Positions 1 through 42,992 of a stretch of 42,992 bases of DNA are shown here, one piece after another (the stretch's first letter is position 1; every line of letters begins with the position of its first letter). Source of the stretch: an uncultured Clostridia bacterium (GTDB lineage Bacteria > Bacillota > Clostridia > Christensenellales > Borkfalkiaceae); contig CALVWV010000008.1 of the NCBI GenBank assembly GCA_944368065.1, positions 1 to 42,992 of the forward strand, read 5' to 3'. Position numbers and translations under genes: made by a program. The notes beneath the pieces were generated by a model. It saw nothing but the letters and a program-made list of their open reading frames with translations. It was not told the DNA's origin and searched no databases.

Positions 1-203
1 GCATAACTAAATGGGATATGTTAAAGCTTTCTTCGGCGTTCGAGGGCAGTTTCAATCCCGCAGACTTTTCCGAGGAAGAGCTTGCGGAAATGCTCGGACT
101 GCTAAATGAAGATTGCGGAATAGAGGAAATCCGCCGCCGATATTTTGAAGAGCACGACGACGTAAAGGACAGAACTCTCGACATAAAAAAGTGGAGCGAA
201 TAG
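1..203 (+). CDS. C-terminal fragment of an unidentified protein
   Basis: The reading frame is open from the window edge (first whole codon at 3) to a TAG at 201-203, giving 66 visible residues. An ATG at 18 lies in this frame, but there is no Shine-Dalgarno before it and the frame continues upstream, so this is most likely the end of a longer gene. The visible part is hydrophilic and helical, rich in Glu, Arg and Asp, with a CGIEEIRRRYFEEHDD segment and no membrane segment. I do not recognise the family. A bidirectional terminator follows at 323-360. Confidence 0.55.
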   Translation, partial: ITKWDMLKLSSAFEGSFNPADFSEEELAEMLGLLNEDCGIEEIRRRYFEEHDDVKDRTLDIKKWSE

Positions 204-322
204 CTTTTTTAAGTTGAAATGAATGCGTGGTTTATTTTTTTGCTCAATATGGTGCAAAAGCAGGACTGAACGTTTTTAACTCTTACGTTTTTTATCTTAA
301 GTTAAAATCGGCATTAAAATAT

Positions 323-360
323 AAAAACGCCGCGCGGCAATTCTGCCGTGCGGCGTTTTT
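323..360. terminator. bidirectional Rho-independent terminator
   Basis: A GC-rich hairpin (arms AACGCCGCGCGGCA and CTGCCGTGCGGCGTT, with a mismatch) is flanked by an A-run on the left and a T-run on the right. It can therefore end both the plus-strand gene on its left and the minus-strand DeoR gene on its right. Confidence 0.85.
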
Positions 361-374
361 CAATCTTAAAAATT

Positions 375-1133
375 TTACATAACGACTATATCGTTCTGCT
401 CGAACAGGGCTTTGTATTCCCTGGGGAATACGTCGTCGGTTATGAGCACGTCTATGTCTTCAAGCTGAGCGAAGGTGTAGGGGTTTATTTTGCCTATCTT
501 TGAGCTGTCCAGCATCATATAAACGTGGCGCGCTTTGCGGAACACCTGTTTCAAAAGGTCGCTTTCCGTCTGGCTGTTGCACGAAAATCCGTGTTCGGGC
601 GTGAATGCCAGCGCGGAAACGATTGCTATTTCAAAATTGGTGTTATTAAAATATTCTTTAGCCGCGGGGGAGGAGGTGGAAAGGTTATCCTTCATCAGCT
701 GACCGCCCACAACGGTGATGTCAACATTCTTTTTCTGCGCAAGTTCCATGGCTACGGCAATGCCGTTGGTAAAGATGTTGCACTTTATGTCGGGCATTTC
801 CTTGGAAAGGTACATTGCCGTCGTGCCGCCGTCGATGAAAATGCTTGTACCCTCGTCGATAAGGGTTGCGGCTTTCTGTGCGATAACAATCTTCGCGTCC
901 ATGTTTACGGTAGTTTTTTTGGTATACGCTTCGCCGGAAACTTTCTGAACTTCCTTTACGGACATAGCTCCGCCGCGTATGCGTATAACCCTGCCGTCTT
1001 CTTCCAGCTGCGAAAGGTCGCGCCTTAAGGTCATCTGCGAAACATCGGGGAAAGCTTCTTCAAGCTGTTCAAGCGTCATTTTACCGCGCTTATCAAGAAT
1101 TTCGGCTACTTCTTCCAGTCTTTCACGCTTCAC
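375..1133 (-). CDS. DeoR/GlpR-family transcriptional repressor
   Basis: This is a 252-residue DeoR-type regulator. An N-terminal winged helix-turn-helix (about residues 3-58, with MTLRRDLSQLEEDGRVIRIRGG as the recognition segment) is followed by a sugar-phosphate-sensing DeoRC domain carrying the family signature IDGGTTAMYLS. Family members bind a phosphorylated sugar and repress uptake or catabolic genes. The longest frame starts at an ATG at 1166 with no ribosome site. The GTG at 1133 follows AAAGGAG at 11-nt spacing and gives the usual family N-terminus, so I chose it. It stands alone: no sugar operon is adjacent, so its target and effector cannot be inferred here. Confidence 0.9.
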   Translation of the reverse strand: MKRERLEEVAEILDKRGKMTLEQLEEAFPDVSQMTLRRDLSQLEEDGRVIRIRGGAMSVKEVQKVSGEAYTKKTTVNMDAKIVIAQKAATLIDEGTSIFIDGGTTAMYLSKEMPDIKCNIFTNGIAVAMELAQKKNVDITVVGGQLMKDNLSTSSPAAKEYFNNTNFEIAIVSALAFTPEHGFSCNSQTESDLLKQVFRKARHVYMMLDSSKIGKINPYTFAQLEDIDVLITDDVFPREYKALFEQNDIVVM

Positions 1134-1185
1134 TTTGATACTTGCTCCTTTGTTATTATTTAACATTAATTTAACTGTCGTATCT

Positions 1186-1214
1186 ATTATATATTAGTTA
1201 TGCGCTAAAGTCAA
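1186..1214 (-). promoter_or_regulatory. sigma-A promoter of the DeoR gene
   Basis: On the minus strand TTGACT (1209-1214), a 17-bp spacer and TATAAT (1186-1191) predict a start near 1179, about 45 nt before the GTG start. Confidence 0.8.
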
Positions 1215-1315
1215 GGGTTGGATTAACATTTTTAACATTTTTTGTCAATACTGCTGTTAAAAACTTTCACCTGAGGAAATGTATTGAGCGCGGGCGCAAC
1301 TGTGCGCATTTAAGC

Positions 1316-1344
1316 TTGATTTTTGTCGGCATGTATGTTATAAT
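1316..1344 (+). promoter_or_regulatory. sigma-A promoter of trkH
   Basis: TTGATT (1316-1321), a 17-bp spacer and TATAAT (1339-1344) predict a start near 1351. The resulting leader to the trkH ATG is about 84 nt. Confidence 0.8.
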
Positions 1345-1382
1345 TCACATGATTATGTGCGCAGTCGCATAAGCCTTAAGGT

Positions 1383-1425
1383 CCGCATACCGTGCGGGCG
1401 CGCCGCAGAGTTTTGCGGTTTTTTT
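1383..1425 (+). promoter_or_regulatory. tandem hairpins with T-run in the trkH leader (possible attenuator)
   Basis: Two short hairpins with the same arms follow each other: CCGCA/TGCGG at 1383-1397 and CCGCA/TGCGG at 1403-1418. The second is followed by seven T residues (1419-1425). Because the arms are identical, the first CCGCA can pair with the second TGCGG, so a terminator and an alternative fold can exclude one another. The stems are only 5 bp, so this is tentative. I could not fit a c-di-AMP (ydaO) riboswitch into the 84-nt leader. Confidence 0.4.
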
Positions 1426-1434
1426 GGTCAGTTT

Positions 1435-2844
1435 ATGAAGATTAAAAGATTTAAATTCCGCCCTATAGGCATAGTCGCGCTCAGTTTCGTGCTCGTAATT
1501 TTAGTAGGCACGGGGCTTTTGTGCATACCCGCCGCCGTCGCAAGCGGAAAGCCGGACTTTCTGATTGCAATTTTTACGGCAACAAGCGCAACGTGCGTTA
1601 CGGGGCACACTCTGGTCGACATTTCCGTACACTTTACGGGTTTCGGTCAGGCAATAATTCTCATATTGATACAGATAGGCGGCTTGGGATTTATCACCAT
1701 ACTTTCCCTCTTTATGCTCTATATAAAGAAGGATGTGACCCTTTCGGACAGAAAGCTCGCAATGCAGTCGGCAGGCGGACTTAAAATGGCGGGGGTTAAG
1801 GGGCTTTTAAAGTACATCTTTATAGGCACTTTTTCGCTTGAATTTCTCGGCGCCGTTCTCCTTTGCATAACATTCGTACCAGAATTCGGCTGGGGCATGG
1901 GCATATGGCAGGCGGTATTCACGTCCGTTTCGTCCTTCTGCAACGCAGGCTTTTCGCTTACGGGCGCGGGCGGGCACTGCTCGCTCGACGCGTATGCTTC
2001 AGACCCGCTGTTCATGATTACCGTAATGGCGCTTATAGTTATAGGCGGCCTCGGCTTTTATGTTTGGTACGACGTAATCAAAAACCGTTTTCATCCTTCG
2101 CGCTATTCTCTGCATACAAAGATGGTGCTCCTTTCGACGGGCGGCATACTTCTTGCCGGCTGGGCGCTTTTCATGGCTTTCGAGTGGAACAACGCTGGCA
2201 CGATAGGCAACATGAACGCGGGCGACAAAATGCTCAACTGTCTGTTTTTTGCCATAACGCCGAGGACGGCGGGGCACTATACGGTAGATATGGGCTACTT
2301 TTCGGACGGAGCATATCTGCTTACAAACATACTGATGTTTGTCGGCGGCAGCCCCGGTTCGGCGGCGGGCGGCGTTAAAACCACCACGTTCGTGGTGCTC
2401 ATTCTCACAATGGTTGCGGCGTGCCGGCGCGAAAAGCAGGTGCGCGTATTAAAGCGCGGAATAGAACCCGACGACGTCCAGAGCGCCGTTGCAGTAACAA
2501 TGCTGTACACTCTCGCCATACTTGCAAGCGTGCTTGTAATCTGCGGCATAGACGGCGGCACGCCCTATATGTCCGACTACGGCGAATATTATACGACTGT
2601 GGACGGCGAAAAGGTGCTTAACGTAATCAATTTCAAAAACGTGCTTTTCGAAGTTGTTTCGGCGATAAGCGCAACGGGGCTTACCCTCGGAATAACTGCG
2701 GAACTTTCTGTATTTTCTCAGATAATACTCATACTTTTAATGTTCTTCGGCAGAGTAGGCGGATACACTCTGGTGCTGATGTTCTCAGAAACGCGCCGCC
2801 CGCCCGCAATAACAAGGCTGCCCGAGCACATAATGATAGGCTGA
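1435..2844 (+). CDS. trkH: Trk/Ktr potassium uptake channel subunit TrkH/KtrB
   Basis: This is the potassium-translocating membrane subunit of a Trk/Ktr system, 469 residues. The four selectivity-filter loops of the family can be seen in order: SATCVTGHT, SFCNAGFSLTG, TPRTAGHYTVDM and SATGLTLGI, each between paired membrane helices. The frame is open upstream to a GTG at 1357, but MKIKRFKFRPIGIVAL from the ATG at 1435 is the normal family start, just before the first membrane helix. No clear Shine-Dalgarno precedes it. The RCK subunit gene follows after 79 bp, so the two form a K+ uptake complex, usually nucleotide-gated and dependent on Na+ or membrane potential. Which ion couples transport cannot be told from sequence. 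Confidence 0.93.
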   Translation: MKIKRFKFRPIGIVALSFVLVILVGTGLLCIPAAVASGKPDFLIAIFTATSATCVTGHTLVDISVHFTGFGQAIILILIQIGGLGFITILSLFMLYIKKDVTLSDRKLAMQSAGGLKMAGVKGLLKYIFIGTFSLEFLGAVLLCITFVPEFGWGMGIWQAVFTSVSSFCNAGFSLTGAGGHCSLDAYASDPLFMITVMALIVIGGLGFYVWYDVIKNRFHPSRYSLHTKMVLLSTGGILLAGWALFMAFEWNNAGTIGNMNAGDKMLNCLFFAITPRTAGHYTVDMGYFSDGAYLLTNILMFVGGSPGSAAGGVKTTTFVVLILTMVAACRREKQVRVLKRGIEPDDVQSAVAVTMLYTLAILASVLVICGIDGGTPYMSDYGEYYTTVDGEKVLNVINFKNVLFEVVSAISATGLTLGITAELSVFSQIILILLMFFGRVGGYTLVLMFSETRRPPAITRLPEHIMIG

Positions 2845-2852
2845 CATCTTTC

Positions 2853-2871
2853 CCGCGCAAAGCGCGGTTTT
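2853..2871 (+). terminator. weak hairpin between trkH and trkA
   Basis: CCGCGC-aaa-GCGCGG is followed by only four T residues. It may act as a partial terminator or mRNA-stabilising hairpin that lowers trkA expression relative to trkH. Confidence 0.4.
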
Positions 2872-2923
2872 GCAAAAAGGCGCGGCAATATGCCGCAATT
2901 AACCGATATTTTAACGGAGTTGT

Positions 2924-3580
2924 ATGAAAAAGAGTGTACTTATAATAGGTATAGGCAAATTCGGGGCGCACCTCGCAGAAAAGATGCGCGATTTGGGTCA
3001 CGACGTGCTCATCTTCGACAGGAACGCCGCCAGCATTGAAAGGCTTGCGACGCGCTTTGCCGACGCGCAGATAGGCGACTTCACGAACGAGGACGTGCTC
3101 AGGGAAATAGAGGTGTCCTCTTACGACGTGGTCTGCGTGACGTTGGGCGACGATTTTGAAGCTTCGATGATAACCACAATGCTGTTAAAGCGGCTCGGCG
3201 CAAAGTATGTGGTTGTACGCGCGCGCAGCGAAATCGAATGCGACCTTTTAAGAAAGGTAGGCGCGGACGAAATAGTTTACGCCGACGGTGACGCAACGGA
3301 CAGACTCGCCATGCGCATGGGCGGCAACAACATCTGCGACTATATTCAGCTTACGGGCGGCTACGCCATATTCGAAGTACCTGTGCTCAAGTCGTGGGAG
3401 GGCAAGTCCATTGCCGAGCTTGAAGTCAGGAAGAGGTATAAGCTTAACATCGTTGCCATAAAGAACGACGAAATGCTCGACCCTACGCCCATGCCCGACT
3501 ATCGTTTCAAAGCCGACGACCATATTCTCGTAATAGGCAAATCGCGCGACGTATTCAAGCTCGACGCCAAAAACGTCTGA
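2924..3580 (+). CDS. trkA: Trk/Ktr potassium uptake regulatory RCK subunit TrkA/KtrA
   Basis: This 218-residue cytoplasmic regulator gates the TrkH/KtrB channel. It has an N-terminal Rossmann RCK_N domain beginning VLIIGIGKFG (GxGxxG dinucleotide loop), with the acidic residue at the end of strand 2 in VLIFDRN, and a C-terminal TrkA_C (RCK_C) domain from about residue 135 ending in DHILVIGKSRDVFKL. The length matches single-RCK KtrA rather than the double-length enterobacterial TrkA. AACGGAG precedes the ATG. It lies in the same orientation directly after trkH and is probably co-transcribed. Ligands (ATP/ADP, NAD(H) or c-di-AMP) are known for the family, not shown here. Confidence 0.92.
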   Translation: MKKSVLIIGIGKFGAHLAEKMRDLGHDVLIFDRNAASIERLATRFADAQIGDFTNEDVLREIEVSSYDVVCVTLGDDFEASMITTMLLKRLGAKYVVVRARSEIECDLLRKVGADEIVYADGDATDRLAMRMGGNNICDYIQLTGGYAIFEVPVLKSWEGKSIAELEVRKRYKLNIVAIKNDEMLDPTPMPDYRFKADDHILVIGKSRDVFKLDAKNV

Positions 3581-3622
3581 GTCTGCCGCTTGTAAATTTA
3601 TTCAAAACCCCTTTGTTTTTAC

Positions 3623-3651
3623 TTGCCTAAAACGCGGCGGTATATTATAAT
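3623..3651 (+). promoter_or_regulatory. sigma-A promoter of the cysE-cysS T-box transcript
   Basis: TTGCCT (3623-3628), a 17-bp spacer and TATAAT (3646-3651) place the start near 3658, just ahead of the stem I base of the T-box. Confidence 0.8.
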
Positions 3652-3674
3652 TTATCTGTATTTTCAATTTAATA

Positions 3675-3925
3675 GATTCGCAGGACGGAAAAAATGCCGC
3701 ACGGTTGTTTGCAGAGAGCGGGAGGTAGCTGAAAATTCCGCAGTTGCCGCGGCAGAGTATGCGCCGTCTGAACGTTTTTTCGTTCAAGAACGGGGGAGGA
3801 AATGCCTCCGCGGGGTGCTCCCGTAACAGGGCATAAGAGCGCTGCATATACTGTTATGCGGCGGAAGTGAAGTGGAACAGCGGTAAAGCGCCTTCGCATT
3901 TGATGCGAAAGGCGCTTTTTTTAAA
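3675..3925 (+). promoter_or_regulatory. T-box riboswitch, cysteine-specific
   Basis: Stem I is closed by CAGGACGG (3681-3688) pairing with CCGTCTG (3764-3770). On its 3' side the specifier loop GAGTA is followed by TGC (3760-3762), a cysteine codon. Downstream, AAGTGGAACAGCGG resembles the T-box sequence; its TGGA bulge matches the UCCA 3' end of tRNA-Cys, which has U73. A terminator follows at 3886-3921 (AAAGCGCCTTCGCAT, loop, ATGCGAAAGGCGCTTT, T-run). Uncharged tRNA-Cys should stabilise the antiterminator and switch on cysE and cysS. The canonical ACCGCGG here reads ACAGCGG, a deviation on the antiterminator side. Confidence 0.88.
3886..3921 (+). terminator. regulated terminator of the cysE T-box leader
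   Basis: A 15-bp hairpin with one bulged A is followed by seven T residues. It is the OFF structure of the T-box and lies 114 bp before the cysE start. Confidence 0.85.
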
Positions 3926-4034
3926 GTTTAATTTCGGCGCGCCGCAGAATAAAAGCTGTGACAATAGTGGCAAAAAATTGTAATTGACCCGCACATATGT
4001 GCCGATTAACCGTAAATTTCCGTAAGGAGAATAT

Positions 4035-4826
4035 ATGTTTTTCAAAAGACTGAGGGCGGATATAAACGCCGCGAAAAAGAATGACCCTGCCGCAAGGAGC
4101 AAGTTTGAAATATGGCTTACCTATTCGGGCGTGCACGCGCTTTCCTGGCACAGGGCGGCGGCATTCTTTTATAAAATAAAGCTCAAGCTCATAGCCCGCA
4201 TGATAAGCCAGATGGCAAAATTTTTCACGGGCATCGAAATCCATCCCGCCGCCAAAATTGCGCCCGGGGTGTTCATAGACCACGGCGCGGGCGTCGTCAT
4301 AGGCGAAACTGCGGAAGTGGGCGAAGGCACCGTAATTTATCAGGGCTGCACATTAGGCGGCACGGGCAAGGAGACGGGCAAGCGCCATCCCACGATAGGC
4401 AAAAACTGCGTCATTTCCGCGGGCGCCAAGGTGCTGGGCGGAATAACCGTGGGCGACTGCGCAAAAGTAGGCGCGGGCGCGGTTGTGTTAAAGGATGTTC
4501 CCCCGCACGCAACCGTCGTAGGCGTCCCCGCGCGCGTCGTGCGCATAGGCGGCAGCAAGGAGGGCGTAGACCTCTATCAGGAGAAGGGCGACCCCTATGC
4601 AAAGGAAATATGCCGTCTGCGCGAAAGGGTAATAAAGCTTGAAGAGGAGCTTCGCAAAATTGTCGGCGAGGACGTTTTCCCCGTGTACACTCCCGCAGAG
4701 GAAGCTTTCATAAAGGAGATAAAGTGCGGCGATAAGATTTCCCCCGATACCTCGCTTGCAGAAGCTCTCCGCGCCCCTGCCGAACCCGAAGAGAAAACCG
4801 ACGGGGAAAAGGGCTCGGACAAATAA
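4035..4826 (+). CDS. cysE: serine O-acetyltransferase
   Basis: This enzyme makes O-acetylserine from L-serine and acetyl-CoA, the first step of cysteine synthesis. A helical N-terminus (about residues 1-65) is followed by a left-handed beta-helix of hexapeptide repeats (about 70-175) with the family blocks IHPAAKIAPGVFIDHGAGVV, IGETAEVGEG, YQGCTLGGTG and KRHPTIG, and the conserved HGAGVVIGET catalytic region. AAGGAG lies 5 nt before the ATG. At 263 residues it is longer than many Bacillota homologues (about 215-230): a predicted coiled-coil segment (about 195-210) and an acidic tail follow the core. It is controlled by the cysteine T-box and lies 93 bp upstream of cysS, an arrangement known in Bacillota. 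Confidence 0.94.
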   Translation: MFFKRLRADINAAKKNDPAARSKFEIWLTYSGVHALSWHRAAAFFYKIKLKLIARMISQMAKFFTGIEIHPAAKIAPGVFIDHGAGVVIGETAEVGEGTVIYQGCTLGGTGKETGKRHPTIGKNCVISAGAKVLGGITVGDCAKVGAGAVVLKDVPPHATVVGVPARVVRIGGSKEGVDLYQEKGDPYAKEICRLRERVIKLEEELRKIVGEDVFPVYTPAEEAFIKEIKCGDKISPDTSLAEALRAPAEPEEKTDGEKGSDK

Positions 4827-4919
4827 GCAGATTAAAAACACAAATAAAACTTATTTTTGTTCAGAATACATAATATTATAAGGTCAAAAAACACGCTTAA
4901 ATTTCAAGGAAGTGATATA

Positions 4920-6311
4920 ATGAAGATATACAACACGCTCACGCGGCGCAAGGAAGATTTCGAGCCCATAGAAGAGGGCAAGGTAAAGATGTATGCCTGC
5001 GGCATAACCGTATCGGGCGAGCCGCACATAGGCCACGGCTTCCAGGCGCTCATTTACGATATAATGCGCAAGTACCTTCAGAAGAAGGGCTATCAGGTAA
5101 AGTACGCGCGCAACTACACCGACGTGGACGACAAGATAATAGCCAAGAGCAAGGAAACGGGCATTCCCGCCGACAAATACGCCGAAATGATGATAGAAAA
5201 GACGGATAAAGTCATGCGCGAATTCGGCGTCGACGACCCCGACGTATGGCTCAAAGCCACAAAGAACATCGGCAACATTATAGACTTTATCCAAAAGCTG
5301 ATAGAGGGCGGTCACGCATACGCGGCAAAGAGCGGCAACGTGTATTTCGACGTTTCCAGCTTCCCCGCATACGGCTGCCTTTCCAACCGCTCGGTTGAAG
5401 ACATGCTCGACGGCGTGCGCGTTGAAAATGCCGACGAAAAGAAGAACCCCGCAGACTTTGCGCTCTGGAAGGCTGCAAAGCCGGGCGAAATATTCTGGGA
5501 ATCGCCCTGGGGCAAGGGCAGACCGGGCTGGCATATAGAGTGCTCCGCAATGAACCGCGCCGCATTCGGCGACCAGATAGACATTCACGGCGGCGGCAGG
5601 GACCTTATTTTCCCCCATCACGAAAACGAAATCGCGCAGAGCGAGAGCCTTACGGGCAAGCGCTTTGCAAAGTACTGGACGCACAACGGACTTATAAAGG
5701 TCAACGGACAGAAGATGTCCAAATCGCTCGGCAACAGTCTTCTTCTTGAAGACCTGCTCAAAAAGTACACCAACGAGGCGATTAAGTTTGCGCTTCTCCA
5801 GACCAACTACCGCAACGACATAAACATAACGGACAGCCTTTTCCCCGAAGCCGAAAGGCACCTCACCGAATTTTACAAGGTGCTCAAAGCTTCAGAAGAT
5901 AAGTTCGGCAAAGGCGCAGGCGGCAACGAAAAGATAGACGCGCAATTTGACAGGTGCATGGACGACGACTTCAATACGGCGCTCGCGCTTTCCGACCTGT
6001 TCGGCATATTCAAAGGTATATCTGCAAAGATTGCCGCAGGCGACAAGACGGCGGCAGACGACTGCGCGCAGGTTGCAAAGACCTATTCGCTTTTAGGTCT
6101 GTTCAGAAAGAACCCCGCGGACTACCTTGCGGAAGTTGCGGCAAAGAACGCCGTGGAAATTCCCGAAGATGTGAAGGCGCTCGCCGAAGAGCGCTGGAAC
6201 GCCAAAAAGAGCAGAAACTGGGCGCGCGCAGACGAACTCCGCGCCGAGCTCGACAAAATGGGCTACGCCGTAAAGGACAGCAAAGACGGCTACGAAATCA
6301 CTAAAAAATAA
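4920..6311 (+). CDS. cysS: cysteinyl-tRNA synthetase
   Basis: This class I synthetase of 463 residues charges tRNA-Cys. Visible hallmarks are the zinc ligands in YACGIT, HIECSAM and the GGGRDLIFPHHENE block, the class I HIGH signature as PHIGH, and the KMSKS loop KMSKSLGN. A DALR-type anticodon-binding helix bundle follows, and a small C-terminal domain ends at KDGYEITKK. The frame is open 21 codons further upstream, but the ATG at 4920 has AAGGAAGTG ahead of it and gives the usual start MKIYNTLTRRKEDF. It shares the T-box transcript with cysE, so amino acid synthesis and charging respond together to uncharged tRNA-Cys. Confidence 0.96.
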   Translation: MKIYNTLTRRKEDFEPIEEGKVKMYACGITVSGEPHIGHGFQALIYDIMRKYLQKKGYQVKYARNYTDVDDKIIAKSKETGIPADKYAEMMIEKTDKVMREFGVDDPDVWLKATKNIGNIIDFIQKLIEGGHAYAAKSGNVYFDVSSFPAYGCLSNRSVEDMLDGVRVENADEKKNPADFALWKAAKPGEIFWESPWGKGRPGWHIECSAMNRAAFGDQIDIHGGGRDLIFPHHENEIAQSESLTGKRFAKYWTHNGLIKVNGQKMSKSLGNSLLLEDLLKKYTNEAIKFALLQTNYRNDINITDSLFPEAERHLTEFYKVLKASEDKFGKGAGGNEKIDAQFDRCMDDDFNTALALSDLFGIFKGISAKIAAGDKTAADDCAQVAKTYSLLGLFRKNPADYLAEVAAKNAVEIPEDVKALAEERWNAKKSRNWARADELRAELDKMGYAVKDSKDGYEITKK

Positions 6312-6392
6312 GTCTGCGGCAGACCGCGCTTTTTGCTGGTTGCTTGGGCGCGCCGCGGTTTTTCAATCAAAAAATAACAAGAGGTTTCATAT

Positions 6393-8198
6393 ATGAAAAA
6401 ACTTACTTCTGAATCGTTGAGAGAAATGTATTTATCTTTCTTCAGGTCAAAGGGACATGCCGTTATACCTTCGGCTTCGCTCATTCCCGAAAACGACCCC
6501 ACGGTGCTCTTCACCACGGCGGGCATGCACCCGCTCGTGCCCTATCTTCTGGGCGAAAAGCACCCCGCAGGCAACATACTTACCGACGTGCAGAAATGCG
6601 TCCGCACGGGCGATATAGACGAAGTGGGCGATTCCTCCCACTGCACGTTCTTCGAAATGCTCGGCAACTGGTCGCTCGGCGATTACTTCAAAAAGGAAAT
6701 GATTCCCTGGTCGTTCGAGTTCCTTACCTCGCCCGACTATCTCGGAATACCCGTGGATGATATCGCTGTAACCTGCTTTGCGGGCGACGAAGACTGCCCC
6801 AAGGACGAGGAGAGCGCAGAGCTCTGGAAGAAGTGCGGCATAAAGCCCGAGCACATTTTCTTCCTTCCCAAGTCGGGCAACTGGTGGGGTCCCGCGGGCA
6901 CTACCGGTCCCTGCGGTCCCGATACCGAAATGCACATAATCCGCAACCACGAGGACGCGGACAGACTCGGCGCATACGACTTCGACAAGGCTGAAAAAGG
7001 CACTTTCCTCGAAATTTGGAACGACGTGTTCATGCAGTACAACAAGACTGAAGAGGGCAAGTACGAGCCTTTAAAGCAGCGCAACGTAGATACCGGCATG
7101 GGACTCGAGCGCACGCTTTGCATACTCAACGGCGTTGAAAGCGTCTACGAGACTGATATTTTTGAAAAGGCCATTGCAAAAATCGAAGAGCTCACCGGCA
7201 TGAAGTACGGCGAGAGCGCAGAAGTCACAAAGGCGTTCAGGGTAGTTCTCGACCACGTCCGCACGGCAACTTTCATGCTCGGCGACGACCACGGCATAGT
7301 TCCCTCCAACACCGACCAGGGCTACATTCTCCGCCGCGTAATCCGCCGCGCCGTGCGTTACGGCAGAAACATCAATCTGCCCAAGGGCGCGCTCAACGAA
7401 GTTTCCAAAACCATAATAGAAAAGTATAAGGATATATACACCGAACTTTCGCGCAATGCCGCGCACATTGCAGAGGAGCTCAACAAGGAGGAGGACAAGT
7501 TCTCCGCTACCTTGAAGCAGGGCCTCAAGGAATTCGAAAAGGTTGCCGCGTCTCTCCCCGAAGGCGGCGTAATAGGCGGCGCAGCGGCGTTCAGGCTTTA
7601 CGATACCTACGGCTTCCCCGTTGAAATAACCATGGAAATGGCGAGGGAGAAGGGTCTTACCGTGGACGAAGAGGGCTACCGCGCAGCTTATGCCGAACAT
7701 CAGGAAAAGTCGCGCGCAGGCAGCGAGCAGAAGTTCGCCTGCGGCCTTGCCGACCACAAGGAAGAAACGACAAAGCTCCACACGGCTACCCACCTTCTGC
7801 ACGCAGCGTTGAAGCGCGTTTGCGGCGAGGACGTAAACCAGAAGGGCAGCAACATCACCGAAGAGCGCCTGCGCTTCGACTTCAACTTCCCCCGCAAGCT
7901 CACCCCCGAAGAGGTCAAGGCGGTGGAGGACCTCGTCAACGGCGAGATTGCCAAGGACGAGCCCGTAGTCATGAAGGAAATGACGCTTGAAGAAGCCAAG
8001 GAACAGGGCTTTACCGGTCTTTTCGAAAGCAAGTACGGCGAAAAGGTAAAAACTTACGCCATAGGCGATTTCTCCAGGGAAATCTGCGGCGGACCTCACG
8101 TAGAGCGCACGGGCGTGCTCGGCACGTTCAAGATAGCCAAGCAGGAAAACGTTTCTGCTGGCATAAAGCGCATAAAGGCAGTCCTCGTAAAGAACTGA
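6393..8198 (+). CDS. alaS: alanyl-tRNA synthetase lacking the C-Ala domain
   Basis: This class II synthetase charges tRNA-Ala. It has the AlaRS catalytic core (ESLREMYLSFFRSKGH, TTAGMHPLVPYLLG, FFEMLGNWSLGDYFKKE), the tRNA-recognition helices, and the SAD editing domain with its zinc residues HTATH (463-467) and CGGPH (565-569). The protein stops at 601 residues, right after the editing domain. Typical bacterial AlaRS has about 870-880 and ends with a DHHA1/C-Ala domain. The 403 bp before rplM have no matching coding frame, so this does not look like a frameshift. Short forms are known in some lineages, so function is likely intact. AGAGG precedes the ATG. The gene starts 82 bp after cysS and may be co-transcribed. 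Confidence 0.93.
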   Translation: MKKLTSESLREMYLSFFRSKGHAVIPSASLIPENDPTVLFTTAGMHPLVPYLLGEKHPAGNILTDVQKCVRTGDIDEVGDSSHCTFFEMLGNWSLGDYFKKEMIPWSFEFLTSPDYLGIPVDDIAVTCFAGDEDCPKDEESAELWKKCGIKPEHIFFLPKSGNWWGPAGTTGPCGPDTEMHIIRNHEDADRLGAYDFDKAEKGTFLEIWNDVFMQYNKTEEGKYEPLKQRNVDTGMGLERTLCILNGVESVYETDIFEKAIAKIEELTGMKYGESAEVTKAFRVVLDHVRTATFMLGDDHGIVPSNTDQGYILRRVIRRAVRYGRNINLPKGALNEVSKTIIEKYKDIYTELSRNAAHIAEELNKEEDKFSATLKQGLKEFEKVAASLPEGGVIGGAAAFRLYDTYGFPVEITMEMAREKGLTVDEEGYRAAYAEHQEKSRAGSEQKFACGLADHKEETTKLHTATHLLHAALKRVCGEDVNQKGSNITEERLRFDFNFPRKLTPEEVKAVEDLVNGEIAKDEPVVMKEMTLEEAKEQGFTGLFESKYGEKVKTYAIGDFSREICGGPHVERTGVLGTFKIAKQENVSAGIKRIKAVLVKN

Positions 8199-8492
8199 AG
8201 CGCCGCATGTATATAAAGCGCCGCAGAACAAGCGCCGCAAGCGCTCCGTGCGCGCGCGTTATAATGCTTCGTGCGCGCGCGTTATAATAAGGTAAAAGAT
8301 GCGCCGCGGCGGCGGGAAAGTTTTGCCGCCGCCGCGGTGCCGCAATAACATTCTTCCGGCGGACAAAAAAAGCAAATCATGCAAAAATAAGCGCAACTGC
8401 TGCAAAAATGGCTTAAAAAGCGCCATAAATCGGTCGGAACAAATTATTTACAATTATTTTTTAAAAACTTTGTAAACGCAACACAAAACAGC

Positions 8493-8521
8493 TTGACATA
8501 AATTTTATAAAATAATAAAAT
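8493..8521 (+). promoter_or_regulatory. strong sigma-A promoter of rplM-rpsI
   Basis: A perfect -35 TTGACA (8493-8498), a 17-bp spacer and TAAAAT (8516-8521) predict a start near 8528. Confidence 0.88.
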
Positions 8522-8529
8522 AAACCTAC

Positions 8530-8572
8530 ATTGCGCAAAGGCAATAAGATACCGCGTTCGCGGTAAGCGTTT
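8530..8572 (+). promoter_or_regulatory. structured rplM leader (possible L13-leader-type element)
   Basis: The short 5' UTR contains TTGC-gcaaag-GCAA and a perfect 7-bp hairpin TACCGCG-tt-CGCGGTA, then AAGCG. Its position directly upstream of rplM suggests the autogenous L13 leader seen in Bacillota, but I assign it from position and fold only. Confidence 0.35.
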
Positions 8573-8601
8573 TATATACATTTTAAATGGAGTTATAAGC
8601 A

Positions 8602-9033
8602 ATGAAAACCTACATGGCAAACGCCCAGACAGTAGAAAGAAAATGGTACGTTATAGACGCCGCAGGCGTTCCCCTGGGCAGGCTTGCATCCAAGGTGGCG
8701 GCCGTTCTTCGCGGTAAAAACAAACCCACTTTCACGCCCAACGTAGATACGGGCGATTTCGTCATAGTCATCAATTCCGATAAAGTCGCACTTACCGGCA
8801 AAAAGCTGGAGGATAAGTTCTACCGTTATCACACCGGCTATATCGGCGGCCTTAAAGAGGTATCTTACAAAAAGATGCTCGCCGAAAAGAGTGACCTCGC
8901 CGTATATGAAGCGGTAAGGGGAATGCTTCCCAAAAATTCACTGGGCAGGGCTATGCTCAAAAAGCTGCGCGTATATAAGGGTGCAGAGCACAACCACGCG
9001 GCACAGAAGCCCGAAACGCTCAATTTATTTTAA
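8602..9033 (+). CDS. rplM: 50S ribosomal protein L13
   Basis: This 143-residue large-subunit protein shows the family blocks [48 protein letters not shown] and [20 protein letters not shown]. The length is normal for bacteria (about 142-145). GGAG lies 9 nt before the ATG. It forms the conserved rplM-rpsI pair with the next gene, 18 bp downstream. Confidence 0.98.
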
Positions 9034-9051
9034 GGAATGAGGTAAAATTTT

Positions 9052-9465
9052 ATGGCTAAAGCAACTTTGAAAAAGAAACTTCAATTCTGGGGCACAGGCA
9101 GAAGGAAGAAGGCTATCGCCCGCGTTCGCCTCATCCCCGCAGGAAGCGGCAATATCGTTATCAATGAAAGGTCTTTCGAGGACTATTTCCCCCAGTCCGT
9201 TCTTCGTTACGACGTAATGCAGCCCCTCGCCCTTTTAAAGGCTGAAGGCAAGTACGACGTTTACGTTAACGTTTACGGCGGCGGTCTGACAGGTCAGGCA
9301 GGCGCAATCCGCCTCGGCATCTCCCGCGCTCTTCTTCAGGCAGAGCCCGAGTGCCGCACCACCCTCAAGAAGGCTGGTTTCTTAACCCGCGATCCCCGCG
9401 TCAAAGAGCGCAAAAAGTACGGTCTCAAAAAGGCGCGTCGCGCTCCTCAGTTCTCCAAGAGATAA
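9052..9465 (+). CDS. rpsI: 30S ribosomal protein S9
   Basis: This 137-residue small-subunit protein shows [39 protein letters not shown]-type blocks (here [18 protein letters not shown]) and the basic C-terminal tail ending RRAPQFSKR, whose final Lys-Arg contacts P-site tRNA in the family. GAGG precedes the ATG. It is co-transcribed with rplM and followed by several hairpins, of which the one at 9522-9554 is a proper terminator. Confidence 0.98.
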
Positions 9466-9521
9466 GTTTTTATCCCTTCGGGAAATTGCGGCATTCTGCC
9501 GCAAACTCAATTTGCATTTAT

Positions 9522-9554
9522 ATGCGCACGGCTTTGCCGCGCGCATATTTTTTT
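9522..9554 (+). terminator. terminator of rplM-rpsI
   Basis: The hairpin ATGCGC-a-CGGC-ttt-GCCG-c-GCGCAT (9522-9546) is followed by a run of T (9548-9554). A smaller perfect hairpin TTGCGGC/GCCGCAA lies just before it at 9486-9504. Confidence 0.85.
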
Positions 9555-9614
9555 GTCCGCACGGCAATTTGCAAGCCATAATAAGCCGCGCACGGCTTTG
9601 CCGCGCGTTGCAGA

Positions 9615-9667
9615 GAAGCCGCAGGCGGCGCAATCCGCGCCGCCTGCGGCTTCACGCACTTTTTTTG
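9615..9667 (+). terminator. second strong terminator-like hairpin
   Basis: The arms GAAGCCGCAGGCGGCG and CGCCGCCTGCGGCTTC pair perfectly over 16 bp; ACGCAC and a T-run (9660-9666) follow. Confidence 0.7.
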
Positions 9668-9764
9668 CAAAAACGCGGAATGCATGCGCTTTTCAATCGA
9701 TAATTGAAAGCGGGTTTCTTTTGCAAAGTTTTAGCATAAAGTGTGAAAAAACTCTAATCGGCTA

Positions 9765-9793
9765 TTGCTTTTTGTTAAAAGGCGTGTTATAAT
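9765..9793 (+). promoter_or_regulatory. sigma-A promoter of pfp
   Basis: TTGCTT (9765-9770), a 17-bp spacer and TATAAT (9788-9793). The 5' UTR begins with a GGCGGAA-acg-TTCCGCC hairpin (9801-9817), which may stabilise the mRNA. Confidence 0.85.
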
Positions 9794-9862
9794 ATAAAAG
9801 GCGGAAACGTTCCGCCACGGAGTAAAAATAAAGATGAAAAAGCAAAGTAAAGGGGGAAAGTA

Positions 9863-11086
9863 ATGAAAAATGTAATAGTAGGCCAGTCAGGCGGCCCTAC
9901 AGCGGTTATCAACTCCAGCCTTCTCGGCGTGTTCAAGACGGCTAAGGACAGGGGCGCAGACGTAGTTTACGGCATGGTGCACGGCATAAAGGGACTTCTG
10001 GACAGAAATATCGTGGACCTTTCTTCGCAGATCAAGAACGATCTGGATATGGACCTTCTGAAGAGGACGCCTTCGTCCTTCCTCGGTTCCTGCCGCTATA
10101 AGCTGCCCGACATAGAAGGCAATGAAAAGACGTATGACGAAATCTTCAAGATTTTAAAGGAATACAACATTTACGCCTTCTTCTACATCGGCGGCAACGA
10201 CTCGATGGATACCATCAAAAAACTTTCCGATTACGGCGAAAAGATAAAGAGCCCCATACGCTTCATGGGCGTTCCCAAGACCATAGATAACGACCTCGCC
10301 ATAACCGACCATACGCCCGGCTACGGCAGTGCGGCAAAGTACATAGCTTCCACCACAAAGGAAATCATACGCGACGGCCTTGTATATGACTATCCCGTAG
10401 TTTCCATAATAGAAGTCATGGGCAGAAACGCAGGCTGGCTTACCGCCGCTGCGGCGCTTGCAAAGGGAGAGGACTGTGAAGGCGTCGACCTCATATACCT
10501 TCCCGAGCGCGTGTTCGACCTCGATAAGTTCCTTGCCAAGGTCGGCGAACTCTACAAGCAGAAGCGCTCCGTAGTAATCGCCGTTTCCGAAGGCGTAAAG
10601 ATAGCAGACGGCAGATATGTATGCGAACTTGCCGACCACGTGGACTACGTGGACGCGTTCGGCCACAAGCAGCTTGCGGGCACGGCGCGTTTCCTTGCCG
10701 CAAAGGTTGCCGAAAAGTACGGCGTAAAGACGAGGGCGATAGAGCTTTCCTCCCTTCAGCGCTGCGCATCGCACATCACTTCCCGCATAGACGTCACCGA
10801 AGCGTTCAACGCAGGCGGCGCTGCGGTAAAGGCTGCGTTCGAGGGCATGAGCGGACAGGTTATAACCCTCAAGCGCGTATCCGAAGACCCGTATATGTGC
10901 ATAACCGAGCCTGCAGACGTTCACTTCATTGCAAACGTTGAAAAGAAGGTTCCCGACGAGTGGATAAATGCCGACGGCACGTATGTTGAAGACGCGCTCG
11001 TGCACTATATCCGTCCCCTCATTCAGGCGGAGATTGCGCCTTTGTGGGTAGACGGACTTCCCCGCCATCTCATACTGCACAAGTAA
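9863..11086 (+). CDS. pfp: pyrophosphate-dependent 6-phosphofructokinase
   Basis: This 407-residue glycolytic enzyme phosphorylates fructose 6-phosphate. GQSGGPTAVIN at the N-terminus is the nucleotide/PPi loop. GGNDS (110-114) carries Asp where ATP enzymes have Gly in GGDGS, and PKTIDND (138-144) has the Lys typical of PPi-dependent enzymes. MGRNAGWLTA is the substrate-binding block. By these residues PPi, not ATP, should be the phosphoryl donor, which makes the step reversible; this is family knowledge rather than proof. GGGGG precedes the ATG at 6-nt spacing. The gene is monocistronic with its own promoter. Confidence 0.93.
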   Translation: MKNVIVGQSGGPTAVINSSLLGVFKTAKDRGADVVYGMVHGIKGLLDRNIVDLSSQIKNDLDMDLLKRTPSSFLGSCRYKLPDIEGNEKTYDEIFKILKEYNIYAFFYIGGNDSMDTIKKLSDYGEKIKSPIRFMGVPKTIDNDLAITDHTPGYGSAAKYIASTTKEIIRDGLVYDYPVVSIIEVMGRNAGWLTAAAALAKGEDCEGVDLIYLPERVFDLDKFLAKVGELYKQKRSVVIAVSEGVKIADGRYVCELADHVDYVDAFGHKQLAGTARFLAAKVAEKYGVKTRAIELSSLQRCASHITSRIDVTEAFNAGGAAVKAAFEGMSGQVITLKRVSEDPYMCITEPADVHFIANVEKKVPDEWINADGTYVEDALVHYIRPLIQAEIAPLWVDGLPRHLILHK

Positions 11087-11367
11087 TAAAATTATGCAGA
11101 CAAAATGCGTTGCGGTCCGCCGCGGCGTAAGTTCTCCTTTTTACAGTAAATAAAAATTGCAGCCGCCCGCGCTCAAAGCGCGGGCGGCTGCCGTTTCCGC
11201 ATTATAATTTCAGCGCAAATTATTTCCCCGTTTGTGCGCAGTGCCCGTTATTGCCTTTTGTATCAGCATAGGTGCGGGCGTTTGCGCGCGGATAAGGGGC
11301 AGACGAAGGGTGGAGTAAGCCGGTTGTGCCGCAAAGGGGCAAGCCCGTGCCGCTTTGCAGCCGTCGT
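11087..11367. other. interval holding terminators only
   Basis: Apart from the 11159-11191 hairpin there is one further imperfect GCAAAG/CTTTGC hairpin near 11330-11360 on the 3' side of the small minus-strand ORF. No gene is supported. Confidence 0.6.
11159..11191 (-). terminator. terminator facing the minus-strand small ORF
   Basis: A perfect 15-bp hairpin (arms GCAGCCGCCCGCGCT and AGCGCGGGCGGCTGC). On the minus strand it is followed by AATTTTTATTT, so it fits termination of the small minus-strand gene; on the plus strand the T-run is poor, though it may still serve pfp. Confidence 0.7.
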
Positions 11368-11634
11368 CTACGGCTTGCGCTTTATGCGGTTGGAAATTTT
11401 TTCGTGCCGCTCTATAAGCGCGGCGAGCACGTTTGCGCGGCTTTCGTCGGGCATGTTTTTGTCTGCGCCGCCCTGTCTGCCGGCGTTCTGCTCTTTTTCC
11501 GTGGCGGGCGGAGCGGCTTTTTCCGCAGCTTTGCGCGCGGAGTCTGCATCCCTTGCGGAGGGGTTGTCGGCGGCGTTTTGTCCGCCCGCGCCGCCAAGCG
11601 CCTTCAAAAGTTCAAAAAGTGCAAATTTATCCGT
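11368..11634 (-). CDS. small Ala/Glu/Lys-rich protein of unknown function, non-standard start
   Basis: An 88-codon frame on the minus strand. A short helical N-terminus (DKFALFELLKALGG) is followed by a low-complexity Ala/Lys/Glu/Pro linker and a basic helical end (RANVLAALIERHEKISNRIKRKP). AAAAGGAG stands 9 nt before an ACG codon (11632-11634) in the position where ATG is expected. The only standard-type start in frame is the TTG at 11607, which has no ribosome site and would cut off the N-terminal helix. A minus-facing terminator lies downstream. Competing plus-strand frames have worse composition. I do not recognise the family. Confidence 0.5.
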   Translation of the reverse strand, partial: TDKFALFELLKALGGAGGQNAADNPSARDADSARKAAEKAAPPATEKEQNAGRQGGADKNMPDESRANVLAALIERHEKISNRIKRKP

Positions 11635-11684
11635 ATGTTTGTTCTCCTTTTACTAAATTTTCATTAAATATAACTTGTTTTTAA

Positions 11685-11713
11685 TTGCTTAAAGCGTTGT
11701 TTTGGTATATAAT
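11685..11713 (+). promoter_or_regulatory. sigma-A promoter of the 780-residue surface protein gene
   Basis: TTGCTT (11685-11690), a 17-bp spacer and TATAAT (11708-11713). The leader is about 63 nt and contains a small CCAA/TTGG hairpin directly before the start. Confidence 0.85.
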
Positions 11714-11783
11714 AAAAACTGCTTTTTGATATTTTATTAAAACGGCTTAATCTTATATCTACCAACTAGTATTGGGGTAAAAA

Positions 11784-14126
11784 ATGCGTAACAAGGTTAA
11801 AAAGGCGCTCATATGCGCCGCCGCGGCTGTTGTAGTCTGCGGCCTTACAGTTTCCGCGGCGTGCAGCGGCGGATATTACAAAGCTGATAAGCTTGAAGGC
11901 GACATCAGCGGCAACGTTGTATCCAACGGCGGTTTTGCCGTTGAAAAGGGCAACTACGTGTATTTTATCAACGGCGTTGAAAGCAATACCGCAACAAACA
12001 GCTACGGCGACGTGGAAAAGGGCGCACTCGTGCGCATATCCAAGTCCAATCTTGCTGCGGGCAACTATTCAACCGTAGATACGGTCGTTCCCCTCATAAT
12101 GTACTCCGGCAGTTACGACGGCGGCATATTCATCTACGACGACTACGTTTACTACAGCACTCCTTCGGCTGCAAGGGATGCGGACGGCGAAGTCCTCAAT
12201 TCCCGTCTCGAGTTCAGGCGCACCAAGCTTGACGGAACTGAGACGATGACCGACTACTACTTCCAGTCCGAAACCACCAGCATAGAGTACCGTTTCGTCG
12301 AAGTGGATGACACCGTCTATCTTCTTTACGTCGTAAACGAAACGCTCTACGGCACCGAAGCGCACGACAATATCCATTCCGTAAACCTTACTACGGGCGA
12401 GGATACCGTGCTTGCTTATAACGTTGAAAGCTATTTCTTCGACGATAAGGACCTCTCCAATCCGTATATTTACTATACGATGGCTGTAAACTACAACCTC
12501 GGCACGGATAACGAGGTGGAGGCGGACTATAACCAGCTCTACCGCGTGCGCGCCGACGCTCAGAACGACGCCGACAAGTACGACTTTTCTTACGTTGAAG
12601 ACTTCGACGCGGAGACAGACCCTCTCTATATCAACAACGGTGAATTCGTATTCGACGGCAGAGGTTCGCTCAGCGGCATAACCCAGTTCAACTACGGTTA
12701 CAATGCCGCAACGGATGAGGACACGACGTCCGACGACGCCAACACTCTTTCCGGCTATACCTATACGATAATATCATATGAAGACGGCACGCTGTATTAT
12801 ACGCGTTCCTATTCAGGCGACATCACGCCCATCCTGCTTTATACCAACGACGCCGAAGCGAGCGCGGAGAACTGGAACCCCGTAACGGGCAACCCCACCG
12901 CGACCAACGGCTACAACGGCAAGATGCTTCTTCTCAATGCGTCCTCGCTCACGGGCTATACCTTCATCACAAATTCCGAAGGCGTTCCCGCAAAGGTAAT
13001 GTATTCGGAAAGCGCGGGCAGCGGTTATGCGCTCATGAGCGCCGACTTCGATAAGGACAGCTCGAGCATAACTTACGGCGGACTTACCAACATCTTCCCC
13101 ATGACCACTATGTCTGCGGAAGTTACAGTGCTCACGACTTCCGTGGAAGAAGTTGACGGCGTTGAATACAACTTCATTTACTACGGAATAACGGGCGAAG
13201 GCAGCGGCTACACCGTATACCGCATGGCGCTCGGCGGCAGCGAAGAGCAGTACACCGAGTTCCCTTCCGACGAATCGACTTCCAATTACGACAGAACGCA
13301 GATTCTCAACCTCGAGGTAGCGCCCAGCTGGTACATGCCCGAAGTGCTTGCGGGACATCTGTTCTTTGCGAGCGAGACTTCGGATATGGTTGATTACGAA
13401 TACGTAATGGCATTCGACCTGCGCCCCGAAGGCTCTGAGGCGGCTGAAAACGTTACGATGTCAAATGCCGACATAAAGGTCATAAACGACCTTTACGACA
13501 GCGTTATGGGCGAAGAAAACAGCGTCGTTGCCAATATAGACGAGGAGGAGTTCCAGAATCTTCCCAATGCGCTCCGCTATGCGTTCTACACCCGCGACAA
13601 GGATTACCTTGCAGACCTTATTAACCAGTGGGTGGATGCAGGCGAGGATGACGAATATCTCTATTCCGAAGAATCCGCTCAGCTTTACCTTGACTTCATC
13701 GCCGCAACGGACGAATATGAAGAATACGGCGCCGTTGAAGGTTACGAAAAGACTGTGAACGGCGAAAAGGTTTACGCAACATCCCGCGATTACTATTACG
13801 CGCTCGTGGGCTACATGTCTGAAGAGGACGCGGAAAACTATATAAGCGACCTCCGCACCGACTATCTCCAGGCCGAGCCCGAAGAGGAGACAACCTGGTT
13901 TGAAGGTCTTTCCACAGGCGCGAAAGTCGGCTTCATAATCGGCGTATGCGCAGGCGGCATCATAGTAATCGCCGCGGCAGTTCTTATCCCTCTTCTTGTA
14001 ATCAGAAAGAAGAAGAGAACTCTGCCCCAGTACAACAAGGCGCGCATCAAGGTTGACACCACCGACGATAAGAATATCGACGTTTACGGCACCGACGAGT
14101 CGGAGTCCGACGGTGACAACAAATAA
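11784..14126 (+). CDS. secreted, membrane-anchored protein, possible beta-propeller (DUF5050-like)
   Basis: A 780-residue extracellular protein of unknown function. The N-terminus is a signal peptide ending in a lipobox-like VSAAC (Cys at about 27), so it may be a lipoprotein. The bulk (about 35-560) contains repeated strands such as NYVYFINGV and DYVYYST, separated by acidic Tyr-rich loops, suggesting a beta-propeller of the DUF5050 kind. A helical acidic stalk (about 575-695) follows. Near the C-terminus one hydrophobic helix (VGFIIGVCAGGIIVIAAAVL) precedes RKKKR and an acidic cytoplasmic tail. Two anchors would be unusual: if the Cys is not lipidated it is a type I membrane protein. GGGG stands before the ATG. 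It is monocistronic. Confidence 0.8.
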   Translation: MRNKVKKALICAAAAVVVCGLTVSAACSGGYYKADKLEGDISGNVVSNGGFAVEKGNYVYFINGVESNTATNSYGDVEKGALVRISKSNLAAGNYSTVDTVVPLIMYSGSYDGGIFIYDDYVYYSTPSAARDADGEVLNSRLEFRRTKLDGTETMTDYYFQSETTSIEYRFVEVDDTVYLLYVVNETLYGTEAHDNIHSVNLTTGEDTVLAYNVESYFFDDKDLSNPYIYYTMAVNYNLGTDNEVEADYNQLYRVRADAQNDADKYDFSYVEDFDAETDPLYINNGEFVFDGRGSLSGITQFNYGYNAATDEDTTSDDANTLSGYTYTIISYEDGTLYYTRSYSGDITPILLYTNDAEASAENWNPVTGNPTATNGYNGKMLLLNASSLTGYTFITNSEGVPAKVMYSESAGSGYALMSADFDKDSSSITYGGLTNIFPMTTMSAEVTVLTTSVEEVDGVEYNFIYYGITGEGSGYTVYRMALGGSEEQYTEFPSDESTSNYDRTQILNLEVAPSWYMPEVLAGHLFFASETSDMVDYEYVMAFDLRPEGSEAAENVTMSNADIKVINDLYDSVMGEENSVVANIDEEEFQNLPNALRYAFYTRDKDYLADLINQWVDAGEDDEYLYSEESAQLYLDFIAATDEYEEYGAVEGYEKTVNGEKVYATSRDYYYALVGYMSEEDAENYISDLRTDYLQAEPEEETTWFEGLSTGAKVGFIIGVCAGGIIVIAAAVLIPLLVIRKKKRTLPQYNKARIKVDTTDDKNIDVYGTDESESDGDNK

Positions 14127-14133
14127 ATAAATA

Positions 14134-14170
14134 AAAAGCGGAGTCTTTGCGGCTCCGCTTTTGCATTTTT
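14134..14170 (+). terminator. terminator after the surface-protein gene
   Basis: AAAAGCGGAG (14134-14143) pairs with CTCCGCTTTT (14153-14162), followed by GCATTTTTT. Confidence 0.85.
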
Positions 14171-14370
14171 TGAAAACGCGCATAATTTCCTTCAAAGTTA
14201 TGCAGAATCTAATCTTGCAGAGCGGAATAAAGCCGTTTTCAGCTTGTTTTAAGGCGTGGCGCGGGCGGCTGACGGTATATTTGTTGCAAGATTTTCAGCA
14301 TAACATTGCATAAAAAATAAAAATTTACAAAAATATTTTAATGTTATTTGATTTTTGTTATTTAAAACGG
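14171..14370. other. AT-rich non-coding interval
   Basis: Between the terminator and the next promoter I see no coding frame and no strong structure; the second half is very AT-rich. Confidence 0.6.
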
Positions 14371-14399
14371 TTTACAAATACATTGAATATTAATATAAT
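14371..14399 (+). promoter_or_regulatory. sigma-A promoter of the zinc-ribbon/poly-Asp gene
   Basis: TTTACA (14371-14376), a 17-bp spacer and TATAAT (14394-14399) predict a 60-nt leader. Confidence 0.85.
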
Positions 14400-14465
14400 G
14401 TTACCATTGATTAAGGGCACGGAAAAACGCAATTTTTTCCTGCAATGAAAACGGAGAATATTGTT

Positions 14466-14990
14466 ATGATTAAATACGTTAAATGCCCCAGGTGCGAACT
14501 CAACTATATAGACCCCGAAAAACAGGAGTACTGCGATGTATGCATTGCCGAAATGAAGGGCAATAAGCTTCAGTTTGCAGACCTGGACGACGATGACCTG
14601 GACGAAAATGCAGAAAAGACGGAAATCTGCCCCGTATGCGGCGTGAACACCATGCGCTACGGCGAAAAGATGTGCGACGCCTGCAAGCAGGCCAGCCAGT
14701 ATGAAGACGACGAAGACGTCGACATGGACACCGACGAGGAGTGGAAGAACTACCTCGAAGACGACGAAGACCTCACCGTCGACGACGAAACGCTGGAAGA
14801 AGAGCTTTCCGAAGATCTGGACGAAGAGTTCGACGAAGAGGAAGGCGACGGATACGGCGATTCTTACGAGGAGTCCGATCCTCTGGACGATTTCGACGAC
14901 ATTGACGACAGCGCCGAAGGCGCCGAAGGCGACGATGACGATGATGACGACGATGACGACGACGATGACGATGACGACGATTTGTTCTGA
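14466..14990 (+). CDS. double zinc-ribbon protein with poly-aspartate tail
   Basis: A 174-residue protein of unknown function. Two zinc ribbons are visible: CPRC with CDVC, and CPVC with CDAC. The rest is extremely acidic and ends in 17 consecutive Asp followed by Leu-Phe. Of two in-frame ATGs, 14466 is preferred because CGGAG lies 9 nt upstream; 14445 has no ribosome site. The tail is built from mixed GAC/GAT codons and is not a simple trinucleotide repeat. Acidic tails of this kind occur in RNA polymerase delta (RpoE) and in metal- or protein-binding chaperones, but nothing links it to these. It stands alone with its own promoter and terminator. Confidence 0.85.
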   Translation: MIKYVKCPRCELNYIDPEKQEYCDVCIAEMKGNKLQFADLDDDDLDENAEKTEICPVCGVNTMRYGEKMCDACKQASQYEDDEDVDMDTDEEWKNYLEDDEDLTVDDETLEEELSEDLDEEFDEEEGDGYGDSYEESDPLDDFDDIDDSAEGAEGDDDDDDDDDDDDDDDDDLF

Positions 14991-15027
14991 TTGATTCCGC
15001 CTTTTAATGATCTGATATAAAGAATTC

Positions 15028-15059
15028 AAAGCCGCGGCGGCTGTGCCGCGGCGGCTTTT
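15028..15059 (+). terminator. terminator after the poly-Asp protein gene
   Basis: AAAGCCGC-g-GCGGC-tgt-GCCGC-g-GCGGCTTTT, a GC hairpin ending in T residues. Confidence 0.75.
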
Positions 15060-15103
15060 GCCTTTTATGCATAAAATTTCCGTTATTTGCCAAAAATAGT
15101 AGT

Positions 15104-15343
15104 ATGATAAAACCTACTGTAAGCGTAAAACAGGTCAAGCAGGCGGTGGAGGGGTGCTACCTTAAACCGGTGACGGTAAAGCTCAACATGGGCAGAAACA
15201 AGTACGTCACGTTTCCCGCCGTTGTAAGCGGCATATATCCCTCGCTGTTTACCGTCTGTCCCGAAGATAAGAATTTTCTGGGCAAAACGGCGTATTCCTA
15301 TTCGGAAATACTCTGCGGCAGGGTAAAGCTCAGTGCGCGCTGA
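15104..15343 (+). CDS. veg: Veg family protein
   Basis: This 79-residue protein matches the Veg family (DUF1021): GRNKYVTFPAVVSGIYPSLFTV followed by YSYSEILCGRVKL corresponds to the conserved GRRK, YPSVFVI and VSYSYADVLT blocks of B. subtilis Veg. Veg is highly expressed and linked to biofilm matrix gene control and to spore outgrowth. In B. subtilis it lies just upstream of ispE; here only one gene separates veg and ispE, which supports the call. No Shine-Dalgarno is seen before the ATG. Confidence 0.88.
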   Translation: MIKPTVSVKQVKQAVEGCYLKPVTVKLNMGRNKYVTFPAVVSGIYPSLFTVCPEDKNFLGKTAYSYSEILCGRVKLSAR

Positions 15344-15400
15344 AATTTAGGGCAGTCCGTCGGCTTTGCATTTGCCAAGGACTGAAATTTGCGGGCTTTA

Positions 15401-15441
15401 AGCTGCGCGGCGGAAAATTTTTTCCGCCGCGTAGCTTTTTT
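15401..15441 (+). terminator. terminator after veg
   Basis: AGCT-g-CGCGGCGGAAAA pairs with TTTTCCGCCGCG-t-AGCT, followed by TTTTTTA. Confidence 0.88.
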
Positions 15442-15604
15442 ATGCATATCTCTCCGCGTGCGGCATTTTTATCCAAAAACGTTTAAAATTCTGTCTGAAC
15501 AGACATCTTTGCCCTGTAATAATGGCGCGCCGAGCGGCATATTATAGCATATCTGAAATCAAAGCAGATTAAAAGCGGCGGTGCCGCCACAGGAGAATTT
15601 ATTT

Positions 15605-17089
15605 ATGTCAATCAAAGCCGAATATCAGACGGAAAGCTACGTCAAAAAAATTACTCAAATAAGCTCGCAGTCGGTGGTTGAATGCCGCTTTTCCTTCGGC
15701 GACGGCGTAAGCGAAATACTCGCCGTATGTCCGCAGGTTTCGCCCGCGGGGTGCGAAGTTTCCTCGGGCAGGGTCAACTACGGCGGCAGGCTTGTGTGCA
15801 CCGCCGTGTATGCCGACGTAAACGGCAAGCTCGGCCGCGCGCAGAAGGGTGCTGAGTTCACTCATTTTGCCGACGACGCCTGCCTTGCGCCCGCGCAGAC
15901 GGCGTTCTGCAATCTCTCGTGCGAGCGCTGTTCGGTGCGCAGGGATGGTTCGTCCTTCCTCGTAACGGCGGTCATAAGCGCGCAGATAGAAGTGTACGGC
16001 CCCGCGGAGCGCACCTGCCTCGTATCTGCAGAAGGCGCAGTGTGCCGCACTGAGCCCGTCAGAATGCTGTCCGCCATAACCTTTTCCGGCGAAAGCGAAG
16101 TAGAGGACGATTTCGAAGCGGCGGGCGTAGACGATATCCTCATGCACGACGCCAAGGCAATAGTCACCGATTGCCGTCTGGGCGCGGGCGAAATAAGAAT
16201 AAGCGGCGAAATTTATCTGAGCCTTCTTGCCGTGCGCGGGGAGGAGCAGGTCGCGCTGGACAGAGTAATCCCCTATTCTGCAGAAATACTCTGCGACGAC
16301 GCCATAGTGCCGTGCAGGGCGCTCTGCCGCGCGCAGATAAAGGATATAAACGTTGCCGCCCAGGTCAACGAAGACCGCGGCAGATGTTCTGTAAATTTCA
16401 GCGCCCAGCTCGCCTTTTACGGCGAATTTTATGAAGAGCGCGAAGTATACGCCGCGACGGACGCCTTCCGCACCGACGGCGAAGCCGATTTGCGCTTCTG
16501 CAGCGAACGCACGGTAAAGTGCGGGGATATAAAGGTTTATTCCGAAAGGGTGAGCGGCGCGTGCTCGGTAAAGGCAAAAATAGATTACGGCTGTACTTTC
16601 AGGGTTGCGCTTGCGCCGAGGGCGGAGTGCACGTATTCGGCGGATACGGGCATGCTTGAAGGCGGAGTAAGCTTTATTCTCATCTATGCCCGCAGCGGCG
16701 AGGTGCACAGCACCGAAGTGACGTTGCCGTTCTCCGTAAAGCTCAACGGCGGCGAAAATCTTACCGTAACAGAAGTTGCCGTAAACGGCATAAGCGTGCG
16801 CCAGCGCGCCGAAGGCGAGTGCGAGGCGGAGGCAACCTTAAAGATAACTGCGGCGGTGCTCGAGCCCGTAACCTGCACTTACGTTGCTGAAATAGGTGAC
16901 GGCGAGGACAGCAATAGTCAGCCCTGCGCGGTGACCGTGCTTATCCCCGGCGGCGGCGAAACGCTGTGGTCGGCGGCAAAGCGGCTTAAAATGACACCCG
17001 AAGAGGTCGCGTCGGCTTGCGGCGCAGAAGTTTCATTCCCCCTCAAGGGCGACGAGCGCATAGTAATTTACCGCCCCAAGACAGAATAA
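15605..17089 (+). CDS. SPOCS/LysM domain spore coat-type protein, SipL-like
   Basis: A 494-residue protein with about three SPOCS (DUF3794) repeats at roughly 10-135, 160-295 and 300-440, then a C-terminal LysM-like module (about 445-494, with ETLWSAAKRLKMTPEEVASA). This matches Clostridium difficile SipL, which binds SpoIVA through its LysM domain and attaches the coat to the forespore. No signal peptide is present, as expected for a mother-cell protein. AGGAG precedes the ATG at 15605; the frame extends eight codons further upstream without a ribosome site. It sits between veg and ispE, where Bacilli carry sspF. The domain call is strong; equivalence to SipL is inferred. Confidence 0.82.
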   Translation: MSIKAEYQTESYVKKITQISSQSVVECRFSFGDGVSEILAVCPQVSPAGCEVSSGRVNYGGRLVCTAVYADVNGKLGRAQKGAEFTHFADDACLAPAQTAFCNLSCERCSVRRDGSSFLVTAVISAQIEVYGPAERTCLVSAEGAVCRTEPVRMLSAITFSGESEVEDDFEAAGVDDILMHDAKAIVTDCRLGAGEIRISGEIYLSLLAVRGEEQVALDRVIPYSAEILCDDAIVPCRALCRAQIKDINVAAQVNEDRGRCSVNFSAQLAFYGEFYEEREVYAATDAFRTDGEADLRFCSERTVKCGDIKVYSERVSGACSVKAKIDYGCTFRVALAPRAECTYSADTGMLEGGVSFILIYARSGEVHSTEVTLPFSVKLNGGENLTVTEVAVNGISVRQRAEGECEAEATLKITAAVLEPVTCTYVAEIGDGEDSNSQPCAVTVLIPGGGETLWSAAKRLKMTPEEVASACGAEVSFPLKGDERIVIYRPKTE

Positions 17090-17106
17090 TTAATTATTTA
17101 TATGAT

Positions 17107-17143
17107 GACGCGCCGCGGCATATCTGCCGCGGCGCGTCCTTTT
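17107..17143 (+). terminator. terminator after the SipL-like gene
   Basis: A perfect 14-bp hairpin GACGCGCCGCGGCA/TGCCGCGGCGCGTC with loop tatc, followed by CTTTTTC. Confidence 0.92.
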
Positions 17144-17261
17144 TCATGTCTTGGGCGCGGCAATGCACATTTTTTGTTGCGGTCAGATATTTCCGTTTCA
17201 GCCGCGCCGCGTTTACTGCATAAGTAACATTCACATAATTTCAAAACTTAAGGTTTTTCTA

Positions 17262-17290
17262 TTGTTTTGCCGCGGCGTTCGTGGTATAAT
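17262..17290 (+). promoter_or_regulatory. sigma-A promoter of ispE, leaderless arrangement
   Basis: TTGTTT (17262-17267), a 17-bp spacer and TATAAT (17285-17290). The ATG of ispE begins at 17297, seven bases after the -10 box, where transcription should start. No Shine-Dalgarno exists between them. Confidence 0.85.
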
Positions 17291-17296
17291 TTTTCC

Positions 17297-18163
17297 ATGG
17301 AACGCGTAACGGTACTTTCGCCTGCAAAAATTAATCTTACACTTCACATAACGGGCGCCGAAGGCGGCTTTCATATGCTCGACAGCCTTGTAACCACCGT
17401 CGGAATATGCGACGCCGTTACCGCGGTTTCAAGGGCGGACGATAAAATCACTCTTTCCATGCACGGCATGGGCAGCGAAGAAATCCCTTTTGAAATCAAC
17501 AACGCGGCGCGCGCAGCACAGCTGTTTATGCGCCGTTTTAAAACGCGCGGTGCGGACATCAGCGTTGAAAAGCGCATTCCGATAGGCGCTGGGCTGGGCG
17601 GTTCGTCTGCGGACGCGGCGGGCGCGCTGAACGCGCTTGCCGCGCTTTACGGAGTAAATGATTTTTCTGCGATAGAAGAGATTGCCGACGAGGTAGGCTC
17701 CGATACGCGCTATATGCTTTATGGCGGTTGGGCGCGGCTTAAGGGCAGGGGCAACGTCATACACAGAATAGAAAGCCCGCTCAAACTTCATTTTCTCATA
17801 ATAGCGCCGCACGGCGGCGTTTCGGCGGCGGAGTGCTACCGCCTGTACGATAAACTGCCGCACGTTTATTCTTCGGGCGAAGGCGCGGCAGCGGCGGCGG
17901 AGCGCGGCGATTTCGGCGCGTTGGCAAGGTCGGTTTTCAACGCCTTATATCTCCCCGCAACCGAAGTAAGCCCCGATACGCGCGTTGCCGTGCATGAGGC
18001 GCGCTCCCTTTCCGCCGCGGCGGGAATGACTGGTTCGGGCAGCGCGGCTTTCGCCGTGTTTGAAAATCAAGAAGAATGCCTTGCGGCATGCAAAAAATAT
18101 AACGGAAAATTCTGCGCATACACGGCGGAAACGTGCGTGCCGCGCATTTTGTACGGAGAATAA
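17297..18163 (+). CDS. ispE: 4-diphosphocytidyl-2-C-methyl-D-erythritol kinase
   Basis: This 288-residue GHMP kinase phosphorylates CDP-methylerythritol in the MEP isoprenoid pathway. Visible are the N-terminal PAKINLTLHI block, the ATP-binding GHMP loop PIGAGLGGSSADAAGALNAL, and the C-terminal GTGS-type motif as AAAGMTGSGSAAFAVF. The typical DGYHEL segment reads GGFHMLDS here. The start is fixed by the promoter: the ATG at 17297 coincides with the predicted transcription start, so the mRNA is probably leaderless. It overlaps no gene upstream; the next gene starts 3 bp after its stop, so both form one unit. Confidence 0.94.
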   Translation: MERVTVLSPAKINLTLHITGAEGGFHMLDSLVTTVGICDAVTAVSRADDKITLSMHGMGSEEIPFEINNAARAAQLFMRRFKTRGADISVEKRIPIGAGLGGSSADAAGALNALAALYGVNDFSAIEEIADEVGSDTRYMLYGGWARLKGRGNVIHRIESPLKLHFLIIAPHGGVSAAECYRLYDKLPHVYSSGEGAAAAAERGDFGALARSVFNALYLPATEVSPDTRVAVHEARSLSAAAGMTGSGSAAFAVFENQEECLAACKKYNGKFCAYTAETCVPRILYGE

Positions 18164-18166
18164 TTT

Positions 18167-19117
18167 ATGGCTGAAGAAAGGCTTATAGACGACAATACCG
18201 ACAAGGATAAGGATAAAAAATACCGTTTCCGCATAAACGAGGACGGCGAAGAGGAGCTCGAAATTTACGGCGGCGACGGGGAAGAGGAGGACGAAGGTCC
18301 TGACGACGAACTCACGGGTTCGGAATACGAAGTGCCCGAATTCGACGGCGACGACGAGGAAGCGGCGGCGATGACGCCCGAACAGCTCTTTGCCGAACGC
18401 AAAAAGCAGGAGGAAGAGCGCAACGCGCGCGAGGCGAAGGCGGAGGAGCTCATTCAGAAGGCGACAGGCCTCTTTGCTGAAGGCAACGGCGAGTACGCGC
18501 TCACCTCGCTCGATTCTGCCGAAAAGGAGTGCCCCGACATCGGCGGCATTTACACCCTCAAACTTGAAATACTCACCAGAAACTTTACCGACATATCCCG
18601 TCTGGACGAATGCTGCAAAGCCGCGGAAGGCTGCAAAAAGTATTCCTCCGCGGAAGACAGGTCGCGCATATCTGAAAATCTTTCAGCTCTTGTGAAAACT
18701 TCGCTCGGGGAGCAGAAGGCGCGCAATGCCGTGCTTGAGGCTGAAAACGAGCAGAAAAAAGCCGAGCGGCGCGAAATATTTTCAGCAAGGTTCAAAGCGG
18801 CTCTGCGCAACTTCCTGTTCGGTTTTGTGCCCTTCGTGGCGTTTTTATGCGCCGCGTTTGTGCTCACCCCTCAGATGCACGCCGATAAAAGCGGCACGAT
18901 GATGACCGCGGCAATAGTATTGTATGCGCTTGCGGGCGCGGCGTTTATAGCGTGCGCCGTGCTTGCCCGCTTTGTGACCACGGCGGCGCGCAGATTAAAG
19001 CTTAATGAAAGCAATTCCTCCACGGCGCTCGGCCGTTCATATGCGGAGGGCGCGCTCCGCGCGGAAAAGCTTGAAAAGCTATACTCCCTTATTTTTTTCA
19101 ATGGCGCTGAGCTTTAA
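18167..19117 (+). CDS. acidic coiled-coil membrane protein of unknown function
   Basis: A 316-residue protein. Residues 1-75 are very acidic and disordered. A charged helical region (about 75-215, rich in Ala, Glu and Lys) could form a coiled coil or a TPR-like bundle. Two membrane helices follow (about 222-240 and 250-270), with a basic cytoplasmic end. No signal peptide is seen, so the long N-terminal part is cytoplasmic and the protein is anchored by a C-terminal hairpin. It starts 3 bp after ispE and is translationally coupled with it. I do not recognise the family; a link to the isoprenoid pathway is not implied by sequence. Confidence 0.75.
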   Translation: MAEERLIDDNTDKDKDKKYRFRINEDGEEELEIYGGDGEEEDEGPDDELTGSEYEVPEFDGDDEEAAAMTPEQLFAERKKQEEERNAREAKAEELIQKATGLFAEGNGEYALTSLDSAEKECPDIGGIYTLKLEILTRNFTDISRLDECCKAAEGCKKYSSAEDRSRISENLSALVKTSLGEQKARNAVLEAENEQKKAERREIFSARFKAALRNFLFGFVPFVAFLCAAFVLTPQMHADKSGTMMTAAIVLYALAGAAFIACAVLARFVTTAARRLKLNESNSSTALGRSYAEGALRAEKLEKLYSLIFFNGAEL

Positions 19118-19164
19118 GCAATTCCAAATAAAAAAGTAATTTTATCGCCTGATTAAAAAAGCAA

Positions 19165-19192
19165 TTGTACCGCGATAGTTGCGGCATATATA
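19165..19192 (+). promoter_or_regulatory. possible promoter of the cysteine desulfurase gene
   Basis: TTGTAC (19165-19170), a 16-bp spacer and TATATA (19187-19192). The -10 lies inside one copy of the recurring CATATATG-type intergenic motif (19181-19202). Confidence 0.45.
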
Positions 19193-19206
19193 CGGGTCAA
19201 TTTATA

Positions 19207-20343
19207 ATGAAAACAATTTATCTCGATCACGCCGCTACTACTTCGCTGGACAGCCGCGTGCTTGCGGCGATGCTTCCGTATCTTAAGGAAGAGTACGGCA
19301 ACGCCGATTCAAGGTATTCCCTCGGCAGAAAGGCCGCAATCGCCATGCGCTCCGCGCGCGATAAGTGCATGGAGATTTTAGGCGGCAAAGGCGGAAATCT
19401 TTATTTTACCTCCTGCGGGTCGGAATCCAACAGCTGGGCGCTGAAAGGCGTGTGCGCCGCAAATTTGGGCAAAAAGGACACCATAATCTTATCCGCCATA
19501 GAGCACCCCTCGCTTCTCCGCGCGGCGGAGGATATGTCCGTTTTCGGCTTTAAGACGGTTCTTGTAAAACCCGATAGTTCGGGCATAGTGCGGGCTCAAT
19601 CGGTAAAAGAAGCGCTTAGCGGCGTCTCTGCGGCGTTCGTGGGCGTCATGCGCGCGAATAACGAAACGGGCGTCATTCAGCCTACGGAGGAAATTTATTC
19701 TTTATGCAGGGAGGCGGGCGTCTTTTATTTCTGCGACTGCGTTCAGGCGGCGGGTTCGCTCCCCTTAAGCTGCAGTATAGCGGACGGCATTTCCATTTCC
19801 GCGCATAAATTTTACGGCCCGAAAGGCGTCGGCGCGCTTTGGCTTAAAAAGAGCGTGCATACAGAGCGGCTCATCTCGGGCGGTCAGCAGGAAAGCGGAC
19901 TGCGCGGCGGCACGTCAAACGTGGCGGGCGTTGTGGGCATGAGCGCGGCTTTATCTCTCGCCCGGGAAAATCTGGAAAAGGAGAGCGCGCAGATACGCGC
20001 AATGCGCGACGAGTTCGTAAAGCGCGTGCTGAGTTCGGTTCCGGGCTCATATCTCGTCGGCGACAGCGAACGCCGCCTTCCGTCAAACGCCAATATCGCG
20101 TTCCCCGGTTGCCGCGGCGAACAGATTATGATAAATCTCGATATGCTCGGCGTGGCGGTGTCAACAGGCTCGGCGTGCTCTTCGGGCGCGTCAAAGCCTT
20201 CTTCCGTACTGCTTGCAATGGGGCTGGACGAAAGTGCGGCGGCTTCCTGCGTGCGCTTTACGTTCGGCAGGGACAACACTCCCGAAGATGTTATTTATGC
20301 CGCGGAAGCTGTTAAAAAAGCCGTTGCCGCCGTTAAAAATTAA
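19207..20343 (+). CDS. cysteine desulfurase, NifS/IscS family
   Basis: This 378-residue PLP enzyme takes sulfur from cysteine for Fe-S cluster or thio-modification pathways. YLDHAATT opens the protein, SAHKFYGPKGVGALW contains the PLP lysine, RGGTSNVAGVVG is a family block, and STGSACSSG contains the persulfide-forming cysteine on its mobile loop. No IscU, ThiI or MnmA gene is adjacent, so its sulfur acceptor is unknown. The frame is open to TTG at 19165, but the ATG at 19207 gives the usual start MKTIYLDHAA. There is no Shine-Dalgarno. A possible promoter TTGTAC (19165-19170), 16 bp, TATATA (19187-19192) would give a leader of about 8 nt. Confidence 0.93.
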   Translation: MKTIYLDHAATTSLDSRVLAAMLPYLKEEYGNADSRYSLGRKAAIAMRSARDKCMEILGGKGGNLYFTSCGSESNSWALKGVCAANLGKKDTIILSAIEHPSLLRAAEDMSVFGFKTVLVKPDSSGIVRAQSVKEALSGVSAAFVGVMRANNETGVIQPTEEIYSLCREAGVFYFCDCVQAAGSLPLSCSIADGISISAHKFYGPKGVGALWLKKSVHTERLISGGQQESGLRGGTSNVAGVVGMSAALSLARENLEKESAQIRAMRDEFVKRVLSSVPGSYLVGDSERRLPSNANIAFPGCRGEQIMINLDMLGVAVSTGSACSSGASKPSSVLLAMGLDESAAASCVRFTFGRDNTPEDVIYAAEAVKKAVAAVKN

Positions 20344-20406
20344 CTTGATTAATACTGATAATTCAAGCGTTATTTTTCTTTAAAAATATATTTTTTAAAA
20401 GCAAAA

Positions 20407-20446
20407 ACGGGCAGCCGCGCACTGTTTGTGCGCGGCTGCCCGTTTA
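20407..20446. terminator. bidirectional terminator after the cysteine desulfurase gene
   Basis: A perfect 16-bp hairpin ACGGGCAGCCGCGCAC/GTGCGCGGCTGCCCGT is flanked by AAAA on the left and TTTA on the right. Confidence 0.85.
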
Positions 20447-20450
20447 TAAT

Positions 20451-20646
20451 AATGTTTATTTTTAACAAGACTAATTTTCACGGGAAGCCTCGTTTTTGTT
20501 TATTTTGCACAAAATCAGTCCCTATGAGGGTAAAAGGGCGGAGCGGGCGCGAACTTTGCCGAATTTTGTGTTAATTTGCAAATTTTTAACAAAACTTGTT
20601 TGCAATTTATAATATAATATTTTTTTTAAATTTTTAATTCCTGTTG
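20451..20646. other. non-coding stretch with no recognised element
   Basis: Mostly AT-rich sequence with homopolymer A and T runs between the terminator and the candidate sRNA promoter. I see no gene here. Confidence 0.6.
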
Positions 20647-20800
20647 TTTACTTTTTTTTTATTATGGATATAATAGTAAATGTAATCGGTTGCGAGACCG
20701 TTTACATATTAATTAGCTCATCATTTTCCCCCTTATCATACAAAGGCGACGCAAACTTCGTGTTTGCGCCGTCTTTGTTTTTTACGGTTTTTTTCGCCTA
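20647..20800 (+). ncRNA. candidate small regulatory RNA
   Basis: A promoter-like TTTACT (20647-20652), 16-bp spacer and TATAAT (20669-20674) predict a transcript from about 20681. It would contain a first hairpin TGTAATCGGT-tgcgag-ACCGTTTACA (20690-20715, one mismatch), an unpaired U-rich and CCCCC stretch (20731-20735), and a terminator hairpin (GACGCAAAC with GTTTGCGCCGTC, 20748-20775) followed by T runs. That is about 110 nt. No reading frame with a ribosome site is present. The exposed C-run resembles the C-rich seed of Firmicutes sRNAs such as RoxS/RsaE that pair with Shine-Dalgarno sites. The call rests on structure alone. Confidence 0.45.
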
Positions 20801-20846
20801 CGCAAAATGCGTTCAGGGCGTTTTTTATTTACAGAAAGCCCGCGGC

Positions 20847-20920
20847 GGCTTATGCAAGAACTGCGGTGGCTTATGCAAGAACTGCGGTGGCTTACGCAAG
20901 TTCAGTTGCGGCTTACGCGG
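20847..20920. repeat. 21-bp tandem repeat
   Basis: Two exact 21-bp units (20847-20867 and 20868-20888, starting GGCTTATGCAAG), a diverged third unit (20889-20909) and the start of a fourth (GGCTTACGCGG). There are no spacers between units. It lies just downstream of spmB. Confidence 0.85.
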
Positions 20921-20951
20921 GGGGACGGAACTCTTGCAGAGCAAAAAATTT

Positions 20952-21455
20952 CTACATTACTCTGCACAGCGCGCAGGCGAGTATGGTTGCGATGAGCGCA
21001 GAAAGAAGGGATATGGCTATCGGCCTTAAAAGTTTTTTCTGCTTGAGTCCCGCAAAATAAACTGCGGAAACGTAAAAAACAGTTTCGGACGAGCCGTAGC
21101 ACACGCACGCGCACCGCGCCACGTAGCTGTCCGCACCGTTTTCAGTAATTATTCTGGTAAGGTATGCGAGCGAGCCGCTGCCAGAAAGCGGCTTTATGAG
21201 GATAAGTTTGGTCAGCTCTTCCGGAACTCCTAAAAAGGAGAATGCGGGCGAAAGCGCTTTTATTATAATTGCGGAAAGCCCGCTCGCTTCAAAAAGTTCG
21301 CACATCATGAAGACGGCGGCAAGGCATGGAAGAAGCGAAAGAGTAAATTTAAAGGCGCTTTCCACCCCGCCCGAAAAGCAGTTGTAAACGTTTACCCGCT
21401 TTATTGCCGCAACGCCGAATACTATAATAAATATGGAAGGTATTATGAACGCCAT
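20952..21455 (-). CDS. spmB: spore maturation protein B
   Basis: A 167-residue multi-spanning protein with the nucleoside-recognition (Gate) domain. ESAFKFTLSLLPCLAAVFMM, IKPLSGSGSLAYLTRII and CYGSSETVFYVSAVYF are typical SpmB blocks. SpmA and SpmB act together in dehydration of the spore core in B. subtilis; mutants make spores with raised water content. It overlaps the end of spmA by 13 bp, which fits translational coupling. It is the last gene of the unit and ends next to the tandem repeat. Confidence 0.9.
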   Translation of the reverse strand: MAFIIPSIFIIVFGVAAIKRVNVYNCFSGGVESAFKFTLSLLPCLAAVFMMCELFEASGLSAIIIKALSPAFSFLGVPEELTKLILIKPLSGSGSLAYLTRIITENGADSYVARCACVCYGSSETVFYVSAVYFAGLKQKKLLRPIAISLLSALIATILACALCRVM

Positions 21456-22099
21456 GCCGCACCTTTGCCGTTGCCCGCAGTTTTTCTTTCCTTATCTTTT
21501 AAATGCGCCGCAAATTCTTTGCGTTTGTTTCCGTTGTTTTTTCTGCATTTTTTCGAACTTATTTTTTCCGTCAGAATATACAGCGTTACAGAAACGGCAA
21601 GGGTGGCAAACGAGCATACGAGCGAGGGGAGAAAGATGTCTGCCGCGGCGGCGCTGCCCATTTCCGCCCTTAATGCTATGACGGTGGAGGGTATAAGCTG
21701 AAATCCCGCGCAGTTTATTATAAACAGCAGTTTCTGCGCGTAGGCGTTGCCCTCCTTTTCAAACTCGCCTATGGCTTTTACCGCGAACGGGGTGGAAGCC
21801 CCCGCGCCTAAAAGGTCGCATGTTAAGTTCATTGCGGCGGCTGAGCACGCCTCCTCGTTTTTGCTCTTAAAAATTTTAAAACACAGCGGGCGCAAAGCCT
21901 TTGCGGCCTTTTTTGTTATTCCGCATTCCTCGGCTACGGCGGCAAGTCCCATCCATACGGCATAAACGCAGAACAGCGTGAGCGCGGTATTTAATGACGT
22001 GCGCGCGCCCGAAAGAAGAGATGTCAGAAAATCCTGCGGCGCGGCAAAAGCCAGCACCGCCGCAGACACAATGAAAATTGTGCAGAAAACGGCGTTCAT
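21443..22099 (-). CDS. spmA: spore maturation protein A
   Basis: A 218-residue membrane protein with a nucleoside-recognition domain: SLNTALTLFCVYAVWMGLAAVAEECG, KNEEACSAAAMNLTCDLLGAGASTPFA and INCAGFQLIPSTVIALRAEMGSA correspond to SpmA. The C-terminal 35 residues are basic and cytoplasmic, longer than in many homologues. The start at 22099 gives a membrane helix at once; no Shine-Dalgarno is visible. Likely transcribed divergently from metG and followed by the overlapping spmB. Confidence 0.9.
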   Translation of the reverse strand: MNAVFCTIFIVSAAVLAFAAPQDFLTSLLSGARTSLNTALTLFCVYAVWMGLAAVAEECGITKKAAKALRPLCFKIFKSKNEEACSAAAMNLTCDLLGAGASTPFAVKAIGEFEKEGNAYAQKLLFIINCAGFQLIPSTVIALRAEMGSAAAADIFLPSLVCSFATLAVSVTLYILTEKISSKKCRKNNGNKRKEFAAHLKDKERKTAGNGKGAAWRS

Positions 22100-22123
22100 A
22101 AAATATTTTTATTCAACGGCTTT

Positions 22124-22151
22124 TTTATATATGCTTTAAGTCGTTTTACAA
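22124..22151 (-). promoter_or_regulatory. possible promoter of spmAB
   Basis: On the minus strand TTGTAA (22146-22151), a 16-bp spacer and TATAAA (22124-22129). Its -35 box overlaps that of the divergent metG promoter. A sporulation sigma factor would be expected for spmAB, so this housekeeping-type match may not be the one used. Confidence 0.4.
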
Positions 22152-22173
22152 CTGCGCGCGAATGTGTTATACT
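22145..22173 (+). promoter_or_regulatory. sigma-A promoter of metG-tatD
   Basis: TTTACA (22145-22150), a 17-bp spacer and TATACT (22168-22173). A direct repeat AAGCGGCGCGC (22189 onward and 22204 onward) lies in the leader. Confidence 0.8.
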
Positions 22174-22230
22174 TTTTCCGAATAATTTTAAGCGGCGCGC
22201 AAAAAGCGGCGCGCCTTCACGGTGAATAAA

Positions 22231-24234
22231 ATGGCAGATAAATTTTACATCACTACGGCTATAACCTACACATCGGGCAAGCCGCACATAGGCAACACTT
22301 ACGAAATAGTTTTAACGGACGCGCTTTCCCGCTTTGCGCGCATGCAGGGCAAGGACGTGTTCTTTATGACGGGCACGGACGAGCACGGTCAGAAAATAGA
22401 GCTCAAAGCCGCCGAAAAAGGCGTAAGTCCCAAGCAGTTTGTAGACGGCATTGCCGACCAGATAAAGGGCTTATGGTCGCTCATGGACATAAATTACGAT
22501 AAGTTTATCCGCACTACGGACGCCGAGCACGAGCGCGTCGTTCAGAAAATTTTCAAAAAGTTTTTCGACGCGGGCGACATTTACAAGAGCGAATATTCGG
22601 GTATGTACTGCACCCCGTGCGAAAGCTTCTGGACGGAAAGCCAGCTTGTAAACGGCAGGTGTCCCGACTGCGGCAGGGAGGTAAAGCCCGCAAAAGAAGA
22701 GGCTTACTTCTTCAAAATGGGCAAGTATGCCTCAAGGCTTGTAGAGCACATCTGCACTCACCCCGAATTTATCACGCCTGTATCCAGAAAGCACGAAATG
22801 CTCAACAACTTCCTTCTTGCCGATGAATTTATAGGCAAGTCTGACGAAGAGCTCGCCGCGGCGGCGAGGGACGGGAGCTTAAAGACCAAGCTTCAGGATT
22901 TATGCGTTTCGCGCACGTCCTTCAAGTGGGGCGTACAGGTTGACTTTGACCCCCGCCACGTCGTATACGTATGGCTTGACGCGCTCGTAAACTATATCAC
23001 GGGCATAGGCTACGATACCGAAAACCCTTCCGAAAGGTTCAAAAAACTCTGGCCCGCCGAAGTTCACGTGGTTGGCAAGGATATCATAAGGTTCCACGTA
23101 ATTTACTGGCCTATCTTCCTTATGGCGCTCGGACTGCCGCTGCCTAAGCGCATTTTCGGCCACCCCTGGCTTTTGCAGGGCGGCGATAAGATGTCCAAGT
23201 CCAAGGGCAACGTAATCTATGCCGACGACCTTTCCCGCATTTTCGGCAAGGACGCGGTGCGCTACTACGTTCTCCACGAAATGCCCTTCGACCAGGACGG
23301 CACGATAACGTGGGAGCTCGTTTGCGACAGAACAAATTCCGACCTTGCCAACACGTTCGGCAACCTCGTAAAGCGCACGGTTTCCATGACCAATATGTAT
23401 TTCGGCGGCGAAGCCGAAGACTGCGGCGCATATGAGCCTTGCGACGAAAGTCTGAAGGAAGTGGTTACATCCGCGCGCGACAAAGTCGCCTCCGCTATGG
23501 AAAACTTCCGCGTAGCCGACGCTCTGGACGAGGTATGGGCAATCTTCCGCCGCGCCAACAAGTATATAGACGAAACGACGCCCTGGATACTCGCAAATCA
23601 GGAAGATAAAAAGCCCCGCCTCAAGACCGTGCTTTACAATCTCTGCGCGGCAATTTCCGCAGGTGCAGGTCTTTTAAAGCCCTTCATGCCCGATACCGCA
23701 GCTGAAGCGCTTGCCGAAGCCGGCTCTGACGAGCGCGACTATGCAAGCCTTGCAACGTTCGCTGTCCAGAAGGTTTACAAGGTAACTTCCCAGCCCAAAA
23801 CGCTGTTCGCGCGCATTAAGTTTGCGGACATCAAGCCTGAAATTGATAAAATTACCGAAGCTCAGATTGCGGCGTCTAAGCCCGCAGAACCCACCGAAAA
23901 AGAGGAAGTGCCGCAGATAACCATAGACGATTTTGCCAAAGTGCGCATGCAGATTGGCACGATTGTCGCCTGTGAACCCGTAAAAAAGAGCAAACTTCTG
24001 CACGAAACGGTCGATATCGGCGGAAAGACGATATCTGTTTTAAGCGGCATTGCAAAGCACTACACCGCGGAAGAGATGGTGGGCAAAAAGGTGGTTGTGG
24101 TAACCAATCTGCCCCCGCGCGAGATGAAGGGAATAATGAGCGAGGGCATGATAGTGTGCGCTGAGGCGCCCGACGGAACGCTCTCCCTCGTAGTGTCCGA
24201 AAAGGACGTGCCTTCGGGGAGCGTGCTTGCGTGA
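22231..24234 (+). CDS. metG: methionyl-tRNA synthetase
   Basis: This 667-residue class I synthetase charges initiator and elongator tRNA-Met. YTSGKPHIGNTYEIV contains the HIGH-type signature, a zinc knuckle CTPC with CPDC is followed by the catalytic core, and DKMSKSKGN is the KMSKS loop. An anticodon-binding helical domain precedes a C-terminal EMAP/Trbp111-type tRNA-binding domain (about 555-667). The ATG at 22231 follows GGTGA; a GTG three codons earlier is less likely. The order metG-tatD-(rnmV)-rsmA is common in Bacillota; here the RNase M5 gene is absent between tatD and rsmA. Confidence 0.96.
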   Translation: MADKFYITTAITYTSGKPHIGNTYEIVLTDALSRFARMQGKDVFFMTGTDEHGQKIELKAAEKGVSPKQFVDGIADQIKGLWSLMDINYDKFIRTTDAEHERVVQKIFKKFFDAGDIYKSEYSGMYCTPCESFWTESQLVNGRCPDCGREVKPAKEEAYFFKMGKYASRLVEHICTHPEFITPVSRKHEMLNNFLLADEFIGKSDEELAAAARDGSLKTKLQDLCVSRTSFKWGVQVDFDPRHVVYVWLDALVNYITGIGYDTENPSERFKKLWPAEVHVVGKDIIRFHVIYWPIFLMALGLPLPKRIFGHPWLLQGGDKMSKSKGNVIYADDLSRIFGKDAVRYYVLHEMPFDQDGTITWELVCDRTNSDLANTFGNLVKRTVSMTNMYFGGEAEDCGAYEPCDESLKEVVTSARDKVASAMENFRVADALDEVWAIFRRANKYIDETTPWILANQEDKKPRLKTVLYNLCAAISAGAGLLKPFMPDTAAEALAEAGSDERDYASLATFAVQKVYKVTSQPKTLFARIKFADIKPEIDKITEAQIAASKPAEPTEKEEVPQITIDDFAKVRMQIGTIVACEPVKKSKLLHETVDIGGKTISVLSGIAKHYTAEEMVGKKVVVVTNLPPREMKGIMSEGMIVCAEAPDGTLSLVVSEKDVPSGSVLA

Positions 24235-25031
24235 CGGGGTCTTTGCCTGATGTCGGGTATATCGACGTGCACTGCCACCTGACTGGCGGGGAGTACGGCG
24301 ATATATCTGCTCTTTTAGCCGAACTGGAGGGAATAGGGGTAAAAAAGGTAGTAACGGCGGGGTTCGATATCCCCTCGTCGACTGAAGGGGCAAAGCTTGC
24401 CGAAAAATACCCTTCTGTATATTTTACGGCAGGTTTTCATCCCACCGAACTAAAAAAATACAAAGACGGCGACCTTGCAATAATAAAGCAACTTCTTTCG
24501 CACCCCAAGTGCGTGGCGCTCGGCGAAATAGGGCTCGACTATCATTACGATGATACGGATAAGCCCCTTCAGCGCAGGCTTTTCGCTTCTCAGCTTGAAA
24601 TGGCGGCGGAGGTCGGCATTCCCGTGCAGATACACAGCCGCGACTGCGCCGAAGATATGCTGACGTTTTTAAAGGAGCGCGCCGACCTTTTAAAAAACGG
24701 AGCGCTTCTGCATTGTTATTCCCACTCGGTTGAGATGTCGGCAGAGTTTTCCGGGCTCGGAATTTATTTTTCTTTCGGCGGCACGTCGACGTACAAGGGC
24801 AGCAAGCGCGCGCGCAAATCGATAGCCGCGATTTCGGAAGAAAGGCTGCTTACCGAAACGGACAGTCCCTATCTTCCGCCCGCAAGCAAATACGGCACAT
24901 TCCCCAATACACCCGCAAGTATCCCCGAAATAACTGCAAATATGGCGGCGCTTAAAGGCGTGGAGGAAGGGGAAATGAAAGATATTGTATGGCGCAATGC
25001 GCACAGGCTTTTCAAAAAGCTTGCAAATTAA
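24231..25031 (+). CDS. tatD: TatD family metal-dependent hydrolase
   Basis: A 266-residue TIM-barrel hydrolase of the TatD DNase family. Metal-binding residues are visible in order: DVHCH, GEIGLDYH, QIHSRD, HCYSHS and TETDSPYL. Family members act as 3'-5' exonucleases or deoxyribonucleases in DNA repair or degradation. The GTG start overlaps the metG stop (GTGA) and GGGGAG lies upstream, so translation is coupled to metG. Confidence 0.94.
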   Translation: MTGSLPDVGYIDVHCHLTGGEYGDISALLAELEGIGVKKVVTAGFDIPSSTEGAKLAEKYPSVYFTAGFHPTELKKYKDGDLAIIKQLLSHPKCVALGEIGLDYHYDDTDKPLQRRLFASQLEMAAEVGIPVQIHSRDCAEDMLTFLKERADLLKNGALLHCYSHSVEMSAEFSGLGIYFSFGGTSTYKGSKRARKSIAAISEERLLTETDSPYLPPASKYGTFPNTPASIPEITANMAALKGVEEGEMKDIVWRNAHRLFKKLAN

Positions 25032-25071
25032 TTTGTGCGCATATATGCCTTAATTAACGCAAATAAAAAAC

Positions 25072-25111
25072 AGCGCCGCAAAACTTGAATAAGCTTTACG
25101 GCGCTTTCTTC
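25072..25111 (+). terminator. terminator of metG-tatD
   Basis: AGCGCCG (25072-25078) pairs with CGGCGCT (25099-25105), with extra AAAAC/GCTTT pairing inside, followed by TTTCTTCT. Confidence 0.75.
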
Positions 25112-25221
25112 TGTAAGGTAAGTTACGGAAAGTTTTCCGCTTTACAATAAAAAGTATCTGCGCCCGCGCAAATTTTATGCTGCTTTTTCTGCTGTTTTGT
25201 TCGGCGCGCAAAAGGTAAATA

Positions 25222-26061
25222 ATGGAAGATAAGGTAAAAGACGTCCTTCTTACTCAGGGTTTTAAATTCAAAAAACAGTTCGGACAGAACTTTATAACGG
25301 ATACAAATCTGCTTGCTTCAATAGCTGACGGCGCGGGGGTTACAAAGGACAGCACGGTAGTTGAAATAGGCTGCGGTGCGGGCACGCTCACCCGCGCGCT
25401 TGCCGAGCGCGCAAAAAAGGTTATCGCGTTTGAAATAGACCGCGACCTTGAGTCTGTGCTTTCGGTAACCCTTTCGGGCGTGGACAACGCCGAAGTTATC
25501 TTCCGCGACTTTTTAAAGGTGGATATGCGCGCCTTTGAAGAGAAGATGCCCCCCTACATAGTCGTGGCTAATCTGCCGTATTATATTACCACGCCGCTCG
25601 TCATGAAGTTTATCGAGGAGTCTGAAAAGTGCCTTTCGCTCACCGTTATGGTGCAGGAGGAAGTTGCGGACAGGTTCTGTTCGGAGTGCGGCACGCCCGA
25701 GTACGGCGCGGTTACGGCAAACATAGCGCTTCGCGGCGAGTGCAGAATGATTAAAAAAGTTTCGCGCGTGATGTTCAGTCCCAGACCAAACGTGGACAGC
25801 GCCGTCGTCCGCATAGACATAAAGGAGGGCAATGTCCCCGTAAAGGACGCGGCGTTGTATAAAAAGGTGGTGCGCGCGGCATTCTCCTCGCGCAGAAAGA
25901 CGTTTGAAAATAATCTCATGCAGGCGTTCAGGCTCAGCCGCGAACAGGCGCGCAAAGTGCTTGAAGATTGCGGCGTAAGCGCGATGGCGCGCGGCGAAGA
26001 ACTTTCTCCCCAGGGTTTTGCTGCCCTTGCCGATAAACTTTCAGAAAACGGCATAAAGTAA
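25222..26061 (+). CDS. rsmA: 16S rRNA (adenine1518/1519-N6)-dimethyltransferase KsgA
   Basis: A 279-residue SAM-dependent enzyme that dimethylates two adjacent adenines in helix 45 of 16S rRNA during 30S assembly. FKKQFGQNFITDTNL is the family start, VVEIGCGAGTLTRAL the SAM loop and NLPYYITTPLVMKF the catalytic NLPY motif. The C-terminal domain ends near residue 278, normal for the family. AAGG lies 7 nt before the ATG. It has its own terminator and is separated from tatD by 190 bp. Confidence 0.97.
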   Translation: MEDKVKDVLLTQGFKFKKQFGQNFITDTNLLASIADGAGVTKDSTVVEIGCGAGTLTRALAERAKKVIAFEIDRDLESVLSVTLSGVDNAEVIFRDFLKVDMRAFEEKMPPYIVVANLPYYITTPLVMKFIEESEKCLSLTVMVQEEVADRFCSECGTPEYGAVTANIALRGECRMIKKVSRVMFSPRPNVDSAVVRIDIKEGNVPVKDAALYKKVVRAAFSSRRKTFENNLMQAFRLSREQARKVLEDCGVSAMARGEELSPQGFAALADKLSENGIK

Positions 26062-26095
26062 TTATTGATTATGGTTATTGTTCCGAATATGATTT

Positions 26096-26138
26096 GCGCC
26101 GCCGCGGACTGAAGTCCGCGGCGGCGCTTTTACTTTTG
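26096..26138 (+). terminator. terminator of rsmA
   Basis: A perfect 14-bp hairpin GCGCCGCCGCGGAC/GTCCGCGGCGGCGC with loop tgaa, followed by TTTTACTTTTG. Confidence 0.92.
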
Positions 26139-26193
26139 CTTGTGCCAAATTTTTAATGCTTGCGCTTTGTTGAACGCCGCTTTTTGCTTTTTT

Positions 26194-26229
26194 AAGCCTT
26201 GCGCGGCAGAAGCCGCGCAGGGCTTTTAT
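26194..26229 (+). terminator. second hairpin in the rsmA-spoIVFA interval
   Basis: AAGCCTTGCGCGGC pairs with GCCGCGCAGGGCTT (one G-U), followed by TTATA. A copy of the GC/ATAT intergenic motif follows (26235-26257). Otherwise the 26062-26425 interval holds no gene. Confidence 0.6.
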
Positions 26230-26425
26230 ATAATGCGGTAAATATGCCGCTTGAATTTATTGTTCAAACTTGCGCATAGCGCATAAAAGCCCCTTAAAAT
26301 TACAAATTTTTTGCACTGCGCGCCGTTCTATGGATTTGAGTTTAAGCATAAATTAAGGTAAAGCAAAGGGGAGCGGCAGATTGTGCGGCTCGCCGTAAAC
26401 AATAAAAAAAGCGGAGGCAAACATA

Positions 26426-27163
26426 ATGAACCAGGAACTGGAATACGCCCAGATGCTCGAAGTGCCCGTCAGCACCGTGAGCGTGGTGAAAAAGAAATCC
26501 ATCTTCAAAAAGAAACAAAAAAACGACGATGAACTCAAAGAACAGGTGGTCGACAGCGTAAACGAGCGCATGGGCGACTACGTTTACTCGGAGGATATCT
26601 CCGTTCCGCCCAAGCCCGAAAAAAATACGGCGTTTTCGGCTACTCTCGCCGACAAATCCGGCAGAATACTCATAATTGAAGTTGCGGCGGCGTGCCTCAT
26701 AGCCATAGGCATATTTTTAACCAATGTGTTTATGCCTAACAGCGCTATAAATTCATTTATCGCGGGACTTTCCGCGGAGGAAGTCAAGGAAGCGGCTTAT
26801 ACCGACTTCGAGCTTCATTCCGTAGTTTCGCCCTTCTCCGATGCCGAAGTAGCCGTATCCGATACGGGCGTAATAACGTTTACCGACGAATGTGCCGTCT
26901 ATCCCGTTGCGGAGGGAGAAGTAGCTTCCGTTACCGAACTTTCCGATGGCAAATACTCGGTGGAAATCGCGCATACGTCTGTTTTCCGCAGCGTTATAAG
27001 CGGGCTTACCACCCCTTACTGTGCCGTTGGCGACAAGGTGGAGGGCAACATCCCCGTGGGCTATTCTGACGGCACTTCTGAAGTGACTGTGTCCATGTAT
27101 AACGACGGCGCGCTCATAAACGGCTATACTCTTTCGGGTACTCTTCCCGTATGGAATTCCTAA
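26426..27163 (+). CDS. spoIVFA: SpoIVFA-like membrane protein with degenerate M23 domain
   Basis: A 245-residue protein. A charged cytoplasmic N-terminus (about 1-85) precedes one membrane helix (about 87-105), followed by an extracytoplasmic domain whose C-terminal half reads like an M23 (LytM) fold: VYPVAEGEVASVTEL, YSVEIAHTSVFRSVISGL and YCAVGDKVEGNIPVGYSDG. The zinc-binding HxxxD and HxH residues are missing, so it should not be a peptidase. SpoIVFA in B. subtilis has this layout and holds the SpoIVFB protease inactive in the outer forespore membrane. The SpoIVFB-like gene follows after 102 bp, which supports the call. GGAGG precedes the ATG. Confidence 0.8.
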   Translation: MNQELEYAQMLEVPVSTVSVVKKKSIFKKKQKNDDELKEQVVDSVNERMGDYVYSEDISVPPKPEKNTAFSATLADKSGRILIIEVAAACLIAIGIFLTNVFMPNSAINSFIAGLSAEEVKEAAYTDFELHSVVSPFSDAEVAVSDTGVITFTDECAVYPVAEGEVASVTELSDGKYSVEIAHTSVFRSVISGLTTPYCAVGDKVEGNIPVGYSDGTSEVTVSMYNDGALINGYTLSGTLPVWNS

Positions 27164-27265
27164 AAAGCTATCTGCATTCTATAAATTTATAGCTGTAAAT
27201 TAACTGTATAAATTAATCGGGCGCATAATATGCGGCAACTTATCAAAATTTACGGTACATAAAAA

Positions 27266-28114
27266 TTGAAAATAAGCATACATCCGCTGTTTGTGGCGGC
27301 GGGCATATTAAGCGCCCTTACAGGCGGTCTGCCCGTATTCCTTATTTACACGCTGACCGCGCTTTTACACGAGTGCGGTCATATTTTTTGCGCGCGCGGC
27401 ATGGGCTTTTACTGCAGTAAAGTAAAGCTTATGCCTTACGGCGCTGCCGCCGTGTGCGAGCTGGAGGGCATATCCGCCGCGGACGAGGTAAAACTGGCGC
27501 TTTCGGGCCCTGCGGTCAATGCGGCTATATGCGTAGCCGTAGCGGGGCTGTGGTGGTTTTATCCCGTAACCTATGCCTATACCGATACAGTCATGCAGGC
27601 AAACTCCATAATGCTTGCAATAAATATTCTGCCCGCGTACCCTCTGGACGGCGGCAGAGTGGCGCGCTGCGCTCTTTTAAAAGTTATGCCCGCCCGTGCG
27701 GTGAATATAACTTTGCGCTGCATAACGGTACTGGCTGCGGCAGGAGTGGCGTCGCTGTATTTTTTTACTGATGTCGGCATAAACTGTTTTGCTTTTTCGG
27801 CATTTTTGCTGTGTTCGGCATTCACAAAGTCTCCGCCCGCCTGCAAAATCAATTTCGCCGATAAAAAGAAGTTAAGACGCGGGCTGGAAGTAAAATATAT
27901 CCTTGCGGATAAAAGCCTTACATATCGCCGCGCAATCCGCTATCTGGACGACAAAAGCTATATAATATTCCGCACGCAGGACGGAGAGGAGGTTACTCAG
28001 GACCGCCTTTTTGAAAACTTTGAAAATTGCAGCATTTATGACAGCATTTTTGCTTCAGAAAATGAAAACGATTTAAAAAAAGACGCGCTTTTTGTTGACG
28101 ACAATGCGGAGTAA
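27266..28114 (+). CDS. spoIVFB: SpoIVFB-like site-2 protease
   Basis: A 282-residue polytopic M50 metalloprotease. LLHECGHIFCA contains HExxH (35-39) inside a membrane helix, and ILPAYPLDGGRVARC contains the distal Asp ligand (the NPDG-type motif, here in PLDGG). The soluble C-terminal part (about 200-282) replaces a CBS domain. SpoIVFB cleaves pro-sigma-K within the mother cell; no sigK is in the window, so the substrate is inferred. The start is TTG at 27266 (MKISIHPLF), with no strong ribosome site. It follows spoIVFA and ends at a convergent terminator. Confidence 0.88.
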   Translation: MKISIHPLFVAAGILSALTGGLPVFLIYTLTALLHECGHIFCARGMGFYCSKVKLMPYGAAAVCELEGISAADEVKLALSGPAVNAAICVAVAGLWWFYPVTYAYTDTVMQANSIMLAINILPAYPLDGGRVARCALLKVMPARAVNITLRCITVLAAAGVASLYFFTDVGINCFAFSAFLLCSAFTKSPPACKINFADKKKLRRGLEVKYILADKSLTYRRAIRYLDDKSYIIFRTQDGEEVTQDRLFENFENCSIYDSIFASENENDLKKDALFVDDNAE

Positions 28115-28149
28115 ATACGCGTTATCTGCGGCATATATGCGGTCCGATT

Positions 28150-28190
28150 AAAAAGGGCTGAGGCAATATTCATTGCCGCAGCCCTTTTTT
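28150..28190. terminator. bidirectional terminator between convergent genes
   Basis: AAAAAGGGCTG-a-GGCAAT-attc-ATTGCC-g-CAGCCCTTTTTT. It serves spoIVFB (+) and the phospholipase-like gene (-). Confidence 0.92.
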
Positions 28191-28863
28191 ATTTCTGCAA
28201 AAATTCTTTTGAAAAAATTTCCCTGTCGATGTTTTTATTCAGCACGCATTCGCACGCCTTTACTCCCAGTTCGCAGCCGCGTTCGAAAGCCTTATAAGCT
28301 TCCGAATAATCGCAGTCGAGGTCAAACTCCTGTTTTTTGCTTTTAAAAACGCGCCGTGTATATGCAAAGTGCCGTTTAAGGCAGTTAGCCGTGCCTGCCG
28401 CGCTTATATAAGGCAACGCTTTTTTTATGCTGTCGCACACGGCAAGTGTGCATTCAAGCACCTTTTCGCGCGGCAATATCATGCGGCGTACGCCGCACCT
28501 TCTGCTTACGTACAGCCCGAGGTCGCGCTCGTATCTCTGGTGCAGAAACGCGCCGCGGTGCGATTCCTGCCAGGCATATACAAAGGGGTGCACGGTGCAG
28601 TCGAGCGCGTAGTGCGTAGCCCAGCCCGCGCAATAAGCGGCGTTGCCCTCTGCAAGCTTTTCAAAAAGTTCGGCGGCGTTCATGCGGTGCAGAATTCTGC
28701 CGACGTTGTTTTTATAACTCATTCCGTAAAAAAAGAATACGTCGCCGCCCTGAGCGCCCAAAAGGTAAAGCGTTTTGTTTTCTGCAATTATTTTCTTGTA
28801 TCGTTCGTCCATAGCGCCATAGATTTTTTCTGCGGCGATATGGTGTGTGAAGTAGTCGGGCAT
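28189..28863 (-). CDS. zinc-dependent phospholipase C-like protein
   Basis: A 224-residue protein that begins MPDYFTHHIAAEKIY and carries GAQGGDVFFFY and GWATHYALDCTVHPFVYAW, matching the zinc-dependent phospholipase C family (PF00882). The conserved His and Asp residues that bind zinc in PLC are visible (HH at 7-8, D in GGDVFF, HxxxD in THYALD, HP). There is no signal peptide, so it is probably cytoplasmic, unlike secreted bacterial PLC toxins; substrate is unknown. CGGAG lies 7 nt before the ATG. It is transcribed alone, convergent with spoIVFB. Confidence 0.82.
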   Translation of the reverse strand: MPDYFTHHIAAEKIYGAMDERYKKIIAENKTLYLLGAQGGDVFFFYGMSYKNNVGRILHRMNAAELFEKLAEGNAAYCAGWATHYALDCTVHPFVYAWQESHRGAFLHQRYERDLGLYVSRRCGVRRMILPREKVLECTLAVCDSIKKALPYISAAGTANCLKRHFAYTRRVFKSKKQEFDLDCDYSEAYKAFERGCELGVKACECVLNKNIDREIFSKEFLQK

Positions 28864-28924
28864 GTTTAATCTCCGTATATATTATGTACAATGAAGTTAA
28901 AACTTTTGCCGCCCGCTTTAATTT

Positions 28925-29749
28925 TTACATATTTTCTCTTTTTGCGTAAAAAAGATACTGCTGCATGTAGCCAGCGTCTTCGCCGAAAAGGTCTGTAAAG
29001 TATGCGTTTATTTTGTTTCTGTCCTTAAGCGTGCCGCCGAAGTCTTCGCGGTAGAGCTTTTCTATCCACGTATCCACGGGGAAACTTTCGCGCCTGCCGA
29101 ACCCGAATAAGCTTATGCAGTCGGCAACCTTAGGTCCTATTCCCGTGTATCCTGTAAGCTCCTTTTTAAGAGCGGGGGTGGGCAGAGGGTAAAGCCGTTC
29201 AATGCCTTCTTCTGCAATTCTTCTGGATGTCGCGGCGAGGTATGCGTCGCGGTAGCCCGCGCCTAACGCTTTGTAAAATTCCGCAGGCTTTGTCGCAAGG
29301 GCGGCGGAGGTGGGGAATGCGCGGTATTTTTCGCCGAGGAATTCCTTCTCTTCTCCGAGCGCTGAGCATATGCGCTCAATTATTCCCTTTATGCGCGGAA
29401 TGTTATTGTTCTGCGAGATTATAAAGGAGTAAATCATTTCCTCCGCGTTCTGGTTAAGAAGTCTAAGTCCCGCGCCCAAGGTTGCGCCGCGCGTCAGAAG
29501 GGGCACGTTAAAGCCCTTTGCCTTTTCAATGATTGCGGCATAGTCGCGCCCCAAATCAAAAAACTTATAAAAATAATCTTTGTCGTCGCACTCAATGAAA
29601 GTTCTGTCGCCGCGCGTATAAACGTAGCAGGCTTTATTGTTGGAAAAAACTTTGTAACCTTCTTCAAACGGGTAAAACCTGAAAATCTGTCCGCACTCAA
29701 GCACGTCGCGCGGGTTGAAGCTGGCCGCGTCGCATTCGATGATCGCCAT
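28925..29749 (-). CDS. 8-oxoguanine DNA glycosylase/AP lyase (OGG1 type)
   Basis: A 274-residue repair glycosylase. SFIISQNNNIPRIKGIIERIC is the OGG/AlkA substrate-pocket helix, and a helix-hairpin-helix LTGYTGIGPKVADCISLF is followed by FPVDTW. Lys207 and Asp226 are the expected Schiff-base lysine and catalytic aspartate. The enzyme removes 8-oxoguanine from DNA and nicks the abasic site. The ATG at 29749 has AGAGG ahead; the frame extends 13 codons further upstream without a ribosome site. It has its own promoter and is divergent from the germination operon. Confidence 0.92.
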   Translation of the reverse strand: MAIIECDAASFNPRDVLECGQIFRFYPFEEGYKVFSNNKACYVYTRGDRTFIECDDKDYFYKFFDLGRDYAAIIEKAKGFNVPLLTRGATLGAGLRLLNQNAEEMIYSFIISQNNNIPRIKGIIERICSALGEEKEFLGEKYRAFPTSAALATKPAEFYKALGAGYRDAYLAATSRRIAEEGIERLYPLPTPALKKELTGYTGIGPKVADCISLFGFGRRESFPVDTWIEKLYREDFGGTLKDRNKINAYFTDLFGEDAGYMQQYLFYAKRENM

Positions 29750-29778
29750 AAAATAACCTCTTTTGTAACTTTGAAAAA

Positions 29779-29807
29779 ATTTTAGCACCCCGCCGCGCGT
29801 TTGTCAA
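29779..29807 (-). promoter_or_regulatory. sigma-A promoter of the OGG-type glycosylase gene
   Basis: On the minus strand TTGACA (29802-29807), a 17-bp spacer and TAAAAT (29779-29784). The -35 and the spacer lie inside a perfect 16-bp inverted repeat (29786-29801 and 29806-29821). Confidence 0.8.
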
Positions 29808-29826
29808 CGCGCGGCGGGGTGTTTTG
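29786..29826 (+). terminator. plus-strand terminator-like hairpin overlapping the glycosylase promoter
   Basis: A perfect 16-bp stem (arms CACCCCGCCGCGCGTT and AACGCGCGGCGGGGTG, loop tgtc) is followed by TTTTGCTTTTG. It would stop plus-strand transcripts before the gerA operon. Confidence 0.7.
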
Positions 29827-29875
29827 CTTTTGCCTTTGAAGTAATAAATATTATTTTTATGCCGATACTGTTTTT

Positions 29876-31306
29876 ATGCCGACACTTGAAGAAAGTATTG
29901 AAAAAGTAAAGAGCGTCCTCGTTTCGGAGGACGTCATAACATACGAGTTTTCTTCCGCGGCGGGCAAACGGTTCGCGCTTATATATGTGGACGGGCTTAC
30001 GGACAAAGCTCAGCTTGGCGAACTTGTGGTAAAGCCGCTTGCGGATATTAAGGCGGACGCAGGATATGAGGACGTGCGCGCCGTGCTCGCCTCGCCCGAG
30101 GTCAAGGAGGGGGACGACTATTCTGCCGCCGTAAAGGAAATATCCTACGGTGGCTCTGCGCTGTTTGCCGACGGGGACTCAAGGTTCTTTATCATAGGCC
30201 TCACAAAACCGCCGGGAAGGGCGGTCGCCGAACCTCCCACGCAGATTGCGGTGAAAGGCCCGCGCGAAGGATTTACCGAAGATCTGAAAGTAAACTGCGC
30301 GCTCGTAAGAAAGCGCCTTAAAAGCACAGACCTTCGGATGGATACCGTGCGCACGGGCAAAAGGTCGGATACGGCCGTTACTATATGCTATCTGAACGGC
30401 GTGTGCGACCCCGCGATACCCGAAAAACTCAAAAAGCAGATAGCAAAAAATCAGATAGATATCGTGCCCGACTCGTCTTACGTTGGCAGGTTTATATCGT
30501 CGCGCCCGCGTTCGCTGTTCAAACGCTGCGCCACGTGCGAAAAGCCCGATATATTCTGCGCTAAACTGAGCGAAGGCAGGGTGGGACTCATCGTCGACGG
30601 CTCTCCGATAGCCATAACCGTGCCCTATATGCTTATAGAGGACTTTCAGTCTTCGGAAGATTACTTCATATCGTCCTACCGCGCGACTATCCTTCGTTTT
30701 CTGCGCGCCATTGCGGTTATAGTGGGCGTGCTTCTGCCCGCCGCATATGTCGCGGCGCAGCTTTTCAAGCTTCAGCTTATACCTTTCAAACTGCTTCTTA
30801 ACATCTCCAGCTCGGTTTCCGGTCTGCCGCTGTCGCCAAGCGTGGAAATGTTTTTAACGCTTTTCGTGCTCGAAGTGCTGAACGAAGCGTCTATACGAAT
30901 GCCGAAGTATGTAGGGCTTGCAATCTCCATTGTTGGCGCGCTCGTGCTCGGCGAAACGGCGGTAACCGCGGGCATAGTTTCCACCCCCGCGATAATAATC
31001 GTCGCGTTTTCGGCGGTCTGCTTATACGTCGTGCCCGACCTTATGGAAACGACCGCTACTCTGCGCTGGATATTTCTTATAATAGCGGGCAGCATAGGCA
31101 CGTTCGGAATAGTGCTTTTTGCAAGCTTCCTTTTAAGTTACCTTGTAACCGAGCAGGCATACGGCGTGCCGCTTACCGCGCCTTTTTCGCCGCTTGTCGC
31201 GCGCGACATGAAGGACGGATTCATAAAGGGTGACATGTACGCCCTCGAAAAAAGGCCGAGGGCGCTCAAGAGCAAAAACAAGGTACGTTTCAGAGTAAAA
31301 AAATAA
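29876..31306 (+). CDS. gerKA: spore germination receptor subunit A (GerA/GerKA family)
   Basis: A 476-residue GerA-family protein. A large hydrophilic N-terminal domain (about 1-275, with VKGPREGFTEDLKVNCALVRKRLK, the family hallmark) precedes membrane helices at about 280-425, with the conserved blocks VLEVLNEASIRMPK and GALVLGETAVTAGIVSTPAIIIVAF. The receptor sits in the inner spore membrane, detects nutrients and releases ions. The ATG has no Shine-Dalgarno; a TATTAT at 29849-29854 gives a possible short leader. It is the first gene of a gerA-gerB-gerC unit. Which germinant is sensed cannot be told; the symbol is by analogy only. Confidence 0.93.
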   Translation: MPTLEESIEKVKSVLVSEDVITYEFSSAAGKRFALIYVDGLTDKAQLGELVVKPLADIKADAGYEDVRAVLASPEVKEGDDYSAAVKEISYGGSALFADGDSRFFIIGLTKPPGRAVAEPPTQIAVKGPREGFTEDLKVNCALVRKRLKSTDLRMDTVRTGKRSDTAVTICYLNGVCDPAIPEKLKKQIAKNQIDIVPDSSYVGRFISSRPRSLFKRCATCEKPDIFCAKLSEGRVGLIVDGSPIAITVPYMLIEDFQSSEDYFISSYRATILRFLRAIAVIVGVLLPAAYVAAQLFKLQLIPFKLLLNISSSVSGLPLSPSVEMFLTLFVLEVLNEASIRMPKYVGLAISIVGALVLGETAVTAGIVSTPAIIIVAFSAVCLYVVPDLMETTATLRWIFLIIAGSIGTFGIVLFASFLLSYLVTEQAYGVPLTAPFSPLVARDMKDGFIKGDMYALEKRPRALKSKNKVRFRVKK

Positions 31307-31397
31307 ATGTATCTTTTGCGCGTACGGATTAAAAAGACGCGCACATATGCCGCAACGAACGCAAATATTTTGCGTTCGTTGCGGCGGAGGAGGGTTT

Positions 31398-32522
31398 ATG
31401 AAATACCGTATCTGCACCAGACAGGTTTGTTTTATAATGTTTGCGTATTCGGCGGCGGGCAAACTGCTTATGATGCCCGCCCTGCTTTCGTACTACTGCA
31501 AAAACGACCTTCTTTTTCCCGCGCTCTTTCTTTTTGCGGCGCAGACGGCCGTCGTGTGGGCGGTGGCGTACGCCTGCTCAAAAACGGGAAAAACGTTTTT
31601 CGAACTTATCAAAGAGGTGTGCGGCAATGTGGTTTCAAAAATAGTTATGTGGCTGTTTGCCGCATTCTTTGCCGCCGCGGCGCTTCTTCCGATGCTTGAA
31701 CAGAAGTTGTTCGTGCAGGCGATATTTTACGATACCATACCCTCGCTCATAACCTTTCTGCCGTTTTTCATTCTGTCGGTATATGTCGGGGCGAAGGGCA
31801 TGCGCAATGCGGGAAGGGTTGCCGATATTGCCGCTCCGCTCTTTCTTGCGGCGCTCGTCGCCGTTGTTATAATGGCGCTCGGCGAAAGCGATATGAGCTG
31901 GCTTCTGCCGATTTTAAAAACGCCAGTCGCGCCTTTGGCAAACGGCGCGCGCTTTGCCGCGTATAATTTTGCGGACGGCGCGGTGATGCTTATGTTTATG
32001 GGCAGATTTGAGTACAGAAAGGGCGACTGCACAAAAATTACCCTCTCGTACGCTTTGTCCGCGCTCGTCGTTTTAATCTTTCTTGCTGTGTTTTACAGCG
32101 TGTTTTCCGTGCTTTCGCCGGACCAGTACTTCGCCGTCAGCAAAATTGCCATATTTTTCAGCGCGCTGTCGCTCGTCGGAAGGGTCGACCTTGTGGCTGT
32201 ATACGCTATGGAAATATGCATGCTTTTCGCGCTCATGCTGTACATTCAGCTCGGCGTTACCTGCATCTGCGGCGCGCTTGAAAAGGAGCAGACTGTGGGG
32301 CGCACCGTTCGTCCTGCCGCGGCTGTGGCTTCGCTTGCGGTTAACGCCGTGCTTCTAGTGCTCGTGTTTGTTTTCAACAACAGTTACCTTGTCGTGCAGG
32401 AGTTTTACGGCAGAATAATGTGGGCGGTGTTTGCGCTTTTTGCCTTTGCGTTGCCGCCATTTGTATGGCTGTTTGTAAAGCTGAATTCGCTGCGCGGCGG
32501 GAATGGCGGCGCTAAGGCTTAA
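31398..32522 (+). CDS. gerKB: spore germination receptor subunit B (GerB/GerKB, APC-type permease)
   Basis: A 374-residue protein with about ten membrane helices, of the spore germination permease family. It resembles amino acid permeases and is thought to bind the germinant. MKYRICTRQVCFIMFAYSAAGKLLMMPALLS and SKIAIFFSALSLVGRVDLVAVYAMEI are family-like. The ATG at 31398 follows GGAGG; the frame extends 17 codons further upstream without need. A motif copy (31327-31355) lies in the 91-bp gap after gerKA. Confidence 0.9.
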   Translation: MKYRICTRQVCFIMFAYSAAGKLLMMPALLSYYCKNDLLFPALFLFAAQTAVVWAVAYACSKTGKTFFELIKEVCGNVVSKIVMWLFAAFFAAAALLPMLEQKLFVQAIFYDTIPSLITFLPFFILSVYVGAKGMRNAGRVADIAAPLFLAALVAVVIMALGESDMSWLLPILKTPVAPLANGARFAAYNFADGAVMLMFMGRFEYRKGDCTKITLSYALSALVVLIFLAVFYSVFSVLSPDQYFAVSKIAIFFSALSLVGRVDLVAVYAMEICMLFALMLYIQLGVTCICGALEKEQTVGRTVRPAAAVASLAVNAVLLVLVFVFNNSYLVVQEFYGRIMWAVFALFAFALPPFVWLFVKLNSLRGGNGGAKA

Positions 32523-32778
32523 AATAATTTTAATGTTGCCGGTTTTTGAATTGTAAGCGCTGTGAACGGATAAAAATGCCGCGTTTTTTTATCCGCACGC
32601 TGATAGTTGCGGTACGGGCGGCGCAAATTTATTTAAAGCAAAGAGGTTATAGGCGCAGAGCTTATAAGCGGCGCAATTATTAAAAGCCCGGCAAGTTACG
32701 GGCGGCGCAGACAAAAGCGCGGCAATTTTAATTTGTAAGGCGTTTTATTCAAAGCGCAATACTTATAAAGGTGATTGA
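32523..32778. other. non-coding interval between gerKB and gerKC
   Basis: A hairpin CGGATAAAA with TTTTATCCG (about 32566-32595) lies near its left end. The rest is a mosaic of GCGGCGCAA-type words. I see no clear promoter. Confidence 0.6.
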
Positions 32779-34005
32779 ATGAGAAAATTTCCCCTGATGC
32801 AGAAGGCGGCGCGCGCGGCTTTCGTGGTGCTTATTGCCGCAATGCTGTTTTTATTTTTTTCAAATGATTTCGGGCTGGTGGATATCCATAAGGCGTCCAT
32901 TGTGGTTGCGGTAGGCGTGGATGTAACGGATAAAGGTTACGATGTAACGGCGCAGGCGGCAGTTCCTACGCCCGCGCGGAACGAGGGCGGAGAGCAGTAC
33001 ACTATGGTTACGGGCAGCGGGGCGACCGTTGCGGACGCTGTAGACGATATAAACGCAAAGACGGGCTTTTACCCCAAACTTGCTTTCTGCAATATTGTCG
33101 TTTTGGGCGAAAGCTGTGCTAAAGAGAACATCTTTACCGTGCTCGACTATTTTTACCGCAACGACTATGTGCCGCTCACCGCGCTTGTAAGCATGTGCGG
33201 CGGCAGTGCCAAAGACCTGCTCGGCAAAAAGCCGTCAGACGGCGGCATGTCCGCTTCGGCAATACAGCGCGCCATGTCGGAAGAGCTCAGGAATTCCGCC
33301 AACGCCTCCACGATTAATCTTAAACTGCTTGCGCAGGACGGAGGGTCGCGCTCCGAAGCCGTGTACATGCCGTATATAACCGCGCAGACGGAGGGCGGCG
33401 GGTCGGCTTCTTCCTCGTCGGGTTCGGGCAGTTCTTCCGGTTCGGGCGGCTCATCAGGTTCATCGTCCTCGGGCGGCGGGCAGAGCAAGTCTGAGGGTGC
33501 AGCTCAGTTTACCTGTCTTACAACTGCGGCGTTTTCGCGCGGGGAGTTCGCCGGCGTACTTGACGAAGAGCAGGCGTTTGCCCTCAATCTTTTGTGCAGC
33601 GAAATACGGCTTGCGGTAGTTAACACGGTGAGCGGCGGCGAAAATTATACGGTGGGGCTCAAGAATAACTCTTCGCATTTAAAAACAACGGTAGAAGAGG
33701 GTGCGCCCGTGCTTAAAATAAAGTACCGCGCGCTTGCAAACGTGCAGGCGGCGGAAAGTAAACCCGCGGCGGAAGGCAGCGCAAATTCTCACCTCGTATC
33801 GGAAGAAGTCCTGACCTCCACGGCAAAAACAATAGAGGAGCGCATAAATTCGCTCATATCATTCTGTCGGGAAAACGATTGCGATCTGCTCGGCGTTAAC
33901 CGCATGCTTTACGAGTACCGCTATGAAGATTACCTCTCTTTAGGCAAAGATGTTTTGCCTGTTTTAAAGGTGGAGTATGATATAAAAATAAAAAGCGTTC
34001 GTTAA
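32779..34005 (+). CDS. gerKC: GerC-family germination protein without a lipobox cysteine
   Basis: A 408-residue member of the GerC family, by position and by the N-terminal strand IVVAVGVDVTDKGYDVTAQAAVPTP. The family is normally a lipoprotein cut before a Cys in a motif such as LLxGCWD. Here one hydrophobic helix (about 13-28) runs into SNDFGLVDIHKAS and no Cys occurs before residue 104, so lipidation is not possible and the protein probably stays anchored by the helix. Residues 205-238 are a Ser/Gly linker (repeated SSSG and SGSG) inserted in the middle of the domain. GGTGATTGA precedes the ATG. It lies 256 bp after gerKB. Confidence 0.86.
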   Translation: MRKFPLMQKAARAAFVVLIAAMLFLFFSNDFGLVDIHKASIVVAVGVDVTDKGYDVTAQAAVPTPARNEGGEQYTMVTGSGATVADAVDDINAKTGFYPKLAFCNIVVLGESCAKENIFTVLDYFYRNDYVPLTALVSMCGGSAKDLLGKKPSDGGMSASAIQRAMSEELRNSANASTINLKLLAQDGGSRSEAVYMPYITAQTEGGGSASSSSGSGSSSGSGGSSGSSSSGGGQSKSEGAAQFTCLTTAAFSRGEFAGVLDEEQAFALNLLCSEIRLAVVNTVSGGENYTVGLKNNSSHLKTTVEEGAPVLKIKYRALANVQAAESKPAAEGSANSHLVSEEVLTSTAKTIEERINSLISFCRENDCDLLGVNRMLYEYRYEDYLSLGKDVLPVLKVEYDIKIKSVR

Positions 34006-34100
34006 ATATTTACACGCAAACTATGCAAAATCGTTGATTTTTGCAAATAAAACTTTATTTTATCAAAGCAATTTAAATATAAAACTTTGCAGATATATAG

Positions 34101-34131
34101 GGGCGGGCGCGGCTTTGTGCCGCGCCCGCCC
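34101..34131 (-). terminator. GC hairpin between gerKC and the small membrane protein gene
   Basis: A perfect 13-bp hairpin GGGCGGGCGCGGC/GCCGCGCCCGCCC. Neither strand has a T-run, so termination is uncertain. Confidence 0.45.
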
Positions 34132-34152
34132 TCAGCGCCTTATTGCGCGTAT

Positions 34153-34701
34153 TCAGTTTTGTCCGCTTAGTTGGTCGGTGTCTTTGCTTAATGCAAGCAT
34201 CTGAGCAGTTTCTGAAAGGATAAGGTAAAGCGCTTCGTCGCACGTGCCGCCGTATTTTTCAACTGCGGCTGAAATTGCTTCTTTAAGCGCCGCACCGTCC
34301 AGTTTTTCCGCGGCGGAGATAATTTCTTCGGCTAACCCGCGCGCGTTCTGTTCGTCCACAACGCCGTCAAGCGCCTGAATTACGGCGCTGACAGCTGCTG
34401 ACGCGCCGCCACCGCCGTTAAATTTATCCGCCGCGGCGCTTAAAAGCATGGTAAGCGTACCTATGCACAGTCCGCGCTCTGTCACCGCGGTAAGGTTTTC
34501 AAGCGCAAAAAGCGCGTTTCCATCGGCTATGCTTTTATAAAAGGCGTAAATAATGCCGCCCAGCACGTACGCCAGAACCGTTGCAACGCGCGGCTTGTTT
34601 TTGAGCACCGTTCGCTTGGAAAGTAAGTAAACCGCTGTATTTGCAATGGTTATAGCAATTACATCCAGCCCGTAGCGGGCAAAAATTTCGCATAACTCCA
34701 T
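34153..34701 (-). CDS. small membrane protein with two N-terminal helices, unknown
   Basis: A 182-residue protein. Two hydrophobic helices (about 11-28 and 40-56) are separated by a basic loop KRTVLKNKPR, and a third weak one may occur at about 77-92. The C-terminal half is Ala-rich and helical (LDGAALKEAISAAVEKYGG) and soluble. GAGAGG lies 9 nt before the ATG. The layout resembles small holin-like or phage-shock-type proteins, but no family is recognised. It is convergent with gerKC and has no partner gene. Confidence 0.75.
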   Translation of the reverse strand: MELCEIFARYGLDVIAITIANTAVYLLSKRTVLKNKPRVATVLAYVLGGIIYAFYKSIADGNALFALENLTAVTERGLCIGTLTMLLSAAADKFNGGGGASAAVSAVIQALDGVVDEQNARGLAEEIISAAEKLDGAALKEAISAAVEKYGGTCDEALYLILSETAQMLALSKDTDQLSGQN

Positions 34702-35004
34702 ACGTTACGTCCTCTCCTTTAAAGGGGGAACATATCGTAAACAGCCTGCACAGCTCCGCACATTACAGCGCGCCGACGCAAATAGCGGCAGACATAATAT
34801 TTAATTGCGTGTAACCCCCTTTCAATGAATTTTTTTCACCCGACAACTATTTTATAATGCGCGGCGCACTCATTAAAACAAAAATAAAGCAAATAAAACT
34901 GTGCAAAATTTTGCAAATTTTCACAAAAAAATATTGACAGAATTTTGCGGTTAAGGACTGCGTGGCGACAAAACGAGATTTATTTTGTGGGCGGCTGATG
35001 TCAA

Positions 35005-35192
35005 TATGTCGGTAGTCAGGGGCAGACGGCGGCAAATTGAGGCTTATGCTGTCTGGCGGCTGAAGTCTGTGTGCTGACAGAGACAGGCTTATGTGCTGGC
35101 GGCGAAAATTCTGGGCGGCAGGGCGGAGGTTAAGATGTCGGGTAACCGAAGTCAGACGGCGGCAAGGTGAGGCTTATGCTGTCGGGCGGCTG
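35005..35192. repeat. pair of imperfect direct repeats, about 58 bp
   Basis: Each copy contains ATGTCGG, then CAGACGGCGGCAA, then GAGGCTTATGCTGTC and GGCGGCTG. The copies differ by substitutions and small indels. Confidence 0.75.
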
Positions 35193-35325
35193 TGCCGTGC
35201 GGTCGGTAAAAATTCATGTTGCGGAATTTGTATGGCAGAGTTCGCTTAAGGGGCATTTGGCTTTACGGCGGGCGGCAGATTTTTGTTGTGCGGGTTAAAA
35301 TTTTTCCCTGTCCGCCTGATTTGAT

Positions 35326-35354
35326 TTGCCTAAAATTAACCTTTATGATAAAAT
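35326..35354 (+). promoter_or_regulatory. sigma-A promoter of trmB, leaderless arrangement
   Basis: TTGCCT (35326-35331), a 17-bp spacer and TAAAAT (35349-35354). The trmB ATG begins at 35362, 7 bases after the -10 box, with no Shine-Dalgarno between. Confidence 0.78.
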
Positions 35355-35361
35355 TCTCGTT

Positions 35362-36039
35362 ATGAGAATGCACAGAAAAGATAATCTTGATGCGCGCCTT
35401 GCTGCGTGCGAAGATATTATGACGGGCGCCGACCTTACGGAAAAGAACATGAAAAAGGCGGCGGATATGAAGGCTTACCTCGATTTCGGGGATATATTCA
35501 AAAACACAAATCCCGTTCACGTGGAAGTAGGTTGCGGCAAGGGCGGCTTTGTATGCAAAATGGCTGAGCTTCATCCCGATATAAATTTTATAGCGGTGGA
35601 AAAGGTATCCAACGTAATTATAACCGCGTGCGAGGCGGCAAAGGAGCAGGGGTTGAAAAACGTTCATTTTATAAACTGCCCTGCCGAGGTTCTGCCGCGC
35701 TACATAAAGGATGACAGCGTTTCGCGCGTATACCTTAATTTTTCTGACCCGTTGCCAAAACTGGGATATTCCGCCCAGCGCCTTACAAATCCTCGCTTTC
35801 TGGATATCTATAAAAATATGCTTGAAGAGGGCGGCGAAATCTGGCAGAAAACGGATAACGAGGCGTTCTTCGATTATTCGTTGCAAAGCTATAAAGAGTG
35901 CGGGTGGAGCGTTGAAAGCGTATGCCGCGACCTTGCCGCAAATCCCTTTGACGGCAACGTTGTAACGGAACACGAACAGAAGTTTATGGATGACGGCAGA
36001 AAAATTTTCCGCGCCGTCGTGCGCGTGAAAAAAGGGTAA
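35362..36039 (+). CDS. trmB: tRNA (guanine46-N7)-methyltransferase
   Basis: A 225-residue SAM-dependent enzyme that methylates G46 in tRNA variable loops. HVEVGCGKGGFVCKMAELHP is the SAM loop, YLNFSDPLPKLGYSAQRLTNPRFL corresponds to the family's NFSDPWPK...RRLT motif, and QKTDNEAFFDYSL matches TDNExxxxYSL. The usual Trp in DPWPK is Leu here and the following Arg-His pair is changed. The longer frame from 35326 would begin inside the promoter; the ATG at 35362 gives the family start. No ribosome site is present. Confidence 0.93.
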   Translation: MRMHRKDNLDARLAACEDIMTGADLTEKNMKKAADMKAYLDFGDIFKNTNPVHVEVGCGKGGFVCKMAELHPDINFIAVEKVSNVIITACEAAKEQGLKNVHFINCPAEVLPRYIKDDSVSRVYLNFSDPLPKLGYSAQRLTNPRFLDIYKNMLEEGGEIWQKTDNEAFFDYSLQSYKECGWSVESVCRDLAANPFDGNVVTEHEQKFMDDGRKIFRAVVRVKKG

Positions 36040-36130
36040 TCTCTGGCAATTTGCAAGGTGCGTCCAAACTTTTGTAACGGAAATCGGTATCAGTCTTCTA
36101 ATGGAATTTATAACTTAGTAACAGATTGTT

Positions 36131-36172
36131 AAGCGGCGGCGGGTCTTTTCTGACCCGCCGCCGCTTTAATTT
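36131..36172 (+). terminator. terminator of trmB
   Basis: A perfect 15-bp hairpin AAGCGGCGGCGGGTC/GACCCGCCGCCGCTT, followed by TAATTTAAAA. Confidence 0.85.
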
Positions 36173-36371
36173 AAAACAAATTGGAGCAACTATCAGGTAT
36201 GCCATGCCGCGGACTACTGCCGCCGCTTTGTTTTATTTAAAACAAATTGGCAGCCCCATATGCTTTAAATAACGCCCTGCATATATCTGCATATGCGCAC
36301 AAAAAGCCCAAATAAATTGACCGCATAGTATGCTTCAATCATTTGAATTGACCCCATAGTATGCCGCAAAT

Positions 36372-36404
36372 AAATAAAGCGTGCGGCGCTGTTGCGCCGC
36401 ACGC
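36372..36404 (-). terminator. terminator of the carbamoyltransferase gene
   Basis: A perfect 11-bp hairpin GCGTGCGGCGC/GCGCCGCACGC; on the minus strand it is followed by TTTATTTATTT. Confidence 0.8.
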
Positions 36405-36495
36405 AAAATTATTAAGAATAATAGCTTTTCAATTTTAAAAACCGTCCCCGCTCAAGCCGCGGTCGGCATTCTGAAACCGATAAGGCACATATGTA

Positions 36496-37434
36496 TTACT
36501 TTGCAAGCAGGGTAAATATTGCTTTGATTGCGTGCAGCCTGTTTTCGCCCTGGTCGTAAACGATGCTGTGCTTGCCGTCTATTACTTCGGATGTTACCTC
36601 AAGTCCGCGCGTCGCGGGCAGGGGGTGCATGAAGCAGGCGTTGTGCTTTGCGTAGCTCATAAGTCCCGCGTCTACCTTGTACGGCGCGAGCGCTTCCTTT
36701 TCTTCCTCGCTTGGTTCGATGTGGTAGCGGTAAGCGTTGGTATATACGAAGTCGGCGTCGCGCACGGCCTCTATGGGGTTATCGGTAAAGTAAATTTTGC
36801 CCATCTGCTCTGCCGCCTCGATATTTTCCCTCTTAAGTCCGTATCTCGCGGGGCAGGCTACCGAAACATCCATGCCGCACTTTACCGCGCCTATTACAAA
36901 GGAGGAGGTGGCGCTGGTCGCCTTGCCTACAACCGCAAGCTTTACGCCCGCAAGTTCACCCTTCTTTTCCCATATGGTGTAAAGGTCGGATATTGCCTGA
37001 ATGGGCACGCAGTCGTCGTTATGCGAATTGATTATAGGCATTGACGATATTGAAGTGAACTCGGTAAGCAGCTTTTTGCTGATGCCGCGCGTAACCAGCG
37101 CGCCTACGCCGTAGCGCGAAATAACGTTGACAATGTCCCTTATGTTTTCGCCTGCGTGCATATCCCTGCTGTTGTACGGCAGGTCCACGCAGTTTCCGCC
37201 CAGCTGGTGGGTGCCTATCTCAATAGCGCTTCGCGTGCGCAGAGAGGTATCGGCGAACAGCAGCGCGACGGTCGTGCCGTGCAGAATATTCGTCTCTTCA
37301 TGCGCTTCAAACTTGCGTTTCAAAGCTTTGGTGGCATATAAATATTCAAAAATTTCCTCTGTGGAGTAGTCGGTAAGACCTAAAAGGTGCTTTTTTGAAA
37401 GTACGTAAGAGGGGGAATAGCGGTTTATATCCAT
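36496..37434 (-). CDS. carbamoyltransferase of the OTCase/ATCase superfamily, substrate uncertain
   Basis: A 312-residue protein with the fold and ends of ornithine carbamoyltransferase (DINRYSPSYVLSKKHLL; VYDQGENRLHAIKAIF). Key motifs differ. The carbamoyl-phosphate motif STRTR is SLRTR (64-68). HPxQ is VPIQ (143-146), so the catalytic His is lost. The ornithine-binding Asp and SMG loop of DxxxSMG are replaced by NAYRYHIEP (233 onward). HCLP is HPLP (270-273), as in aspartate enzymes. It is therefore unlikely to use ornithine; which amine acceptor it uses, or whether it is active, is open. No arginine genes are nearby. AAGGAAG precedes the ATG. Confidence 0.8.
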   Translation of the reverse strand: MDINRYSPSYVLSKKHLLGLTDYSTEEIFEYLYATKALKRKFEAHEETNILHGTTVALLFADTSLRTRSAIEIGTHQLGGNCVDLPYNSRDMHAGENIRDIVNVISRYGVGALVTRGISKKLLTEFTSISSMPIINSHNDDCVPIQAISDLYTIWEKKGELAGVKLAVVGKATSATSSFVIGAVKCGMDVSVACPARYGLKRENIEAAEQMGKIYFTDNPIEAVRDADFVYTNAYRYHIEPSEEEKEALAPYKVDAGLMSYAKHNACFMHPLPATRGLEVTSEVIDGKHSIVYDQGENRLHAIKAIFTLLAK

Positions 37435-37511
37435 ATTATTTCTTCCTTGAACGGCAACTATGCCTTATTCTTTGGTAACGGCCGCGCTTATTTTGCTTAA
37501 AAGCCGCTCTG

Positions 37512-37530
37512 CAAAAGGTTTAACCTTTTT
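37512..37530 (-). promoter_or_regulatory. palindrome at the 5' end of the carbamoyltransferase transcript
   Basis: AAAAGGTT-t-AACCTTTT is a perfect inverted repeat located just after the predicted transcription start. It may be an operator or a 5' hairpin; it does not resemble an ArgR box. Confidence 0.45.
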
Positions 37531-37539
37531 ATTAAAATC

Positions 37540-37568
37540 ATTATACTACACTTTGCGCGCATTTTCAA
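37540..37568 (-). promoter_or_regulatory. sigma-A promoter of the carbamoyltransferase gene
   Basis: On the minus strand TTGAAA (37563-37568), a 17-bp spacer and TATAAT (37540-37545). The transcript should start near 37533. Confidence 0.88.
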
Positions 37569-37643
37569 CTGTAAATTTTTAGTTGCGCCGCCACGCAGGC
37601 ATGTTTTTTGGCGCGAACGCGGCGTCCTGAGCTTAATGCTCCG

Positions 37644-38273
37644 TTATTGGCCGCTTTTTTCGTTTTTACAATCCTCTTCGCGCGCCTTGCGCGAAAATTC
37701 GCAGCCGCAGTAATTCTGCCTGTAAAGTCCGTGCTCTTTTGCCAGCTGGCAGCTCCTTAAATATCCGTTGCGCTTTTTGAAGTCGCTGTAAAGCCACTTT
37801 ACTTTTGTTTCCGCGGCGACTTTTTCGCCTATCGCATTTATGGCTGCGGAAGATTTTAACGGGCTTACGGTAAGGGTGGTGGCAAAGTATTCAAATCCGA
37901 GTTTTTTTGCCTCTTCTGCAGTTCTGCGTATGCGCAGTTCGTAGCATTTAAGGCACCGCGCGCCGCCTTCGGGGCAGTCCTCAAGTCCGCGGCTCATATC
38001 GTAAAATCTGCTGCTTTCGTGGTCGCAATCGGCAATTTCCGCCCAGCCCGTCTCCTGTAAAAAGCGAATCTGTTCGGCTTTGCGCTTTTCATATTCTTCG
38101 TCCTCGATATTCGGGTTATAGTAAAAAACAGTTATCTTAAAATAATCTTTCAGTCTTTCAAGGCAGGCGGAGGAGCACGGCGCGCAGCAGCTGTGCAAAA
38201 GGAGGGTAGCCTTCCTTCCGCTGAGGCGCTCCGCTTCAGCCTGCATTAATTTGTCGTAATCGGGTTTGTTCAT
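37644..38273 (-). CDS. queH: epoxyqueuosine reductase QueH
   Basis: A 209-residue QueH (DUF208) enzyme that reduces epoxyqueuosine to queuosine in tRNA. The iron-binding cysteines are visible: LLLHSCCAPCSSACLERL (C29, C30, C33), GARCLKCYELRIRR and NYCGCEFS. FFATTL-type (here YFATTLTVSPLKSSAAIN) is also a family block. QueH is the non-B12 replacement of QueG. The frame is open 53 codons further upstream, but the ATG at 38273 gives the usual start and lies 6 bases after a TATAAT box, so translation probably begins at the 5' end of the mRNA. No other queuosine gene is nearby. Confidence 0.93.
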   Translation of the reverse strand: MNKPDYDKLMQAEAERLSGRKATLLLHSCCAPCSSACLERLKDYFKITVFYYNPNIEDEEYEKRKAEQIRFLQETGWAEIADCDHESSRFYDMSRGLEDCPEGGARCLKCYELRIRRTAEEAKKLGFEYFATTLTVSPLKSSAAINAIGEKVAAETKVKWLYSDFKKRNGYLRSCQLAKEHGLYRQNYCGCEFSRKAREEDCKNEKSGQ

Positions 38274-38279
38274 GTCTTT

Positions 38280-38308
38280 ATTATACAGCATTGATGACGT
38301 TTTTTCAA
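38280..38308 (-). promoter_or_regulatory. sigma-A promoter of queH, leaderless arrangement
   Basis: On the minus strand TTGAAA (38303-38308), a 17-bp spacer and TATAAT (38280-38285), then six bases (AAAGAC) and the ATG at 38273. Confidence 0.88.
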
Positions 38309-38402
38309 TAAAAAGTTTGCATATAATGTGGCAGCCGCCCTCAGTGCCGCAACGCCGCAAGCTAAAATGAGGCGCGCGCGGCAAGTTGTTTTTAATGATA
38401 AA

Positions 38403-38443
38403 GCCCGCCATATATGCCGTTATTTCGGGCATATATGGCGGGC
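38403..38443 (-). terminator. terminator of the zinc-ribbon membrane protein gene
   Basis: A perfect 16-bp stem, arms GCCCGCCATATATGCC and GGCATATATGGCGGGC. On the minus strand TTTATC follows; on the plus strand AATTTTAATTT. Confidence 0.75.
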
Positions 38444-38452
38444 AATTTTAAT

Positions 38453-40156
38453 TTATCTGTAAACTGCGGCGTCTAGGTTTTCTTTTATAGACGACTTTTT
38501 GCTGAAATAGATATAATTGTTGCATTTTTCAAGGTTATCCCACACCTCGCCTATGCCGAACACGTTAAGCCTCTGCTTTGCATTAACGTCGAAGGGTACG
38601 GTGTTGCGTTTTACCGCGCCGATAAGGTCGGCTTCTATAAAGATGGCTGCAAACGGTATGAACAGCGCCAGCCCTGAAAGCACGGCAAATGCAATGGCAA
38701 CTCCCGTAACGAACCCGCCTGCGGCAACGATTATGCCCGTAGCCAGAGATAGCGCATTTATGACGCATAAAATTATCATGGCGGCAAACGTGCATTTCAT
38801 TTTGCGGAAGCTCGTCTGATTTGAATAACGTTTATACGCAATCAGCAGGAAGCAAACTATAAGCAGAATAACCGTCACAATCGCGGGCAAAAAGAGCGCA
38901 TAATCTTCTGCTCCCGCCGTGCCGTTTTTTATAGGCCTTGAAACTTCCTGTATTATGTAAACGAGGGAATATGCAAGCGTTGCTGCGGCAAACGCGGCTG
39001 TTATTATAAGGGCGGAAAGGCGCAGCGGGTGTTCGCTGTTGCATTCTTTCGCCGCCTGTACGTTCTTTTTCGTGATAAAACTTTCGGGCAGGGTCTGCCA
39101 GTTGCATGCGTTTTTTATGCGCCCCGGATTAATATGAACGAGTTTGTCGCTGTAAGAGAATTTTTTAAACGCCATTACCGTCAGAATGAAAAGGGAGAAG
39201 GCGAAGAACAGTACGCCGAATATAAGCGGGCAAAGTATTGCCGCACCGCTGTTCATTAATCCGAAGGTGGAACTTTTCAGCCAGCCGTCAGCGGCACAGG
39301 CAGCAATCATTCCTCCGAGTATGGCGACGATGTCTGCAAGCGTCAGCAAAGTGTGCATTTTTACTTCGCCGAACGCGACATACGCAACTTCCCGCCTGTG
39401 TTCGACTATATTCATAACGACGTGGGCAAGCCCCGCGAGGAATGCAAGTATTCCGAAAACGAGTATGGTTATGGGGTATCCCGTACCTTCCATTTCCACG
39501 CGCATTGTGCCGTATCCGGGTATATTAATCGAACCGAGGCTGCCTTTGCCGCTTGCCGCAATCCATTCGTAACCCGTCATGCTTGTCTGCCAGAGGAATG
39601 TGAGCGCGCCCGCTGCAAGCGTTGTAATGCTTATTATGCCGAATATAAGCGCAAATACGGCGCACGCCCAGCGGCATATGGCCTTCAATGCCGCGTATGC
39701 TCCCGGACTGAGTATTATGGTTATCGGCGGTTGCTTTTTCTTCTTTTCAAGCGCGGCGTATGCGCTCTGCAATCCTTCGGGTATGCCGTCTGAAGCGGGC
39801 TTTCCGGCGGTCAGCGGGCGCTCATCAGGCAACTCTTCCGCCTGTGCGGGCTTTGGTTGCGGCATAGGAGCAGGTCGCGGCTCTTCGTTTTCTGCCGCGT
39901 GAGGTTGCGGCATAGGGGCGGGTCGCGGCTCAGCTGTTTTTTCTGCTTTTTCAGAATCAGCGTTTATGGCGGCAATATCTTTTATCGGCTTGCCGACAAC
40001 GCCCGCTTTCATGCCGCAGGCGGGGCAGAAGTATCCTTTGAATTTCGTTCCGCATCTTGCGCAGAACTGTTCGCGTATTTGCGCGTTATCGTTCGGCGTG
40101 CCGCAATTCGGGCAGAAAATGCCTTCGAATTCCGTTCCGCATTTAGTGCATTTCAT
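38453..40156 (-). CDS. zinc-ribbon multi-spanning membrane protein, unknown
   Basis: A 567-residue protein. Two N-terminal zinc ribbons (CTKC with CPNC at about 3-18, and CARC with CPAC at about 32-48) precede a Pro/Ala/Glu-rich linker with an exact duplication of EPRPAPMPQP, then about nine to ten hydrophobic helices (from about 158 to 530) with a 40-residue soluble loop near 340-375. The C-terminus is cytoplasmic. The domain order, zinc ribbon plus proline-rich linker plus membrane bundle, is common among Clostridia proteins of unknown function. GGGGG precedes the ATG. It is transcribed alone from its own promoter, divergent from the ABC ATPase gene. Confidence 0.82.
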   Translation of the reverse strand: MKCTKCGTEFEGIFCPNCGTPNDNAQIREQFCARCGTKFKGYFCPACGMKAGVVGKPIKDIAAINADSEKAEKTAEPRPAPMPQPHAAENEEPRPAPMPQPKPAQAEELPDERPLTAGKPASDGIPEGLQSAYAALEKKKKQPPITIILSPGAYAALKAICRWACAVFALIFGIISITTLAAGALTFLWQTSMTGYEWIAASGKGSLGSINIPGYGTMRVEMEGTGYPITILVFGILAFLAGLAHVVMNIVEHRREVAYVAFGEVKMHTLLTLADIVAILGGMIAACAADGWLKSSTFGLMNSGAAILCPLIFGVLFFAFSLFILTVMAFKKFSYSDKLVHINPGRIKNACNWQTLPESFITKKNVQAAKECNSEHPLRLSALIITAAFAAATLAYSLVYIIQEVSRPIKNGTAGAEDYALFLPAIVTVILLIVCFLLIAYKRYSNQTSFRKMKCTFAAMIILCVINALSLATGIIVAAGGFVTGVAIAFAVLSGLALFIPFAAIFIEADLIGAVKRNTVPFDVNAKQRLNVFGIGEVWDNLEKCNNYIYFSKKSSIKENLDAAVYR

Positions 40157-40290
40157 AATATCCCCCGATTTGATTTAAGGGCTCTTTCCCGCAATTTCAG
40201 GGCAAGCGTAAAATTTCATTGCGGAAAGGCGGACGAGGAAAAAAATTTCTTCGCGTTGTGCGCCCTTTAAAATATTTGCTTGCGTAAAAT

Positions 40291-40319
40291 ATTATATCAC
40301 CGCTGCCCAAAAATTACAA
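40291..40319 (-). promoter_or_regulatory. sigma-A promoter of the zinc-ribbon membrane protein gene
   Basis: On the minus strand TTGTAA (40314-40319), a 17-bp spacer and TATAAT (40291-40296). Confidence 0.82.
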
Positions 40320-40368
40320 TAGCGCAGGCTTTTTTTTTGCAACCTTATAAAAAATGACCGCGTTTTAA

Positions 40369-40397
40369 TTGAAATAACACTCGGTTTATGCTATACT
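40369..40397 (+). promoter_or_regulatory. sigma-A promoter of the ABC ATPase gene
   Basis: TTGAAA (40369-40374), a 17-bp spacer and TATACT (40392-40397). The leader is about 60 nt and ends with CGGAG before the ATG. Confidence 0.85.
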
Positions 40398-40463
40398 GTA
40401 CAGGTATTATTATATATTTTGGAGCAGACGGGGCTTTGCGCCCTTCTGATACGGAGTCGATAA

Positions 40464-41684
40464 ATGGCAAATCTCAAGCTTGCCGGGGTAAGCAAAATAT
40501 ATCCCTCGGGCAAAATGGCGCTGTTCAACGTAAGTTTTTCTTCGTCCGACAGCGAATTCATAGCCGTTACGGGCGGTTCGCTCTGCGGCAAATCAACCCT
40601 TCTGCGCATAATCGCGGGGCTTGAAGAAGCTACTGCGGGCGACATATACATCGGCGACAAACTCATGAACGAAGCCGACCCCAAAGACCGCGACGTGGCT
40701 ATGGTATTCGGTTCAAACACGCTCTATCCTTCTTTGAACGTTGCGGATAACATGGCTTACGGCCTTAAAATGCGCAATGTGCCCCAGGCGGTTATTCAGC
40801 AGCGCGTAAAAGTCGTTGCTGAAATGCTCGGCCTTACCGAGGTGCTTTACCGCAAGCCTAAGGCGCTCACCGCAGCCCAGCGTCTTCTTACTACGTACGG
40901 CAGGGCGATAGTCAGGGAGCCCAAACTCTATCTTTTCGACGACCCTCTCGCGGGTCTCGACGAAAAGCTCAGGGCGGATATGCGCGGCGTGCTCGTAAAT
41001 CTTCAGGCGCGCGTGAAGGGCACGTTCATTTACGCCACCAAAAACATTTCCGAGGCTATGAGCATGGCGACGAGGATTGTCATACTCAAAGACGGTTTTG
41101 TCCAGCAGGTGGATACCCCCCGCAACCTTTACGACTACCCCGCCAACGCGTACGTGGGTTTCTTTGTGGGCAGCCCCACTATGAACCTTGTTCAGCACGC
41201 AAAAGCGGTGAGGGAAGAGGACGGCGTTTACTGCGTGTTTGACGACAAAAAGCTTAAGCTCCCCGAAAATATAATCGCGCGCTGGACGAATATAGAAGAG
41301 TATATCGGCGCGGATAAAGAGGTGACTTTAGGCATCCGTCCAGAGGACATAAAAGCGGACGCGGAAGGACCTTTGAGCGGCGAAGTGTGCGGTGCGGACA
41401 ACTCCGACGGCGTCAGCCTTGCGGAAATAGACGTTTCCAAGAACGTAAGCCTTACGGTATTCCTTGAAAAGCCTGTAAGGGGCGAAAAGCATACGCTTGC
41501 GCCCGACCTTACCCGCCTTTACGTGTTCGACGGCGAAACGCAGCTTACGCTTCTTTCGCGCGACGAAGGTTACGTTGCGGACGAAAAGAATGCCGAGGCA
41601 GACTTTGTGCCTTTGACCAAGGGCGAGACGGAGGAGCGCATAAAGCAGTTTGCTCCGCCCAAGCAGGATAAAAAGAGGAAGTAA
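40464..41684 (+). CDS. MalK/MsmX-like ABC ATPase with degenerate catalytic motifs
   Basis: A 406-residue homologue of the carbohydrate-importer ATPases MalK/UgpC/MsmX, with an ABC domain (about 4-235) and C-terminal TOBE-like beta domain (about 285-370) plus a charged tail. Walker A is intact (GGSLCGKST, 37-45). The other loops are altered: the Q-loop Gln is Gly (VFGSN, 83); the signature LSGGQ is LTAAQ (135-139); the Walker B Glu is Asp (LYLFDD, 160); the H-loop His is Lys (ATKN, 193). Each is a residue needed for normal ATP hydrolysis or dimer closure. It may bind ATP without normal turnover. No permease or solute-binding gene is adjacent. Its role is unknown. Confidence 0.85.
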   Translation: MANLKLAGVSKIYPSGKMALFNVSFSSSDSEFIAVTGGSLCGKSTLLRIIAGLEEATAGDIYIGDKLMNEADPKDRDVAMVFGSNTLYPSLNVADNMAYGLKMRNVPQAVIQQRVKVVAEMLGLTEVLYRKPKALTAAQRLLTTYGRAIVREPKLYLFDDPLAGLDEKLRADMRGVLVNLQARVKGTFIYATKNISEAMSMATRIVILKDGFVQQVDTPRNLYDYPANAYVGFFVGSPTMNLVQHAKAVREEDGVYCVFDDKKLKLPENIIARWTNIEEYIGADKEVTLGIRPEDIKADAEGPLSGEVCGADNSDGVSLAEIDVSKNVSLTVFLEKPVRGEKHTLAPDLTRLYVFDGETQLTLLSRDEGYVADEKNAEADFVPLTKGETEERIKQFAPPKQDKKRK

Positions 41685-41722
41685 AAAGCATTTTGGGTTT
41701 TTAATAAAGCTTGAAATTAATT

Positions 41723-41751
41723 ATGCCGCGAAGCCTTTCGCGGCATTTCAA
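41723..41751 (+). terminator. terminator after the ABC ATPase gene
   Basis: ATGCCGCGAA-gcct-TTCGCGGCAT, a perfect 10-bp stem, followed by TTCAATTTAAATTTTTTT. Confidence 0.8.
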
Positions 41752-41794
41752 TTTAAATTTTTTTGTTTAATAAGTCCGCATGCGGGCGATAATA

Positions 41795-41800
41795 TATAAT
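41795..41800 (+). promoter_or_regulatory. -10 box immediately upstream of the exporter gene
   Basis: TATAAT (41795-41800) is followed by six bases and the ATG at 41807. The -35 region (about 41772-41777, AAGTCC) is a poor match, so this one is weaker than the ispE, trmB and queH cases. Confidence 0.45.
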
Positions 41801-41806
41801 AGGTTT

Positions 41807-42676
41807 ATGTGGGATACTGTTTTAGACGCGTTTTTGGATACGCTTAAAATATTCCCGTTTATCTTTGTAATCTACGTTCTGATAGAACTGCTTGAGCACA
41901 AGACTTCTTTCACTAAGGACCACCAGAGGTTACAGGGTAATTTTGCCCCGCTGATAGGCGCGGCTACGGGAATCATACCTCAGTGCGGCTTTTCGGTAAT
42001 GGCGGCGAAGCTGTACGACAAAGGGCTTATACGCACCGGCACGCTTCTGGCGGTGTTTCTGGCTACCTCGGACGAGGCGCTCATAATACTTCTTTCCCAG
42101 GGCTCAAAAGCGGGCGTGATAGTGCCGCTCATAGCGATAAAGCTCGTGGTTGCCGCAGCGGTAGGTTATGGCGCAAACTTTATTCTTCCCGACGAAAAGC
42201 TTTCCATCTCGCCGCTCTCTTCCGAGGACATACATTGTTTTTCCTGCGGGCGCGAGCACGACGGCAAGACGGAACTTAAAGTTTACTTTGTCGACCCGCT
42301 CATTCACGCGCTTAAAATTGCACTTTATCTTCTCATAATAAACATAGTGCTCGGCTGCATAATAGCCGCCGTCGGCGAAGAGCAGATTTCCTCGCTGATT
42401 ATCGGCGGACCGTACCTTCAGCCCTTTATTACCGCGGCGATAGGTCTTATACCCAACTGCGCGGCGAGCGTTATTATAACCGATACGTATATAAACAATT
42501 TAATGACGTTCGGCAGCTGCGTTGCGGGACTGTGTTCTAACGCGGGATTGGGATTTGTGGTGCTTTTGAAAAACAGTAAAAAATTGAAGCGCAACATAGC
42601 GCTTATCGCCGCGACATATCTCATAAGCGCGGTTGTCGGCATAGTCATAAACAGCATCGCCATTCTCGCAGCTTAA
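41807..42676 (+). CDS. putative 10TM metal/arsenic exporter (ArsP_2-like permease)
   Basis: A 289-residue membrane protein built from two similar halves. GATGIIPQCGFSVMAAKLYDKGLI with GTLLAVFLATSDEALIILL in the first half is echoed by AAIGLIPNCAASVIITDTYI with GSCVAGLCSNAGLGFVVLL in the second. This inverted or duplicated pattern matches the putative 10TM heavy-metal exporter family (PF11449, ArsP_2). A short soluble loop between the halves contains CFSCGREHDG, a possible metal site. The ATG at 41807 lies 6 bases after TATAAT, with no Shine-Dalgarno. The frame is open nine codons further upstream through the promoter. Substrate is unknown. Confidence 0.82.
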   Translation: MWDTVLDAFLDTLKIFPFIFVIYVLIELLEHKTSFTKDHQRLQGNFAPLIGAATGIIPQCGFSVMAAKLYDKGLIRTGTLLAVFLATSDEALIILLSQGSKAGVIVPLIAIKLVVAAAVGYGANFILPDEKLSISPLSSEDIHCFSCGREHDGKTELKVYFVDPLIHALKIALYLLIINIVLGCIIAAVGEEQISSLIIGGPYLQPFITAAIGLIPNCAASVIITDTYINNLMTFGSCVAGLCSNAGLGFVVLLKNSKKLKRNIALIAATYLISAVVGIVINSIAILAA

Positions 42677-42759
42677 AAGCGGGGAAAGGGGGCAAGGCGC
42701 GGCGCGCAAAAAAAGTTAAAAATCGGGCAAAAAACAAACAGTTCAGCATTCTAAAATAA

Positions 42760-42789
42760 TTGACACGCGGCAAAATTTTTTGCTATAAT
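42760..42789 (+). promoter_or_regulatory. sigma-A promoter of rpsU
   Basis: TTGACA (42760-42765), an 18-bp spacer and TATAAT (42784-42789). Confidence 0.88.
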
Positions 42790-42848
42790 ACAGAAGCTCT
42801 CAAAAGAAGAGCAATAAGTGCGTAGGCGAAGGAGGGTTGAAAAGAGGT

Positions 42849-42992
42849 ATGTCCACCATAAGAGTAGGCGAAAACGAGTCCGTTGAAAGCGCTATCAAAA
42901 GGTTCAAAAGAAAGTGCTCGCGCGACGGCATAATCGGCGATCTCCGCAGGAAGGAATTCTACGAATCCCCTTCGGTAAAGCGCCGCAAGAAG
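42849..42992 (+). CDS. rpsU: 30S ribosomal protein S21, partial at window end
   Basis: 48 codons are visible with no stop before the window edge. [22 protein letters not shown] followed by [13 protein letters not shown] is the S21 sequence, including the basic C-terminal run. S21 is usually about 58-70 residues, so only the tail is missing. AGAGG is 1 nt from the ATG and AAGGAGGG lies further upstream; the ATG at 42849 is the normal family start. It has its own strong promoter. Confidence 0.95.

Follow-up and report, generated by a model that had tools for sequence, protein, structure and literature searches.

What is an ABC ATPase kept for when residues of most of its catalytic loops are altered? 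The question is raised by a gene that we have analyzed in an uncultured Clostridia bacterium, within a stretch of 42,992 nucleotides (called here the window) that represents contig C8 of a 1.70-Mb genome, 83% complete. The gene, an open frame with an ATG start at 40464..41684 on the forward strand (as are all its motifs), codes for a MsmX/MalK-type pseudo-ATPase of 406 aa. Walker A (GGSLCGKST, residues 37–45, 40572..40598) is kept. Position 83 of the Q-loop (40710..40712) is Gly instead of Gln, the signature (residues 135–139, 40866..40880) reads LTAAQ instead of LSGGQ, Walker B (LYLFDD, residues 155–160, 40926..40943) keeps Asp159 and has Asp in place of Glu160, and in the H-loop (T192-K193) the His of position 193 (41040..41042) is replaced by Lys. 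These changes, listed in the initial annotation, were read directly from the residues, and the fold was confirmed by Pfam (ABC_tran, E 1.3e-18; OB_MalK, E 1e-7) and by an AF2 model (pLDDT 92.1, pTM 0.89).

The signals for expression announced for this gene were also recognized. There is a GGAG-type ribosome site immediately 5' of the ORF, and further upstream a promoter-like site, TTGAAA-17-TATACT (40369..40397, forward strand), with TG before the second hexamer, recognized by its match to the consensus only (10 of 12 positions); the region has 11 such promoter-like sites vs 3.0 in shuffles. On the 3' side a terminator-like hairpin of 10 pairs (41723..41746) is located between this gene and the following one, in a region with 4 such hairpins vs 3.8 in shuffles. 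The following gene (41780..42676, forward strand) codes for a permease of the ArsP_2 / NF037962 'arsenic efflux protein' family, a putative metal exporter, whose true start may be Met10 at 41807 because its relatives align from about residue 9. The middle of this permease contains a Cys-x2-Cys stretch (HCFSCGREHD), a possible metal or thiol site. Also in the window, a 567-aa double zinc ribbon protein (38453–40156, reverse strand) is encoded between QueH and the pseudo-ATPase, and a perfect sigma-70 consensus (TTGACA-18-TATAAT, 12/12) appears at 42760–42789 on the forward strand, near the contig end and directed off the window.

Family-wide loss of catalytic residues under purifying selection

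Orthologues (E < 1e-100) were detected in 55 of the 61 genomes of the same genus, the window's own included, the others being 44–77% identical to it, and none of the 55 matches has an internal stop. Among the six genomes without a match, four do not have the permease either; in the other two it lies where a contig ends, accompanied in one case by a C-terminal fragment of the ATPase. The alignment used here has 54 rows, two duplicates (L014 and L015) and a partial copy (L066) being excluded, as was the duplicate L004 from the canonical rows; ABC_tran was found in 54/54 members and OB_MalK in 53/54. Gly37, Gly42 and Lys43 of Walker A and Asp159 are invariant (54/54), and the D-loop Asp166 is kept in 52. 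The four substitutions had been expected to be conserved in relatives, and for the signature and the H-loop this is the case over the whole family: position 137 is never Gly (A in 38 rows, S in 10, T in 6), position 138 is Gly in 3/54, and position 193 is K in 50, R in 3 and P in one. The other two did not follow the expectation, as position 83 varies widely (R25, Q13, K7, G5 and others) and position 160 is divided between Glu (29) and Asp (25). Seven further genomes beyond these rows, one of them with a partial copy, have likewise lost the signature and the H-loop, and His193 and Gly137 are absent in all 61 genomes of the genus inspected (the 55 with an orthologue and 6 further ones).

We have compared these proteins with 63 canonical rows, in which 107 positions are at least 97% invariant. 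At twenty of these positions, 90% or more of 35 same-genus rows have another residue, and five of the twenty fall among eight positions that we named for this comparison in the Q-loop, the signature, the Walker B Glu and the H-loop (Fisher p 0.0055), the other 15 lying outside. When 15 other degenerate rows were considered as well, only four positions turned out to be substituted in 90% or more of the rows of each set, namely Tyr85, which adjoins the Q-loop, Gly137 and Gly138 of the signature, and His193 of the H-loop. The same three Walker A residues and Asp159 are kept in 50/50 degenerate rows of the tree set, and the conservation of Tyr13 in the A-loop reaches 90% or more both in canonical and in same-genus rows.

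The dN/dS ratio (Nei-Gojobori) was 0.065–0.22 among the 45 closest degenerate pairs, except for one that was saturated, and 0.05–0.21 for the permease in those 45 pairs, these being rough values because many dS were larger than 1. The canonical ATPases gave 0.02–0.22 (60 pairs). Catalytic residues have been lost, in short, across a conserved family that is under purifying selection. A recent decay of a single copy, for which same-genus relatives with normal motifs would be expected, is refuted by the family-wide loss, the open frames and the dN/dS values. The description of the gene as a retained pseudo-ATPase stands on the same observations, the absence of hydrolysis being a prediction.

Canonical and degenerate copies at one locus in sister genera

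We have examined a family sample of 151 genomes from 18 genera. Canonical copies, with LSGGQ and VTHDQ motifs, are located 5' of this permease in g5, g6, g7, g9, g10, g11, g15 and g17 (one genome or more per genus). Outside the window's genus, degenerate copies appeared in 16 genomes (four of g5, eight of g9, three of g10, one of these partial, and one of g11), which is no census because only part of the family matches were fetched. In g10 canonical and degenerate copies alike sit between the OTC gene and the permease. Since sister genera have a canonical MsmX-type copy at this place, and in view of the link with importers described below, we take the window gene to be the very ATPase that sugar importers formerly shared, altered in place. 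The regulator or partner of a normal MsmX that the initial annotation had suggested is not supported in that form, because the gene fills the place of the canonical copy.

The degenerate ATPases of g5 (L254–L257) are only about 270–315 aa long, with motifs of the type FGLERSGKST / VYATENIR and dN/dS of 0.10–0.17 in three pairs. The member scanned (L255) matches ABC_tran and has no match to OB_MalK.

The number of independent losses lies between one and about ten. The ABC tree, built without the motif columns, needs 2 changes, the permease tree 10. In the ABC tree (35 of the 54 same-genus rows, the partial L241 left out), which is unsafe because of its long branches, a single clade of all degenerate copies was not rejected (p 0.36), nor was g11 as one clade (p 0.19), g9 plus L195 being borderline (p 0.035). 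The permease tree, which keeps the genera largely together, favours several changes in place; the ABC tree demands no more than two.

Importers were counted with a MalG-like query (its top NCBIfam model was MalG, with 141 bits, below the cut-off, and its top PDB match was MalG), leaving out G069, whose ATPase was only later read as canonical, and adding G126 and G070. Within g5, g9, g10 and g11, the degenerate genomes have 0–2 MalG-type permeases (16 genomes, median 0) and the canonical ones 1–31 (25 genomes, median 8), the two kinds of genome being fully separated inside each of the four genera. The PF00528 counts (16 degenerate vs 23 canonical genomes) likewise set the two apart in every genus, by a small margin in g9 (13 vs 14) and g11 (8 vs 11). 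When eight independent pairs were taken from the permease tree, with 'few' defined as three MalG matches or less, 5–6 agreed, none disagreed and 2–3 were equal (p 0.03–0.06). In the window's own genus, eight degenerate genomes were counted, with 0–4 matches. Over the 24 degenerate genomes counted, 11 had no MalG-type permease (E ≤ 1e-10) and still kept the ATPase gene; the six genomes of the genus that have no full ATPase match are outside these 24 and had 0–5. As a general rule the link was rejected: few importers do not always mean degeneration, because g4, g7, g8, g14, g15 and g18 each have at least one genome that keeps a canonical copy with 0–1 MalG matches. Ten canonical genomes with at least eight MalG matches have only 1–3 MalK-type ATPases (E ≤ 1e-45), four of them a single one, an indirect hint from gene counts that canonical copies may energise several importers devoid of an ATPase of their own.

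Degenerate sites in ABC exporters and MsmX-type ATPases are both well known already. Among the open-licence PMC papers listed, none described dead MsmX-type ATPases that form a conserved family. The present case is that of a bacterial pseudo-enzyme derived from a motor that several transporters shared, sister species having either its canonical or its dead version at the same locus, and in four genera it links catalytic loss to a scarcity of the sugar-importer clients of the motor. Such natural before and after pairs could serve to ask which functions of an ABC ATPase need hydrolysis.

Relatives of the protein and its possible present function

The top solved structures found by Foldseek for the window protein were Clo1313_2554 of C. 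thermocellum (7x0q) and MsmX of B. subtilis (6yir), described as standalone sugar-importer ATPases (PMC9601137, PMC7658222). The likeness to the MsmX/MsmK-type multitask ATPases of CUT1 importers extends over nearly the whole chain (TMq 0.76–0.80, 39–42% identity) and includes the MalK OB domain and a gene placed outside any importer operon. From the four MsmX-type residues named in a passage of PMC7658222 (D77, R104, E110 and K154), the window protein has D77, R104 and K154, but V110; canonical copies of the locus vary there too (E110 in 16/45), and the same-genus rows keep R104 in 35/35, D77 in 31/35 and K154 in 26/35. On the other hand, the window protein has none of the Q-loop Gln, LSGGQ, Walker B Glu and H-loop His expected of the type, and its family, without signature and H-loop and with variable Q-loop and Walker B, adjoins an ArsP_2-type permease and is kept where MalG-type permeases are few. 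The top NCBIfam model was UgpC, with 313.6 bits, below the cut-off of 432 that a canonical sister-genus copy (L208) clears with 467. A scan of genome contigs kept 80 loci, all looking like generic MalK relatives (31–47% identity).

Catalytic residues are also lost, and the protein retained, in heterodimeric ABC exporters such as TM287/288, TAP or BmrCD, where one nucleotide-binding site is devoid of them according to PMC7756269, PMC7544095 and other papers. There, however, one of two sites is degenerate in a dedicated transporter with a catalytic partner, whereas the window protein is an ATPase of the importer type that stands alone, no partner being known. For a signalling role, there is also a parallel among proteins of the MalK fold. 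Besides its part in transport, E. coli MalK binds and regulates MalT, although it keeps its catalytic motifs, unlike the window protein.

The permease follows the ATPase immediately on the 3' side in all same-genus genomes with an orthologue but one (54/55), in which the contig is cut at this place, and it lies at no more than 2 kb in all 16 degenerate copies outside the genus, an adjacency that is partly built in for seven of the 16 because they were fetched via the permease (the other nine came from the ATPase search). Inside the family, 13 of 40 permease-centred stretches have a permease without such an ATPase beside it, as do the g7 genomes G197, G158 and G179, and outside the family none of 21 permease loci has a MalK-type neighbour within 1.5 kb. 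We have also correlated the distances over 44 loci with ABC, permease, QueH and OTC sequences. The distances of the ABC protein follow those of OTC best (partial correlation 0.59, vs 0.24 for the permease), and the correlations as a whole are too weak to base an argument on.

By the mechanism of ABC ATPases, losses like these should abolish hydrolysis and closure of the sandwich of two ATPases and leave nucleotide binding possible. Most likely, then, the window protein would bind ATP without turning it over. Its preservation by selection beside a putative metal-exporter gene suggests a protein that was given a new job. In the reading that we prefer, to which we would give an even chance as a whole, the gene descends from an MsmX-type ATPase that CUT1 sugar importers had in common. 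In the window's genus and in part of the species sampled in four sister genera, it has lost residues for hydrolysis and for closure of the sandwich (the Gly-Gly of the signature, the H-loop His and often the Q-loop Gln), keeping the fold and residues for ATP binding (Walker A and the Mg-binding Asp159). The change took place beside the putative ArsP_2-family exporter, in lineages with few sugar importers that would depend on it, and the protein would now have a job tied to the permease. This last step is the least certain; the linkage of the two genes suggests, for example, a docking or gating subunit that depends on ATP and senses the energy charge. The hairpin between the genes, the permeases without ATPase inside and outside the family and the weak distance correlation all speak against the tie. 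That an importer-type ATPase was repeatedly converted in place into a non-hydrolysing, ATP-bound subunit gating a non-ABC exporter of the ArsP_2 family, with export following the energy charge, is a tentative proposal that we hold to be possible rather than probable; if the tie to the permease were true it would be a new way of regulating such an exporter.

The same hairpin, the frequent permeases without ATPase in the family and distances that follow OTC best would also fit a scaffold or regulator with no relation to the permease, in which the MalK-like fold, with OB_MalK in 53/54 members and E. coli MalK as a precedent, binds some regulator or a different partner in the cytosol and the gene neighbourhood is simply an inheritance. 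The g5 member with ABC_tran only and the adjacency in 16/16 copies outside the genus (with the fetching bias mentioned for seven) weigh against such a role, which we find rather doubtful. A role in sugar import is disfavoured by the 11 of 24 degenerate genomes that have no MalG match. These genomes count as well against a non-hydrolysing partner or dominant-negative regulator that would pair with canonical MalK paralogues and tune their importers, as do the shortened g5 protein and the altered signature that would remain opposite one of the two sites of a mixed dimer. The idea draws on the kept D-loop Asp166, on the conservation of R104, D77 and K154, and on two canonical MalK-type paralogues in the window genome (contig C48), one beside a BPD_transp_1 gene, and we judge it unlikely.

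A still working, slow ATPase and transport motor, using Lys for His and Ala for Gly, would account for the Walker B Glu and Gln83 that persist in 29 and 13 of the 54 orthologues, and exporters whose degenerate site has no Walker B Glu still transport, as reported in PMC7544095. Against it, all 61 same-genus copies inspected are devoid of the first Gly of the signature and of the His of the H-loop, and several MalK paralogues of the genus adjoin importer genes of their own, namely BPD_transp_1 genes (L067, L070, L071, L003) or a solute-binding protein (L067 and L079), no Pfam match being obtained for the neighbours scanned beside L068 and L075; we consider such a motor quite improbable. Longer branches in the degenerate than in the canonical copies and the few importer clients are what a slow decay without function would produce, and this explanation, already contradicted by 55 same-genus matches free of stops, by the dN/dS values and by Lys or Arg at position 193 in 53/54, retains hardly any credibility.

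Two minor observations concern these paralogues and the permease. Six of the canonical MalK paralogues (L067, L068, L069, L070, L076 and L078) are about 620–670 aa long, and for L068, the only one scanned, Pfam gave no match beyond residue 298. In g9 (L202–L207, L222–L224, L228, L231–L238) two kinds of permease coexist within one genus, one of about 300 aa with 53% identity to that of the window (L204 and L237), and another of about 314–394 aa with 33–42% identity in the remaining loci (L234, cut by the contig end, was compared over part of its length only).
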